Source: Actinomycetota bacterium (GTDB lineage: Bacteria; Actinomycetota; Acidimicrobiia; Acidimicrobiales; RAAP-2). From it: a DNA stretch of 47,178 bases. A model generated the notes under the pieces. The model saw only the letters and a program-made list of their open reading frames with translations, was not told the origin of the DNA and did no database searches. The stretch lies in the NCBI GenBank assembly GCA_021324045.1, contig JAJPJV010000017.1, positions 1 to 47,178 of the forward strand, in the 5' to 3' direction. Of the stretch, positions 1 to 47,178 are shown one piece after another (the stretch's first letter is position 1; each line of letters starts with the position of its first letter). Position numbers and translations under genes: made by a program.

Positions 1-108
1 CCCTTCAGATCCATCGCAGGTTCTTGAAGGTTGACGCGGTGGTCGTCGCGTCTGGGGGACCCTCAGGTCGGGCTATCCCTCGTACACCACTCTGGCGGAC
101 TCAACTCG

Positions 109-1635
109 TCAGCCGCGCAATGGAACTTCGATCCGCACCAAGGTTCCCCGGCCCTGTGCAGGAGGGACGTTCGACATCTCGATCGAGCCATTGAGTTGAC
201 TGGACACGAGGTCACGCACGATCGAAAGACCAAGGCTGGTCGAGCGGCGGAGGTCGAATCCCGGCGGCAAACCGACGCCATCGTCTCGCACGGTCACTGA
301 CAGGGCCTTCTCGTCCTGCTGCAAGTCCACCGCGACACTCCCAACTCGACTGAGACGCATCGTGGCGCGACGCTCTCCCCCGCCGCTCGTCGCGAGGTCA
401 TGAACTCGCCGCTCGTCGAAGGCGTGTTCCACGGCATTCTGCAGGATCTCCGCGAGGGCCACCGCCAGGGGGGTCGCGAGGTCAGCCTCGACCTCCCCGA
501 GGGATCCATGGACGGTGATCTCGACGGGGTGGGTCGACACAACCGAGTCTCGGGCCATCTGGACCAAAGACTCCACGATCTCGTCGAATGGGACCTGATC
601 GCCAGGCTCTCTCGAAAGAATCTCGTGCACGAGGGCGATCGAGCGAACTCTGCGCTCTGCCTCGTTGAGCGCCTCTCTTCCTGCACCGACCGCCAGGCGC
701 CGACCCTGAAGCCGCAAGAGCGAGGAGATGGTCTGGAGGTTGTTCTTCACTCGATGATGGACCTCTCGGATCGCGGCATCCTTCGACAGCAACAGGCGGT
801 CCAGTTTGCGCACATCGGTGACGTCCCGTAGCAGGATCATCGCTCCCGTGACCCGGTCCCCTGAGAGCAACGGGATGCACTGGACCAAGACCACGACGTC
901 GGGCCGCCGTTCCACTTCTTCGAGAACAGGACGACCGGATTCGAGTGCTCGGGTCACCGCACTGGTGATTCCAAGTTCGACGAAGCTCCGTCCTTCGGGC
1001 GGCGAGTACACCCCGAGCCGGTGAAATGCGTTCATTGCATTGGGTGAAGCGAACTCGACATCTCCCGACGCGTCGATGACGACGACACCATCGCCTACTC
1101 GCGGCGTCTCTTCTGCGCCAACGTCTTCAGTCGGAAACGGGAAGGCGCCTTGAGTCACCATCCCAACCAAGCGATCGAAGACACTAAGGTATGCACGCTC
1201 GTACTCGCTGGCAGCCTCCGGCGACGGCGCCTGCGAGATGCGCGCGATCACCGCAATCACCTCGCCACGAAAGCGAACCGGAACCTCTTCCACGGGCACC
1301 ACTGAACGGCTCGACGGAAGGCGAACAAACCCCCGAATGATCGAACCGGATCGGAGCGCTTGCGCGGTCAGCTTCCACGAGGATTCCTTGACAACCAGGC
1401 CGACGAGGTCCTGTTCTACGAGCGTTGGTCGGTTGTTCGGGCGCATCTGGCCGAGAACGACAAGGTGCGGTCCGCCAGCAGTCTCATGATCAGCTGACAA
1501 CGGGACCAGGAGGAGAAGGTCGGAGAAGGAGAGATCTGCAAGCAACGACCATGAGCCGAGCAGGCGTTGCAGGTGCTCAAGGGCCGCCGGCGCAATGCTG
1601 GCATGTCGATGGGCGATTTGTGCAGGAGTGGTCAT
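109..1635 (-). CDS. pdtaS: PdtaS-like sensor histidine kinase (GAF/PAS + HisKA_2 + HATPase)
   Basis: Cytosolic sensor kinase of 508 residues, close to the usual ~500 of mycobacterial PdtaS, which phosphorylates an ANTAR-domain RNA-binding regulator. A GAF-like N-terminal half (about 10-165) and a PAS-like segment (about 180-275) precede the HisKA_2 H-box HHRVKNNLQ at 293-301. The ATPase domain shows the N-box Asn at about 400, the G1 box DDGVGL at 451-456 and the G2-type SLGLSIV at 467-473. There are no membrane segments. An unusual stretch of about 35 residues (411-445), low in conserved character, lies between N-box and G1. The frame is open further upstream, but the ATG at 1635 is chosen because the PHP gene ends 7 bp before it. 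No ANTAR response regulator is visible nearby. Assignment is from motif order and length. Confidence 0.78.
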   Translation of the reverse strand: MTTPAQIAHRHASIAPAALEHLQRLLGSWSLLADLSFSDLLLLVPLSADHETAGGPHLVVLGQMRPNNRPTLVEQDLVGLVVKESSWKLTAQALRSGSIIRGFVRLPSSRSVVPVEEVPVRFRGEVIAVIARISQAPSPEAASEYERAYLSVFDRLVGMVTQGAFPFPTEDVGAEETPRVGDGVVVIDASGDVEFASPNAMNAFHRLGVYSPPEGRSFVELGITSAVTRALESGRPVLEEVERRPDVVVLVQCIPLLSGDRVTGAMILLRDVTDVRKLDRLLLSKDAAIREVHHRVKNNLQTISSLLRLQGRRLAVGAGREALNEAERRVRSIALVHEILSREPGDQVPFDEIVESLVQMARDSVVSTHPVEITVHGSLGEVEADLATPLAVALAEILQNAVEHAFDERRVHDLATSGGGERRATMRLSRVGSVAVDLQQDEKALSVTVRDDGVGLPPGFDLRRSTSLGLSIVRDLVSSQLNGSIEMSNVPPAQGRGTLVRIEVPLRG

Positions 1636-1642
1636 CGATCCC

Positions 1643-2542
1643 CTAGGCGCGTTCCTTCTCGATGGTTCCGAGGGGGATCCGATGAGGGACCCGTTGGCGA
1701 AATGCAGTGAGCTCGTGAACACCGATCGAAGCGAGAAGGCTTCGAAGCTCATCCGCCCGATCGGCGACATGGTCGACGCGGTGGGCATCCGAAGCAGTCG
1801 TGATCGGCACCCCCTTCGCCGCGAGGCGAACGAGCAATGGCTGGGCAGGGTACTGCTCTCCAACCGGCTTGCGCCAACCGGCGGATGACAGTTCTGCAGA
1901 CATGTTCGAACCAGCAATCACCTCAGCCATGCGATCCCACCACTCCTCGGGGCTCGAACGCTGATGCCCCGCAGCCTTGATCAGGTCAGGGTGGGCGATC
2001 ACGTCACATGCCTCTGACACGGCAAGCTCTTCGATCGCGTCTGCGTATGCATCCCAGCACGAATCAACGTCGCGGACCGACCATTCACGCATCGAAACCT
2101 CGTCGCCGATGTCGTCGAATCTCCAGGCCCCGATCCAGTGGACCGAACCGAGCAAGACATCAAAGGGGTACCCCGCCAACAGCATGGAGACCTCGTCCAT
2201 GCGCCCCCGGTAATAATCGACCTCTAGGCCGAGAACCACAGGGAGCCCAGCGGCCTTGGCTTCCAGCCCACATTCAACGTATGCGTCGAGATCATTCCTC
2301 GCGTGGTAATCCCAATAATCACGCATCGACCTCCGGAGCTCCGCATCTTCTGCTTCGAAGAGGTCCTTGATTAAGGGACGCGCCTGCGAGAAGCGAAACA
2401 AATGCTCGGTCACCGCTACTTCTACGACCCCGGCAGCCCGCGCTCGTTCACAGTAAGCGGCCAGCTGCTCGATGGAAAGCGATGGATCACGTTCTTCGTG
2501 CGGCCACAAATGAAGGTGGTAATCGAGCACGGCTGCCTTCAC
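1643..2542 (-). CDS. PHP-domain phosphoesterase, histidinol-phosphatase (HisK) type
   Basis: A 299-residue metal-dependent PHP-family hydrolase. Metal-binding motifs are in order: DYHLHLWPH at the N-terminus (about 7-15), TEHLFRF (about 45-51), LGLEVDYY near the middle, VIAHPDLIK, and the C-terminal SDAHRVDHV. The length and single-domain layout resemble Bacillus-type HisK histidinol-phosphate phosphatase, but no histidine biosynthesis gene is nearby, so the substrate is uncertain. The start is a GTG whose reading begins almost at once with the first metal motif, as expected for the family. It lies 7 bp upstream of the PdtaS-like kinase on the same strand, and the two are probably co-transcribed. 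Confidence 0.72.
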   Translation of the reverse strand: MKAAVLDYHLHLWPHEERDPSLSIEQLAAYCERARAAGVVEVAVTEHLFRFSQARPLIKDLFEAEDAELRRSMRDYWDYHARNDLDAYVECGLEAKAAGLPVVLGLEVDYYRGRMDEVSMLLAGYPFDVLLGSVHWIGAWRFDDIGDEVSMREWSVRDVDSCWDAYADAIEELAVSEACDVIAHPDLIKAAGHQRSSPEEWWDRMAEVIAGSNMSAELSSAGWRKPVGEQYPAQPLLVRLAAKGVPITTASDAHRVDHVADRADELRSLLASIGVHELTAFRQRVPHRIPLGTIEKERA

Positions 2543-2718
2543 TCAGTAGCGATCAATTTTTCCGCAATGCTCCCCGGAGGACATTGGCATTCGACCCGAC
2601 AGAACCACAACGCTCGCGCCTTGCAAGATGGGATCAGCTCTACCGACGTCGGTTCGTCCGAGGAAATGGCGAGCCATTCCATTCGTCAGTCGGGCGGAGG
2701 CGCTCCTCGTCACAAGAC

Positions 2719-3381
2719 TCAGGAGGGTTCCACCTTGCGGATCAGCGTGACGCCATCACGTATGGTGGTGAGCGCACAGACGACCCTCGGGTCTGAGCAG
2801 AGCTTGTCATTGAAGCGTGCCAGCGCCTCGCCAGATTCCCTGCGCTCCGCGTCGAGGTCCCAACCGGGAAGCACGCTGCCGCCGAAGAGCGTGTTGTCGC
2901 AGACGATCAGCCCTCGGGGGGCAAGCTTCGGCAAGACAGCTTCGAAGTAGGCGTCATAGGTCACCTTGTCGGCATCGATGAAGACGAGATCGAAGGGGCC
3001 AGGAAGCTTGGCGATGGTTTCCAACGCCGGCCCTTCGAGGATCTCGATACGGTCGGCGAAGGGACTGTCGTCGATGTTCTTGCGGGCCGTCGCGGCATGG
3101 TGCGGATTGACTTCGCAGGTGAAGATACGGCCACCAGGAGCCAGACCCGCCGCCATCGACAGCGCCGAATAACCAGTAAAGGTTCCGATCTCGAGCACCG
3201 TCTTGGCTCCAAGGGCGAAGACCAGCAGCTCGAGGAACCGGCCCTCCTGGCGACCCACCATCATTCCCCACGCTGGGAAATCCCGCCTCGTCGCAGCGTC
3301 GACCGCGACGAGGTACTCGGGCGGAGGCGTGGAATGCTCCTCGGCATAGGACACGACGTCGGGATGAATGAGGTCGACCAC
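2719..3381 (-). CDS. SAM-dependent O-methyltransferase (class I, Methyltransf_3 type)
   Basis: A 220-residue O-methyltransferase of the caffeoyl-CoA/catechol type. Motif I VLEIGTFTGYSALSMA is at about residues 60-75. It is followed by the acidic FTCEVNP and by the metal-binding and catalytic stretch FDLVFIDADKVTYDAYF, with VCDNTLFGG downstream. It should methylate a hydroxyl on a small molecule using AdoMet and a divalent metal; the acceptor is unknown. The start is GTG. A TACGAT hexamer ends 6 nt upstream, so the transcript may be leaderless. A gap of 176 bp separates it from the PHP gene downstream on the same strand. Confidence 0.82.
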   Translation of the reverse strand: MVDLIHPDVVSYAEEHSTPPPEYLVAVDAATRRDFPAWGMMVGRQEGRFLELLVFALGAKTVLEIGTFTGYSALSMAAGLAPGGRIFTCEVNPHHAATARKNIDDSPFADRIEILEGPALETIAKLPGPFDLVFIDADKVTYDAYFEAVLPKLAPRGLIVCDNTLFGGSVLPGWDLDAERRESGEALARFNDKLCSDPRVVCALTTIRDGVTLIRKVEPS

Positions 3382-3716
3382 ACCCCCATCGTAAGAGATG
3401 GCGCCCGAAGCCGATTCCGAGAATCCGGGCGGACGCGGATGAGTGCCTCCGGTGGGGCACCAGGCGTCACGAAACGGCTCGCCTGGGATCCGCCGGGCAC
3501 CTGGCGCCGGTCTCAGCCTGGCGGGAAGGGGTACCCGGAAAGACAGCGGCGCGTCAGCCTCTCGTCAGTGCAACCCACAACTCGGGCGAAGCATGCTCGT
3601 TCGCTCCAACGCCCGAGACCAATGGCGCCGATCCCAAGCGGGCCTCGGTGCCAGGGATGCCGACAGGACATGACGGTCGCCTGAGAGCCCCAGGCACCGG
3701 CGAGCAATGCCCACCG
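3382..3716. other. 335-bp gap between the ArsA-like gene and the methyltransferase
   Basis: No convincing gene. Short open frames here lack domains and a ribosome binding site. The left end holds the probable promoter of the methyltransferase (TACGAT at 3388-3393 read on the minus strand). The rest may hold the end of the ArsA operon transcript. I saw no hairpin followed by a T-tract. Confidence 0.5.
3388..3393 (-). promoter_or_regulatory. -10 hexamer TACGAT of a probable leaderless promoter (methyltransferase)
   Basis: Read on the minus strand, TACGAT is followed by 6 nt and then the GTG at 3381. This places the expected transcription start at or next to the start codon. No Shine-Dalgarno sequence precedes the GTG. 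Confidence 0.5.
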
Positions 3717-4913
3717 TCACTCCCATAGACGTTCACCCACCCGGAGAAGGGTGCCAATGTCGGACACGTCACCATCAAGCCAGGGCACGGTTGTCACGAC
3801 GTCGGATGCAGGACGAAACTCCTGCTGCTGCTTGGCTTCCCGGCGAGCCACCACGTTGAAGTTCAGGAAGCTGTCGGCGATCTCTCTCAGTACTCGCTCG
3901 GTCAGATCCGGTTCTCCACCGAGGCTCTGCGAGACGGATCCGGCTCGATCCGCCAGCTCTCGCGCCGTCTGAGCGAGCATTGCGCTCGCGAAATATTCAG
4001 GGAGCACCTTGTTCAGCACGATCGCCCCGAGATGCAACCCACGTTTTTGTATTTCTCTCGTGAGGGATTCAACCTCTTGCACCGATGCGCTCTCGAGCGT
4101 CGTCACGACGATGAAACTCGTGCGCCTGGCCCGCAGCAGGCGGCTCACAGCCTCCGCACGCTGGACAAAACCGTCGTAGAGCGACTGGAAGAGCACGAAG
4201 AACTCTGAGATATCCACCAGGAACTGCGTTCCGAGCAAGCGATCTGCGACCTGGGAGAAGGGCCGTGACGCGATATTGACGAGCCGCGACCGGTACGGAG
4301 CGATCAACCACCGGAGGAGCTTGCTCGAGAAGAACTCCGCCATTCGGCGGGGCGCGTCCAGGAAATCGATTGCATGCCGGCTGGGCGGCGTATCCACGAC
4401 GATGAGGTCATAAGTACCCTCTGAGTGGATTTCAAAGAGCCGTTCCATCGCGATGTAGTCGTGGCTCTGGACGAACCTCCCTGTGATATTGCGGTAGAGA
4501 GGGTTCGCCAGGATCTGGTCCCGAGTCCGGGCGTCTGGAGCGTGTCGACGAATGAGGCTGTCCCAGCTCTGCTTAGTGTCAAGCATTGCCGCCCAGAGCT
4601 CCCCCCGCGGCACGACTCCCCAGGCTCGGAAGGCCTCGTCGGGAACTCGGCGCTCCTCGTTACCGATTCCTGAAAGACCGAGTGCCCCAGCGAGGCGCCG
4701 AGCGGGATCGACGGTCAGCACGAGAACTCGGCCCCCGTGCCGGCAGGCGGCCATGGCCGCCGCGGCGGCTGCGGTGGTCGTCTTGCCTACACCGCCCGGG
4801 CCACAGGTGATCGCGATCTCCCGCGAGGCGAGCAGCCCCTCAAACGAACCGCCGCGCGGCGGGTGCGCCTGGGTTTTCGACCCTCGCTCCGTTACCTCGC
4901 CCTGCCCGGTCAT
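3717..4913 (-). CDS. ArsA/Get3-family ATPase, second of a pair (BagB/Rv3680-like)
   Basis: A ~398-residue single-domain member of the ArsA/Get3 anion-pump/guided-entry ATPase family. Its P-loop reads CGPGGVGKTTTAAA, so the signature lysine of the deviant Walker A (GKGGVGKT) is a proline here, while the catalytic GKTT is kept. Later motifs are VLTVDPARRLA (switch I-like) and LIVVDTPPSRHAIDFLDAP (switch II/Walker B). It follows a second ArsA-like gene (4996-5943) that does keep the signature lysine. This is the arrangement of mycobacterial Rv3679/Rv3680, thought to act as a complex. The start is uncertain: ATG at 4913, or GTG at 4946 with purine-rich sequence directly before it. No arsenite Cys cluster is evident, so a role in arsenic resistance is not implied. 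Confidence 0.75.
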   Translation of the reverse strand: MTGQGEVTERGSKTQAHPPRGGSFEGLLASREIAITCGPGGVGKTTTAAAAAAMAACRHGGRVLVLTVDPARRLAGALGLSGIGNEERRVPDEAFRAWGVVPRGELWAAMLDTKQSWDSLIRRHAPDARTRDQILANPLYRNITGRFVQSHDYIAMERLFEIHSEGTYDLIVVDTPPSRHAIDFLDAPRRMAEFFSSKLLRWLIAPYRSRLVNIASRPFSQVADRLLGTQFLVDISEFFVLFQSLYDGFVQRAEAVSRLLRARRTSFIVVTTLESASVQEVESLTREIQKRGLHLGAIVLNKVLPEYFASAMLAQTARELADRAGSVSQSLGGEPDLTERVLREIADSFLNFNVVARREAKQQQEFRPASDVVTTVPWLDGDVSDIGTLLRVGERLWE

Positions 4914-4995
4914 CTCTCGCAGATATCGGCGCCGGACCCCCGGCACCTCCCTCTTCGTCTTGCCGTGCGCGGCCGCGAAAGCGCCAAACCGACCG

Positions 4996-5943
4996 TCACG
5001 TTCCGAGCTCTTCCTCGAGAAAGGTCGCGAGCTGATTGGTCGCGCGAAGCCCCTCTGACCGAGCAAACAGGTATGGAACCAGCAGCACGGGCACAGATCG
5101 ATCAAGGCCCGCTTGCAGTCGCTCCAAGTGCTCCGCCCGTGTCCGCCTCAGGTCGACAGCAAGGCGAGCACCGGCGAACAGCAAGCTCACGTCCCCACCA
5201 ACGCTTTCAGAGATCTTGGCCACGCGATCTGGCGCAAGGAGCCACTCGAAGACCGCTTCCTCCCGCGTTCCGAAGAGCTCCGGCAGAACGCGGTTCACCA
5301 CCACCGCGGAGAGCGGAACGACCGTTTCCCTCGACAAACGCCCAGCAAGTTCGAGTGTCTCCTCGACCGGCATCTCTTCTGGAGTCGTGACGATCACCGC
5401 CCCGGTGCGCCCTGGATCTCTCAGGATCTCCACCATCCAGTCGGTCTGGTCGCGAATGGGCCCGACCTTCACGAGTTCGTTGATGGCCTGGGGCGCGCTC
5501 AGAAGGCCAACGACGTGGCCAGACGCCGGAGCATCGACGATCACCACGTCGTAATGCCGCTCACGGACCTCGTAGCAGAGCTTGCCAATCGCCAGGATGT
5601 CCCGTACGCCCGGCGCCGCCGTCGCAACGAAGTCCAGGGCGCGCGCCAAACCGCCGATCTTGCCGACAATGGGCACCCTCAGCTGGAGCTTCAGATACTC
5701 GCGTAGCGAAGCCTCGGTGTCCATGGTCATCGCGAACACCCCTGGGGTGACCTCCCTCGGGGTGAAACCGACGGGATCAGCCTCGAGCTGCGTCGTCAGC
5801 GCATCGGAGCGGTCCATCTCGCAAACGAGCACCCGGTTGCCCCGCCTACCTGCCAGCTGAGCAAGAGCTGCGGCAACCGTCGTCTTCCCGACACCGCCCT
5901 TGCCGGTCACGAAGACGAGGTCGAGGTCGAGCAGCCCTTTCAA
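4996..5943 (-). CDS. ArsA/Get3-family ATPase, first of a pair (BagA/Rv3679-like)
   Basis: A 315-residue ATPase with the full deviant Walker A FVTGKGGVGKTTVAAALA at about 11-28. It also has the switch-I-like CEMDRSDALT and the Walker B/switch II VVIVDAPASGHVVGLLSAP. The C-terminal PYLFARSEGL resembles the conserved end of this family. Translation appears to begin at a TTG overlapping the TGA of the upstream DUF3107 gene (TTGA), and its own stop lies about 80 bp before the second ATPase gene. The three genes form a tight operon. Known relatives in actinobacteria are cytosolic; the client is not deducible from sequence. Confidence 0.8.
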   Translation of the reverse strand: MKGLLDLDLVFVTGKGGVGKTTVAAALAQLAGRRGNRVLVCEMDRSDALTTQLEADPVGFTPREVTPGVFAMTMDTEASLREYLKLQLRVPIVGKIGGLARALDFVATAAPGVRDILAIGKLCYEVRERHYDVVIVDAPASGHVVGLLSAPQAINELVKVGPIRDQTDWMVEILRDPGRTGAVIVTTPEEMPVEETLELAGRLSRETVVPLSAVVVNRVLPELFGTREEAVFEWLLAPDRVAKISESVGGDVSLLFAGARLAVDLRRTRAEHLERLQAGLDRSVPVLLVPYLFARSEGLRATNQLATFLEEELGT

Positions 5944-6176
5944 GGGGCGCCGAAGCCGACCCTACGTTCGCCCACAGGAGGCCCCAGTTCCACGTACGCC
6001 ACGTGCGCAACCGGTACGCCAACCCGCCGACCACGTCGATCGTTCAACCACAGGACGCCTTCCGCCTTGCAGAGCGCGCTGTCGATGTCTTTCATGAGTG
6101 ACTCCCGATCGATGTCCTCGGGGAGTTCCAGCTCAATTTCCTTCGGGGTCTGCATGATCCCGATGCGAACGTCCAA
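5940..6176 (-). CDS. DUF3107 small protein (TB9.4/Rv3208A-like)
   Basis: A 78-residue protein matching the actinobacterial DUF3107 family by eye: an N-terminal DVRIGIMQTPKEIELELPED strand, a central helix, then the RGRRVGVPVAHVAYVELGPP and RRVGFG C-terminus. Its function is not established. The start is TTG, supported by a strong GGGAGGAG ribosome site about 7 nt upstream. It is translationally coupled to the ArsA-like ATPase gene through a TTGA overlap, which suggests the product may work with that ATPase pair. Confidence 0.78.
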   Translation of the reverse strand: MDVRIGIMQTPKEIELELPEDIDRESLMKDIDSALCKAEGVLWLNDRRGRRVGVPVAHVAYVELGPPVGERRVGFGAP

Positions 6177-6446
6177 CCTCGACTCCTCCCAGTTGCGAGT
6201 CTTCTCGACGTCGTTCCCTCTGAACCGCCTCCGACGTTAGGGTCTCCCGCAAGACAAGTCGAACAGCCCCGACCCTGCAGCTGCTGCCAAAAGCCAATCC
6301 TGCCATTAGCCGTGCTACCCGGGCCCGTCCCGGTTCCTCCCTTGCACAGAGCACGCGCAAAAGGTTAGGGATCGACGATGGAGGCCTGACGCGTTGGCAC
6401 TTCCTTTCCGGGACTGTGACAACCTTCGGGCAGACTGGGAGCAGTG
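6177..6446. other. 270-bp divergent intergenic region (DUF3107 operon / dGTPase)
   Basis: No gene is supported. It carries the ribosome site of the DUF3107 gene at its left end and a GGGAG ribosome site before the dGTPase start at its right end. It must hold both promoters, but I cannot assign -35/-10 elements with confidence. Confidence 0.4.
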
Positions 6447-7730
6447 ATGAGCACCATACCTGACCGCAGTGAGCGCTGGGCTGCCACGATGCGAGGATTC
6501 ACCGCTCCTGGCGTGACGTTCGCACACGCAGATTCGAAAGCCGAGGTCGCAAGGCCCCAAGACACGTCACGGAATCCCTTGCCAGCGGTGGCGACCCCAG
6601 AGCTGAGCCTGGCCCGAGCGACGCTGGGAATCGATGCAGCCACACTGGTCCCCAGCCCCCCCGCCGACGCACCCAGTCACGAGGGCCCCGTGAGCATTGC
6701 CCCACCGGCTTCCTTTGATCCCCTGACTCGGGAGCGCCGAGAAGCTGACGAGGACTTTTCGATGGCACCGGGAGCGACACGAGCGATCGGTGCCGGCAAT
6801 CGGCGCCATCCCGAGGAACCCGACCCGTGGCGAACGTGTTTCGAACGAGACCGCGACCGCATCCTTCATTCGACAGCCTTCCGACGTCTCGCGGGCAAGA
6901 CCCAGGTCTTCATCTTTCCCGACGACCATCTTCGTACCCGGCTGACCCATGCCCTCGAGGTGGCCCAGATCGCAACGAGCGTTGCCCGAGCCGTCCGTCT
7001 CAATGTCGCGCTGTGCGAGGCAATCGCCCTGGGTCATGACTGCGGCCACGGACCAGGAGGCCATGCGAGCGAAGACGCGCTCCATCCATATGTCCCAGGC
7101 GGGTTCGACCATGCGCCCTGGGGAGCTGAAGTATCCCTTCGGTCACTCAATTTGTGCGCTGAGACTCTCGACGGCATTGCCAACCACAGCTGGTCGAGGC
7201 CCGCCCCCTCGACCCCGGAAGGCGAAGTCGTGAGCTGGGCGGACCGCATTGCTTATGTCTGCCACGACTGGGAGGATGCCCTGCGCTCTGGCATCGTGGC
7301 ACCGGACATGCTCCCCGAGGCGGTACGAGCTCGGTGCGGCGAACGTCGCAGCCAGCAGTTGGGCACATTTATCGACGCCCTCGTGTCGACGACGTTGCGG
7401 ACAGGACGAGTCGCGATGGACGAAGAAACGGCAGCGGTGCTCGCCGTCTTCCGTTCCACCAACTACGAGCGCATCTACCTGCGCCAAGCCTCGGTTGCGC
7501 AGGCAGACGCGGTCATCACCATTCTCCGTGCACTCGTCGAGCACTTCGCAGACCGCCCCAACGCCATTCCGGCCGTACGCGAAGCTGGGGGACTCGTTGC
7601 AGGCGAGCCAGAGGCGCTTCATGCAGCCGTGGCGTACGTGGCTGGCATGACCGATCGTTTCGCGTGCCGGCTTGCCGTCGCTTTGCTCGGCTGGGACCCC
7701 GCAAAGCTTCCACGCGCGGTCGACACATAG
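6447..7730 (+). CDS. dgt: Deoxyguanosinetriphosphate triphosphohydrolase-like HD protein
   Basis: HD-superfamily hydrolase expected to cleave dNTPs to nucleoside and triphosphate. The conserved core starts at about residue 134 with RDRDRILHSTAFRRLAGKTQ. It carries the metal ligands H in RTRLTHALE (about 168), HD in ALGHDCGHGPGGH (about 197-198) and D in SWADRIAYV (about 266). The first ~110 residues are a Pro/Ala-rich extension with no recognisable domain. Either it is a real disordered tail or translation starts later: an internal ATG at 6762 has a GAGGA site 7 nt upstream and would give 322 residues. A GTG (6444) and an ATG (6447) adjoin at the upstream start behind GGGAG. The gene stands alone on the plus strand and ends at a hairpin with a T-rich tail. 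Confidence 0.8.
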   Translation: MSTIPDRSERWAATMRGFTAPGVTFAHADSKAEVARPQDTSRNPLPAVATPELSLARATLGIDAATLVPSPPADAPSHEGPVSIAPPASFDPLTRERREADEDFSMAPGATRAIGAGNRRHPEEPDPWRTCFERDRDRILHSTAFRRLAGKTQVFIFPDDHLRTRLTHALEVAQIATSVARAVRLNVALCEAIALGHDCGHGPGGHASEDALHPYVPGGFDHAPWGAEVSLRSLNLCAETLDGIANHSWSRPAPSTPEGEVVSWADRIAYVCHDWEDALRSGIVAPDMLPEAVRARCGERRSQQLGTFIDALVSTTLRTGRVAMDEETAAVLAVFRSTNYERIYLRQASVAQADAVITILRALVEHFADRPNAIPAVREAGGLVAGEPEALHAAVAYVAGMTDRFACRLAVALLGWDPAKLPRAVDT

Positions 7731-7799
7731 AGAAGACACGTACACAACGACCTTAAGCATCACGCCCAGCGACAGGCCACAGCGGCATTCTCGCCGAAA

Positions 7800-7831
7800 G
7801 GAGCCCTCAGGCTCTCAATTCGTTTTCTTCC
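7800..7831 (+). terminator. Probable intrinsic terminator of the dGTPase gene
   Basis: GAGCC at 7801-7805 pairs with GGCTC at 7810-7814 across a CTCA loop, with one extra wobble pair. It is followed by a T-rich stretch (7815-7831) containing TTTTCTT. It sits 70 bp after the dgt stop in a convergent gap, so a plus-strand terminator is expected. Confidence 0.5.
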
Positions 7832-7971
7832 TGGTCCATCCCGAAGATGAACGTGCTCAGCGCAACGTCCTATGGTTCACGACAACCAGGGCAGGCTGTG
7901 CTCCGACGCCATCGGGCCTTCGAGGGTCAAAATCGCCAGCGCGCACACCGTGCAGAGATCCTCCCTGCCGA

Positions 7972-9168
7972 TCAGCGAACTGTCAGTTCCGGGCGGTATA
8001 CGCGAGAAGGTCCGAGCGAGATCAGGCGATCCGCGAGCGCAGCGAACGCACTGGTCGCCTCGCTCCGAGGGTCTGCTGCGACGATCGGCTGTCCTCGATC
8101 GCCACCCTCTCGCAGCGAAGGAGTAAAGGGGATCTGTCCCAACAACGGCACGTCGAGTGCGGCACTCAGGGTGGCGCCTCCCCCGCTCCCGAAGAGCTCG
8201 TAGCGTGTGCCGTCATCCGCGACGAACCATGACATGTTCTCGATCACCCCACGAACCGAGAGCTTGAGCTTGCGGGCGGCGAACGCCGAACGTTGGGCAA
8301 CCCGTTGCGCAGCCGGTTGCGGAGTGGTGACGACGACGATTTCCGACCGCGGCATGAACTGAGCGAGTGACAACGTCACGTCGCCAGTCCCCGGCGGCAT
8401 GTCAACGAGGAGGAAGTCCGGCTCTCCCCAGTACACGTCGACGAGGAACTGCTCGATTGCCTTGTGCAGCATTGGGCCGCGCCAGATGACCGGCTGGTCT
8501 TCGTCGACGAAAAAGCCCATCGAAAGGCAGCGAACACCGAAGGCGCGAGCAGGGAACACGATGTCATCCACAATGACGGGTTGGTCACCCAGCCCGAGCA
8601 TCTTGGGGACCGAGAACCCGTAGACATCCGCATCGAGGATCCCGACCCGTTGACCGGCCTGGCTCAGCGCGATCGCGAGGTTGACCGTCACCGAGGACTT
8701 TCCAACCCCACCTTTTCCTGACGAGACGCCGATCACCCGTGTGCCAGACCCAGGACGCAAGAAAGCTGGCATCGTCTCGCCATTGCGGTGGCCGCCATGC
8801 GCCGCATTGTTGCCTCCCCCCTCACCTCCAGTCTGCCTTCCGAAAGTCCCGCCAGCGTCTCCAGCCATCTTTGCCCGGACCGCGTTGCGGAACGTGGCTC
8901 GCTCACGCTCGTCCATGAGGACGGTCTGTATGGTCGGCGACAGCGCGCCGGCCTCTTCCAGGACCGAGCGCAAGGCAATGACAAGCTCCGTCGCCGTCGC
9001 CCACTGCGCTGAAGGGAGTGCCAAGACTGCCTCGACCCGCCGCCATCGCTGGCGAACGGAACGGACCATTCCGAGGTCGCCGATCGGGAGGCCGACCTCT
9101 GGATCGACGATCCTGGCGGCTGCGACGTCAAGCTGTTCCCTATCTGCCAAAACCCACCGACCTCTCAC
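7972..9168 (-). CDS. mrp: Mrp/ApbC-type P-loop ATPase, iron-sulfur cluster carrier
   Basis: A 398-residue protein with an N-terminal MIP18/DUF59-like domain (PEVGLPIGDLGMV, about 24-36), a Gly-rich linker (about 105-135) and a C-terminal MinD/Mrp ATPase domain. The deviant Walker A SSGKGGVGKSSV is at about 149-160, with DADVYGFSVPKMLG (switch I) and LLVDMPPGTGD (Walker B) after it. In Mrp proteins a dimer-bridging CxxC usually follows ENMS. Here that segment is ENMSWFVADDGTRYELFGSGGG with no cysteine, as I recall also for mycobacterial Mrp. The start is GTG at 9168 or possibly TTG at 9150. It is divergent from the SufR-like gene, consistent with Fe-S biogenesis. Confidence 0.85.
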   Translation of the reverse strand: MRGRWVLADREQLDVAAARIVDPEVGLPIGDLGMVRSVRQRWRRVEAVLALPSAQWATATELVIALRSVLEEAGALSPTIQTVLMDERERATFRNAVRAKMAGDAGGTFGRQTGGEGGGNNAAHGGHRNGETMPAFLRPGSGTRVIGVSSGKGGVGKSSVTVNLAIALSQAGQRVGILDADVYGFSVPKMLGLGDQPVIVDDIVFPARAFGVRCLSMGFFVDEDQPVIWRGPMLHKAIEQFLVDVYWGEPDFLLVDMPPGTGDVTLSLAQFMPRSEIVVVTTPQPAAQRVAQRSAFAARKLKLSVRGVIENMSWFVADDGTRYELFGSGGGATLSAALDVPLLGQIPFTPSLREGGDRGQPIVAADPRSEATSAFAALADRLISLGPSRVYRPELTVR

Positions 9169-9267
9169 AAAGGGCCGTGAGCGTGATCGAAAGCAACGGC
9201 TGGATCAGTACCCGAACTGCCGGACAGAGGGTCCCGCCATTTCCCACCCGACTCCCGTCGGTCGCTC

Positions 9268-9284
9268 GTCGGTAGACTACCGAC
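9268..9284 (+). promoter_or_regulatory. Perfect 17-bp inverted repeat, candidate SufR operator overlapping a -10 box
   Basis: GTCGGTAGACTACCGAC is a perfect palindrome of two 8-bp arms around one A. It ends one base before the GTG start of the SufR-like gene. Its centre contains TAGACT (9273-9278), a good -10 hexamer 7 nt before the GTG, so repressor binding would cover the promoter. The hexamer is also symmetrical (TAGTCT on the minus strand) and could serve the divergent mrp gene. Operator function is inferred from symmetry and position. Confidence 0.6.
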
Positions 9285-9285
9285 C

Positions 9286-10179
9286 GTGCGCTCGGGCCTG
9301 ACGCCGGCGCCCCCGGCACGCAAGCCTTCATCGACGACGGGGCCCTCTACCCCCGGCTCCGGGGCAGTCACGGGTGCAGCTCCGGAGACCGTCATGCTGG
9401 ACGGCGTGCCGCCGGGCGGCACGGTCGCGCCTCTCGGCCCTGAGCGCCCCCCCGTACAGGAACCCCTGCCAGACCGCTCCACGGATGCCAAGTTCGCCTC
9501 CGTCGTCGCAGCCGTGGCGGCTGCGTTCGGGGACCCGACACGGCGCGAGATCTTCCTCTACGTTCGCTCCCACCCCGGAACGAGCACGGCCGAGGTCGCG
9601 AGCGCATTCTCCCTTCACCCCAATGTCGCGCGGCACCATCTTCAGCGCCTCGTCTCCGGGGGATATCTACACGTCGCGCTCGGACGTCGTGGGCAAGGAG
9701 CTGGGCGGCCGGCACAGATCTTCTTCCCTGTCGACGAGGACCCTGTGCTGGACCTGATTGGCCGCCGCGACGACCTCTTGATGCTTCTTCTGCGCCATTC
9801 GTTGGAGCGGCTGGGGATCGAAGAGGCAGAGCGACTCGCCGAGGCCGTCGGAGAGGAATACGGGCGGCTCCTCGCAGACCGAATGTCCCTGGAGCAAGGG
9901 CGGCAATCCGTACGCGCCGCGATGCATACCATCGCCGCGACGCTGACGGCCCACGGCTTCGCAGCACATGCTGAGGATCACGGCAACGCGACGACGGTTG
10001 TGGCTGAACACTGTCCATTCGGTGACCCTTCGACGACCCCACCGGTGTTCTGCGCAGTCGATCGTGGCATGGTGCGGGGGTTGTTGGCCGGTCTCTGCGG
10101 AGCTGACCTCGAGCACTCGATGCCGGTGGTCCTCTCCTCGCGGGCGCTTGGCGACGACAGCTGCGCCGCCTTGGCCTGA
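9286..10179 (+). CDS. sufR: SufR-like Fe-S-sensing winged-helix repressor
   Basis: ArsR/DeoR-like winged-helix DNA-binding domain at about 76-147 (PTRREIFLYVR, STAEVASAFSLHPNVARHHLQRL), then a helical region and a cysteine-bearing C-terminus. Cysteines fall at 243, 256, 271 and 293 (C-X12-C-X14-C-X21-C), and EHCPF...VFCAVDRG resembles the cluster-binding region of SufR. SufR proteins bind an Fe-S cluster and repress Fe-S assembly genes. The first ~65 residues are Pro/Gly/Ser-rich and may be disordered. The GTG start is supported by a -10 hexamer 7 nt upstream (leaderless). The gene lies 8 bp upstream of a cysteine desulfurase gene and is divergent from mrp, matching the expected regulon. Confidence 0.78.
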   Translation: MRSGLTPAPPARKPSSTTGPSTPGSGAVTGAAPETVMLDGVPPGGTVAPLGPERPPVQEPLPDRSTDAKFASVVAAVAAAFGDPTRREIFLYVRSHPGTSTAEVASAFSLHPNVARHHLQRLVSGGYLHVALGRRGQGAGRPAQIFFPVDEDPVLDLIGRRDDLLMLLLRHSLERLGIEEAERLAEAVGEEYGRLLADRMSLEQGRQSVRAAMHTIAATLTAHGFAAHAEDHGNATTVVAEHCPFGDPSTTPPVFCAVDRGMVRGLLAGLCGADLEHSMPVVLSSRALGDDSCAALA

Positions 10180-10187
10180 TCCTCGGC

Positions 10188-11333
10188 GTGTTCCGCCACT
10201 ACCTCGATCACGCCTCGACGGCTCCCCCACGCCCCGAGGTTGTCGATGCGATGCGTGGGCTCCTGGACGCCCCGGTCGGCGACCCTGGACGGGTCCACCT
10301 CGAAGGCCGCAACGCGCGGGCGGTTGTCGAGTCTGCACGCGAGGCTGTCGCAGACCTGTTGGAGGTGAGGCCTCGGCAGGTGATCTTCACCTCCAGCGGG
10401 ACTGAGGCGATCAACGCTGCGACCTGGGGTGCAGCGCGCTCGGCCCCCGGCGCCCCGATCCTGTGTGCCGCGGTCGAGCACTCGGCAGTCAGGGCGGCTT
10501 CGGCAAGGATGGCTCCCGTCGAGCCGATTGCGGTCGATTCGTCGGGGAGGATCGACCCGAATGCCGTCGCCGCCAGGCTCGCTCAATCCGAGGCGCGGCC
10601 AGCCCTCGTCCAGTGCCAGTGGGCGAACCACGAAGTGGGAACTGTTCAGCCTGTGGCTGAGATTGCGGCAGCCTGTCGAGAGGCAGGCGTGCTGCTGCAC
10701 GTCGATGCCGCGGCGGCCTGTGGCCATACCGATCTTCGTATTCACGAGATCGGTCCCGACCTCGTCTCGGTGAGCGCCCACAAGTTCGGCGGACCTCCAG
10801 GGGCCGGAGCGCTCATCCTCCGCCCCGGTCTGCGGATCGAGCCCTTCATTGTCGGCGGATCCCAGGAGCGAGCGCGCCGTGCCGGCTTCGAGAACGTCCT
10901 TGCTATTGCTGGATTCGGAGCTGCGGCGGCCGCGCTGGCCGCTGACGGCCACAAGCGGGTGCATCTTGAAGAGGCGACCGCTCGCCGCCAGATCGCCACG
11001 CTGCTCGATGGAGCCCTGTCGATCCCGGGTGTCTCACTCGTCGGCGATCCGGACCCCGCCGGCCGATTGCCGCACCTCGTTTGTCTCGGGGTCGCTGGCG
11101 TCGAGGCGGAGGCGATCGTGATCGGGCTGGACCGCGCAGGCGTCGCCGTGCATTCAGGATCGGCTTGTTCCTCTGAGTCCCTCGAACCGTCTCCGGTCCT
11201 CGAGGCAATGGGTGTCGATGCAAGCCACTCGCTGCGGCTCTCCGTCGGGTGGTCGACAACCCAAGAGGACATCGACGTGGTCATCCACGAGCTTTCGACG
11301 GTGATCGCAGATCTCCAGGCGCTCGCCACCTAA
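10188..11333 (+). CDS. Cysteine desulfurase (IscS/NifS family)
   Basis: A 381-residue PLP enzyme that removes sulfur from cysteine as a persulfide for Fe-S clusters or other sulfur transfer. Visible motifs are YLDHASTAPPRPEV at the start, TSSGTEAIN at 68-76, His98 in VEHSAVR, Asp173 in HVDAAAACGH, the PLP lysine K199 in SAHKFGGPPGAG, and catalytic C327 in HSGSACSSESLEPS. A short conserved region around the active Cys fits the IscS-like class I more than SufS. It starts at GTG 8 bp after sufR, so the two are co-transcribed. No suf or isc scaffold gene is in the window, so the sulfur acceptor is not identified. Confidence 0.88.
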   Translation: MFRHYLDHASTAPPRPEVVDAMRGLLDAPVGDPGRVHLEGRNARAVVESAREAVADLLEVRPRQVIFTSSGTEAINAATWGAARSAPGAPILCAAVEHSAVRAASARMAPVEPIAVDSSGRIDPNAVAARLAQSEARPALVQCQWANHEVGTVQPVAEIAAACREAGVLLHVDAAAACGHTDLRIHEIGPDLVSVSAHKFGGPPGAGALILRPGLRIEPFIVGGSQERARRAGFENVLAIAGFGAAAAALAADGHKRVHLEEATARRQIATLLDGALSIPGVSLVGDPDPAGRLPHLVCLGVAGVEAEAIVIGLDRAGVAVHSGSACSSESLEPSPVLEAMGVDASHSLRLSVGWSTTQEDIDVVIHELSTVIADLQALAT

Positions 11334-11436
11334 CTGCCCGGGTCCCCCCGGCGGGATCCCCGCGCCGAGCGCCCTGTCACCTACCCTCGGCCTGCTCACG
11401 GCCAGCGCGTGGCTCTCGTGCAGTGGGCCCGTGCGC

Positions 11437-12267
11437 TCAGTGCGACGGCACTTGCGAGGGGAGCGGCACACCCGCTTCCGAATAGGCCTTGCGCAAGAGG
11501 GCGGCGGCGCTCGCCACCGTGGCCTTGGGTGGGTGCTCCGCAAGGAACAACTCATACTGGGCGACCGCAGCCATCGGATCGTGGTCGCCCTCGAGTTCGA
11601 TGGTGCCCAAGAAGAGGTGCGCCGCCTCGTCATGGGGGGCAACCGTCAAAGCGCGCCGGACGAGCGCCGTCCCTGCAGCCTCGAGCACACGCTTGTGACT
11701 CGAGAACCCTGCTTCCCATTCGATCCAACCACTTTCTGCGAGGGCCTCCGGCTGCCTCGGATCCGCCTTCAAGATCTCCCCGTAGACGATCAGTGCCTCG
11801 CTCAGGGAGCCTTCGTTGACGAGGATGCTCGCCTGTTCCAGTTGCTGACTGATCTCCGCGGGCCTCGACAGGTCTGCTCCGCCGGTCAGCGGGGCCCCAG
11901 GGAGCCGTGGAGCTGCGAGGTCGAGGACGAGGAGTACGATCCCGGCCACCAGTGCCGCAGTGCCGAACGCCACCATCAGCCAGCGATGCCGACCCTTCGC
12001 CGTGCGACGTAGCAAGCGAAACAGCCCGGCACGCTGGTGGGCAGGCCCTTCCTCCAGGGATTGGGCAGGCCCTCCCTGGGTGGCAGCATCCAATGCAGCC
12101 AACTCTGCCTCGAGGGCCGCGAGGCGGTGACGATCCCTCGTGACGATGACCTCGAAGTCCTTCGGCGCCAGGTCGCCGGCCAACAGCTCCCGTTCAGCGT
12201 CTTGGAGGGAGAGTCGCAGGAACTCCCGCTCCTCGCGGATCGCTCGTTCGCGCTCGGAGGTCCTCAC
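11437..12267 (-). CDS. ccmI: CcmI-like cytochrome c maturation TPR protein
   Basis: A 276-residue membrane protein, last gene of the ccm operon. A charged N-terminal helical region (1-60, with RELLAGDLAPKDFE) precedes one membrane segment at about 96-118 and a TPR-like C-terminal half (about 140-250, LEQASILVNEGSLSEALIVYGEILKADP). CcmI/CycH delivers apocytochrome to the heme-ligation machinery. Here the N-terminal part would be cytoplasmic and the TPR part extracytoplasmic. The GTG start overlaps the TGA of ccmH (GTGA), so translation is coupled. Identity rests on architecture and operon position. Confidence 0.75.
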   Translation of the reverse strand: MRTSERERAIREEREFLRLSLQDAERELLAGDLAPKDFEVIVTRDRHRLAALEAELAALDAATQGGPAQSLEEGPAHQRAGLFRLLRRTAKGRHRWLMVAFGTAALVAGIVLLVLDLAAPRLPGAPLTGGADLSRPAEISQQLEQASILVNEGSLSEALIVYGEILKADPRQPEALAESGWIEWEAGFSSHKRVLEAAGTALVRRALTVAPHDEAAHLFLGTIELEGDHDPMAAVAQYELFLAEHPPKATVASAAALLRKAYSEAGVPLPSQVPSH

Positions 12268-12767
12268 TGGAGCGGCCTAGTCCCGAACGCGTGGAAGGCA
12301 CGCCCACGCCTCCAGAACACCAAACCCACGGCGCCGAACCCAACCGTGGCGACGACCGCGGGCACGATCCATACCAGGATCGTGAGACCTCTCGCTGGCG
12401 GTCGCAAGAGGATCGACGGCCCGTACCGAGCGACGAGCGCGTCCTCGATCCGTTGGTCACTCCATCCGGCTCGTGTTTCATGAAGAACTTCACGCGCCAC
12501 TGCAACCGCCTGAGGGGCCGAGGAATCCGCCACCGAGACATCGGTGCAACTCGGACACCGAATCTGGGCGTCGAGCGAGCCGGCTCGCTGTGCTGGCGTC
12601 TGGGGCGCGGAGTGACCAAGACCGCTTCCGATCGCCAGGGCAACGCCAGCGACCACCACAGGTCCCAGCACCCCGAGCAACCAGCGCCTACGGCCCAGGA
12701 CGGGGCGTCGTAGCGAACGCCGTCGAGGGAACCAGCGGGCACGGGAAGAACCGCTTGCGACCGTCAT
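12264..12767 (-). CDS. ccmH: CcmH, apocytochrome c thiol-reducing protein
   Basis: A 167-residue protein with a membrane segment at about 29-50, the CxxC motif RCPSCTDVSVADSSAP (C71, C74) and a second membrane segment at about 127-150 (LTILVWIVPAVVATVGF). This is the short CcmH/CycL form. The motif normally reads RCxxCQ..S.ADS, and Thr replaces the usual Gln. It keeps the heme-binding CxxCH of apocytochrome c reduced together with CcmG. The start is ATG with AAGGAG about 4 nt upstream. It lies 49 bp after ccmG and overlaps ccmI. Confidence 0.88.
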   Translation of the reverse strand: MTVASGSSRARWFPRRRSLRRPVLGRRRWLLGVLGPVVVAGVALAIGSGLGHSAPQTPAQRAGSLDAQIRCPSCTDVSVADSSAPQAVAVAREVLHETRAGWSDQRIEDALVARYGPSILLRPPARGLTILVWIVPAVVATVGFGAVGLVFWRRGRAFHAFGTRPLQ

Positions 12768-12816
12768 CTCGCTCCTTGCGTTCCAGCACTCACGGCTCGG
12801 CGGTGGCCATCGAAGC

Positions 12817-13431
12817 TCAGAGGTTGCCCTCTCGGGCAGCAGCCAGCTTGCTCTCGAGCTGGGAGGCGGTGATCGGGCCTGCCCAGGCGGCCAGGATGAC
12901 GCCTCTGGGATCGACCAAGAACGTCATGGGGGGCGAGGCGACGCCATAGGCACTGGCGATCGCACCGCCGCGGTCGGGAACGTTGGCCCAGGTCGCACCC
13001 CATCGATCCACGAAAGCACGCCCAGCGGAAACCGTGTCGTCGATGTCGACGCTCAAGAGCACGGCCGGATCTGGGGACCTGGTCTGTTCGAAGGCAAAGT
13101 CCACGAGGTTTGGTTCCTCCTCCTGACAGGGTGGGCACCAACTGGCGAAGAAGTTGATCACGACATAGCGCCCTCGATCCGCGGCGAGAGAGACATGGGC
13201 GCCGTTGAAGGCCGTCGCCACGATCGGCGGTGCGGGCTTGCCGACGAGCGGACTGTCGAGCGAAGCCGCTTGGTTCGGAGGCCTCGTCGCAAGCACCACT
13301 GCGAGCGCGATGAGCGCCACGACGACGATCCCCGCGACCCATCGGATGACGTGACGCTTCGAGGGCTCCTCGTCCGACGGTCTCCGGCCGCCTGACACCG
13401 ACTCCACGACCGCGCTTTGCGGCTGGCTCAT
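12817..13431 (-). CDS. ccmG: CcmG/DsbE-type membrane-anchored thioredoxin
   Basis: A 204-residue thioredoxin-fold protein with an N-terminal anchor at about 28-49 and the redox motif FFASWCPPCQEEEPN (C99, C102). The typical cis-proline loop ASPPMTFLVDPRG is present. The extra acidic residues after the CxxC are characteristic of CcmG. It should reduce CcmH and apocytochrome c on the outer face of the membrane. The ATG overlaps the ccmF stop (ATGA), which rules out the longer upstream extension of the frame. Confidence 0.88.
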   Translation of the reverse strand: MSQPQSAVVESVSGGRRPSDEEPSKRHVIRWVAGIVVVALIALAVVLATRPPNQAASLDSPLVGKPAPPIVATAFNGAHVSLAADRGRYVVINFFASWCPPCQEEEPNLVDFAFEQTRSPDPAVLLSVDIDDTVSAGRAFVDRWGATWANVPDRGGAIASAYGVASPPMTFLVDPRGVILAAWAGPITASQLESKLAAAREGNL

Positions 13432-15506
13432 CGTGCGCCGACCTCCGCCGCCGTCTTTGAGCCCGATGCCAAGACAAACGCATCGCGATCGCCGCTCAAA
13501 GGGAGCGCCGAGACCGGCTCGGTCGCTCGGCGACGTCGACCAGGGACAATCGCAAGGACGCCGCCAATCCCGACCACGATCCCACCAACCCACATCCACG
13601 CCAGCAGCGGCTCGACGACCACTCCAAGCCCGACCGCGTCGGCGGGAAGGTTCGGCAACGTCTGGGCGCCGGTCGTCGGTCCGGTTGGCGTCGCGTTGAT
13701 CGTGAGGTACACGTCGTCACGGAACCCTGAATCGATCGCGGGAGTTCCAACGGCCTCGGAACTCTGACCGTTGAACTGCGTCACCGCTGGAGCGAACAAC
13801 GATCCGTCGACCCGTACCAGCCACTCCGTCGCGTCGCGCGACGGCGTCGACACGTGACGCACGCCTTCGAAGACAAAGGTGTGCCCGTCGAAGGTCCTTG
13901 GTTGACCCTTTCGGAGGGCCAGCTCTCCCCGGTGCGCAAACGACGTGGCCGCCGTCAGGCCGACCGCGATCACGACGACACCGAGATGCACCACCATTCC
14001 ACCGTTCGTGCGACCAACGAGTGCCGACCAGGCGCTTCGGTGCTGGCGGTGCGCATTCCAGGCAGCCATCAGCAAGGTCCGCAGGGCGGAGGCCCCTGCG
14101 AACGCCGCCATTCCGAACGCCAACAGCGGGACGAAGCCGCGAATGCCACCCATGGCACACGCGGCGATCGTGATCGCCCCTGCCCAGGCAGGGATCTTCA
14201 CACGCTGCCACAGCACACGCCCATCTACCTTCCGCCACGAGAGTGCGGGAGCAATCGCCATCAGGAACAGCAGCGCGAACCCCACTGGAACGGCCACGGT
14301 GTTGAAGTACGGCGCGCCGACCGTCACCGGTTGGCCCTGCAGGGCTTGGTAGAGGAGGGGGAACAACGTGCCGATCAGGACCACGAAGGCGAACCCGACG
14401 AACAGCAGGTTGTTCAGAACGAAAAAGCCCTCTCGGCTGAGCGCGGCGTCGATCCCTGTGGGCGCTCGAATGCGATCCCCTCGCCAGGCGATCAGGCCAA
14501 AGCCCAACACCGCGACGAGAAGGAAGAAGCCAATCAGGACGGGACCGAGCGTCGAGTCGCTGAACGCGTGCACTGACTGGATGACGCCCGAGCGGGTGAG
14601 AAACGTGCCCAGGATCGTCAGGGCGAAGGTTGCGACGGACAGCGAGAGGTTCCACACCCTCATCAGCCCCCTTCGCTCTTGCACCAGAACCGAATGCAGG
14701 TAGGCGGTCCCACAGAGCCAGGGCATCAGTGCGGCGTTCTCCACCGGGTCCCACCCCCAGAAGCCACCCCAGCCGAGCACCTGGTAGGACCACCATGCAC
14801 CCAGCACGATGCCCATCGTGAGGAACGTCCACGCGACGAGCGTCCAACGGCGCGTCTCGACCTGCCACCGCTGCTCGATCCGACCGGTCACGAGCATCCC
14901 GACCGTGAAGGCGAAGGGGACCGTGAACCCGACGAAGCCCAGGTACAGCATCGGTGGATGGGCAGCGACGAGCGGGTTGTCCTGCAGCAAGGCGTTGGGT
15001 CCCGCCCCTTGGACGACGGTGCCGGCAGGGACGGTCAGAAACGGGTTTGCGGGACCCACCATGAGGCCGATGAAGAAGGCACAGACTCCGAACATGACGA
15101 CCATCGCCCAGGTCACGACGGGATCGTCCTTCTCGTGGCGGTAACGCCAGGCAAGGACCGAGGTGAAGCCTGCGAGGGCGAGGCCCCACAGAAGAATCGA
15201 ACCTGCGAGTGCCGACCACATGCCGGTGATGGAGTAGATGAGCGGCGTGTGGGTGCTGTTGTTGTCGGCGACATAGACGAGGGAGAAGTCGTGCGTGACG
15301 AGCGCGCGCTCCATCGCGACGGTCGCAAGGAGCAGCCCCCCGAGCACGACTGGAGCGAGCAGCCACCCGTCCAAGCGCGGGTCGACAGGACGCCCGCGAC
15401 GTCGGCGCAGGTATGAAGCGACCAGTAGCACCATCGCCACGATCGCCCCGATGAAAGCCAGCCATACGCCGACCTCACCGAGCGCAGCGTTGAGGTCAGT
15501 GCTCAC
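13428..15506 (-). CDS. ccmF: CcmF heme lyase
   Basis: A 692-residue polytopic membrane protein forming the heme-ligation core with CcmH/CcmI. The WWD-type signature VLGWGGFWGWDPVENAALMPWL lies at about residue 240-260, preceded by LGAWWSYQ. Conserved early motifs include THDFSLVYVADNNSTHTPLIYSITGMWSALAGSILLW (heme and quinol region) and the histidine-bearing AAHPPMLYLGFVGF. At least a dozen hydrophobic segments are visible, with a large external loop before the last C-terminal segment. The start is GTG, supported by GGAGGG 6 nt upstream. Length is normal for CcmF (about 650-690). Confidence 0.93.
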   Translation of the reverse strand: MSTDLNAALGEVGVWLAFIGAIVAMVLLVASYLRRRRGRPVDPRLDGWLLAPVVLGGLLLATVAMERALVTHDFSLVYVADNNSTHTPLIYSITGMWSALAGSILLWGLALAGFTSVLAWRYRHEKDDPVVTWAMVVMFGVCAFFIGLMVGPANPFLTVPAGTVVQGAGPNALLQDNPLVAAHPPMLYLGFVGFTVPFAFTVGMLVTGRIEQRWQVETRRWTLVAWTFLTMGIVLGAWWSYQVLGWGGFWGWDPVENAALMPWLCGTAYLHSVLVQERRGLMRVWNLSLSVATFALTILGTFLTRSGVIQSVHAFSDSTLGPVLIGFFLLVAVLGFGLIAWRGDRIRAPTGIDAALSREGFFVLNNLLFVGFAFVVLIGTLFPLLYQALQGQPVTVGAPYFNTVAVPVGFALLFLMAIAPALSWRKVDGRVLWQRVKIPAWAGAITIAACAMGGIRGFVPLLAFGMAAFAGASALRTLLMAAWNAHRQHRSAWSALVGRTNGGMVVHLGVVVIAVGLTAATSFAHRGELALRKGQPRTFDGHTFVFEGVRHVSTPSRDATEWLVRVDGSLFAPAVTQFNGQSSEAVGTPAIDSGFRDDVYLTINATPTGPTTGAQTLPNLPADAVGLGVVVEPLLAWMWVGGIVVGIGGVLAIVPGRRRRATEPVSALPLSGDRDAFVLASGSKTAAEVGAR

Positions 15507-15573
15507 CGGAACCCTCCGCCCGGGACCTTGCGGTCACTGCCCGACGGTGAGCTCAGAAGCACCGGAGGCGTCC

Positions 15574-16068
15574 TCAGCGTGTCGACCCGTTCGGGGCGCG
15601 CACCCGATTCGGGTGCGCTGCAATGTAGTCGGCACTGTGCTTCACCATGATCTGGTTCGACAGGAACCGGTCCGAGCTGGCCGACACGAAATGGCCGACG
15701 ACAACAACCGGGATGCCGGGCTGGAACAGCTGCGGCGGATCACCGGTGTTGTCGACCCGAACGTGACGGTCATTGCTGGAGATCACGAAGTCGGTCCCCG
15801 TCGCCGTGTGCTCCACACTGCCGCGTACGACGACACCTTCGAGGCGGATGGTGCTCGTCCCGATCGTCTGCTTGTGCGCGAGCGCCTGCGCGACGGTGTC
15901 GAAGTAGTCCAGGGAGCTCCCCAAGCCCTCGACGAGGAGGAAGATCAAGGCCGCGACGAGGATCAGCGCCACTGCGATCAGGCGCGCCCGTCCGGGACGT
16001 CGGCCGCGACGAGGTGCACCCGCGCGATCAGTGACGACCTCGCTCGGTACCGACACGCTCACCGCCAC
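15574..16068 (-). CDS. ccmE: CcmE heme chaperone
   Basis: A 164-residue heme chaperone with an N-terminal membrane anchor (about 29-49) and an OB-fold (about 70-145). The C-terminal MVKHSADY contains H144 and Y148, the HxxxY signature in which the His binds heme covalently. It is therefore the classical His form, not the CxxxY variant. It carries heme from CcmABCD to CcmF. The start is GTG overlapping the end of ccmD; nearby GTGs at codons 3 and 5 are alternatives. Confidence 0.9.
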   Translation of the reverse strand: MAVSVSVPSEVVTDRAGAPRRGRRPGRARLIAVALILVAALIFLLVEGLGSSLDYFDTVAQALAHKQTIGTSTIRLEGVVVRGSVEHTATGTDFVISSNDRHVRVDNTGDPPQLFQPGIPVVVVGHFVSASSDRFLSNQIMVKHSADYIAAHPNRVRAPNGSTR

Positions 16069-16196
16069 CGGCGCCGACCACCCACGCGTTCGCCGACAGC
16101 TTCCCGTTCGATCCGCCTCCGACGGGCAACGAGCACCACCGCGTAGAGCGCCAGGGTTGCCAAGCAGACCGCGTACCCGCTGTCGATGTAGCTCAT
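16059..16196 (-). CDS. ccmD: CcmD small membrane protein
   Basis: A 45-residue frame read directly from the minus strand between ccmE and ccmC. It opens MSYIDSGYAVCLATLALYA, continues with a hydrophobic VVLVARRRR and then an Arg-rich tail. CcmD proteins are about 40-70 residues with one membrane helix (often starting with a Tyr-Val-aromatic pattern) and a basic cytoplasmic tail. They hold holo-CcmE to CcmABC and assist its release. The ATG is 13 bp after the ccmC stop, and the TGA at 16059-16061 overlaps the ccmE start. Size, topology and position all agree. Confidence 0.85.
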   Translation of the reverse strand: MSYIDSGYAVCLATLALYAVVLVARRRRIEREAVGERVGGRRRWR

Positions 16197-16209
16197 CGAG
16201 GTCCCTCCG

Positions 16210-17133
16210 TCACCGAACGATCTCCCCGACGCTCATCTGCGGATCACCTCGGGTCGCCGAGACGACCTCCTCGGGGACGCTGGAGGCGCCCAGACCGAAG
16301 GTCGGGGCGGTCCCGGAGGCCTCGTCCTCCGCCCATCGTTCGGCGAGCGCCGTGGCGAGCGAGCGCGTGACGGCCTCGTCGGCCAGCGTCTCGATCCGAT
16401 AACGGATCGAGACCATCCACACGAAAACCGCGGTCATCGCAAGGAAGCCCAGCAGCAGCGTCCAAGCCATGGATCCGTGGATCGTCGGGGACAGGTCCGG
16501 GTTGAGGACGGTTGCGCCCTGATGGAGGGTTTGCCACCACACGACCGAGAAGTGGACGATCGGCACGTCGACGAAGGCCACGATCGCGGCGACTGCACAG
16601 CGACGAGCACGCACCTCCGGCGCGGCCGGAACGCGACGCAAGGCGAGGTACCCCAGAAAGAGCACGAGGAGCAGCGCTGTTGACGTCAGTCGCGCGTCCC
16701 AGGTCCACCAGACCCCCCACGTCGGCCGGCCCCAGAGCATCCCCGTCGCAAGGGTGAGCGCGTTGAACACGACGCCCACCTCGACAGATGCTGCCGCCAG
16801 GCGATCCCAGAACAAGGATCGGGTCCGCCGCCACAGGTACAGGAGGCTCGAAAGGGCGGCGAGCCCGAACGCCAGATACAAAGCGACCCAGGCAACAGGC
16901 GGATGGAGGTACACGAGGCGTACCAGGTTGCCCTGCGTCTCGTCGGGCGGGGTGACCCAGAGGCCCAGGACAACGGTCGCCGTGAGTCCGAGAAGACCGG
17001 CAACTCCGGTGACCCGAACCCACCGCGGTCGAAGACGACGGTGGAGTTCGTCGTCAATGACCGGCCGAGGCTCACCTTGGTGGTCCTTCATCGCCTTCAT
17101 CGCCACCGCGCTCACCTCCTCTGTCATGCTCAT
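16210..17133 (-). CDS. ccmC: CcmC heme-handling protein
   Basis: A 307-residue six-helix membrane protein of the heme-handling family. It has LHPPVAW (His77), the tryptophan-rich signature WGVWWTWDARLT at 139-150 and the second heme-ligand region VHFSVVWWQTLHQG. It loads heme onto CcmE. The ATG overlaps the ccmB TGA (ATGA). The C-terminal ~45 residues after the last helix are a hydrophilic extension longer than in proteobacterial CcmC (~240 aa). Confidence 0.92.
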   Translation of the reverse strand: MSMTEEVSAVAMKAMKDHQGEPRPVIDDELHRRLRPRWVRVTGVAGLLGLTATVVLGLWVTPPDETQGNLVRLVYLHPPVAWVALYLAFGLAALSSLLYLWRRTRSLFWDRLAAASVEVGVVFNALTLATGMLWGRPTWGVWWTWDARLTSTALLLVLFLGYLALRRVPAAPEVRARRCAVAAIVAFVDVPIVHFSVVWWQTLHQGATVLNPDLSPTIHGSMAWTLLLGFLAMTAVFVWMVSIRYRIETLADEAVTRSLATALAERWAEDEASGTAPTFGLGASSVPEEVVSATRGDPQMSVGEIVR

Positions 17134-17798
17134 CCCGCCTCCAAGAGTGGTCCGTAGACGACGACGCCCACTGCGAGATAGACGAGCGCGAACGGCCCGA
17201 GGATCCGGAGCCACGACTCGCCTGCTCCAACCGCACCCACCGCGGCGGCGGACCACACCCGCGACGCTGCAAGCAGCACCGGCGCGACGACGGGAAGGAC
17301 GAGCAGGGGCAACAGCGTCTCGCGGACTCGGAGTCCCCCTGAGAGTGCACCGTAGATGACGCCTGCCGCCGCGAGCCCGATGGTTGCCAACGCGGCAGCG
17401 GCAACCGCAAGCCAGATCGCGCGGATCGTGACGCCGAAGAGCACGCGCATCCCGAGCCAGAGCACCACCTCGAGGGCCGCGAGTTGGAGCGCCACGGCCG
17501 CCGCCTTGCCGAGGAAGATCCCGGCCGGATCGAGCCCGGACAGCCGAAGGCCATCTCGGGTGCCCTCGCCGGACTCGATGGCCACGCTTCGATGCACGGC
17601 GAGCACCCCGGAGAACAGCACGGCCACCCAGAACAGACCAGGGGCTGCGCTGGCCAACGTCGCCCGATCCGGTCCGAGCGCGAAGGCGAAGAGCACCAAC
17701 GCGAGCAGGGCGAAAGGCAGGACTTGCCAGAGCGCGACCCGAGAGCGTGCCTCGATCCGCAAGTCCCTGCCCGCGACCAGCCAGGCATCACGCAACAT
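17130..17798 (-). CDS. ccmB: CcmB, membrane subunit of the CcmAB ABC transporter
   Basis: A 222-residue, six-helix membrane protein, close to the standard CcmB size of ~220. It begins MLRDAWLVAGRDLRIEARSR and carries the cytoplasmic loop ESGEGTRDGLRLSGLDPAGIFLGK typical of the family, which contacts the CcmA ATPase. The start is ATG at 17798, overlapping the 3' end of ccmA by 11 bp; an upstream extension of the frame runs inside ccmA and is not expected. With CcmA it releases holo-CcmE from CcmC/CcmD. Confidence 0.9.
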   Translation of the reverse strand: MLRDAWLVAGRDLRIEARSRVALWQVLPFALLALVLFAFALGPDRATLASAAPGLFWVAVLFSGVLAVHRSVAIESGEGTRDGLRLSGLDPAGIFLGKAAAVALQLAALEVVLWLGMRVLFGVTIRAIWLAVAAAALATIGLAAAGVIYGALSGGLRVRETLLPLLVLPVVAPVLLAASRVWSAAAVGAVGAGESWLRILGPFALVYLAVGVVVYGPLLEAG

Positions 17799-18555
17799 GG
17801 GCACCACCAGCCAGCGTGGGAACAGGAGTCGGGCGTGCGGCGACTCCGGACGCAGGAGCCCCCAAGGCCCCCGGGTCGTCCCTGCAGTCGTCCGGTGCGC
17901 TCCGCTGGCCCTCAAAGATGCGGCTCACTCGCCCGCCCGCCATCGACACGACACGGTCGGCCAGCGAACGAGCCAGCGCGAGCTCATGGGAGGTCAAGAT
18001 CACCGCCACACCCTGAACAGACGCTTCGGCGATGAGCGCGGCAACGAGCTCACGACCCGCCGGGTCCATGGCCGCGTGTGGCTCGTCCAGCAACCACAAC
18101 GCCGGGCACTTGGCGACGAGCGCAGCAAGCGCCACCCGCCGACGTTGACCCGCCGAGAGTCGCCCCACCGGCGTCCGTGCGATCCGGCCCCCGATCCCGA
18201 GCCGCTCGAGGGCGCCAGCCCCACGGCTCACCGGCAATCCGGCCGCTCGCAGAACGAAGCGAACGTTCTCCGTCGCGGTCAACTCGTCGTAGAGGGCGGG
18301 GGCATGGCCTAGGAACCCCACTCCTCGACGCACGCCGGCGGGATCCTCGACCAGGTCGTGGCCGAGGACAGACCCCTGCCCGGAGGAGAGTGGCAACAGC
18401 CCCGCACAGAGCCGCAGCAGGCTGGTTTTTCCCGCGCCGTTCGGTCCGACGACGGCGACCACTTCGCCGTGGTCCACGGAGAGGTCGACCCCCGAGAGAG
18501 CCGGAAAGCGACCAGCGAGGGCGACAGCGCTCGTGAGGTGAACTGCGGAGGCCAT
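17788..18555 (-). CDS. ccmA: CcmA, ATPase subunit of the CcmAB ABC transporter
   Basis: A 255-residue ABC ATPase with Walker A GPNGAGKTSLL at 37-47, a Q-loop region around FLGHAP, the signature LSAGQRRRVALA at 133-144, Walker B LWLLDEP at 153-159 and the H-loop TSHEL. The C-terminal ~45 residues are a Pro/Ala-rich tail overlapping ccmB. It is the first gene of the ccm operon. The ATG at 18555 is chosen because the fold begins at once, although no ribosome site is seen. TAGCAT about 14 nt upstream may be the -10 element. ATP hydrolysis drives release of holo-CcmE. Confidence 0.88.
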   Translation of the reverse strand: MASAVHLTSAVALAGRFPALSGVDLSVDHGEVVAVVGPNGAGKTSLLRLCAGLLPLSSGQGSVLGHDLVEDPAGVRRGVGFLGHAPALYDELTATENVRFVLRAAGLPVSRGAGALERLGIGGRIARTPVGRLSAGQRRRVALAALVAKCPALWLLDEPHAAMDPAGRELVAALIAEASVQGVAVILTSHELALARSLADRVVSMAGGRVSRIFEGQRSAPDDCRDDPGALGAPASGVAARPTPVPTLAGGAHVA

Positions 18556-18683
18556 GGAGGACGCAGGCAATGCTACGAGCCCGAGCCCCACCGAAGCCAA
18601 GCGGCCAGCCACAACCTGGCTGAGCGGGCCGAATTGGCTCCGAGGGACCAGTGAGAGACCTGCGCTGGGACGGACCTGATCGC

Positions 18684-19655
18684 TCAGCTCATCTGGCTTC
18701 GGAGGAGCTCGAGGTCGGCCTCCACCATCATCTGAACCAGCGTCGGGAAGTCGACCTCTCGCTTCCACCCCAGCTCTTTGACTGCACGCGTGGGGTCACC
18801 GACGAGCAGATCGACCTCGGCGGGGCGCATCAGGCGCTCGTCGATGACGACGTGATCCTCCCAGTCGAGATCGGCTGCCGAGAAGGCCAGTTCACAGAGC
18901 TCACGGACAGAATGGGTCTCACCCGAGGCCACGACGTAATCGCTCGGGGTGTCCTGCTGGAGCATCAGCCACATCGCTCGGACGTAGTCCGGTGCGTAAC
19001 CCCAGTCCCGCTGCGCGTCAAGGTTGCCGAGCGAAAGCTTGTCCTGGAGGCCGAGCTTGATCCGCGCAACGCCGTTGCTGACGCGACGCTCGACGAACTC
19101 AAGCCCGCGCCTCGGGCTCCCGTGATTGAACAGGATTCCCGAGGAGGCGTGGAGCCCGTAGCTCTCCCGGTAGTTGACGGTGATCCAGTGGCCGTAGACC
19201 TTGGCCACCCCATAAGGGCTGCGAGGGTAAAAGGGCGTCGACTCCCGCTGGGGCACCTCTTGGACCTTGCCGAACATCTCCGACGAGCTGGCCTGGTAGA
19301 AGCGGATCGTCGGGTCGACCATCCGGATGGCGTCGAGCATCCGCGTCACGCTCAGCGCGGTGGTCTCACCGGTCAGCACGGGCTGGCTCCACGAGGTCTG
19401 CACGAACGACTGTGCGGCGAGGTTGTAGACCTCGTGGGGGCGATGCTCGCGAAGGATGGCGATCAGTGAGGCCTCGTCAAGGAGGTCTCCAGGGGCGAGC
19501 ACGAGACGGTCCTGGATGTGGGCAATGCGCTCGAAGTTCACCGTGCTCGAGCGCCTGACCATCCCGATGACCTCGTAGCCGAGGCCCAGGAGATACTCCG
19601 CCAGGTACGACCCGTCTTGCCCCGTGACGCCCGTGATCAATGCACGCCTGGGCAT
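18684..19655 (-). CDS. gmd: GDP-mannose 4,6-dehydratase
   Basis: A 323-residue short-chain dehydrogenase/reductase that converts GDP-mannose to GDP-4-keto-6-deoxymannose, precursor of GDP-fucose, rhamnose or perosamine. The NADP-binding glycine motif [15 protein letters not shown] starts at residue 8. Catalytic SSSEMFG is at about 123-129 and the YxxxK pair (Y148, K152) lies in [27 protein letters not shown] and [17 protein letters not shown] are characteristic of Gmd. The start at 19655 is preferred over upstream in-frame codons because the family begins right at the Rossmann fold and TACCGT lies 7 nt upstream. No epimerase/reductase partner is adjacent. Confidence 0.9.
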
Positions 19656-19662
19656 TGCCATC

Positions 19663-19691
19663 ACGGTAGCCGACTGGGACACCCCTACAGT
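19663..19691. promoter_or_regulatory. Divergent gmd / glycosyltransferase promoter region
   Basis: Minus strand: TACCGT (19668-19663) followed by 7 nt and the gmd ATG. Plus strand: TACAGT (19686-19691) followed by 8 nt and the glycosyltransferase GTG. Both positions predict leaderless transcripts, with the two hexamers about 17 bp apart. Confidence 0.5.
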
Positions 19692-19699
19692 TCCTTGCG

Positions 19700-20767
19700 G
19701 TGGTCGACAGTTCAGAACGCAAGGCCGTCATCGTCTCGTTTCGCCTCGGTGGGACCGACGGCGTCTCGATCGAAGCCGCCAAGTGGCACCGTGCCCTCGG
19801 TGCCCTCGGCTTCGTCGTGACGACGGTGGCGGGCTCGGGTAGCGCCGACCACATCCTCCCGGCTCTTGCGATCGATGCGACGACCGCACCGGCACCCGGA
19901 GCGGTCGCTCAGGTGCTTGGTGGGGCCGAGCTGGTCGTGGTCGAGAATCTCTGTTCGCTGCCGCTCAACCTCGCCGCTGCAGAGGCCGTCGCCGAGGCCT
20001 GCAGGGGCCGACGCACCATCCTCCACCATCACGATCTGCCCTGGCAGCGCCCGTCCGCCACGCCCGCCTGGGAGGTCCCGGACGACCCGTGCTGGCGCCA
20101 TGTGGTGATCAACGAGCTCAGCCGTGCGCAGCTAGCCGAGCGAGGGATCCACGCCACGACGCTGTACAACACCTTCGACCCCTGGGAGCCGGGTCCAGAC
20201 GCCGACGGCCGAAGGGCGCTGACACGAGCCGCGCTCGGCGTCGGAGCCGGAGAACGACTGGTGCTCCAGCCCACGCGCGCGCTCGAACGAAAGAACGTCC
20301 CCGCAGCCGTCGCGCTCGCCGAGCGACTCGCTGCCACGTACTGGCTGCTCGGACCCGCAGAGGACGGCTTCGGACCCCGCCTTGGCGAGATCCTGCGCAA
20401 TGCTCGTTGCCGGACCATCCACGGACCGGCGGCGATCGACGTCCGCGGGTCGGTCGCTGACGCCTACGCCGCCTGCGATGTCGTGACACTTCCTTCGACA
20501 TGGGAGGGGTTTGGCAACCCGGCGCTCGAAGCGGCGGTGTACCGCCGTCCACTGGTGATCGGCCCCTACCCTGTCGCCGAGGAGCTTCGCCGTTTCGGCT
20601 TCCAATGGTTCTCGCTCGACGATCACGAAGCGCTGGCCGCCTGGCTTGAGAACCCCGACGTCGACATGCTCGAGCACAACGCGTCCGTTGCGGCTCGTCA
20701 CTTCTCGACACGGGACCTACCCCAACGCCTTCGGCCGATCCTTTGCGATCTCGGTTTCGTTCTCTAG
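19700..20767 (+). CDS. Glycosyltransferase, GT-B fold (GT4-like)
   Basis: A 355-residue glycosyltransferase. The N-terminal domain starts [22 protein letters not shown], the DGVS loop typical of GT4 enzymes. The C-terminal nucleotide-sugar domain shows [20 protein letters not shown] and the acidic signature [14 protein letters not shown] at about 275-288. No membrane segment is seen. The start is GTG with a -10 hexamer 8 nt upstream and no ribosome site. Its position opposite gmd suggests it handles a GDP-mannose-derived deoxysugar or another cell-surface sugar, but donor and acceptor are unknown. Confidence 0.8.
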
Positions 20768-20846
20768 CGCCTCGGTGCCCCTGACTCTTGCTGGGTAGCG
20801 CCCCATCGCACTCCGTGCCTGAAGCACCCTCGGCTTCGGCGGCCAG

Positions 20847-21623
20847 TCAGGCTTCTTGGCCGCGGGGCGCCGGTCGGCGGCCGGCTCCGAGCGCGATGCC
20901 ACGGCGGACGAGGTCAGCGAAACGCTCCGGTGCGCTCCGGTGCGCGTTGTGGCCCGCTCCAGGCAGCACCACCGTTTCGACCGCGGGAAGCGTGCGTCGC
21001 AGGTACTCGGCGACGCGAGCGAAAGGTTCCGTCGCGCTGTATCCGTAGACGAGCGGGACCTCGAGGGAGGACAGGTCGAAGGGAGGCCCGTTTGTCCGCA
21101 CCGAGCGCTCTTCGACGACGAAGGTCTTCGCTTCGCGAAGCCTGAAAGCTCGCTGCTCCTCGGTCATCACCTCGATCTGCCTGCTGAACATCAGCCGCAC
21201 CGCCGCTTCCTCGGCGCCCTCGGCCTGCAGCAAGGGGGCGAGGACACGATCGTCCCAGCCCGGCGTCCAGGCCAGTGCCGACTCGTACATCACCAGGGCC
21301 TGGGTGAGCTCGGGTGCCTCGAGGGCTGCACCGAGCGCGACGTACCCCCCGAAGGAGTGCCCGACGAGCACCGCGCTGCGCCCATCGAGGATCGTCAATA
21401 GATCGGCGACGTGGCGGTGGATGTCCGCAGGCACGCCGTGGGCGTTCACGGATCGTCCGTACCCGCGGCGGTCGTAGGCGAGCATCCGGCACTCGGCGCT
21501 CAGCAAGCGGACGACCGGATCAAAGGCGCCGCCACGGTCGAAGACACCGTGGACGAACACCACCAGCTGACCCCCACCGCCTTGCTCGACCACCTCGAGA
21601 TCCGTGGAGCGAGTCGGGCGCAT
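20847..21623 (-). CDS. Alpha/beta hydrolase
   Basis: A 258-residue alpha/beta-hydrolase. The oxyanion loop VFVHGVFDRGG is at about 22-32, the nucleophile elbow VGHSFGGYVALG at about 93-104, and the catalytic histidine in LPGAGHNAHRSAPERFADLV. The ATG overlaps the TGA of the upstream acyl-CoA dehydrogenase gene (TGATG), which fixes the start. Third gene of the csp-acyl-CoA dehydrogenase-hydrolase unit. It may be an esterase or thioesterase; the substrate cannot be told. Confidence 0.82.
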   Translation of the reverse strand: MRPTRSTDLEVVEQGGGGQLVVFVHGVFDRGGAFDPVVRLLSAECRMLAYDRRGYGRSVNAHGVPADIHRHVADLLTILDGRSAVLVGHSFGGYVALGAALEAPELTQALVMYESALAWTPGWDDRVLAPLLQAEGAEEAAVRLMFSRQIEVMTEEQRAFRLREAKTFVVEERSVRTNGPPFDLSSLEVPLVYGYSATEPFARVAEYLRRTLPAVETVVLPGAGHNAHRSAPERFADLVRRGIALGAGRRPAPRGQEA

Positions 21624-22834
21624 CACTGAATGTGCAGGCCGGACAGTGCGCGGGCAATGACCAGGCGCTGGATCTCGGAGGTCCCTTCGAAGATCGTGTA
21701 GATCTTCGAGTCGCGATGCCAACGTTCGACCGGATGGTCGCGTACGTACCCGGCTCCACCGAGGATCTGGATCGCGCGCTCGGTCACCCACACGGCGGTC
21801 TCACCAGCGACCAGCTTGGACTGGGACCCTTCGGCCCCCGCAAAAGGCTTCCCGTTCGCCGCCATCCACGCGGCGCGCCAGACGAGGAGGCGGGCCGCGT
21901 CGGTTCGCGTCCTCATGTCGGCGAGCATGAACGCAATCGCTTGGTTCTCAACGATCGCTCGCCCGAACTGACGCCGTACCTTGGCGTAGTCCAACGCATA
22001 CTCGTGCGCGGCTCTCGCGATGCCAACCGCTTGGGCTGCGACGTAGGGACGTGATGCCTCAAAGGTCGCCAGTGCGGCCTGCGAGGCGCTCCGTTTGCCC
22101 TCACGAGCGCGGGCAAGCCGCTCGTCGAGGCGGTCCTTGCCCCCGAGGAGACAACGCCCCGGCACACGACAATCGTCCAAGATCACTTCGGCGGTGTGCG
22201 AGGCACGCAGGCCCATCTTCTTGAATTTCTGTCCCTGGCTGATCCCCGGCGTTCCCTCGGGCACGACGAAGCTCGCCTGCCCTCGACTGCCGAGCGCAGG
22301 ATCGACCGAGGCCACCACCACGTGCAGATCGGCGATGCCACCGTTGGTGATCCAGGTCTTCGTGCCGTTGAGCACCCACTCGTCCTTGGCCTGGTCATAG
22401 ACGGCCCTGGTTTTGAGGGACGAGACGTCGGACCCCGCATCTGCTTCGGAGACCGCGAAGGCCGCAAGCTTCGGGCGGTCGGGGGTCCCGAAGCACTGCG
22501 GGATCCACTCGCCCTGTTGCTCAGGGGTCCCGTTCGCCAGGATGCCCGTGACGGCAAGCGTGCTCCCGAAGATCGCAACGGCGATTCCCGCGTCACCCCA
22601 GGCGAGCTCTTCGGAGGCGAGCGCAAGCTGGAGGCCGGTGGGGTCGGCGAAGGCTGCAGACAAGAAGTCGACTGAGTACAGGCCGATGCGCGCGGCTTCC
22701 TCGATGATCGGCCACGGGGTCTCTTCGCGCTCGTCCCACTCGTGCGCCGCAGGGCGGATCACCTCGGCGGCGAAGTCGTGCACCCACCGTTGGACCTCAA
22801 GCTGGTCCCCGTCGAGCTCAAGCGAGAAACTCAC
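21623..22834 (-). CDS. Acyl-CoA dehydrogenase
   Basis: A 403-residue FAD-dependent acyl-CoA dehydrogenase. Motifs visible: AFAVSEADAGSDVSSLKTRA (FAD/substrate contact), WVLNGTKTWITNGG, RRQFGRAIVENQAI, QILGGAGYVRDHPVERWHRD and KIYTIFEGTSEIQRLVIAR. In the last, the Glu of FEGTSEIQ is the usual catalytic base of short/medium-chain enzymes. Starts at GTG 10 bp after the cold-shock gene. Likely acts in fatty or branched-chain acyl-CoA oxidation, passing electrons to ETF. Confidence 0.9.
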   Translation of the reverse strand: MSFSLELDGDQLEVQRWVHDFAAEVIRPAAHEWDEREETPWPIIEEAARIGLYSVDFLSAAFADPTGLQLALASEELAWGDAGIAVAIFGSTLAVTGILANGTPEQQGEWIPQCFGTPDRPKLAAFAVSEADAGSDVSSLKTRAVYDQAKDEWVLNGTKTWITNGGIADLHVVVASVDPALGSRGQASFVVPEGTPGISQGQKFKKMGLRASHTAEVILDDCRVPGRCLLGGKDRLDERLARAREGKRSASQAALATFEASRPYVAAQAVGIARAAHEYALDYAKVRRQFGRAIVENQAIAFMLADMRTRTDAARLLVWRAAWMAANGKPFAGAEGSQSKLVAGETAVWVTERAIQILGGAGYVRDHPVERWHRDSKIYTIFEGTSEIQRLVIARALSGLHIQ

Positions 22835-22844
22835 CGGAACCGTG

Positions 22845-23051
22845 TCAGGCGAGGAGCCGAACGTCTTTCGCCATCAACCCCTTGGGGCCTTGCTCGATCT
22901 CGAACTCGACCGCTTGCCCTTCCTCGAGCAGCCGGTACCCGCTCATCTGGATGGCGGTGTGATGCACAAAGACGTCAGCACCCCCATCTGGTTGGGTGAT
23001 GAAACCGTATCCCTTCTCGGCGTTGAACCACTTGACCGGTCCCGATGGCAC
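22845..23051 (-). CDS. Cold-shock domain protein
   Basis: A 68-residue single-domain CspA-type nucleic-acid-binding protein, with [14 protein letters not shown] (RNP1 KGYGFI) and DVFVHH (RNP2). The start is GTG, set by a strong AAGGAGGA ribosome site about 9 nt upstream. It heads an apparent three-gene unit with an acyl-CoA dehydrogenase 10 bp downstream, an unusual partner for a csp gene. Confidence 0.93.
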
Positions 23052-23382
23052 GGTGGCGATCCTCCTTCTCTTCTGGAACTGCGACTACGTCGGTCCTACC
23101 GGCTGGACCTGCAGAGGACCGTGTGCCGCCGTGTCGTCGAAGGACGCTATCAGCCCTCCGCCTGGTGGAGGGGAGCTCGAGGGCGACTACTCGGTACCCG
23201 GCGCGGTGGCCCGAGACCGCAGCAGGAGGCAGCGCCAGCTCGTGGGCCGATTGGCGGGGCCTTCGGCCGCGCCGCGACCGGCGGGCACCTCCGGCAGCGG
23301 CAGAACCGCCGCCCGCTCAGGACCGCTCGGCGCGACCGAGCCTGCCGATCCGACGCCGGCGAGGCATCCCGGTCGAGTCCCC
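23052..23382. other. 331-bp gap upstream of the cold-shock gene
   Basis: No gene is supported. It must hold the csp promoter and 5' leader (the ribosome site is at its left edge) and the 3' end of the cysS transcript. It is very GC-rich with short hairpins such as GGCC-TTC-GGCC near 23260. I see no T-tract terminator and no element I can firmly assign. Confidence 0.4.
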
Positions 23383-24780
23383 TTAGCGGTGGCGAATCCG
23401 GGTTCCCTCCGGGCTGTCCTCGACCACCCATCCCGACTCGCTGAGCCGACGGCGGATCTCATCCGCGCTGGCCCAGTCGCGCCGCGCCCGCGCCCGGTCG
23501 CGCTCGGCGACGAGCGCCGCGATCTCGGGGTCGAGCACGTCGTCGTCGCTCCCCCGCAGGGCGAGCCCGAGGACGGCGCACAGGACGTTCACCGTCGCGG
23601 CGACCGCGCGCCCCTCTTCGCTTCTTCCCTCGTCGGCAAGCTCGTTTGCCCGGGTGACGAGCTCGAAGATCATCGCACGCGCCGCAGGGGTGTCGAGGTC
23701 GTCGTCCATGGCGTCACAGAACCGCTCCACAGACGCCGGATCGGCTTGCGCGGCGGGCCCCACACCTTTGACCACGAACCCTGCGTCCTCGAGGGGGCTG
23801 TGGAGGGAGAACCGCCGGGCTAAAGCGTCGAGCCGGCTGAGGGCTGCTCCGGACTGCTCCATGGTCTCCGGGGTGACCTCGATCGGCGAGCGATAGTGGG
23901 CCCCGAGCACGAGCAACCGGAAGGCGCGGGCGTCGGCTCGTTCGATCAAGTCCCGCAGCGTCGTGAAGTTCTGGAGCGACTTCGACATCTTCTGACCTTC
24001 GACCATCACCCACCCGTTGTGCACCCAATGGCGGGCGAAGGGGTGACCCAGGGCCACCGCTTGGGCGCGCTCGTTCTCGTGGTGTGGAAACGCCAGGTCG
24101 AGCCCGCCACCGTGGAGGTCGAAACCATCCCCGAGGAGATCCAGTGACATGACCACACACTCGGTATGCCAACCGGGTCGTCCCGGCCCCCACGGCGAAG
24201 CCCACGTGGGCTCGCCCGGCTTCGCCTTCTTCCACAACACGAAATCGAGTGGAGAACGCTTGTCCTCGGCGAGCTCGACGCGGGCGCCCGCACGCAGGCT
24301 CTCCAGGGACTGCCGAGCGAGAAGGCCGTAGCCACGGACCTGACCAACGTCGAGATACACGCCGTCGCTCGTCTCGTACGCCACACCGCGACGAACCAGC
24401 TCCTCGATGAATTCCACCATTCGCTCGACGTAGGCCGTCGCATGCGGCGCCTCGTCGGGGCGAAGTACCCCCAATGCGTCTGCATCCTCCCACCACGTCG
24501 CCTCGAACTGTGCCGCGACGTCCACCTCCGTCCGGCCCTCGGCCGCAGCCCGTTCGATGATCTTGTCGTCGACGTCGGTCACGTTCGAGACGAAGTTGAC
24601 CTCCAGCCCGCTGAAGAGCAGGTATCGGCGGAGCACGTCGAAGACGAGCGCCATCCGGCCATGACCGAGATGGGCCCGGTCGTAGACCGTGGGCCCACAG
24701 ACGTACATCGCGACCTTGCCCTCGGTGCGTAAGTCGAGGGGGCGCACCGTGGCCGTTGCTGTGTCGTACAGGCGGAGCAC
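23383..24780 (-). CDS. cysS: Cysteinyl-tRNA synthetase
   Basis: A 465-residue class I synthetase charging tRNA-Cys. Zinc ligands are C28 (YVCGPTVYD), C208 (WHTECVVMS) and the HHENE region (about 233-237). The HIGH-equivalent AHLGHGR is at about 36-42 and KMSKS at 264-268. Length is that of free-standing CysRS. The start is GTG with TACCGT 6 nt upstream and no ribosome site. It diverges from valS across only 20 bp. Confidence 0.94.
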   Translation of the reverse strand: MLRLYDTATATVRPLDLRTEGKVAMYVCGPTVYDRAHLGHGRMALVFDVLRRYLLFSGLEVNFVSNVTDVDDKIIERAAAEGRTEVDVAAQFEATWWEDADALGVLRPDEAPHATAYVERMVEFIEELVRRGVAYETSDGVYLDVGQVRGYGLLARQSLESLRAGARVELAEDKRSPLDFVLWKKAKPGEPTWASPWGPGRPGWHTECVVMSLDLLGDGFDLHGGGLDLAFPHHENERAQAVALGHPFARHWVHNGWVMVEGQKMSKSLQNFTTLRDLIERADARAFRLLVLGAHYRSPIEVTPETMEQSGAALSRLDALARRFSLHSPLEDAGFVVKGVGPAAQADPASVERFCDAMDDDLDTPAARAMIFELVTRANELADEGRSEEGRAVAATVNVLCAVLGLALRGSDDDVLDPEIAALVAERDRARARRDWASADEIRRRLSESGWVVEDSPEGTRIRHR

Positions 24781-24785
24781 CCAGG

Positions 24786-24792
24786 TACGGTA
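24786..24792. promoter_or_regulatory. Overlapping bidirectional -10 element TACGGTA for valS and cysS
   Basis: The 7-bp sequence gives TACGGT on the plus strand (24786-24791), 9 nt before the valS ATG. It gives TACCGT on the minus strand (24792-24787), 6 nt before the cysS GTG. The two hexamers share five base pairs and both predict leaderless transcripts. Surrounding GTAC repeats make it nearly symmetrical. Confidence 0.55.
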
Positions 24793-24800
24793 CTCCGAGC

Positions 24801-27383
24801 ATGACGCCTCGCAATCCCGTCCCTGACAAACCCACCCTCGAAGGGCTCGAGGCTAAGTGGTCGACGATCTGGCAAGCGGAGGGGACCTACCGGTTCGATC
24901 GCTCTCGACCCCGAGAAGAGGTGTTCTCCATCGACACGCCGCCACCGACCGTCAGTGGTTCCCTCCACATGGGGTCAGCCTTCGGCTACATCCAGACTGA
25001 TGCCATCGCCCGATTCCGACGGATGCGCGGGGACGCCGTCTTCTACCCGATGGGCTGGGACGACAATGGCCTGCCCACGGTCCGACGCGTGCAGAACTAT
25101 TTCGGCGTTCGCTGCGATCCCAGCCTGCCCTATGACCCCTCCTTTGCACCGAGACCACCAACGGGCGAGGATCTCGGTTCCGGGCGCGGCACCCGTCGCG
25201 AAGTGGCGATCTCGCGCCGAAACTTCATCGAGCTCTGCCATCGCCTGACCGCAGAAGACGAGCAGGTCTTCGAACAACTCTGGCGCGGCCTGGGTCTATC
25301 GGTGGACTGGTCGCTGGCGTACACGACCATCGACGACCGGTCGCGACGCGCCGCGCAGCGAGCGTTCCTGCGCAATCTCGCCCGCGGCGAGGCCTACCAG
25401 GCCGAGGCGCCCACGCTATGGGACGTCGACTTCCAGACCGCCGTTGCCCAAGCTGAGCTCGAGGATCGGGAACGCCCCGGCGCGTACCACCGCGTCGTCT
25501 TCCACGCCGCCGGGCAGGACATCATCGTCGAGACCACTCGGCCCGAGCTCATCCCCTCTTGCGTCGCCCTGGTCGCCCATCCCGACGACCCGCGCTACCG
25601 CGCGCTGGTGGGGACCACCGTTCGATCGCCGCTGTTCGGCGTACCCGTGCCGGTGCACAGCCATGCGCTCGCCGATCCTGAGAAGGGATCGGGGATCGCG
25701 ATGATCTGCACCTTCGGCGACACCACCGACGTCACCTGGTGGCGCGAGCTCAATCTGCCGACGCGCACGATCATCGGCCGCGACGGTCGCCTTGCCTCGG
25801 AGCGGCCCGAATGGCTCCCCGACGGTCCCTGGGAGGCACTGGCGGGCGAGACGGTAAGCGGGGCACGCAAGCGCATCGTCGAGTTGCTCCGTGCGTCCGG
25901 TGAGCTCCAGGGCGATCCCCGCCCGATCGTCCACGCGGTCAAGTTCTACGAGAAGGGCGAGCACCCCCTAGAAATCGTCTCGAGCCGGCAGTGGTACATC
26001 CGCAATGGTGGGCGTGACGAGGCCATCCGCGCTGCCATGCTCGAACGCGGCCGCCAGTTGCGCTGGCACCCCGAGTTCATGCGCGTCCGCTACGAGCACT
26101 GGGTCGAAGGCCTCAACGGCGACTGGCTCATCAGCCGCCAGCAGGCCTTCGGCGTCCCGTTCCCGGTCTGGTACCCGGTGCGAGAGGATGGGACGGTCGA
26201 CCGCGACCGTCCCATCCTCGCTGAGGAGTCGGCCCTACCGGTCGACCCCTCGACGGATTGCCCTCCAGGCTTCGACGAGGCCTCAAGGGGTCGCCCTGGT
26301 GGGTTCGTCGGTGACCCTGACGTGATGGACACCTGGGCGACCTCGTCGCTCACCCCGCAAATCGCCTGCGGCTGGGAGGACGACCCCGATCTGTTCCGCC
26401 GAACGTTCCCGATGAACCTGCGGCCTCAGGGCCCCGAGATCATCCGAACCTGGCTCTTCTCGACGGCGCTCCGATCGCATTACGAGCATGGCGCGCTGCC
26501 GTGGTCCGATGCCTCCATCAACGGGTGGGTGCTCGACCCCGACCGCAAGAAGATGTCGAAGTCCAAAGGCAACGTCGTGACCCCCCAGCCGCTCGTCGAC
26601 GAGTTCGGTGCAGACGGCCTGCGCTACTGGGCAGCGAGCGGACGCCCGGGTGCCGACACCGCGGTGGACGAGGGGCAGATGCGAGTCGGGCGGCGTTTGG
26701 CAATCAAGATCCTCAACGCCTCCAAGTTCGTCATCGCTCGTCTGGGTGGAGGAGAAGCGCCCGGGGTCGCGGCGGTCACTGAGGCGCTCGACGCGGCGAT
26801 GCTCGCCGAGCTGTCCGAGGTCTGTGAGGAGGCCACCGAGGCGTTCGAGGCGTTCGACTACACCCGGGCCCTCGAGAGCGCGGAACGCTTCTTCTGGTCG
26901 TTCTGCGACGACTACCTCGAGCTCGTGAAGTCGAGGGCCTACGGTCAACCCCAAGGTCCCGACGCCTCGCAATCGGTGCGCTCTGCGCACGCGGCGCTCG
27001 CCACCGCCCTCTCCGTCCAGCAGCGGCTGTTCGCCCCGTTCCTGCCCTTCGCGACCGAAGAGGCATGGAGCTGGTGGCAGGCGGGCTCCATCCACCGTGC
27101 ACCCTGGCCACGCGCTGGCGAGGTCCGCCCCAGCTCCCTGCGTCCCGGCCCGAACGTCTTCGAGGTCGCCGCCGCGGTGGTAGGGGCCGTGCGCCGACAC
27201 AAGACCGCAGAGAAGCGCTCCCTGCGTGCTCGCGTGTCCAGGGTCGAGGTGATCGACACGCCAGAGCGCCTCGGCGCGGTCGCCGCAGCGGCTGCCGATA
27301 TCGGCGAAGCGGGCAACATCGCAGACCTGGTGCTCACCGAGGGCGAGCCCGCGACGGTGCTCGTCGAGCTCAGCGGGGGGTGA
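24801..27383 (+). CDS. valS: Valyl-tRNA synthetase
   Basis: An 860-residue class I synthetase for tRNA-Val. The HIGH-type motif is PTVSGSLHMGSAFGYIQTD (about residues 50-68), followed by MGWDDNGLPTVRRVQNYFGVRCDP, which is typical of actinobacterial ValRS. The CP1 editing insertion occupies about 200-400. KMSKS (584-588) lies in DRKKMSKSKGN, before a C-terminal anticodon-binding helical domain. The ATG at 24801 is chosen because the protein begins there in the family style and a -10 hexamer sits 9 nt upstream. Confidence 0.95.
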   Translation: MTPRNPVPDKPTLEGLEAKWSTIWQAEGTYRFDRSRPREEVFSIDTPPPTVSGSLHMGSAFGYIQTDAIARFRRMRGDAVFYPMGWDDNGLPTVRRVQNYFGVRCDPSLPYDPSFAPRPPTGEDLGSGRGTRREVAISRRNFIELCHRLTAEDEQVFEQLWRGLGLSVDWSLAYTTIDDRSRRAAQRAFLRNLARGEAYQAEAPTLWDVDFQTAVAQAELEDRERPGAYHRVVFHAAGQDIIVETTRPELIPSCVALVAHPDDPRYRALVGTTVRSPLFGVPVPVHSHALADPEKGSGIAMICTFGDTTDVTWWRELNLPTRTIIGRDGRLASERPEWLPDGPWEALAGETVSGARKRIVELLRASGELQGDPRPIVHAVKFYEKGEHPLEIVSSRQWYIRNGGRDEAIRAAMLERGRQLRWHPEFMRVRYEHWVEGLNGDWLISRQQAFGVPFPVWYPVREDGTVDRDRPILAEESALPVDPSTDCPPGFDEASRGRPGGFVGDPDVMDTWATSSLTPQIACGWEDDPDLFRRTFPMNLRPQGPEIIRTWLFSTALRSHYEHGALPWSDASINGWVLDPDRKKMSKSKGNVVTPQPLVDEFGADGLRYWAASGRPGADTAVDEGQMRVGRRLAIKILNASKFVIARLGGGEAPGVAAVTEALDAAMLAELSEVCEEATEAFEAFDYTRALESAERFFWSFCDDYLELVKSRAYGQPQGPDASQSVRSAHAALATALSVQQRLFAPFLPFATEEAWSWWQAGSIHRAPWPRAGEVRPSSLRPGPNVFEVAAAVVGAVRRHKTAEKRSLRARVSRVEVIDTPERLGAVAAAAADIGEAGNIADLVLTEGEPATVLVELSGG

Positions 27384-27420
27384 GCACGCCGAGCGTTCGG
27401 GCATATCCGCCCAGTTCCCG

Positions 27421-27945
27421 ATGTTGAAGAAGAACATGGCCGTGGAAGCAAGCCAAGATGAGGGACTGACGAGCACACCACCAAGGGTGACCGTGCGCGA
27501 GCTCGGTCACCTGGTGCTCTACGTCACAGACGTGAGCCTTTCCGCGGCTTTCTACCGTGACATCCTGGGGTGGCGCCAGATCCTGCCCAAGCCCGGTGAG
27601 CCGTTCGTAGGCATGGCCGCCTTCTCAGGAGGGCGAACCCATCATGAGCTGCTCCTCATCGAAGTCGGGAGGGGAGCGCAGCCGATTCCGGCCGGGCGCC
27701 GTGTCGGGATGTACCACTTCGGGCTCAAGGTTGGCGACTCCGACGACGATCTGCGCGCCGTCCTGCACCGAATCCAGCAGGCGGGGGTCACGGTGCTCGG
27801 AGCCTCTGACCACACGGTGACCCACAGTCTTTACATCGCCGATCCCGACGGCAACGAAGTCGAGCTCTACATCGACGTCCCTGGCGTCGACTGGCGTCAC
27901 GACGAATCGCTCTTCGCTGCCCAAACTCGTCCTCTGCATCTCTGA
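27421..27945 (+). CDS. VOC-superfamily (glyoxalase/extradiol dioxygenase-like) protein
   Basis: A 174-residue protein with two beta-alpha-beta-beta-beta VOC modules. Likely metal ligands are the His of ELGHLVLYV (about 29), the His of GMYHFGLKV (about 99) and the Glu of NEVELYID (about 144). FYRDILGWR and YIADPDGNEVELY are typical of the catechol 2,3-dioxygenase/CatE-like branch. Substrate unknown. The first ATG has no clear ribosome site; the ATG at 27436 (codon 6) is an equal alternative. It lies 37 bp after valS on the same strand. Confidence 0.78.
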   Translation: MLKKNMAVEASQDEGLTSTPPRVTVRELGHLVLYVTDVSLSAAFYRDILGWRQILPKPGEPFVGMAAFSGGRTHHELLLIEVGRGAQPIPAGRRVGMYHFGLKVGDSDDDLRAVLHRIQQAGVTVLGASDHTVTHSLYIADPDGNEVELYIDVPGVDWRHDESLFAAQTRPLHL

Positions 27946-28110
27946 CCCAACGGAACGACCTTGCTAACCAGGAGCGACAGCCCTGGTCCGCAAGGACGAG
28001 CGTTCATGGTTGGTCTGCCAGCGCTAGCCTCCTTCGAGAGGCAGCAAGCGACCGGCAAGCGCAGCAGCCAACCGGTGGTCACAGGGGCGGGTCGCTCGAA
28101 ATCCAACGCA

Positions 28111-28126
28111 GCACCGCCGGTGGTGC
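28111..28126 (+). repeat. Near-perfect 16-bp inverted repeat upstream of the anti-anti-sigma gene
   Basis: GCACCGCCGGTGGTGC pairs with itself in seven of eight positions, with one G-T. It sits 31 bp before the ATG of the RsbV-like gene, in a 211-bp gap that otherwise shows no gene. It could be an operator or an mRNA hairpin. I could not find a clear SigF-type promoter beside it. Confidence 0.35.
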
Positions 28127-28156
28127 AAGCACGTGCCGGGGGGCGGAGGCAGCCAC

Positions 28157-28498
28157 ATGGATCAGAACTTCGCAGTCGCGACTGAGGAGCGTGCTGGCAT
28201 ACCGGTGGTCCGGGCGTTCGGTGAGATCGACGTGGCGAGTGCACCGATCCTCCGAGAACAGCTTGAAGCGGCGCTGGAAGGGGGGGCATCGACCGTCATC
28301 GTCGACCTGCTCGACGTCACGTTCTTGGACTCCACCGGGCTCGGCGTGCTCGTCGGGGCAATGAGCGGCTGCCAGGGACGCAATGGAACGCTGAGGCTCG
28401 TGGTCGGCGAGCGCCGCATCCTCAAGGTGCTCGAGATCACGGGCCTGCGCGCGGTCTTCCCGCTGTTCAGCACGCTCGAGGAGGCCCTCGCCGGATGA
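28157..28498 (+). CDS. rsbV: STAS-domain anti-anti-sigma factor (RsbV/SpoIIAA family)
   Basis: A 113-residue single STAS domain. The phosphorylatable serine S59 lies in TFLDSTGLGVLVG, the standard RsbV/SpoIIAA site. When unphosphorylated it should bind the anti-sigma factor and free the sigma factor. The ATG at 28157 has GGAGG about 8 nt upstream, so the few upstream codons are not used. Its stop overlaps the next gene (ATGA). Confidence 0.88.
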   Translation: MDQNFAVATEERAGIPVVRAFGEIDVASAPILREQLEAALEGGASTVIVDLLDVTFLDSTGLGVLVGAMSGCQGRNGTLRLVVGERRILKVLEITGLRAVFPLFSTLEEALAG

Positions 28499-28896
28499 GC
28501 GATCATGCCACCAAGAGGGCCGAGCACGTGGAGCTGTGTATCCCCGCCCAAGCCGACCTGATGGTGTTGGCCCGCTTCACGACAGCGACCGTTGCCAGCC
28601 GCCTCGGCTTCAGCATCGACGAGATCGAGGACCTTCGACTCGCAGTCGACGAGATCTGCCTGTCGCTTTTGGGCGAGACCCCAAGCGGGCGCCTCCGCCT
28701 TCACATCTCGAGCGACGCCGAGTCGCTCGAGATCACCGGCGTCCACGAGGATGAAGGGAACGTGGCAACCACCCCATGGGAGCCTCACGACGAGCTGTCC
28801 AGCCGGATTCTGGCTGCGCTCGTAGACGAGCACGGCCATGGACACATCGAGGGAAGACGATGCGCTTGGCTGCGCAAGAAGCTCACCTCCACCTGA
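28495..28896 (+). CDS. rsbW: RsbW/UsfX-like anti-sigma factor
   Basis: A 133-residue GHKL-type protein overlapping rsbV (ATGA) and sigF. LRLAVDEICLSLL (47-59) aligns with the N-box of RsbW. The position of the Mg-coordinating Asn of Bacillus RsbW/SpoIIAB (EACTNAV) is not Asn here, and no clear G1 DxGxG box is seen. As I recall, Mycobacterium UsfX (anti-SigF) has the same LRLAVDE pattern. It should bind the sigma factor encoded next to it, but kinase activity towards RsbV is doubtful from the motif. Confidence 0.78.
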   Translation: MSDHATKRAEHVELCIPAQADLMVLARFTTATVASRLGFSIDEIEDLRLAVDEICLSLLGETPSGRLRLHISSDAESLEITGVHEDEGNVATTPWEPHDELSSRILAALVDEHGHGHIEGRRCAWLRKKLTST

Positions 28897-29645
28897 ACGC
28901 ATCGGCGAACGAGGGCCGGTCCGCCGACACCCATCGGAAATTCGCGCGTTACGTGCAACGTCGCGACCCAGCGATCCGCGACGAGCTGGTGACGATGCAT
29001 CTCGGCCTGGCACATCAGCTTGCGCGGCGGTTCACCAATCGGGGCGAGGCCTATGACGACCTGGTACAGGTCGCGTCACTTGCGATCATCAAGGCCGTCG
29101 ACCGCTTCGATCCGACTCGAGGCGTGGAGTTCACGACCTATGCGACAAGGACCGTCATCGGGGAGTTGAAGCGTCACTTCCGGGACAGAGGGTGGTCGGT
29201 CCGAGCACCTCGGCGGGTCCAGGAGCTCTACCTCGAGCTGGGCCAGACGATCAGCGACCTCTCCCAACAGCTCGGCAGGTCGCCTCGGGTGGATGAACTT
29301 GCCAAGGCGACCGGAGCGACCGAGGAAGCGGTGCTCGAAGCACTCGAAGCCGGGCAAGGCTACCGGAGCACGTCGATCGACGTTGCGGATCGCCAGGACG
29401 AGCTCCTCGCTCGGCGCCTCAGCATCGACGATTCGCGCCTCGCCGAGATCGACGATCGATCGGTGTTGGCGCCGGCACTGGCACGGCTCGCCCCGCGCGA
29501 ACGCTGGATTCTCCACCTCCGGTTCGTCGACGGCCTGACGCAGTCCGAGATCGCTGCCCAAATCGGCATCAGCCAGATGCATGTCTCGCGCCTTTTGAAG
29601 GCCAGCCTCGCCCAACTGCGCCGCGCCTTCGCCGAAGGAGCCTGA
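28860..29645 (+). CDS. sigF: Group 3 sigma factor, SigF/SigB type
   Basis: A 261-residue sigma-70 family protein with regions 2, 3 and 4. Region 2 has RFTNRGEAYDDLVQVASLAIIKAVDRFDPTRGVEFTTYA (about 44-82) and IGELKRHFRDRGWSVRAPRR. Region 3 is ISDLSQQLGRSPRVDELAKATG, and region 4 is LAPRERWILHLRFVDGLTQSEIAAQIGISQMHVSRLLK. It should direct a stress or stationary-phase regulon under RsbV/RsbW control. The ATG at 28860 lies inside the end of rsbW (37-bp overlap), behind GGGAAG. Confidence 0.9.
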   Translation: MRLAAQEAHLHLNASANEGRSADTHRKFARYVQRRDPAIRDELVTMHLGLAHQLARRFTNRGEAYDDLVQVASLAIIKAVDRFDPTRGVEFTTYATRTVIGELKRHFRDRGWSVRAPRRVQELYLELGQTISDLSQQLGRSPRVDELAKATGATEEAVLEALEAGQGYRSTSIDVADRQDELLARRLSIDDSRLAEIDDRSVLAPALARLAPRERWILHLRFVDGLTQSEIAAQIGISQMHVSRLLKASLAQLRRAFAEGA

Positions 29646-29651
29646 GCTCGG

Positions 29652-29669
29652 CCCTCGAAGCGAGGAGGC
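29652..29669. terminator. Short hairpin in the convergent sigF/ligD gap
   Basis: CCTCG (29653-29657) and CGAGG (29661-29665) form a 5-bp stem around AAG, in the 32-bp gap between two convergent genes. There is no T-tract. It may help end both transcripts, but the stem is short. Confidence 0.3.
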
Positions 29670-29677
29670 AGGCCGCG

Positions 29678-31111
29678 TCAGGACTCGCGCACCACCTCAG
29701 CCGGCGACTTGTCCGGACGCAATCCCCGCCACGAGGGTTGCCGGAGCCGGCCGTCGCGGGTCCACTGGGCGAATTCGACCTCGCCGACGAGCATCGGCTC
29801 CACCCACAGCACCTGGGGCACGGGTGGCACCGTGGTAAACGGGCACTGGGTCCGGCGGATCTCCGCCAGGCGTCGCGCCAGCGCCTCGAGGGCCTCGTCG
29901 CTGAACCCGGTACCGACCTTCCCCACGTACGCGAGCCCATCGCCTTTGGGGATCCCCACGACCAGGGCACCCAAGCGGCCCTGTCGGTGCCCCTTGCCGG
30001 GCGTAAAGCCGCCGATCACCACTTCTTGGGTTCGTCGGCCCTTCACCTTCACCCACAGTTGGGAACGTCGGCCAGGTTGGTAGGGGCTGTCTCGCCGCTT
30101 GCACACGACGCCCTCGAGACCACGACCCAGTGCAGCACGGAGCACGTCGGTGCCGACACGATCGGTGAAGGCCTGCGGTGTGGACCAGTGCGCGCCCTCG
30201 AGGCGAAGCGAAACCAGCAGCTCGCGGCGCCGGTCGTAGGGCACGTCGAGCAGCGGTCGTCCGTCGAGGTGCAAGACGTCGAACACGACGTAGGTCACCG
30301 GAACCGAAGCAGTCAGGCGGCGGGCCCTCGCGAGCTCTGCGACGTGCATTCGGCGCTGCAAGCGCGTGAAACTCGGACGGCCGGCGTCGTCCCACGCAAC
30401 GATCTCCCCGTCGAGGAGCGCCTGGCGGGAACCGAGTGCCAGCCCGATCCCGTGCAGCTCGGGATAGGTGGCGGTGATGTTCAGGTCGTTACGGGAACGG
30501 AAGTGGACCCGTCCGCGCTCGACGTAGGCCAGTGCTCTGACGCCGTCCCACTTCAGCTCGTACGCCCAGCCCTCGTCCGAGGACGGCAACGGACCGGGCT
30601 GGGCCAACATGGGAGAGAGGTGATCGGGCAGCGGCTGCCAGTCGCGGGGAGGGGGATCCATCCGGTGGATCATCCAGCGCCGCGTGCCCGTCTGAAACAG
30701 CGCGTAGCGACCTGTGACGCGTCGTCCGTGCAAGACGACAACCACCTCGCGCTCGGAGCACTTCTCGCACTCGAAGTCACCCTCGTCCCAGAGCGAGACG
30801 CTCCCCGCTCCGTACTCACCTTCGGGGATCTCACCCTCGAAACCCGCGTACTCCAAGGGGTGATCTTCGGTCGGGATCGCCAAGTGGTTCCGACCAGGGT
30901 CCATGGGTACCCCCATGGGAAGCGCCCACGACACGAGGACACCGTCATGTTCGAGGCGGAAATCCCAGGGCAGTGTCCGAGCGTGGTGCTCGTGCACGAC
31001 AAAGCGCGGACGCCTGCCAGCCGAGCGACCCCCAGGAACCCCTTGCTCGACCGCCGGTGTTCGCCCCGCCAGCCGTGTTGAGCGATCGGCTTGGGGCTTC
31101 GGTGCGCTCAT
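29678..31111 (-). CDS. ligD: LigD-type ATP-dependent DNA ligase with N-terminal 3'-phosphoesterase domain
   Basis: A 477-residue protein with an N-terminal PE domain (about 34-155) and a C-terminal ATP-dependent ligase (about 165-470). The polymerase domain of full LigD is absent. Ligase motifs: nucleotidyl lysine K187 in YELKWDGVRAL, LLDGEIVAWDD, YVVFDVLHLDG, GLEGVVCKR and LWVKVK. In the PE domain, HEHHARTLPWDFRLEHDG keeps the equivalents of Pseudomonas LigD H42, D50, R52 and H84 (TEDHPLEY). The equivalent of H48, a manganese ligand, is Pro48 (codon CCC, checked on the strand). No ku gene is in the window. Probably acts in break or nick repair. Confidence 0.85.
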   Translation of the reverse strand: MSAPKPQADRSTRLAGRTPAVEQGVPGGRSAGRRPRFVVHEHHARTLPWDFRLEHDGVLVSWALPMGVPMDPGRNHLAIPTEDHPLEYAGFEGEIPEGEYGAGSVSLWDEGDFECEKCSEREVVVVLHGRRVTGRYALFQTGTRRWMIHRMDPPPRDWQPLPDHLSPMLAQPGPLPSSDEGWAYELKWDGVRALAYVERGRVHFRSRNDLNITATYPELHGIGLALGSRQALLDGEIVAWDDAGRPSFTRLQRRMHVAELARARRLTASVPVTYVVFDVLHLDGRPLLDVPYDRRRELLVSLRLEGAHWSTPQAFTDRVGTDVLRAALGRGLEGVVCKRRDSPYQPGRRSQLWVKVKGRRTQEVVIGGFTPGKGHRQGRLGALVVGIPKGDGLAYVGKVGTGFSDEALEALARRLAEIRRTQCPFTTVPPVPQVLWVEPMLVGEVEFAQWTRDGRLRQPSWRGLRPDKSPAEVVRES

Positions 31112-31140
31112 TGCGTTCGAAGTGCCATGCTTGCCGGCCA

Positions 31141-31599
31141 GTGCCGCGTCTGCTCATCGTCCACCACACGGCGTCCCCATCGCTGCACACCCTTTACGAG
31201 GCGGTCGTGGCGGGCGCGACCAATCCGGAGATCGAAGGAGTAGAGGTCGTGACCCGGCCCGCGCTCGTTGCCGGCGCCGTCGAGGTCCTCGAGGCGGACG
31301 GCTACCTGCTGGGAACCCCTGCGAACATCGGCTACATGGCCGGGGCACTCAAACATTTCTTCGACCAGATCTACTACCCGTGCCTCGAGGCGACTCGAAC
31401 GCGGCCCTATGCGCTGTACGTACACGGGAACAGTGACACAGGTGGCGCCGTTCGTGCGGTGGAGGCCATCGCGACCGGTCTGGGCTGGCGCAGGTGCCAG
31501 AGGCCCGTCGAGGTTCTCGGGACCCCGACGAGAGCGGACATCGAGGCGTGCTGGGAACTCGGCGCCTCGGTGGCTGCGGAGCTCGCCTACGCATCGTGA
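31141..31599 (+). CDS. Flavodoxin-like / NAD(P)H-FMN reductase-like protein
   Basis: A 152-residue flavodoxin-fold protein. It starts RLLIVHHTASPSLHTLYEAV (phosphate-binding loop), has GYLLGTPANIGYMAGALKHFFDQIYY (flavin-contact loop) and then ALYVHGNSDTGGAVRAVEAIA. It should bind FMN and act in electron transfer or quinone/flavin reduction. The start is the GTG at 31141; upstream sequence of the same frame lies antisense to ligD. It diverges from ligD across 29 bp and precedes an F420-type oxidoreductase gene by 12 bp, probably in one transcript. Confidence 0.72.
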   Translation: MPRLLIVHHTASPSLHTLYEAVVAGATNPEIEGVEVVTRPALVAGAVEVLEADGYLLGTPANIGYMAGALKHFFDQIYYPCLEATRTRPYALYVHGNSDTGGAVRAVEAIATGLGWRRCQRPVEVLGTPTRADIEACWELGASVAAELAYAS

Positions 31600-31611
31600 G
31601 AGACTGGTCGC

Positions 31612-32496
31612 ATGCACCTTGATCTCCACGTCCCGCGCTTTTCCTGGCCAGGCTGGCCGGGATCGATCGGTCCGACCGTCACCGCAGTCGCCCAGACTGC
31701 CGAAGGCATCGGGGTGCGGACGCTGTCGTTCATGGACCACTGGTTCCAGATGGATCGGGTATGGCCGGCGGAGGAGCCCATGCTGGAGGGATACACCGCG
31801 CTCGGCTACGTCGCAGCCAAGACGCAGCAGCTACGGGTCCGGCTGCTCGTCACCGGCGTGACCTACCGCCACCCTGGATTGCTCGCCAAGACCGTGACCA
31901 CTCTCGACGTGCTCTCCGGCGGCCGCGCCGAGCTGGGGATCGGTGCGGCCTGGTACGAGCGGGAGCACCGCGGCCTCGGCGTGCCGTTCCCGCCGACTGC
32001 GGAGCGATTCGAGCGCCTCGAAGAGGCGATCCAGATCTGCCTGCAGATGTGGAGCGACAACAACGGCCCGTACCAGGGCAAGCACTACCAGCTCGCCGAG
32101 ACGCTGTGTTCTCCCCCGCCCATCAGCACTCCCCGCCCCCGCATCCTGATCGGTGGCGGCGGAGAGCGAAAAACCCTTCGGCTCGTCGCCCAGTACGCGG
32201 ACGCCTGTAATTTCTTCGGGGATCGCGCCGTGATCGCGCACAAGGTGAGCGTGTTACGCCGTCACTGCGACGCCGTCGGGCGAGATCCTCGAGAGATCGA
32301 GGTCACGACCACGCTCATGCTCCCCGACGATGCGTCGGCCGACGACATTCTTCGCGAGGCCGAAGCGCTCGCAGCCGTCGGGGTCCATACGATCATGGCC
32401 CGGCCGACTGGCCCGAATCCGGCAGAGACCCTCGAGGCGCTGTGGGGTCCCCTCGTGCCCAAGCTGGCATCGATCATGGCATCGCCAGCGCCTTGA
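31612..32496 (+). CDS. LLM-class (F420-dependent type) oxidoreductase
   Basis: A 294-residue TIM-barrel enzyme of the bacterial luciferase-like family. Motifs: FMDHWFQMDRVWP (about 40-52), LVTGVTYRHPGLLAKTVTTLDVLSGGRAELGIGAAWYEREHRGLG and ILIGGGGERKTLRLVAQYADACNFFG. The non-prolyl cis-peptide region and phosphate-binding GGGGERKT favour F420 over FMN, but the cofactor is inferred. Part of a three-gene plus-strand run with the flavodoxin-like gene and a second LLM gene. Substrate unknown. Confidence 0.85.
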   Translation: MHLDLHVPRFSWPGWPGSIGPTVTAVAQTAEGIGVRTLSFMDHWFQMDRVWPAEEPMLEGYTALGYVAAKTQQLRVRLLVTGVTYRHPGLLAKTVTTLDVLSGGRAELGIGAAWYEREHRGLGVPFPPTAERFERLEEAIQICLQMWSDNNGPYQGKHYQLAETLCSPPPISTPRPRILIGGGGERKTLRLVAQYADACNFFGDRAVIAHKVSVLRRHCDAVGRDPREIEVTTTLMLPDDASADDILREAEALAAVGVHTIMARPTGPNPAETLEALWGPLVPKLASIMASPAP

Positions 32497-32532
32497 TCGA
32501 TGACCTCCAGCACGTAAGGTGAAGATTCTGGC

Positions 32533-33420
32533 GTGAAGGTTCGCTTCGCGATCGCTCCCCCGGGCAACCTCGCCGGTGTCGACGAGCTTGCCCGTTTTGT
32601 CGATGCGGCAGAGCACCTCGGCTTCGACACGATCTGGCTGTCCGACGTCCCGCTCAGCCCCCTGGTCGACCCCATCGTGGGCTTGGCCTTCGCTGCGGGC
32701 AGGACGAGCCGCATCAAGCTCGGCGCCAACCTCGTTCCGTTCGGCAGGAACCCCTTTCTCCTGGCCAAATCGCTCGCACAGCTCGATGTGCTCGCCCACG
32801 GCCGGGTGCTGCTCAGCCTCGTACGGGGCCTCGACCAGCCTGGCGAAGCTCCGGCATTGGGGATAGCCCGAGCGCACCGAGGCCGCGTGCTCGAAGAGAT
32901 CGTCGAGCTCCTGCGTGCCTGGTGGGCAGGCGCGGCCATCGATCGCGACATGGCACCGTTGCGCTTCGAGGCGCTCAGCTCCCCCGCTCGCCCCAGCCAG
33001 AACCCGCTCGAGCTCTGGCTCGGTGGCAGCGGGCCGCAGGCGCTCCAGCGGGTTGGGCGCGTCGCCGACGGGTGGCTGGGAAGCGCCCTTACGCCTGCCG
33101 AAGCCGGGATCGCTCGACGCGCCATCGAGCATGCCGCGGCCCAGGCAGGCCGGAGGATCGATCCGGAGCACTTCGGCATGAGCCTCGCGTTCGCGTCAAG
33201 GGGCTACGACGAGCGTTCCCTCGCCCAGCTCCGCGCCCGCCGACCGGACGTCCCCCTGGCGGATCTTGCCCCTTCGGGGTTCGAGGAGCTGCGCCGGCTG
33301 GTGAGCCGTTACGTCGCCGAGGGGATCTCCAAATTCGTGCTCCGCCCGGTCGGCCCGATCGGGTCGCTCGAAGACGAGCTGAGCCGCCTCGCCGGCGGGA
33401 TCCTCGACCTGCAGACCTGA
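32533..33420 (+). CDS. Second LLM-class flavin/F420 oxidoreductase
   Basis: A 295-residue luciferase-like monooxygenase-family protein. It shows FVDAAEHLGFDTIWLSDVPLSP, IKLGANLVPFGRNPFLLAKSLAQLDVLAHGRVLLSLVRG, ELWLGGSGPQALQRVGRVADGWLG and a C-terminal KFVLRPVG strand. It differs clearly from the neighbouring LLM protein, so it is not a recent duplicate. It starts at GTG; TAAGGT 12 nt upstream may be a -10 element. Substrate and cofactor (FMN or F420) are not resolved. Confidence 0.82.
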   Translation: MKVRFAIAPPGNLAGVDELARFVDAAEHLGFDTIWLSDVPLSPLVDPIVGLAFAAGRTSRIKLGANLVPFGRNPFLLAKSLAQLDVLAHGRVLLSLVRGLDQPGEAPALGIARAHRGRVLEEIVELLRAWWAGAAIDRDMAPLRFEALSSPARPSQNPLELWLGGSGPQALQRVGRVADGWLGSALTPAEAGIARRAIEHAAAQAGRRIDPEHFGMSLAFASRGYDERSLAQLRARRPDVPLADLAPSGFEELRRLVSRYVAEGISKFVLRPVGPIGSLEDELSRLAGGILDLQT

Positions 33421-33451
33421 CCGGCGATACAAGAAGCGCCTTCTCACCCAT

Positions 33452-33501
33452 CGGGCGGCGGGACCGGACCCAAAGACGGGCGAGCCCGGAGCCGCCGCCC
33501 G
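33452..33501. terminator. Long GC-rich inverted repeat in the convergent LLM/amidohydrolase gap
   Basis: CGGGCGGCGG at 33452-33461 is perfectly complementary to CCGCCGCCCG at 33492-33501, a 10-bp stem around a 30-nt loop that can fold further. It sits between two convergent stops. There is no T-tract, so it may end transcripts in both directions by a GC-stem mechanism or simply protect 3' ends. Confidence 0.45.
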
Positions 33502-33523
33502 GGGCACCTCCTGGTCTGCCTCG

Positions 33524-34771
33524 TTAGGCGGCGAACTTGCCCACTTTCATCGCCTTGGCAAGGGCGTCGCCCATGATCCAGGCCTGGGCCTCCATGGGCA
33601 GATCCTTGACCACCTCGGAGTACGCCAGGGGATCCTCCATCCCCTCGGGGTGGGGGAAGTCCGAACCGAACATGATGTGGTCGACGGGAATGCCCATATC
33701 GATCAGGCCCTGGGGATCGGGGTCGTGGAAGGCATGCACCCAGATGTTGCGGTTGAACACTTCCACAGGGTTCTCGTCGAAGATGAACGGGCTCTCCTCA
33801 GCGACGCGCTGCAGCTTGGCGTAGAAGGGACGAATCCACTCATAGGAGTACTCGACCGGCAGGAACCGCAGACGCGGGAAACGCGTGGCCAGCCCGTGGC
33901 CGATGATCGAAGCCATGGCGTCGACCACCGGGCTCTTCTCAGAGGCGAGCGCCAGGAACCCTGGGGTCCCGTTGGAAGCGAAGGGCAGCATCTCGTGACC
34001 GGTCCACCCTTCCCACTCGTTCGTGTAACGCGTGTAGCCAGGGTCACCGGAATGCATTCCGACGGTGAGATCGAGCTCTTGGACCCGCTCCCAGAAGGGG
34101 TCGAACTCGGCGAGAGCGAAGGAACGCCGCCCTTTCCACGTGGGCACCGGCGCCACACGCAGCAAGAAGATCTTGGCGCCGCGTTCATAGATGTACTCGA
34201 GCTCCTCGAGGGCAGGCCCGTTCCCGCCGGCCAAGGTGATGATCGGCGTGGCGTAGATGGCATCGGAGTACACGTAGCTCCAGTGCTCGTGCATCCACTC
34301 GTTGAGGGCGTGGATCACCACGCAGGCGGCGTCGGGGTCGTCAGCCAGACGCTCTTCCACGACGCTCGCCAGGGTCGGCCACAAAAGGGTCCGGTCGATG
34401 CCCATGTCCTTCATCAGCTCGAGACGCGGCTCGGGATCGAAGAAGGCCGCCGGGCTCGGCATCACCCGGGGTTTGAGCCCGGTCCGCTCCCGGAGCTGCG
34501 GGTCGATCTTCTGGCCGCGCTTGGTGACATCCCTCCCATAGCCGCCTGGGACGGCAACCTTGGCGAAGGTTGGGTTGGGGATGTACTCGCTGATGCGATC
34601 TTTGATCGCGATCTTCGTCCGCCCCCCGACCTCGACGTACTTGATGACCCCCTCGTAGGACTTGGGGATGAACTTGGTCAGCGCATCCCGGGTCTCGTAG
34701 AGGTGATTGTCCGCATCGAAGGTCTCGTAGGGCAGCCGCCGTTCACGGACGTAGATGAAGTCCTCAGCCAT
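33524..34771 (-). CDS. Amidohydrolase-2 family metal hydrolase (ACMSD-like)
   Basis: A 415-residue TIM-barrel hydrolase/decarboxylase-type protein. Visible metal and active-site elements: ETFDADNHLYE near the N-terminus (DxxxH in place of the classical HxH), GMHSGDPGYTRY in the middle and HIMFGSDFPHPEG near the C-terminus with the catalytic Asp. The family includes decarboxylases and hydrolases of ring-cleavage products. The ATG at 34771 is preferred over a TTG three codons earlier, since purine-rich GGAG sequences precede it. It is divergent from the Rieske gene. Substrate unknown. Confidence 0.8.
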   Translation of the reverse strand: MAEDFIYVRERRLPYETFDADNHLYETRDALTKFIPKSYEGVIKYVEVGGRTKIAIKDRISEYIPNPTFAKVAVPGGYGRDVTKRGQKIDPQLRERTGLKPRVMPSPAAFFDPEPRLELMKDMGIDRTLLWPTLASVVEERLADDPDAACVVIHALNEWMHEHWSYVYSDAIYATPIITLAGGNGPALEELEYIYERGAKIFLLRVAPVPTWKGRRSFALAEFDPFWERVQELDLTVGMHSGDPGYTRYTNEWEGWTGHEMLPFASNGTPGFLALASEKSPVVDAMASIIGHGLATRFPRLRFLPVEYSYEWIRPFYAKLQRVAEESPFIFDENPVEVFNRNIWVHAFHDPDPQGLIDMGIPVDHIMFGSDFPHPEGMEDPLAYSEVVKDLPMEAQAWIMGDALAKAMKVGKFAA

Positions 34772-34907
34772 GTCCTCCAACTCCCTCTTGCTCGGTTTGG
34801 GCGTGCTCCTTGCGTTCCGCTGAGAAGGCTGTGCCGCCGACGCTCGCCCGTGCCCAAATCGTGGCCTATTCCCGCCATCGATTTCCAGCCTCCCCGAACG
34901 GGGATCC

Positions 34908-34913
34908 TAGAGT
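34908..34913 (+). promoter_or_regulatory. -10 hexamer TAGAGT of a probable leaderless promoter (Rieske gene)
   Basis: TAGAGT is followed by 8 nt and the ATG at 34922. No ribosome site is present, so a leaderless transcript is expected. Confidence 0.5.
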
Positions 34914-34921
34914 TTCTGGCA

Positions 34922-35251
34922 ATGGACGACGACGAGTTCTACGACGCCATGCCGGTCGATTGGATCGCCCCGGGCGAGAGTGCCACCGTCGAGGTGGAAG
35001 GGGTCCCGATCGCGATCGCGAACGCCAACGGCACCTTCTGCGCCTTCTCCAACCAGTGCCCTCACCAAGGCACTGTGCTCGGAGGCTTGTCCTTGCAGCG
35101 TGGACGGCTCATCCGCTGCCCGGAGCACGGCAGCATGTTCGACGTCATGACCGGCCAGTGCGTCCTTGCGTCCCAGGACGGCTGGAAGGGAGAGCTCCCC
35201 TTGTATGAGACTCGCGTCGTCGACGGCGTGGTGCAGGTCCGCTTGTCCTGA
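34922..35251 (+). CDS. Rieske-type [2Fe-2S] ferredoxin
   Basis: A 109-residue single-domain Rieske protein with both cluster-binding boxes: CPHQG (Cys and His) and, 17 residues later, CPEHGSMFDVMTG. There is no membrane anchor or catalytic domain, so it resembles soluble Rieske ferredoxins that feed oxygenases or similar enzymes. The same frame is open far upstream antisense to the amidohydrolase, but the domain begins right after the ATG at 34922, which also has a leaderless-type -10. It ends 13 bp from the convergent molybdenum hydroxylase gene. Confidence 0.88.
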   Translation: MDDDEFYDAMPVDWIAPGESATVEVEGVPIAIANANGTFCAFSNQCPHQGTVLGGLSLQRGRLIRCPEHGSMFDVMTGQCVLASQDGWKGELPLYETRVVDGVVQVRLS

Positions 35252-35264
35252 CCCGACGCAGGGA

Positions 35265-37592
35265 TCACTCCGGCTCGATCACACCGACCAGTTCGAGGAT
35301 CCGAGCGGGCGGTAGGTGCTGCTCGAGGACCCGTACCCCGAAGGGCGCCAGCGCGTCCTCGATCGCGTTGCACACCGCGGCCGGCGTGCAGATCATCCCG
35401 CCTTCGCCCACCCCCCTGAAGTTCACCACCGGGTCGAGGGGCACTGGTTCGAGGTGAACGACCTCGATGGAGGGGATCTCCATCGAGGTCGGCAAGAGGT
35501 AGTCCATGAACGTCGAGGACAGGTAGTTGCCCTCAGCGTCGTAGGCAGAGCGTTCGAGGAGCACGGCCCCGATCCCCTGGGCCACGCCCCCACGGATCTG
35601 GCCATCGACGATCGCGGGATTGATGACCTCGCCGCAATCCTCGACGACCAGGTACCGCTCGATTCGGACGAGACCCGTCTCGAGGTCGACCTCGACGATC
35701 GCGCAGTGCGTCCCCCCCGACCATCCCCCGGTTCCCCCGTCATAGACGTTCTCGACCTTGAGCTCGGTGTCGACGTCCTCGGGCAATCGGCCCGGCTGGC
35801 GGAGGGCGCCGACCACCTCGGCGAGGGTCATCGCCCGAGCAGGGACCCCGGCAACGAGGACCGAACCGTTCTCGATCCGCAAGTCGTCGCGGCTCGCCTC
35901 GAGCAGGTGTGCGGCAACGTCGAGCACCTTGTCCCGGAGCAGGCGGGCGGTCGTGAGCGCCGCCCCCCCGGCCATGGTCGCCGAACGGCTGCCACCGGTC
36001 AGCCCCGGCGGGGAGACCGCGCTGTCTCCGTAGAGGATGCGCACCCCTTCGAAGGGCACGCCCATGTTGTCCGCCACGACCTGCGCGAGGGTGGTCTCGT
36101 GGCTCTGACCATGGGGCATCTGAGCCGTGTACACCAGGACCGTCCCGTCCTCTGCGAGCTCCATCCGCATCTGCTCGGCACCCAACGGCCCGTTCGCACG
36201 GGTCCCCGGTGCCGGTTCGATATAGGTCGCGACGCCGAACCCCAGGTAACGACCTTCATTGCGAGCGGTCTCCTGACGCGCGCGGAATGCCGGCAGATCG
36301 ATCCGTCCTAGGACTTCTTCTAGCGACTCGTAGGCGGTGATGCCCGCCAGGCTCCGGCCAGTGACCATCTGCCGGTTGTCCTCGCGCCGCGCGAGGTTGC
36401 GTCGCCGGATCTCCAACGGATCCTTGCCAAGCTCGCGAGCGACGAGATCGACCAGGCGCTCTCGCACGAACGTCTCTGCGGCCCAGGGCCCCCGGTAGGC
36501 CACGTAGGTGGCCTTGTTGGTGACCACCGAGGTCGACGAGAACGAGAGCGCGTCGATCTTGTAAGGGCCCGGCACCATCCCCTCGATGATGTTGGTGACC
36601 ATCCCGCCCAACCCCGGGTAGGCACCGGCATCGACCACGATGCCAACCTTGAGCCCCAAGATGTCGCCGTCGTTGGTGACGGCGGCCTCCACCTCGAGCG
36701 TCTCCTCGCGCGCGTGCCCGGCGGCCATCAGGTGTTCGTGGCGATCCTCGATCCACTTCACCGGTCGCCCGAGGTCTCGAGAGGCTGCCGCGATCGCCAC
36801 CTCCTCGCGCTGAGCGCCGATCTTGAGGCCGAAAGACCCACCCACGTCGGCTGCCCGTGCCCGAACCTTCTCGCGCGGAATGCCCAAGCGCGCGGAGAGG
36901 ACGGTCGCCACGAGGGCCACCCCCTGGTTCGCCGACCAGATCTCGACCTCGCCGGAGTCCTTTCGGTAGTCGACGACCGCCCCTCGGGTCTCCATAGGCA
37001 CGTTCTGGTGCCGGTGCTGGGAGATCGTCGCGCGCACGACCCGGTCAGCACGGGCAAAGACGCGGTCGACGTCACCGTAGGTGGTGACCTTGGGGCCCGC
37101 CAGCACGTTGGACCCGAGATCCTCGAAGATCAGCGGAGACTCCGGGTCCAGCGCCTGGGCAGCCGTCATGACTGCCGGGAGCGGGTCGTACTCCACCTCG
37201 ACAAGCTCGGCCGCGTCCTCGGCCAGGTATCGGGTCTCCGCCACGACAAGGGCCACGAGGTCCCCCACGAGGCGAACCTTGTCGGTCGCGAGGAGTGAAT
37301 GTGCCGGAGGCCAGATGTTCATCATGGCTGCCATGCCGTAGGGGCCGGGCTCGATCAGCGCCTCCATCTCCGGGCCGGTGTAGACGGCGAGCACGCCGGG
37401 AGCGGCCTTGGCCGCGCTCGTATCGACGCTGACGACCCGTGCATGCGCCAACGGGCTGCGTACGAAGGCAGCATGCACCATGCCAGGGAACGTGACGTCG
37501 TCGACGTAGCGTCCCCGTCCGGTCAAGATGCGGGGATCCTCCGCCCGCTTCACCGGGGTCCCGGTGAACCGCTGCGCCATCACCTGGGCCAT
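35265..37592 (-). CDS. Molybdenum hydroxylase large subunit (xanthine dehydrogenase/CoxL-like)
   Basis: A 775-residue molybdopterin-binding subunit. Motifs: AEDPRILTGRGRYVDDV at the start, VGGSFGLKIGAQREE (about 250-264), AYRGPW at 365-370 and the catalytic glutamate E730 in GVGEGGMICTP. True form-I CO dehydrogenase has AYRCSFR; here the loop is AYRGPW with no cysteine, so CO oxidation by a Mo-Cu site is not expected. It probably hydroxylates a heterocyclic or aldehyde substrate. The ATG has a strong GAGGAGGAG ribosome site. Last gene of an M-S-L operon. Confidence 0.88.
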   Translation of the reverse strand: MAQVMAQRFTGTPVKRAEDPRILTGRGRYVDDVTFPGMVHAAFVRSPLAHARVVSVDTSAAKAAPGVLAVYTGPEMEALIEPGPYGMAAMMNIWPPAHSLLATDKVRLVGDLVALVVAETRYLAEDAAELVEVEYDPLPAVMTAAQALDPESPLIFEDLGSNVLAGPKVTTYGDVDRVFARADRVVRATISQHRHQNVPMETRGAVVDYRKDSGEVEIWSANQGVALVATVLSARLGIPREKVRARAADVGGSFGLKIGAQREEVAIAAASRDLGRPVKWIEDRHEHLMAAGHAREETLEVEAAVTNDGDILGLKVGIVVDAGAYPGLGGMVTNIIEGMVPGPYKIDALSFSSTSVVTNKATYVAYRGPWAAETFVRERLVDLVARELGKDPLEIRRRNLARREDNRQMVTGRSLAGITAYESLEEVLGRIDLPAFRARQETARNEGRYLGFGVATYIEPAPGTRANGPLGAEQMRMELAEDGTVLVYTAQMPHGQSHETTLAQVVADNMGVPFEGVRILYGDSAVSPPGLTGGSRSATMAGGAALTTARLLRDKVLDVAAHLLEASRDDLRIENGSVLVAGVPARAMTLAEVVGALRQPGRLPEDVDTELKVENVYDGGTGGWSGGTHCAIVEVDLETGLVRIERYLVVEDCGEVINPAIVDGQIRGGVAQGIGAVLLERSAYDAEGNYLSSTFMDYLLPTSMEIPSIEVVHLEPVPLDPVVNFRGVGEGGMICTPAAVCNAIEDALAPFGVRVLEQHLPPARILELVGVIEPE

Positions 37593-37644
37593 GTGCTCCT
37601 CCTCGGTTGTCGCACGAGTCGAACGATTGGGACCGATGCTCGCT

Positions 37645-38169
37645 CTACGCCGGCTCTTTCGGCGCGAGATCAGAGCCGCGGACGGTGGCGGTAGCGCTGC
37701 GCGCGCTCGCTGCCGCGCGCAGCGCCCCCTCGACGATCGTCTGGTAGCCGGTGCAACGGCAGAGATTGCCTGACAGGACCTCCCGAACCTGCGCCTCGGT
37801 CGGGTTCGGCTCTTCGGCCAGCAGAGCGGTGATCTGCATCAAAAAGCCCGGGGTGCAGAATCCACATTGAAAACCGTGGCTCTCCCACATCGCCTGCTGC
37901 AAGGTGTTGAGCTCACCGTCGACCGAGAGACCTTCGATGGTGGTGATCTCTGCACCGTGAGCCTGTACCCCGAGCATGAGGCACGAACGCGCCGAAGACC
38001 CGTTGACCAGCACGGTGCATGCGCCACACACCCCGTGCTCGCAACCCAGATGCGTACCGGTAAGGCCTAGATCCTCTCGGAGCACGTCCGCCAGTGTCTT
38101 GCGAGGCTCGACCGAGACCGAACGCGCCACCCCGTTCACGGTGAACGAGACCTCGACGACGTCACTCAT
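37645..38169 (-). CDS. Molybdenum hydroxylase small [2Fe-2S] subunit
   Basis: A 174-residue iron-sulfur subunit with a plant-type ferredoxin cluster (GCEHGVCGACTVLVNG with a later Cys in RSCLML) and the second, helical cluster domain (CGFCTPGF and LCRCTGYQTI). It relays electrons from the Mo centre to FAD. The ATG has a perfect GGAGGT site 7 nt upstream. The C-terminal ~20 residues are a variable tail. Confidence 0.93.
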   Translation of the reverse strand: MSDVVEVSFTVNGVARSVSVEPRKTLADVLREDLGLTGTHLGCEHGVCGACTVLVNGSSARSCLMLGVQAHGAEITTIEGLSVDGELNTLQQAMWESHGFQCGFCTPGFLMQITALLAEEPNPTEAQVREVLSGNLCRCTGYQTIVEGALRAAASARSATATVRGSDLAPKEPA

Positions 38170-38217
38170 GCGGACACCTCCGAGCGTGACCCGGCGTCGG
38201 GCACACCGCGACAGCGC

Positions 38218-39093
38218 TCATGGCGATACCCCCAATCGTTGTGCCGCGCGAACAAGCGCTCGGCGGACCAACACCCTTGCAAGATGACGACGGTACGCGG
38301 CAGTGCCGTGGAGATCCGAGGGCGGGCTGAGGTCCCGCGCGGCTGCGGTTGCAGCATCCTCGAACGCCTCAGCCGTCACTTCTTCCCCTCGGAGCGCGCG
38401 CTCGGCCTCAGGTCGGCGCAACGGGGTATCCGCAACCCCGGCCAGGGCAATCCGTGCGTCTGCGATCCGGTCAGACTCGACACGAAGGACGACGGCGGCG
38501 CCCACCATGGCGAAGTCCCCGTGGCGCCGTGCGGCTTCTTCGAAGGCCACCCCGGTACGGGATTCGCCAGCGGGCAGTCGCAGCTCGACCAACACCTCGT
38601 CAGGCTCCAGCGCCGTCGTGAAGAACCCTTGGAAGAAGGACTCGGCGGGGATCGTCCGTCGGCCTCGCTGCGCGCTCTCGGCCACCATCTCCGCCTCGAG
38701 TGCAACCGCCACCGCCGGCAACTCGGCCGAAGGATCAGCGTGGGCGATACTGCCCCCGACCGTTCCTCGATTGCGGATCGCTTGATGCCCGATCAGTGGC
38801 ATCGCCTCAGCGAGCAGCGGGAGCTGAGCGCCGACGACCTCGGAACGCTCCGCCCTGCGTTCGGTCACCATTGCTCCGATGGTGACCGACCCCTCTCCTG
38901 CGGCCAGATGGTCGAGACCGGCCACGTGGCCGAGGTCGACGAGCACGGATGGTCGTGCGAGGCGCAATGCCAACAACGGGACCAGGCTCTGTCCGCCAGC
39001 CAGGAGTTTCGACTCGTCGCCGTGCTCACGCAGAAGCGCCAGGGTCTCCTCGAGGGTGCTCGGAGCGAAATAGGCGAACGGTGGCAGCTTCAC
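38218..39093 (-). CDS. Molybdenum hydroxylase medium FAD-binding subunit
   Basis: A 291-residue FAD subunit with the two flavin-binding motifs LLAGGQSLVPLLALRLARP (about 30-48) and IRNRGTVGGSIAHADPSAELP (about 105-125). It passes electrons to the external acceptor. The start is GTG, first gene of the three-gene operon, with a TAGCGT hexamer 9 nt upstream and no ribosome site. It lies 37 bp downstream of the YfhO-like gene on the same strand. Confidence 0.9.
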   Translation of the reverse strand: MKLPPFAYFAPSTLEETLALLREHGDESKLLAGGQSLVPLLALRLARPSVLVDLGHVAGLDHLAAGEGSVTIGAMVTERRAERSEVVGAQLPLLAEAMPLIGHQAIRNRGTVGGSIAHADPSAELPAVAVALEAEMVAESAQRGRRTIPAESFFQGFFTTALEPDEVLVELRLPAGESRTGVAFEEAARRHGDFAMVGAAVVLRVESDRIADARIALAGVADTPLRRPEAERALRGEEVTAEAFEDAATAAARDLSPPSDLHGTAAYRRHLARVLVRRALVRAAQRLGVSP

Positions 39094-39102
39094 GGTTTTC
39101 GC

Positions 39103-39108
39103 ACGCTA
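39103..39108 (-). promoter_or_regulatory. -10 hexamer TAGCGT of a probable leaderless promoter (Mo-hydroxylase operon)
   Basis: Read on the minus strand, TAGCGT is followed by 9 nt and the GTG start of the FAD subunit. It falls inside the 37-bp gap after the YfhO-like gene, so the operon probably has its own promoter. Confidence 0.5.
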
Positions 39109-39130
39109 GTCCGCCGCGGCAGGCCGGTGC

Positions 39131-42007
39131 CTATCGAACCGCTCGGAATCGACCCACCGCACTGCGCGGACTCCTTCCCCTCGACGGTTCTTCGAGGGAC
39201 CTGGAGCGACGTCGCAGGACGGCCACGATTGCGAGCGCCGCCACGCAAGCCAGTCCGGCAAGGGTGACGACGACGCCGCCTTGCACCCCGGGGCCGTCGT
39301 AGTGCCACGTGACCACGCCGCTGCCGGCTGGAACCACGGTAGCCTGCACGAGTCCATGGCGGCGCAGCGCGAGCCGACGAGGCGAACCGCGGTCGGGGTA
39401 CCACGTCGCCGTCCATCCGGGAATGGCTGCGACGGAGCGGATGACCTCGGTCCCGTTCGGCGAGGTCACTGCAGCCGCCGAAGGCTCCACGGCACTTCCG
39501 GCAACCGCTCGCACCGTTGCACCCGTCAGCGAGCGGGTCGAAGACCCCGGAAGCGGTGCCAAGCGCAACGGCGGGTCAGCGTGGTGGTTGGTGAAGAACG
39601 CATAGGGCCCGAGGTTCCCCAGGAATGACCAGCCCCCTTTGACGACGGCGTCCGCAAGCGGACCGTCGAGGACATAGGAGACGCCTGCGGGAGTGCGCAC
39701 CATCGGTGCGGCGATCGTTCCCTGGTAGGTGCTCGACTCGAGGACCAGACCGACCCCGGTCGAGGGTTTGCCCAGCAACAGCTCCACCGCATCGCCGTGG
39801 CGCACTGCGCGAACGGGCGGGAACGAGCGCAGCGCACCACTTGCCTGCATGAGCCCGATCGACCAGCCGCTCAGTGGAATCGGGCTGCGAGGAGGGCCGA
39901 CCGGCCGAACGATGACCGAACGAACCGTGAGCGCCTCCGCGAACGACCATGTGGCTGGCGACATGGGGGCGATCGTGCGTGCACCGGTCGTGGCAACGCC
40001 CGATGGGGTGGAGCTCGGAGACGCTCCCGCCGCAGAGGTGCCCTGCGGCACGAGCACATACGAGGGAAGGGTGACCAGGGCGGTCACATCCAGCTGATCG
40101 AGAATCCCGTTCGCGATCGCTGACGGTGACACCGTGTCGAGCCCCTGGCCGCTCGGAGCGTGCGTACCGGTGGTCGTCGCGTAGTGGGCATCGACGATTG
40201 CCCCATAGCCCTGGGCACTGAAGCGCCGGTCGAGGACGTTGAGATCGGCGGTCTGGACGGCCGCGAGCTGGTTCCCCGCCAGCAGCAACGGGTTATAGAT
40301 CACATAGCGGCTCGACACTCCAAGCGTGGCCGCCACACGCCGGAGTTCGCGGGAGCCACCGGCCGTTGCTCCTGGCGATCCGAAGGACGCGACGGCCGAA
40401 GGCGATCCAGCGTTGATGGCCGGTGCACCTGCGGCGATCGACCAGGCGGCAGTGAGGTTGAAGGCGAGCAAGTCTGCGACCGCGATGCCAAGGAGCATCC
40501 ATTCCCGCGCGCGCACCCGCTCTCGTTCGCCGCGCAGGATCACCATCGCCGTCGCCACCGCGAGCAGGAGGCTCACAGCGAAGAGCGGCCGCTCACCGCT
40601 GGCTTGAGCGGCGTCCTGGGTGAAACCGACGAAGGTTGCCACCCGCGCCGGGGCCACCAATGCAGCGATCGAGAGCAGGCCGCTCACGACCACGGGCACG
40701 AGCGAAAACGCCTGGAAACGATCGATCGAAGGCCGCCATCGTGAACCTGGAGCCCCGATCCTTGCTGCTCGGCGGTCGAGGAATGCCTGAACCCAGTAGG
40801 CGAGCAGGACAGCGAATGCGAAGTCAACGATGACGAGGTTTCGGCTCTGGAGTCGCTGATCCCCGAACAACGGGAGATGCCACACGAGCCGGCCGAGCGG
40901 CGTGTTCCCGCCGAGCGCGAGCAGGACCCCGACCACTGCAACGACCTCCCATACCAGCCATTCGGGCAGCGGTCGTAGCGCTCGCAAGCGGAGCGTGCCC
41001 ACCAACCCGAACGCGGCCGTCGTCGCCAGGATTCCGACGTAACCCATCACCTCGGGAAGGTTGTAGGTGGCGAACCAGCTTGCTGTGCCGAACGAACCAC
41101 TCCCACCCAACAGGTATGGCACGAAGAACAGCCCGAGCCAGTGGGGATGGAGCGAGCCCGCAGAGAACAAGTCGAATGTCCCGGCTGCCCGCTGCGAAGT
41201 GGCGACGGCCTTGAGCCCCGGAAGCCACTGCACCGCCGAGACGAGCACTGCCAGGAGGGCTCCGGAAACCACCGAGGCGAGGAACGACCACATCCGAGAG
41301 CCCAAGCGCGTGCAGAGCCAGAGGGCGTAGAGGGCCACGACGATGAGCACCGAGTCGATCGCCCGGGGTTCGCCGGCGAGGACGGTCAAGCTTCCAGCGA
41401 CCCCGAGCACGAGGATCCAGCCAAGGCGCGTGCTCCAACGCTCACTCCTGCTCAGCTGCAGCACGGAGAGCGCCAGGATCGGCGTCCAGCTCATGCCAGC
41501 CACCAGCCCGAAGTGCACGATCTGGACGTCGAGCATTCCGGCAAAGGCGAAAGCGCTCGCTCCGAGCAGGCTGGCAAGAGTTCCCAGGCGAAGCGCTCGG
41601 AGCAAGGCGAAGGTGCCCAGGCCGGCGACCCAGTAGACGACGAGCTCGTTGACTGCCCATGCCGCCGCACCGGGAAGGACCGCGAACAACATCGTGAAGG
41701 GGTACATGGCACCGGCATTCCAGCCAGCGAGCAAAGGCGCCCCGCTCCAGATGTATGGGTCGAAGGAGGGAAACGTGCCACTACGGAGCTGTCGTCCGAC
41801 GAGGACGCGCAGAGGGAAGTTCTGCAACAGGTCGTCCCCCGGGAGGTTCATGTGCCCCAGGACGGCAGGCAGACCGTAGATGAGCAGCGGCAGCCCGATC
41901 AGCAAGCCCACAGCGAGCGTGTCCCCCGACGGTCTCGAGAGGGTTCGCCCCCGTAGGGCGCGAGTCGCGATGGTTCCTGCCCCGACGTACCGGGCTGATG
42001 AGCTCAG
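39131..42007 (-). CDS. YfhO-like polytopic membrane protein
   Basis: A large membrane protein (about 950 residues) with a dozen or more hydrophobic segments, a C-terminal extracytoplasmic region of about 300 residues and a final helix (VVVTLAGLACVAALAIVAVL) with a basic tail. The loop after the first helix, NLPGDDLLQNFPLR, and YIWSGAPLLAGWNAGAMYPF resemble YfhO/GT-C-type proteins linked to cell-envelope glycosylation. The start is unclear. No ATG, GTG or TTG lies near the upstream gene's stop. A CTG at 42007 forms a 4-base overlap (CTGA) with that stop. Other options are GTG at 41911 or ATG at 42199 deep inside the upstream gene. Confidence 0.68.
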   Translation of the reverse strand: MSSSARYVGAGTIATRALRGRTLSRPSGDTLAVGLLIGLPLLIYGLPAVLGHMNLPGDDLLQNFPLRVLVGRQLRSGTFPSFDPYIWSGAPLLAGWNAGAMYPFTMLFAVLPGAAAWAVNELVVYWVAGLGTFALLRALRLGTLASLLGASAFAFAGMLDVQIVHFGLVAGMSWTPILALSVLQLSRSERWSTRLGWILVLGVAGSLTVLAGEPRAIDSVLIVVALYALWLCTRLGSRMWSFLASVVSGALLAVLVSAVQWLPGLKAVATSQRAAGTFDLFSAGSLHPHWLGLFFVPYLLGGSGSFGTASWFATYNLPEVMGYVGILATTAAFGLVGTLRLRALRPLPEWLVWEVVAVVGVLLALGGNTPLGRLVWHLPLFGDQRLQSRNLVIVDFAFAVLLAYWVQAFLDRRAARIGAPGSRWRPSIDRFQAFSLVPVVVSGLLSIAALVAPARVATFVGFTQDAAQASGERPLFAVSLLLAVATAMVILRGERERVRAREWMLLGIAVADLLAFNLTAAWSIAAGAPAINAGSPSAVASFGSPGATAGGSRELRRVAATLGVSSRYVIYNPLLLAGNQLAAVQTADLNVLDRRFSAQGYGAIVDAHYATTTGTHAPSGQGLDTVSPSAIANGILDQLDVTALVTLPSYVLVPQGTSAAGASPSSTPSGVATTGARTIAPMSPATWSFAEALTVRSVIVRPVGPPRSPIPLSGWSIGLMQASGALRSFPPVRAVRHGDAVELLLGKPSTGVGLVLESSTYQGTIAAPMVRTPAGVSYVLDGPLADAVVKGGWSFLGNLGPYAFFTNHHADPPLRLAPLPGSSTRSLTGATVRAVAGSAVEPSAAAVTSPNGTEVIRSVAAIPGWTATWYPDRGSPRRLALRRHGLVQATVVPAGSGVVTWHYDGPGVQGGVVVTLAGLACVAALAIVAVLRRRSRSLEEPSRGRSPRSAVGRFRAVR

Positions 42008-42882
42008 TGGCGTGCTCCTACGCGAGTGACGCGGCGGCGTTGCCGACTTACCACCTTGCGCCCTCGTGACCTGACGTGGCGCTGGGAACGTACTTGGGCG
42101 CGGACAGCCATCTCGGCTCGGCGCTCCGCGAAGAGGCGCACTGCAGTGGGTAGGAAGAACGCGGCCCCGGCAGCGCCGACCGTGCCCAAGGCGAACCACA
42201 AGGCGACCAGGGGTTCACGGGAGCTTTTCGCGAGTGAGAACCCTCTTAGTGCGAGGCGGAGATGGCGAGCTTGGGCACGAGCCAGCTTCGTCGCATCAGT
42301 CGTTGCGATCGCAGGGGTCGAGCTGTCGATGAGCTCGACGATGGCCGTCCGGCCAACGTCGAACGCGACCACGTAGACCGTGCTCTCCGATGTAGCCCCG
42401 CCTGAGCTGCCTGGCGTCTTGGCCAAGTAGCTTGCCCCGAACGCGCCCCGGATCCCGGGGACCGCGAAGCGACTCCGAAGCGTCAGCGAGCTCGAGGACA
42501 GCTGCTTGTCGTTAGTGTAATGGGAGACGATCTCCCGCAGGTCTTCGTGTGCCCACTTTGCCGTAGGGAGCACGTCGAGGCTGAACCCCACGTCGATCGC
42601 GGCCACTTTGCTTCGATTGGACCACGCCACTTGGTAGGTGCCGGTCGCCGTCGGGTCCTCAAGTGCCGCTTGGCGCACGGCCGCGTAGCTCGAGCTCGAC
42701 GGTGCAACCGCCGTCGAGACCGTCGGGCGACGTGCAAGGCCCGGAATCCCTGTCGAAGGGACGATGAGCTGCCGCATCCGCCTGCCATCCACGCTCGTCG
42801 ACGATCCGAACACGGCATATAGGACGATCCCGACGATGACGATGGCAACGGCGAGCACCGCACGCATCCTCGCTCTTTTCAT
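42004..42882 (-). CDS. Hypothetical membrane protein with two membrane segments
   Basis: I do not recognise the family. It has 292 residues: an N-terminal hydrophobic segment (about 8-26), an extracytoplasmic-looking Ser/Thr-rich domain (about 30-215), a second membrane segment (about 222-242, LVALWFALGTVGAAGAAFFLP) and a very basic C-terminal tail (about 250-292). It is coupled to the YfhO-like gene by a short overlap and may work with it at the cell envelope. A TACAAT hexamer lies 12 nt before the ATG. Confidence 0.6.
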   Translation of the reverse strand: MKRARMRAVLAVAIVIVGIVLYAVFGSSTSVDGRRMRQLIVPSTGIPGLARRPTVSTAVAPSSSSYAAVRQAALEDPTATGTYQVAWSNRSKVAAIDVGFSLDVLPTAKWAHEDLREIVSHYTNDKQLSSSSLTLRSRFAVPGIRGAFGASYLAKTPGSSGGATSESTVYVVAFDVGRTAIVELIDSSTPAIATTDATKLARAQARHLRLALRGFSLAKSSREPLVALWFALGTVGAAGAAFFLPTAVRLFAERRAEMAVRAQVRSQRHVRSRGRKVVSRQRRRVTRVGARH

Positions 42883-42894
42883 CTGCGGCCGCCG

Positions 42895-42900
42895 ATTGTA
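42895..42900 (-). promoter_or_regulatory. -10 hexamer TACAAT upstream of the hypothetical membrane protein gene
   Basis: Read on the minus strand, TACAAT lies 12 nt before the ATG at 42882, in the 53-bp gap after the MerR gene. No -35 match is clear. It suggests separate expression of this gene pair. Confidence 0.45.
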
Positions 42901-42935
42901 GGGCCGGTCGAGACCGTGGCGACCGTCAGGATCGC

Positions 42936-43448
42936 TCAGGCCATGACGCTTTCGGCAGCCAGCTCTGCCGCTTTGGCCCGCATCCGCTCCCCCTTGGTCA
43001 CTCGCTCGCGCCGGAACTCCTCGATCCGGGTGATGGTGTCGTCAAGCCGAGCGATCAAACGATCGTTCGCTGCGATCGCCTCTTCGAGCAGGCGCTTTCT
43101 GCGATCGGTTCCAGCCCCTTTGCGGTATGCGCGCCGAAGTCGGTCGACAACCGCATCGGCGTCGAGAACAGCGCGGATCTCCGCGAGCGAAAACCCGAGC
43201 AGGTCTTGGAGGTCACGAATCCGCACGACGCGCTCGACGTCTTCGCGAGAGAAGACACGCTCTCCACCCGAGCGCCGAGCGCTCGGTTCGACCAAGCCCA
43301 TCTCCTCCCAGTAGCGCAACGTCCGCGTGGTCACGCCAGCCAGCTGTGCGAGTTCGCCGATCCGCAGCACGCCTGTTTCCGCCGCTGCCTCGATTGCGCC
43401 GCTCGGAGCCGCGAAACCGTCGCTGGGGTCACCTGCGGAACGGTTCAT
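42936..43448 (-). CDS. MerR-family transcriptional regulator
   Basis: A 170-residue regulator. Its N-terminal winged-helix HTH (about 28-95) reads LRIGELAQLAGVTTRTLRYWEEMGLVEPSARRSGGERVFSREDVERV, followed by a long dimerisation coiled coil. There is no Cys cluster or obvious ligand domain at the C-terminus. The ATG overlaps the MFS gene stop (ATGA), so the exporter and regulator are co-transcribed. Overall shape and the nearby acyl-CoA dehydrogenase bring to mind LiuR-type regulators of acyl-CoA metabolism, but that is inference. Confidence 0.85.
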   Translation of the reverse strand: MNRSAGDPSDGFAAPSGAIEAAAETGVLRIGELAQLAGVTTRTLRYWEEMGLVEPSARRSGGERVFSREDVERVVRIRDLQDLLGFSLAEIRAVLDADAVVDRLRRAYRKGAGTDRRKRLLEEAIAANDRLIARLDDTITRIEEFRRERVTKGERMRAKAAELAAESVMA

Positions 43449-45277
43449 AGCATGGGCTCTGCGACGTAGCTCTCGGTGGATTCGCCTTCGCCTTGGTCCT
43501 CTTCGCTGTACTCGTCGGTGTACACGTAGCGTGAACCGCGCATCAAAGAAGCTGCCGCAGCGACGATGCAGGCGATGATCGCAAAATCGAATGCCGTGTG
43601 CAAACCGTGATGGAACGCGGTGGCGATCAGGTTCGGGAAGAACGATCGTCCCGAGAGTGCCGCCGCATGCGCCGGGGAGAGACGAGAGAAGACCTGAGCT
43701 CCCAGGAGGTGTCGCATGGGGTTGTAGCCGAGGAAGGCCGCAAAGAGCGTCGCCACTGGAGGAAGGTGCGCCACCCGCTCGGCAACCTGCTGAGAAACCC
43801 CTTCGTGAACAAGACCGTGATAGAGGCTCACCGGCAGGGTCGCCGAGAGGCCGACGATCATCAGCGAGAAGAAGATGCCGATGGAGAGGACCTGGGCAGA
43901 GTTCTGGAACGTGTTGTTCATTCCCCCGCCCGCCCCGCGGTGCGCCACCGGCAGGCTGTTCATCACCGCCGCCCTGTTGGGCGACATGAAAAGGCCATTG
44001 CTCAGGCCCATCAGTAGGAGCAACGGAGCAAACACGCCATAACTGAAATTGACCGGCAGGAGCTCGAGCAGGATGAACGTGGTGGCAGCGCCGAGCGCGC
44101 CCGCGGTAGCGAACGGTCGAGCACCAAAACGATCGGACAAGATCCCCGAAGCAGGGCCCGCGAGCAGGAACCCCGCAGTAAGAGGAAGCATGTAGATCCC
44201 CGCCCATAGCGGGGTGCGCGTGAAGTCATAGCCATGCAGGGGGAGCCAGATGCCCTGCAACCAGATGATGAGCATGAACATCAGCCCGCCCCGGCCAACC
44301 GCCAGGAGGAAGCTGGCCAGGATTCCCGCCGTGAAGGCCCGGATCCGAAACAGCGGCAGCCGGAACATGGGATGGGGGACGCGCCGTTCGATGATCGCGA
44401 ACGCAACCATCAACGCTGCCCCGAGGCTCAGCTCGGTGATCACCGCCGGGCTCGTCCAGCCCATGGTGTGGTTGCGGTAGGGCTCGATCCCGTAGGTGAT
44501 CCCGATCATGATCGAGATGAGCCCGGCGGCAAAGGTGAGGTTCCCAGCCCAGTCGATCGGGGTCGGCCGTGGCGGGTGGACGTCATGGAGCTTGGTGTAC
44601 GCCCAGACCGTGCAGAACAGCCCGATAGGAACCGAGACGAGGAACACTAGGCGCCAGTCGATCGGTCCGAGAATCCCGCCGACAACGAGCCCGATGAACG
44701 TCCCGCTCGTAGCGGCAACACCATTGATTCCGAGGGCCATACCCCGTTGGTGCGAAGGAAATACGTCGGTGAGGATCGCCGCAGAGTTCGCGAAGACCAT
44801 CGCCGCGCCGATGCCTTGCAGGAGGCGCATCACGATGAGCCAGATCGCTCCGGCCGGCCCGGTCATCCACGTGATCGTCAGAAGCAACGAGAAGAACGTG
44901 AACAGCGCAAAGCCGAGGTTGTAGATGCGTACCCGACCGAACATGTCGCCGAGCCGGCCCAGGCTCACCACCAAGACACTGGTGACGACGAGAAAGCCCA
45001 GGATCATCCACAGAAGGTAGAAGCTGTTTCCCGGGCGCAGCGGATCGAGGCGAATGCCGCGGAAAATGTCGGGCAGCGAGATCAGAACGATCGACCCGTC
45101 GACGGTCGCCATCAGCGAGCCCATGGTCGTGTTGACGAGCGCGATCCACTTGTAGCGATCGGGTCGCCCTTGCGGGGACTGGCCGTGCTCGGGTGGGTGT
45201 CCGGGCGTCCCGGGAATCGAGACGCGCCCAAGATGCCCGATCGCCCCGGCACCATTGCCGGCAACGGGCCCATCCAT
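43445..45277 (-). CDS. MFS drug exporter, DHA2 (EmrB/QacA) 14-helix family
   Basis: A 610-residue major facilitator with about 14 hydrophobic segments. Motif A is SLGRLGDMFGRVRIYNLG (about 105-122) and the antiporter-type motif C region is INGVAATSGTFIGLVVGGIL. Both fit DHA2 proton-coupled exporters. The N-terminal ~40 residues are a hydrophilic Pro/Gly-rich tail. A long hydrophilic loop near the C-terminus separates the last helix. Substrate unknown. It has an upstream promoter overlapped by an inverted repeat and is co-transcribed with the MerR gene. Confidence 0.85.
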   Translation of the reverse strand: MDGPVAGNGAGAIGHLGRVSIPGTPGHPPEHGQSPQGRPDRYKWIALVNTTMGSLMATVDGSIVLISLPDIFRGIRLDPLRPGNSFYLLWMILGFLVVTSVLVVSLGRLGDMFGRVRIYNLGFALFTFFSLLLTITWMTGPAGAIWLIVMRLLQGIGAAMVFANSAAILTDVFPSHQRGMALGINGVAATSGTFIGLVVGGILGPIDWRLVFLVSVPIGLFCTVWAYTKLHDVHPPRPTPIDWAGNLTFAAGLISIMIGITYGIEPYRNHTMGWTSPAVITELSLGAALMVAFAIIERRVPHPMFRLPLFRIRAFTAGILASFLLAVGRGGLMFMLIIWLQGIWLPLHGYDFTRTPLWAGIYMLPLTAGFLLAGPASGILSDRFGARPFATAGALGAATTFILLELLPVNFSYGVFAPLLLLMGLSNGLFMSPNRAAVMNSLPVAHRGAGGGMNNTFQNSAQVLSIGIFFSLMIVGLSATLPVSLYHGLVHEGVSQQVAERVAHLPPVATLFAAFLGYNPMRHLLGAQVFSRLSPAHAAALSGRSFFPNLIATAFHHGLHTAFDFAIIACIVAAAASLMRGSRYVYTDEYSEEDQGEGESTESYVAEPML

Positions 45278-45316
45278 CGGTTCGGAAGGTCCTCGGGATC
45301 GTCGAAGAATCCCGAA

Positions 45317-45345
45317 ACCTTATGCGCAGTTAACGTAAACGTCAA
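45317..45345 (-). promoter_or_regulatory. Sigma-70-type promoter of the MFS-MerR operon
   Basis: Read on the minus strand: -35 TTGACG (45345-45340), a 17-bp spacer and -10 TAAGGT (45322-45317). The start codon is about 40 nt further on, so this transcript has a leader, unlike many others here. Confidence 0.65.
45330..45345. promoter_or_regulatory. 16-bp inverted repeat, candidate MerR operator
   Basis: TTAACGTAAACGTCAA on the plus strand is an inverted repeat of TTRACGT arms with one mismatch around a 2-bp centre. It covers the -35 box of the MFS-MerR promoter and lies just upstream of the aidB-like promoter. It resembles the motif I recall for LiuR-type MerR regulators; that match is from memory. 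Confidence 0.5.
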
Positions 45346-45367
45346 TCCGGCGTCCCCCGCACCCGCG

Positions 45368-45373
45368 TAGGCT
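45368..45373 (+). promoter_or_regulatory. -10 hexamer TAGGCT of a probable leaderless promoter (aidB-like gene)
   Basis: TAGGCT is followed by 8 nt and the GTG at 45382, with no ribosome site. The candidate MerR operator ends 22 bp upstream. Confidence 0.5.
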
Positions 45374-45381
45374 CAGGGCCG

Positions 45382-47040
45382 GTGGCAACCCACGAGGTCC
45401 TGAACCAACCACCCCCGCTCCAGGACTATGACGTCTTCGGTTCGGACCAAGCCCTGGCGGATGGGGTACGGCGAGAGAACGGTGCGTGGGCCATCGAATC
45501 GCTCAGCGAGCTCGGCCGGCTTGCGGGAGATCCAGAGGTGATCCGCTGGGGCTTCGACGCGAACGCCTACCCGCCGGTGTTGAGAACCCACGATCGATTC
45601 GGCCACCGCCTCGACGTCGTCGAGTACCACCCGTCCTACCACCGCCTCATGGAGGTCGCGATCGGCTACGGCCTGCACGCAGGGCCGTGGACGGAGGAGC
45701 GTCCGGGGGCGCAGGTGGTCCGCGCAGCGGGCTTCTACGTATGGAGCCAAGTCGATGCCGGCCATGGCTGCCCGGTCTCGATGACCTACGCGGCACTTCC
45801 GGCGCTCGAAGCGGCAGCGGACCGCGACGTGTTGTCCTTGTGGGTACCAGCGTTGACCAGCACGGTCTACGACCCGGGCTTCAGACCGGTACACGCCAAG
45901 AAGGGTGCGCTCGCTGGCATGGGCATGACCGAGAAGCAGGGGGGATCCGACCTTCGGGCGACAACGACGTCCGCGGTGCCGCTCGACGCCTCAGGCGCCT
46001 ATCGGCTGACGGGACACAAGTGGTTCTGCTCTGCTCCGATGTCCGACCTCTTCTTGATGCTCGCCCAAGCTCCTCACGGCCTGTCGTGCTTCTTCGTTCC
46101 CCGCTTCGACCCCGACGGGCAGCCCAATGCCCTTCGGTTCCAGCGGCTCAAGGACAAGCTCGGGAACCGTTCCAATGCGTCCGGAGAGGTTGAGCTCGAC
46201 GGTGCATGGGCGCAGATGCTCGGTGAGGAGGGTCGCGGCGTGGCCACCATCATGGAGATGGTGAACCACACCAGGCTCGATTGCGTGATCGGGGCGGCGT
46301 CAGGGATGCGTCAAGCGGTCGCGCAAGCCGTATTCCATGCTTCCCACCGACAGGCCTTCGGATCTGCCCTGGTCGACCAACCACTCATGCGCAACGTCCT
46401 TGCGGACCTCGCGATCGAATCGGAGGCGGCGACGCTGACAATGATCCGATTGGCAAGAGCTCACGAGCGCGACGGGGACGAGGGTGAGCGAGCATTTCGC
46501 CGCCTGGCGACCGCAATTGCCAAGTACTGGGTATGCAAACGTCAACCAGCCGTCGTCAGTGAGGCCCTGGAGTGTCTCGGCGGAAACGGCTATGTCGAGG
46601 AATCGATCCTGCCACGGCTGTTTCGCGAAAGCCCGCTCAACGGAATCTGGGAGGGTTCAGGGAACGTGATCTGCCTCGACGTGCTCCGAGCCATCAGGCG
46701 TGCACCGGCGTCCCTCGACGCCTTCATGAACGAGCTCGCGTCGGCAGCCGCTGCCGACCACCGCTTCGACGAAGCGGTCTCCTCCCTGCGCGAGCAGCTG
46801 CGGCTCCAGGTTCTCGGGAAGGATGGGGACACGCAGGCCGAGCTCGGTGCGCGTCGAATCGTCGAAGCAATGGCAACGGCGTTCCAGGCAAGCCTCCTCG
46901 TCCGTTGGGGTCACCCGGCGGTCGCCGATGCGTTCTGTGCCAGCCGCCTCGGCGGCGACTGGGGCCATGCCCTCGGGACGCTCCCGAGCAAAGCCGATCT
47001 CGGTGCCATCGTCGAACGGGCGCACCCCGGCACCGATTGA
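45382..47040 (+). CDS. aidB: AidB-like acyl-CoA dehydrogenase-family protein
   Basis: A 552-residue flavoprotein closely resembling E. coli AidB (about 540). It starts THEVLNQPPPLQDYDVF and has FHP-like EYHPSYHRLMEVA. GMGMTEKQGGSDLRATTT is near residue 180, with HKWFCSAPMSDLFLMLAQAPHGLSCFFVPRF after it. LKDKLGNRSNASGEVEL and LNGIWEGSGNVICLDVLRAI follow. The C-terminal region is basic in part, as in AidB, where it is linked to DNA binding and alkylation response. Function in this organism (alkylation defence or isovaleryl-CoA-type dehydrogenation) is unresolved. The start is GTG with a leaderless-type -10. Confidence 0.87.
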   Translation: MATHEVLNQPPPLQDYDVFGSDQALADGVRRENGAWAIESLSELGRLAGDPEVIRWGFDANAYPPVLRTHDRFGHRLDVVEYHPSYHRLMEVAIGYGLHAGPWTEERPGAQVVRAAGFYVWSQVDAGHGCPVSMTYAALPALEAAADRDVLSLWVPALTSTVYDPGFRPVHAKKGALAGMGMTEKQGGSDLRATTTSAVPLDASGAYRLTGHKWFCSAPMSDLFLMLAQAPHGLSCFFVPRFDPDGQPNALRFQRLKDKLGNRSNASGEVELDGAWAQMLGEEGRGVATIMEMVNHTRLDCVIGAASGMRQAVAQAVFHASHRQAFGSALVDQPLMRNVLADLAIESEAATLTMIRLARAHERDGDEGERAFRRLATAIAKYWVCKRQPAVVSEALECLGGNGYVEESILPRLFRESPLNGIWEGSGNVICLDVLRAIRRAPASLDAFMNELASAAAADHRFDEAVSSLREQLRLQVLGKDGDTQAELGARRIVEAMATAFQASLLVRWGHPAVADAFCASRLGGDWGHALGTLPSKADLGAIVERAHPGTD

Positions 47041-47083
47041 AGCCAGCCATGGCTCCCGGTCGGCGCTAGGCCTTCCGGACCGA

Positions 47084-47116
47084 GGGATGAGGTTGCACAT
47101 CCCCCACGTAGGGGGG
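47084..47116 (+). repeat. Two overlapping, mutually exclusive hairpins before the last gene
   Basis: GGGATG (47084-47089) pairs with CATCCC (47098-47103) around 8 nt. CCCCC (47101-47105) pairs with GGGGG (from 47111) around ACGTA. The two stems share the CCC at 47101-47103, so only one can form at a time. They may end the aidB transcript or act in the leader of the next gene. Confidence 0.35.
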
Positions 47117-47167
47117 TCCGGCGATGGACTCTGTGGTTTCGAGCAAGAGACCAAGGAGCCCATCACC

Positions 47168-47178
47168 GTGACCCCAGC
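47168..47178 (+). CDS. Start of a gene cut by the window edge
   Basis: A GTG at 47168 is preceded by AAGGAG about 9 nt upstream (47152-47158 region), a good ribosome site. Only three codons are visible, so the product cannot be named. Confidence 0.35.

Follow-up and report, generated by a model that had tools for sequence, protein, structure and literature searches.

Does one symmetric -10 element serve two divergent aminoacyl-tRNA synthetase genes at once? The question is raised by a locus within a 47,178-nt stretch of DNA (the window; contig JAJPJV010000017.1) from an actinomycete of the order Acidimicrobiales. As originally predicted, the two genes begin only 20 bp apart: cysS (cysteine--tRNA ligase; 23383..24780, minus strand) starts with GTG at 24780, valS (valine--tRNA ligase; 24801..27383, plus strand) starts with ATG at 24801, and the gap between the two start codons (24781..24800) reads CCAGGTACGGTACTCCGAGC. 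The heptamer TACGGTA at 24786..24792 was correctly described as holding two hexamers, TACGGT for valS (24786..24791, plus strand), 9 nt before the ATG, and TACCGT for cysS (24787..24792, minus strand), 6 nt before the GTG.

The gene families were confirmed. The cysS product (465 aa) reaches 467 bits with NCBIfam TIGR00435 (cut-off 340), and the valS product (860 aa) scores above the cut-offs of both NCBIfam NF000540 and PRK13208. The GTG start of cysS is backed by its relatives, because in 104 of the 107 loci with a close divergent valS (see below) the start codon falls exactly at aligned residue 1. Both genes may well be essential; valS is the only full-length match in the genome, and two shorter CysS/MshC-like genes are present in addition to cysS.

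We determined how often such a box would be expected here. A sample of 389,056 bases of this genome holds 18 copies of TANNNTA (4.6e-5 per base), which gives a random 20-bp gap a probability of about 2e-4 of containing a well-placed one. From that sample, 260 crudely called genes offered 692 candidate ATG/GTG starts; upstream of these, TANNNT is enriched at spacers of 6-9 nt, with 29 matches over these four spacers compared to 34 over the other 27. Both the cysS and the valS spacer therefore agree with the leaderless signal of the genome itself; if the distance is taken from the first T, the two boxes lie 12 nt (cysS) and 15 nt (valS) upstream, and the genomic peak spans 12-15 nt. TANNNT has also been published as the signal of leaderless genes in Actinobacteria (PMC3160421), where, according to the portions available of this study and of PMC3898074, the motif of such TA-led genes stands about 12 nt before a start codon that has no Shine-Dalgarno sequence, as it does at cysS and valS; the difference is that here one element leads two genes. 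Shine-Dalgarno-like 4-mers (GGAG, GAGG, AGGA or AAGG at -13 to -5) were found in 0 of 72 loci with a shared box, on the cysS and the valS side alike. An Rfam scan of 23300-27500 gave no match at an E-value of 0.1 or better and the 20 bp leave no room for a T-box or other leader RNA, a form of control that was accordingly rejected.

To follow the box through relatives, 143 cysS loci drawn by CysS similarity were examined. A divergent valS lies within 500 bp in 107 of them, while in 31 no valS is present in the DNA fetched and in 5 it lies beyond 500 bp. Conservation of TANNNTA, the check proposed with the original prediction, is borne out: 74 of the 107 loci carry a single TANNNTA in nearly the same register, among them two (L052 and L155) whose cysS starts were misplaced by the script and which were assigned by pattern; an AT-rich locus with a 7/9 register (L139) is unclear and was left out of this count. 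The register of 5 nt, box and 8 nt seen here recurs in 53 of the 74, and a valS side of 8 nt, which is 3 nt beyond perfect symmetry, in 53 + 6. These loci cover 24 coded families and, in addition, one named record, and they carry 54 genus labels. The inner three letters vary, giving 8 different heptamers in the corrected set of 74, with TACSGTA in 57 (C favoured at position 3 and G at position 5) and TAAACTA in 11. Box columns 2 and 6 are invariant in 70/70 distinct windows, and the non-coding bases flanking the box hold 0.01-0.65 bits in the same windows (the column table has 2 of the 74, L052 and L155, cut out of register). The shared TANNNTA at cysS/valS is not the product of chance.

The locus counts are not independent, because CysS similarity was the basis of the sampling and the loci are kin. 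Descent or coding overlap alone might have kept the box, without a function in both directions; in favour of this are the common descent of all loci and the clustering of the shared state on the CysS tree, with at least 8 changes of state compared to 27.6 in shuffles. Against this stand the position of the box outside both reading frames, the fixed TA positions amid adjoining columns of so little information, the 8 variants of the inner letters, and four loci (L011, L007, L145 and L175) in which each box lacks the opposite direction's base alone. We consider such passive retention very improbable.

How do the remaining loci manage without a shared box? In 32 other close divergent loci, whose gaps are mostly longer, a separate TANNNT stands before each gene, at 6-9 nt from cysS in 32/32 and at 6-11 nt from a candidate valS start in 31/32. 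These one-way boxes favour G at position 3 (35 of 63; the commonest are TAGCGT and TAGCCT), in contrast to the shared type, which reads ..GT both ways. The A at position 7, a base needed only by the opposite direction, occurs in just 2 of the 63, compared to about 11 expected from composition (p = 6e-4, in a test that ignores kinship and whose contrast follows in part from how shared loci are defined). L011, L007, L145 and L175, in which each box is without just the opposite direction's base, look like split copies of a shared box.

These separate loci also bear on the possibility that the heptamer is the promoter of one gene only, with an incidental symmetry, and that the other gene is read with a leader from a promoter inside its neighbour. 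One-way TANNNT boxes are, after all, the rule in the 32 loci, and additional promoters inside the opposite genes would be invisible in sequence. However, each of the 74 shared loci has both T at position 1 and A at position 7, the two bases that define the class, compared to the rare A of one-way boxes; genes of the separate type keep their box at a near-leaderless distance; and Shine-Dalgarno-like motifs are missing on both sides. A one-gene promoter is in our view improbable.

The symmetry could likewise belong to a palindromic operator, TACSGTA, bound by a regulator of cysS and valS and containing no promoter element, and the 57 of 74 boxes that are near-perfect palindromes would fit this. 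The inner letters of TAAACTA (11/74) are, however, not palindromic, the box stands at -10 distance from both starts, the separate loci show a plain TANNNT at each gene, and 20 bp leave little space for another promoter. The TAAACTA boxes together with the plain boxes of separate loci led us to disfavour the operator, to which we give only a very slight chance.

We therefore return to the promoter reading: TACGGTA is very probably the single -10 element of a conserved bidirectional, leaderless or nearly leaderless housekeeping promoter, and the box and its spacing would have been kept by selection in much of the order. What was obtained directly is the anatomy, the conservation, the lack of a ribosome-binding site and the scarcity of the opposite-direction base in separate boxes. 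A sigma-A-type housekeeping RNA polymerase would bind TACGGTA in either orientation. Position 24787 (A:T) would do double duty as -11A for valS and -7T for cysS, 24791 (T:A) as -11A for cysS and -7T for valS, whereas 24786 (T) would serve valS only and 24792 (A) cysS only. In one orientation the RNA should begin with the cysS GTG itself and be leaderless; in the other, it should begin 0-3 nt before the valS ATG and be leaderless or nearly so. Since neither gene has a Shine-Dalgarno site, both mRNAs would be read by leaderless initiation.

For one symmetric -10 driving two divergent leaderless genes, the shared box stood, while the two starts fared differently, because the usual distance from -10 to start leads to the GTG itself for cysS and to 24798 for valS. 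The predicted cysS start is thus firm (24780, minus strand, the first base of GTG, at a distance of 7 bp from -7 in the box). The leaderless state of valS is only approximate: from the 18-bp mode given in the parts of PMC12825309 and PMC10268837 at hand, transcription is predicted to start at the A 3 nt before the ATG (24798, plus strand), which allows a 3-nt leader, and the alternative, a start at the ATG (24801), would need RNA polymerase to accept a 9-nt spacer.

This layout closely resembles the bidirectional promoters of E. coli and Salmonella described by Warman, Grainger and colleagues (PMC10268837, PMC12825309), which, in the sections available, likewise share a symmetric -10 with reciprocally paired -7T and -11A between divergent genes. 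The published signal, reciprocal -7/-11 pairing at 18 bp (PMC10268837, in part), is matched at 24787 and 24791 and in the 74 of 107 relatives with a close divergent valS. The predicted starts lie 18 bp (24780/24798) or 21 bp (24780/24801) apart, within the 7-25 bp given there for E. coli and Salmonella. In contrast to those promoters, the cysS/valS box is the TANNNTA/TACSGTA of a high-GC actinomycete, its register has been retained across many members of an order, it would drive two housekeeping synthetases, and it would fill the whole 20-bp gap, because both mRNAs are predicted to be leaderless or nearly so. Juxtaposed divergent leaderless promoters are also described, in the portion seen of PMC3898074, for M. 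tuberculosis, e.g. Rv1129c/prpD; the likeness lies in the arrangement of two divergent genes, both of them leaderless. A literature search returned no transcript study for this organism or order, and no shared cysS/valS promoter in the titles and abstract openings found, a coverage that is thin for subscription journals.

That the site is unique had to be rejected, since the same build is seen at menB/menE of this genome and at other pairs in relatives. The one other fitting site of this genome (G000) lies between the divergent menB and menE; with 2.8 sites expected genome-wide from a first-order Markov model (20 random copies of the sample), two are no excess. The reversed-pattern control gave 19 sites in G000 compared to 2, and is unmatched, since AT steps outnumber TA steps about threefold in this DNA. 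Both fitting sites of this genome lie at true divergent starts.

In related genomes, 40 sites outside cysS/valS were collected from 8 genomes (a sample holding only part of G227's 6, G106's 6 and G059's 25), and 4 more were found among other returned loci. Two coding divergent starts flank 16/40, or 16/44 with the extra four, all of which failed, so that 28/44 fitting sites lie elsewhere; "coding" required both frames to have at least 60 aa and a score/100 of at least 10, with codon scores trained on G000 and frames through the site tolerated. The 16 sites represent 13 distinct gene pairs. The control pattern ATNNNAT has 99 sites in 5 genomes; of the 14 loci returned for it, 0/14 qualified, or 0/13 when two that represent the same place are counted once (Fisher p = 0.005 for 16/40 vs 0/13). 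Pairs were scanned with Pfam (L279, L283, L288, L289, L292, L293, L294, L295, L302 and L314) or NCBIfam (L289 and L315), with L287, L291, L296, L297 and L300 outside both scans. Divergent pairs with such a site include cysS/valS, menB/menE, menA/menE, SpoIIM/RDD and two AI-2E-type transporters.

These pairs invite a stronger reading, to which we would give somewhat less than an even chance. The shared symmetric -10 may be a selected regulatory device rather than a by-product of a degenerate consensus, one that yokes leaderless divergent pairs whose functions are often linked and is kept over an order, with one-gene promoters shedding the symmetric base. The gap does not exceed a promoter core in length, so binding would be mutually exclusive and could hold the two mRNAs in a fixed ratio. 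As originally proposed, the box may be the sole promoter of both synthetases and the two may compete for it; in five tested E. coli bidirectional promoters, according to the part of PMC12825309 at hand, competition was seen only after activation, the basal activity being too low for it.

The authors of the same paper, again in the part available, call bidirectional promoters hardly studied, although such promoters are reported to be common. The cysS/valS heptamer appears to be a clear natural example of such a two-way bacterial promoter. With one box, two genes and 74 loci, the separated and apparently split loci act as natural mutants, and single-base predictions follow: a change at 24786 would affect valS only, one at 24792 cysS only, and changes at 24787 or 24791 both genes. 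The locus may thus serve as a compact model in which to ask whether two housekeeping genes are balanced by polymerases that bind in a mutually exclusive way.

The genes cysS, on the reverse strand with a GTG start at 24780, and valS, on the forward strand with an ATG start at 24801, both confirmed by family models, diverge from a gap of 20 bases made up of 5 bases, TACGGTA (24786-24792) and 8 bases. The single heptamer claimed in the original prediction between divergent synthetase starts 20 bp apart is seen in the sequence. The window is contig C28 of a draft genome of 2.75 Mb at 96% completeness (66% GC in the sampled part), in which a genome search returned no other full-length match to valS. 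This ValS (24801-27383) is of the alt_ValS/PRK13208 type and lies below the cut-off of the common bacterial TIGR00422 model. Besides cysS, the source genome contains two CysS-like (CysS/MshC-like) genes at loci L363:303-1430 and L364:275-1501. For both, the MshC model outscores the CysS model, although neither attains the cut-off for MshC; the CysS cut-off is barely reached by one of them.

TANNNT spacers were counted in 389,056 bases (window plus 20 stretches) with 692 candidate starts from a simple gene caller. A peak appeared 6-9 nt before candidate starts (9, 6, 8 and 6 matches at those spacers), with 34 matches summed over the remaining 27 spacers. The spacers of cysS (6 nt) and valS (9 nt) form the two ends of this peak, which agrees with the TA-like signal published for leaderless actinobacterial genes (PMC3160421). 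Elsewhere in the source genome, crude gene calls place a divergent pair 7 bp apart (L218:3733-3741), where no fitting TANNNTA was found.

Overlapping sets of class-level (198) and order-level (397) genomes were searched for CysS, with matches in 195 and 395, part of which were retrieved. The resulting 143 cysS loci comprise 56 returned by the CysS searches, 80 retrieved by place from better-scoring matches, and 7 from a set of 80 named ValS loci, those in which cysS is present as well. The named ValS relatives include several Acidimicrobiia, and cysS adjoins valS in records labeled Acidimicrobiaceae (L092) and Ilumatobacteraceae (L125), so the source genome probably belongs to the order Acidimicrobiales of that class. 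Divergent valS lay within 500 bp of cysS at 107 of the 143 loci and farther away at 5; no valS was present within the retrieved DNA at the other 31. Conservation of TANNNTA, proposed as a check, was borne out in 74 of the 107 close divergent loci, which carry one such heptamer; 32 have separate boxes and 1 is unclear. The distances from box to cysS and valS starts are 5/8 nt in 53 of the 74 shared loci, 6/8 in 6, 5/5 in 4 and 5/7 in 3, with 5/9, 6/9, 6/5 and 6/10 in 2 each. The heptamer is TACGGTA (33), TACCGTA (24), TAAACTA (11) or TACCCTA (2), and TACGATA, TAAGGTA, TAACCTA and TAGGATA occur once each. The sample contains a few near-duplicates: one stretch appears as both L115 and L187, and the gap is identical in L006 and L150. 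Loci with shared boxes come from 24 coded families and, in addition, one named record; they carry 54 genus labels, and both arrangements are present within three families. On a quick, unrooted CysS tree, at least 8 changes of state were required, 5 of them forced by well supported branches, compared to 27.6 in shuffles. Outside the order, valS was absent from the 0.45-1.2 kb retrieved upstream at 13 of 13 class-level cysS loci.

The 32 separate loci served as a natural control. Here, TANNNT precedes cysS at 6-9 nt in all 32 and a candidate valS start at 6-11 nt in 31. The seventh base, needed by the opposite direction alone, is A in 2 of 63 of these one-way boxes, where about 11 would be expected from local composition (p = 6e-4, uncorrected for kinship). 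Shared boxes prefer C at position 3 and G at position 5, and one-way boxes G at position 3. In L011, from the window's family, the box on the cysS side is CAAACTA, at a distance of exactly 5 nt, and that on the valS side is TAAACTG; they resemble two copies of the genus's TAAACTA, each without the base of the opposite direction. Likewise, L007 (CACGGTA/TACGCTC), L145 (AACGGTA/TACCGTT) and L175 (CACCGTA/TACGGTG) share with L011 a cysS-side box without T1 and a valS-side box without A7. From these sequences we infer that the four pairs arose by duplication and complementary loss. At L094:2980-3009, the two boxes overlap by two bases (ACTCTAGGGT); the usual distances predict a start distance of 23 bp, which has also been reported as common (PMC12825309). 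The record is titled Acidobacteria bacterium, possibly a misnomer, and the locus looks acidimicrobial.

In a published scheme, sigma reads -7T and -11A after both have flipped out of the helix, and at a start distance of 18 bp these positions pair reciprocally (PMC10268837). In the window, base pairs 24787 and 24791 would be the two reciprocally paired -7/-11 positions. Polymerase bound in one orientation would begin transcription at the cysS GTG, and in the opposite orientation at 24798 or 24801 on the valS side. For M. tuberculosis, one report describes a -35 motif as not found and the -10 element as inferred to be dominant (PMC3898074), which makes a promoter with its -35 regions inside coding sequence plausible. 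Competition between the two directions need not follow, as it was reported absent at basal activity in five E. coli bidirectional cases (PMC12825309); the synthetase promoters may be stronger than these.

Leaderless genes are already known, as are symmetric bidirectional promoters. In the open-access literature, we found no report of a cysS/valS pair with a shared bidirectional promoter, nor of a bidirectional promoter whose register is kept across an order, nor of one occupying the entire space between two start codons. The sequence evidence for the cysS/valS box as a predicted two-way promoter is strong.

Running the pattern CAY-N(5-8)-TANNNTA-N(5-8)-RTG on the whole source genome (G000) returned two places, cysS/valS and a second candidate, TACGCTA, between divergent menB (GTG) and menE (ATG) on contig C44 (L258:1501-1528 = G000:C44:54835-54862). 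The starts are 22 bp apart with spacers of 9 and 8 nt; menE is under its family cut-offs, its best models being o-succinylbenzoate--CoA ligase. A MenB search of 148 genomes of the order returned 30 loci, with menE divergent in 24 and within 500 bp in 23. An in-frame shared TANNNTA was found in 7 of these 23, at registers 8/7, 7/7, 5/7, 8/6, 9/5, 10/5 and 9/5, so menB/menE is a less constant arrangement than cysS/valS.

In ten other genomes of the order, the same pattern gave 4-9 sites each, and 25 in G059. Of 44 sites examined outside cysS/valS, 16, representing 13 distinct pairs, fall between divergent starts that are both coding, and the remaining 28 do not; a control pattern gave none at 13 places. 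Among these 16 are a class I synthetase resembling IleS with a DUF167 gene, msrA/rpiB, SpoIIM/RDD, menA/menE, VIT1/radical SAM, two AI-2E transporters, MFS/TldD-type and menE/menB. By eye, three pairs recur across two families (L293/L297, L294/L296, L295/L300). L294 and L296, from two families, have divergent AI-2E-type transporter genes around a common TACTGTA; in L294 both sides match one Pfam family, L296 was assigned by eye, and the genes are possibly a duplicated pair. In other classes of the phylum, 3 of 15 returned sites pass the same coding test, among them L379, where apparent pyrD/pyrE (by eye) diverge from TATGCTA in a 21-bp gap. The putative two-way box is a class of sites, more than a single case.
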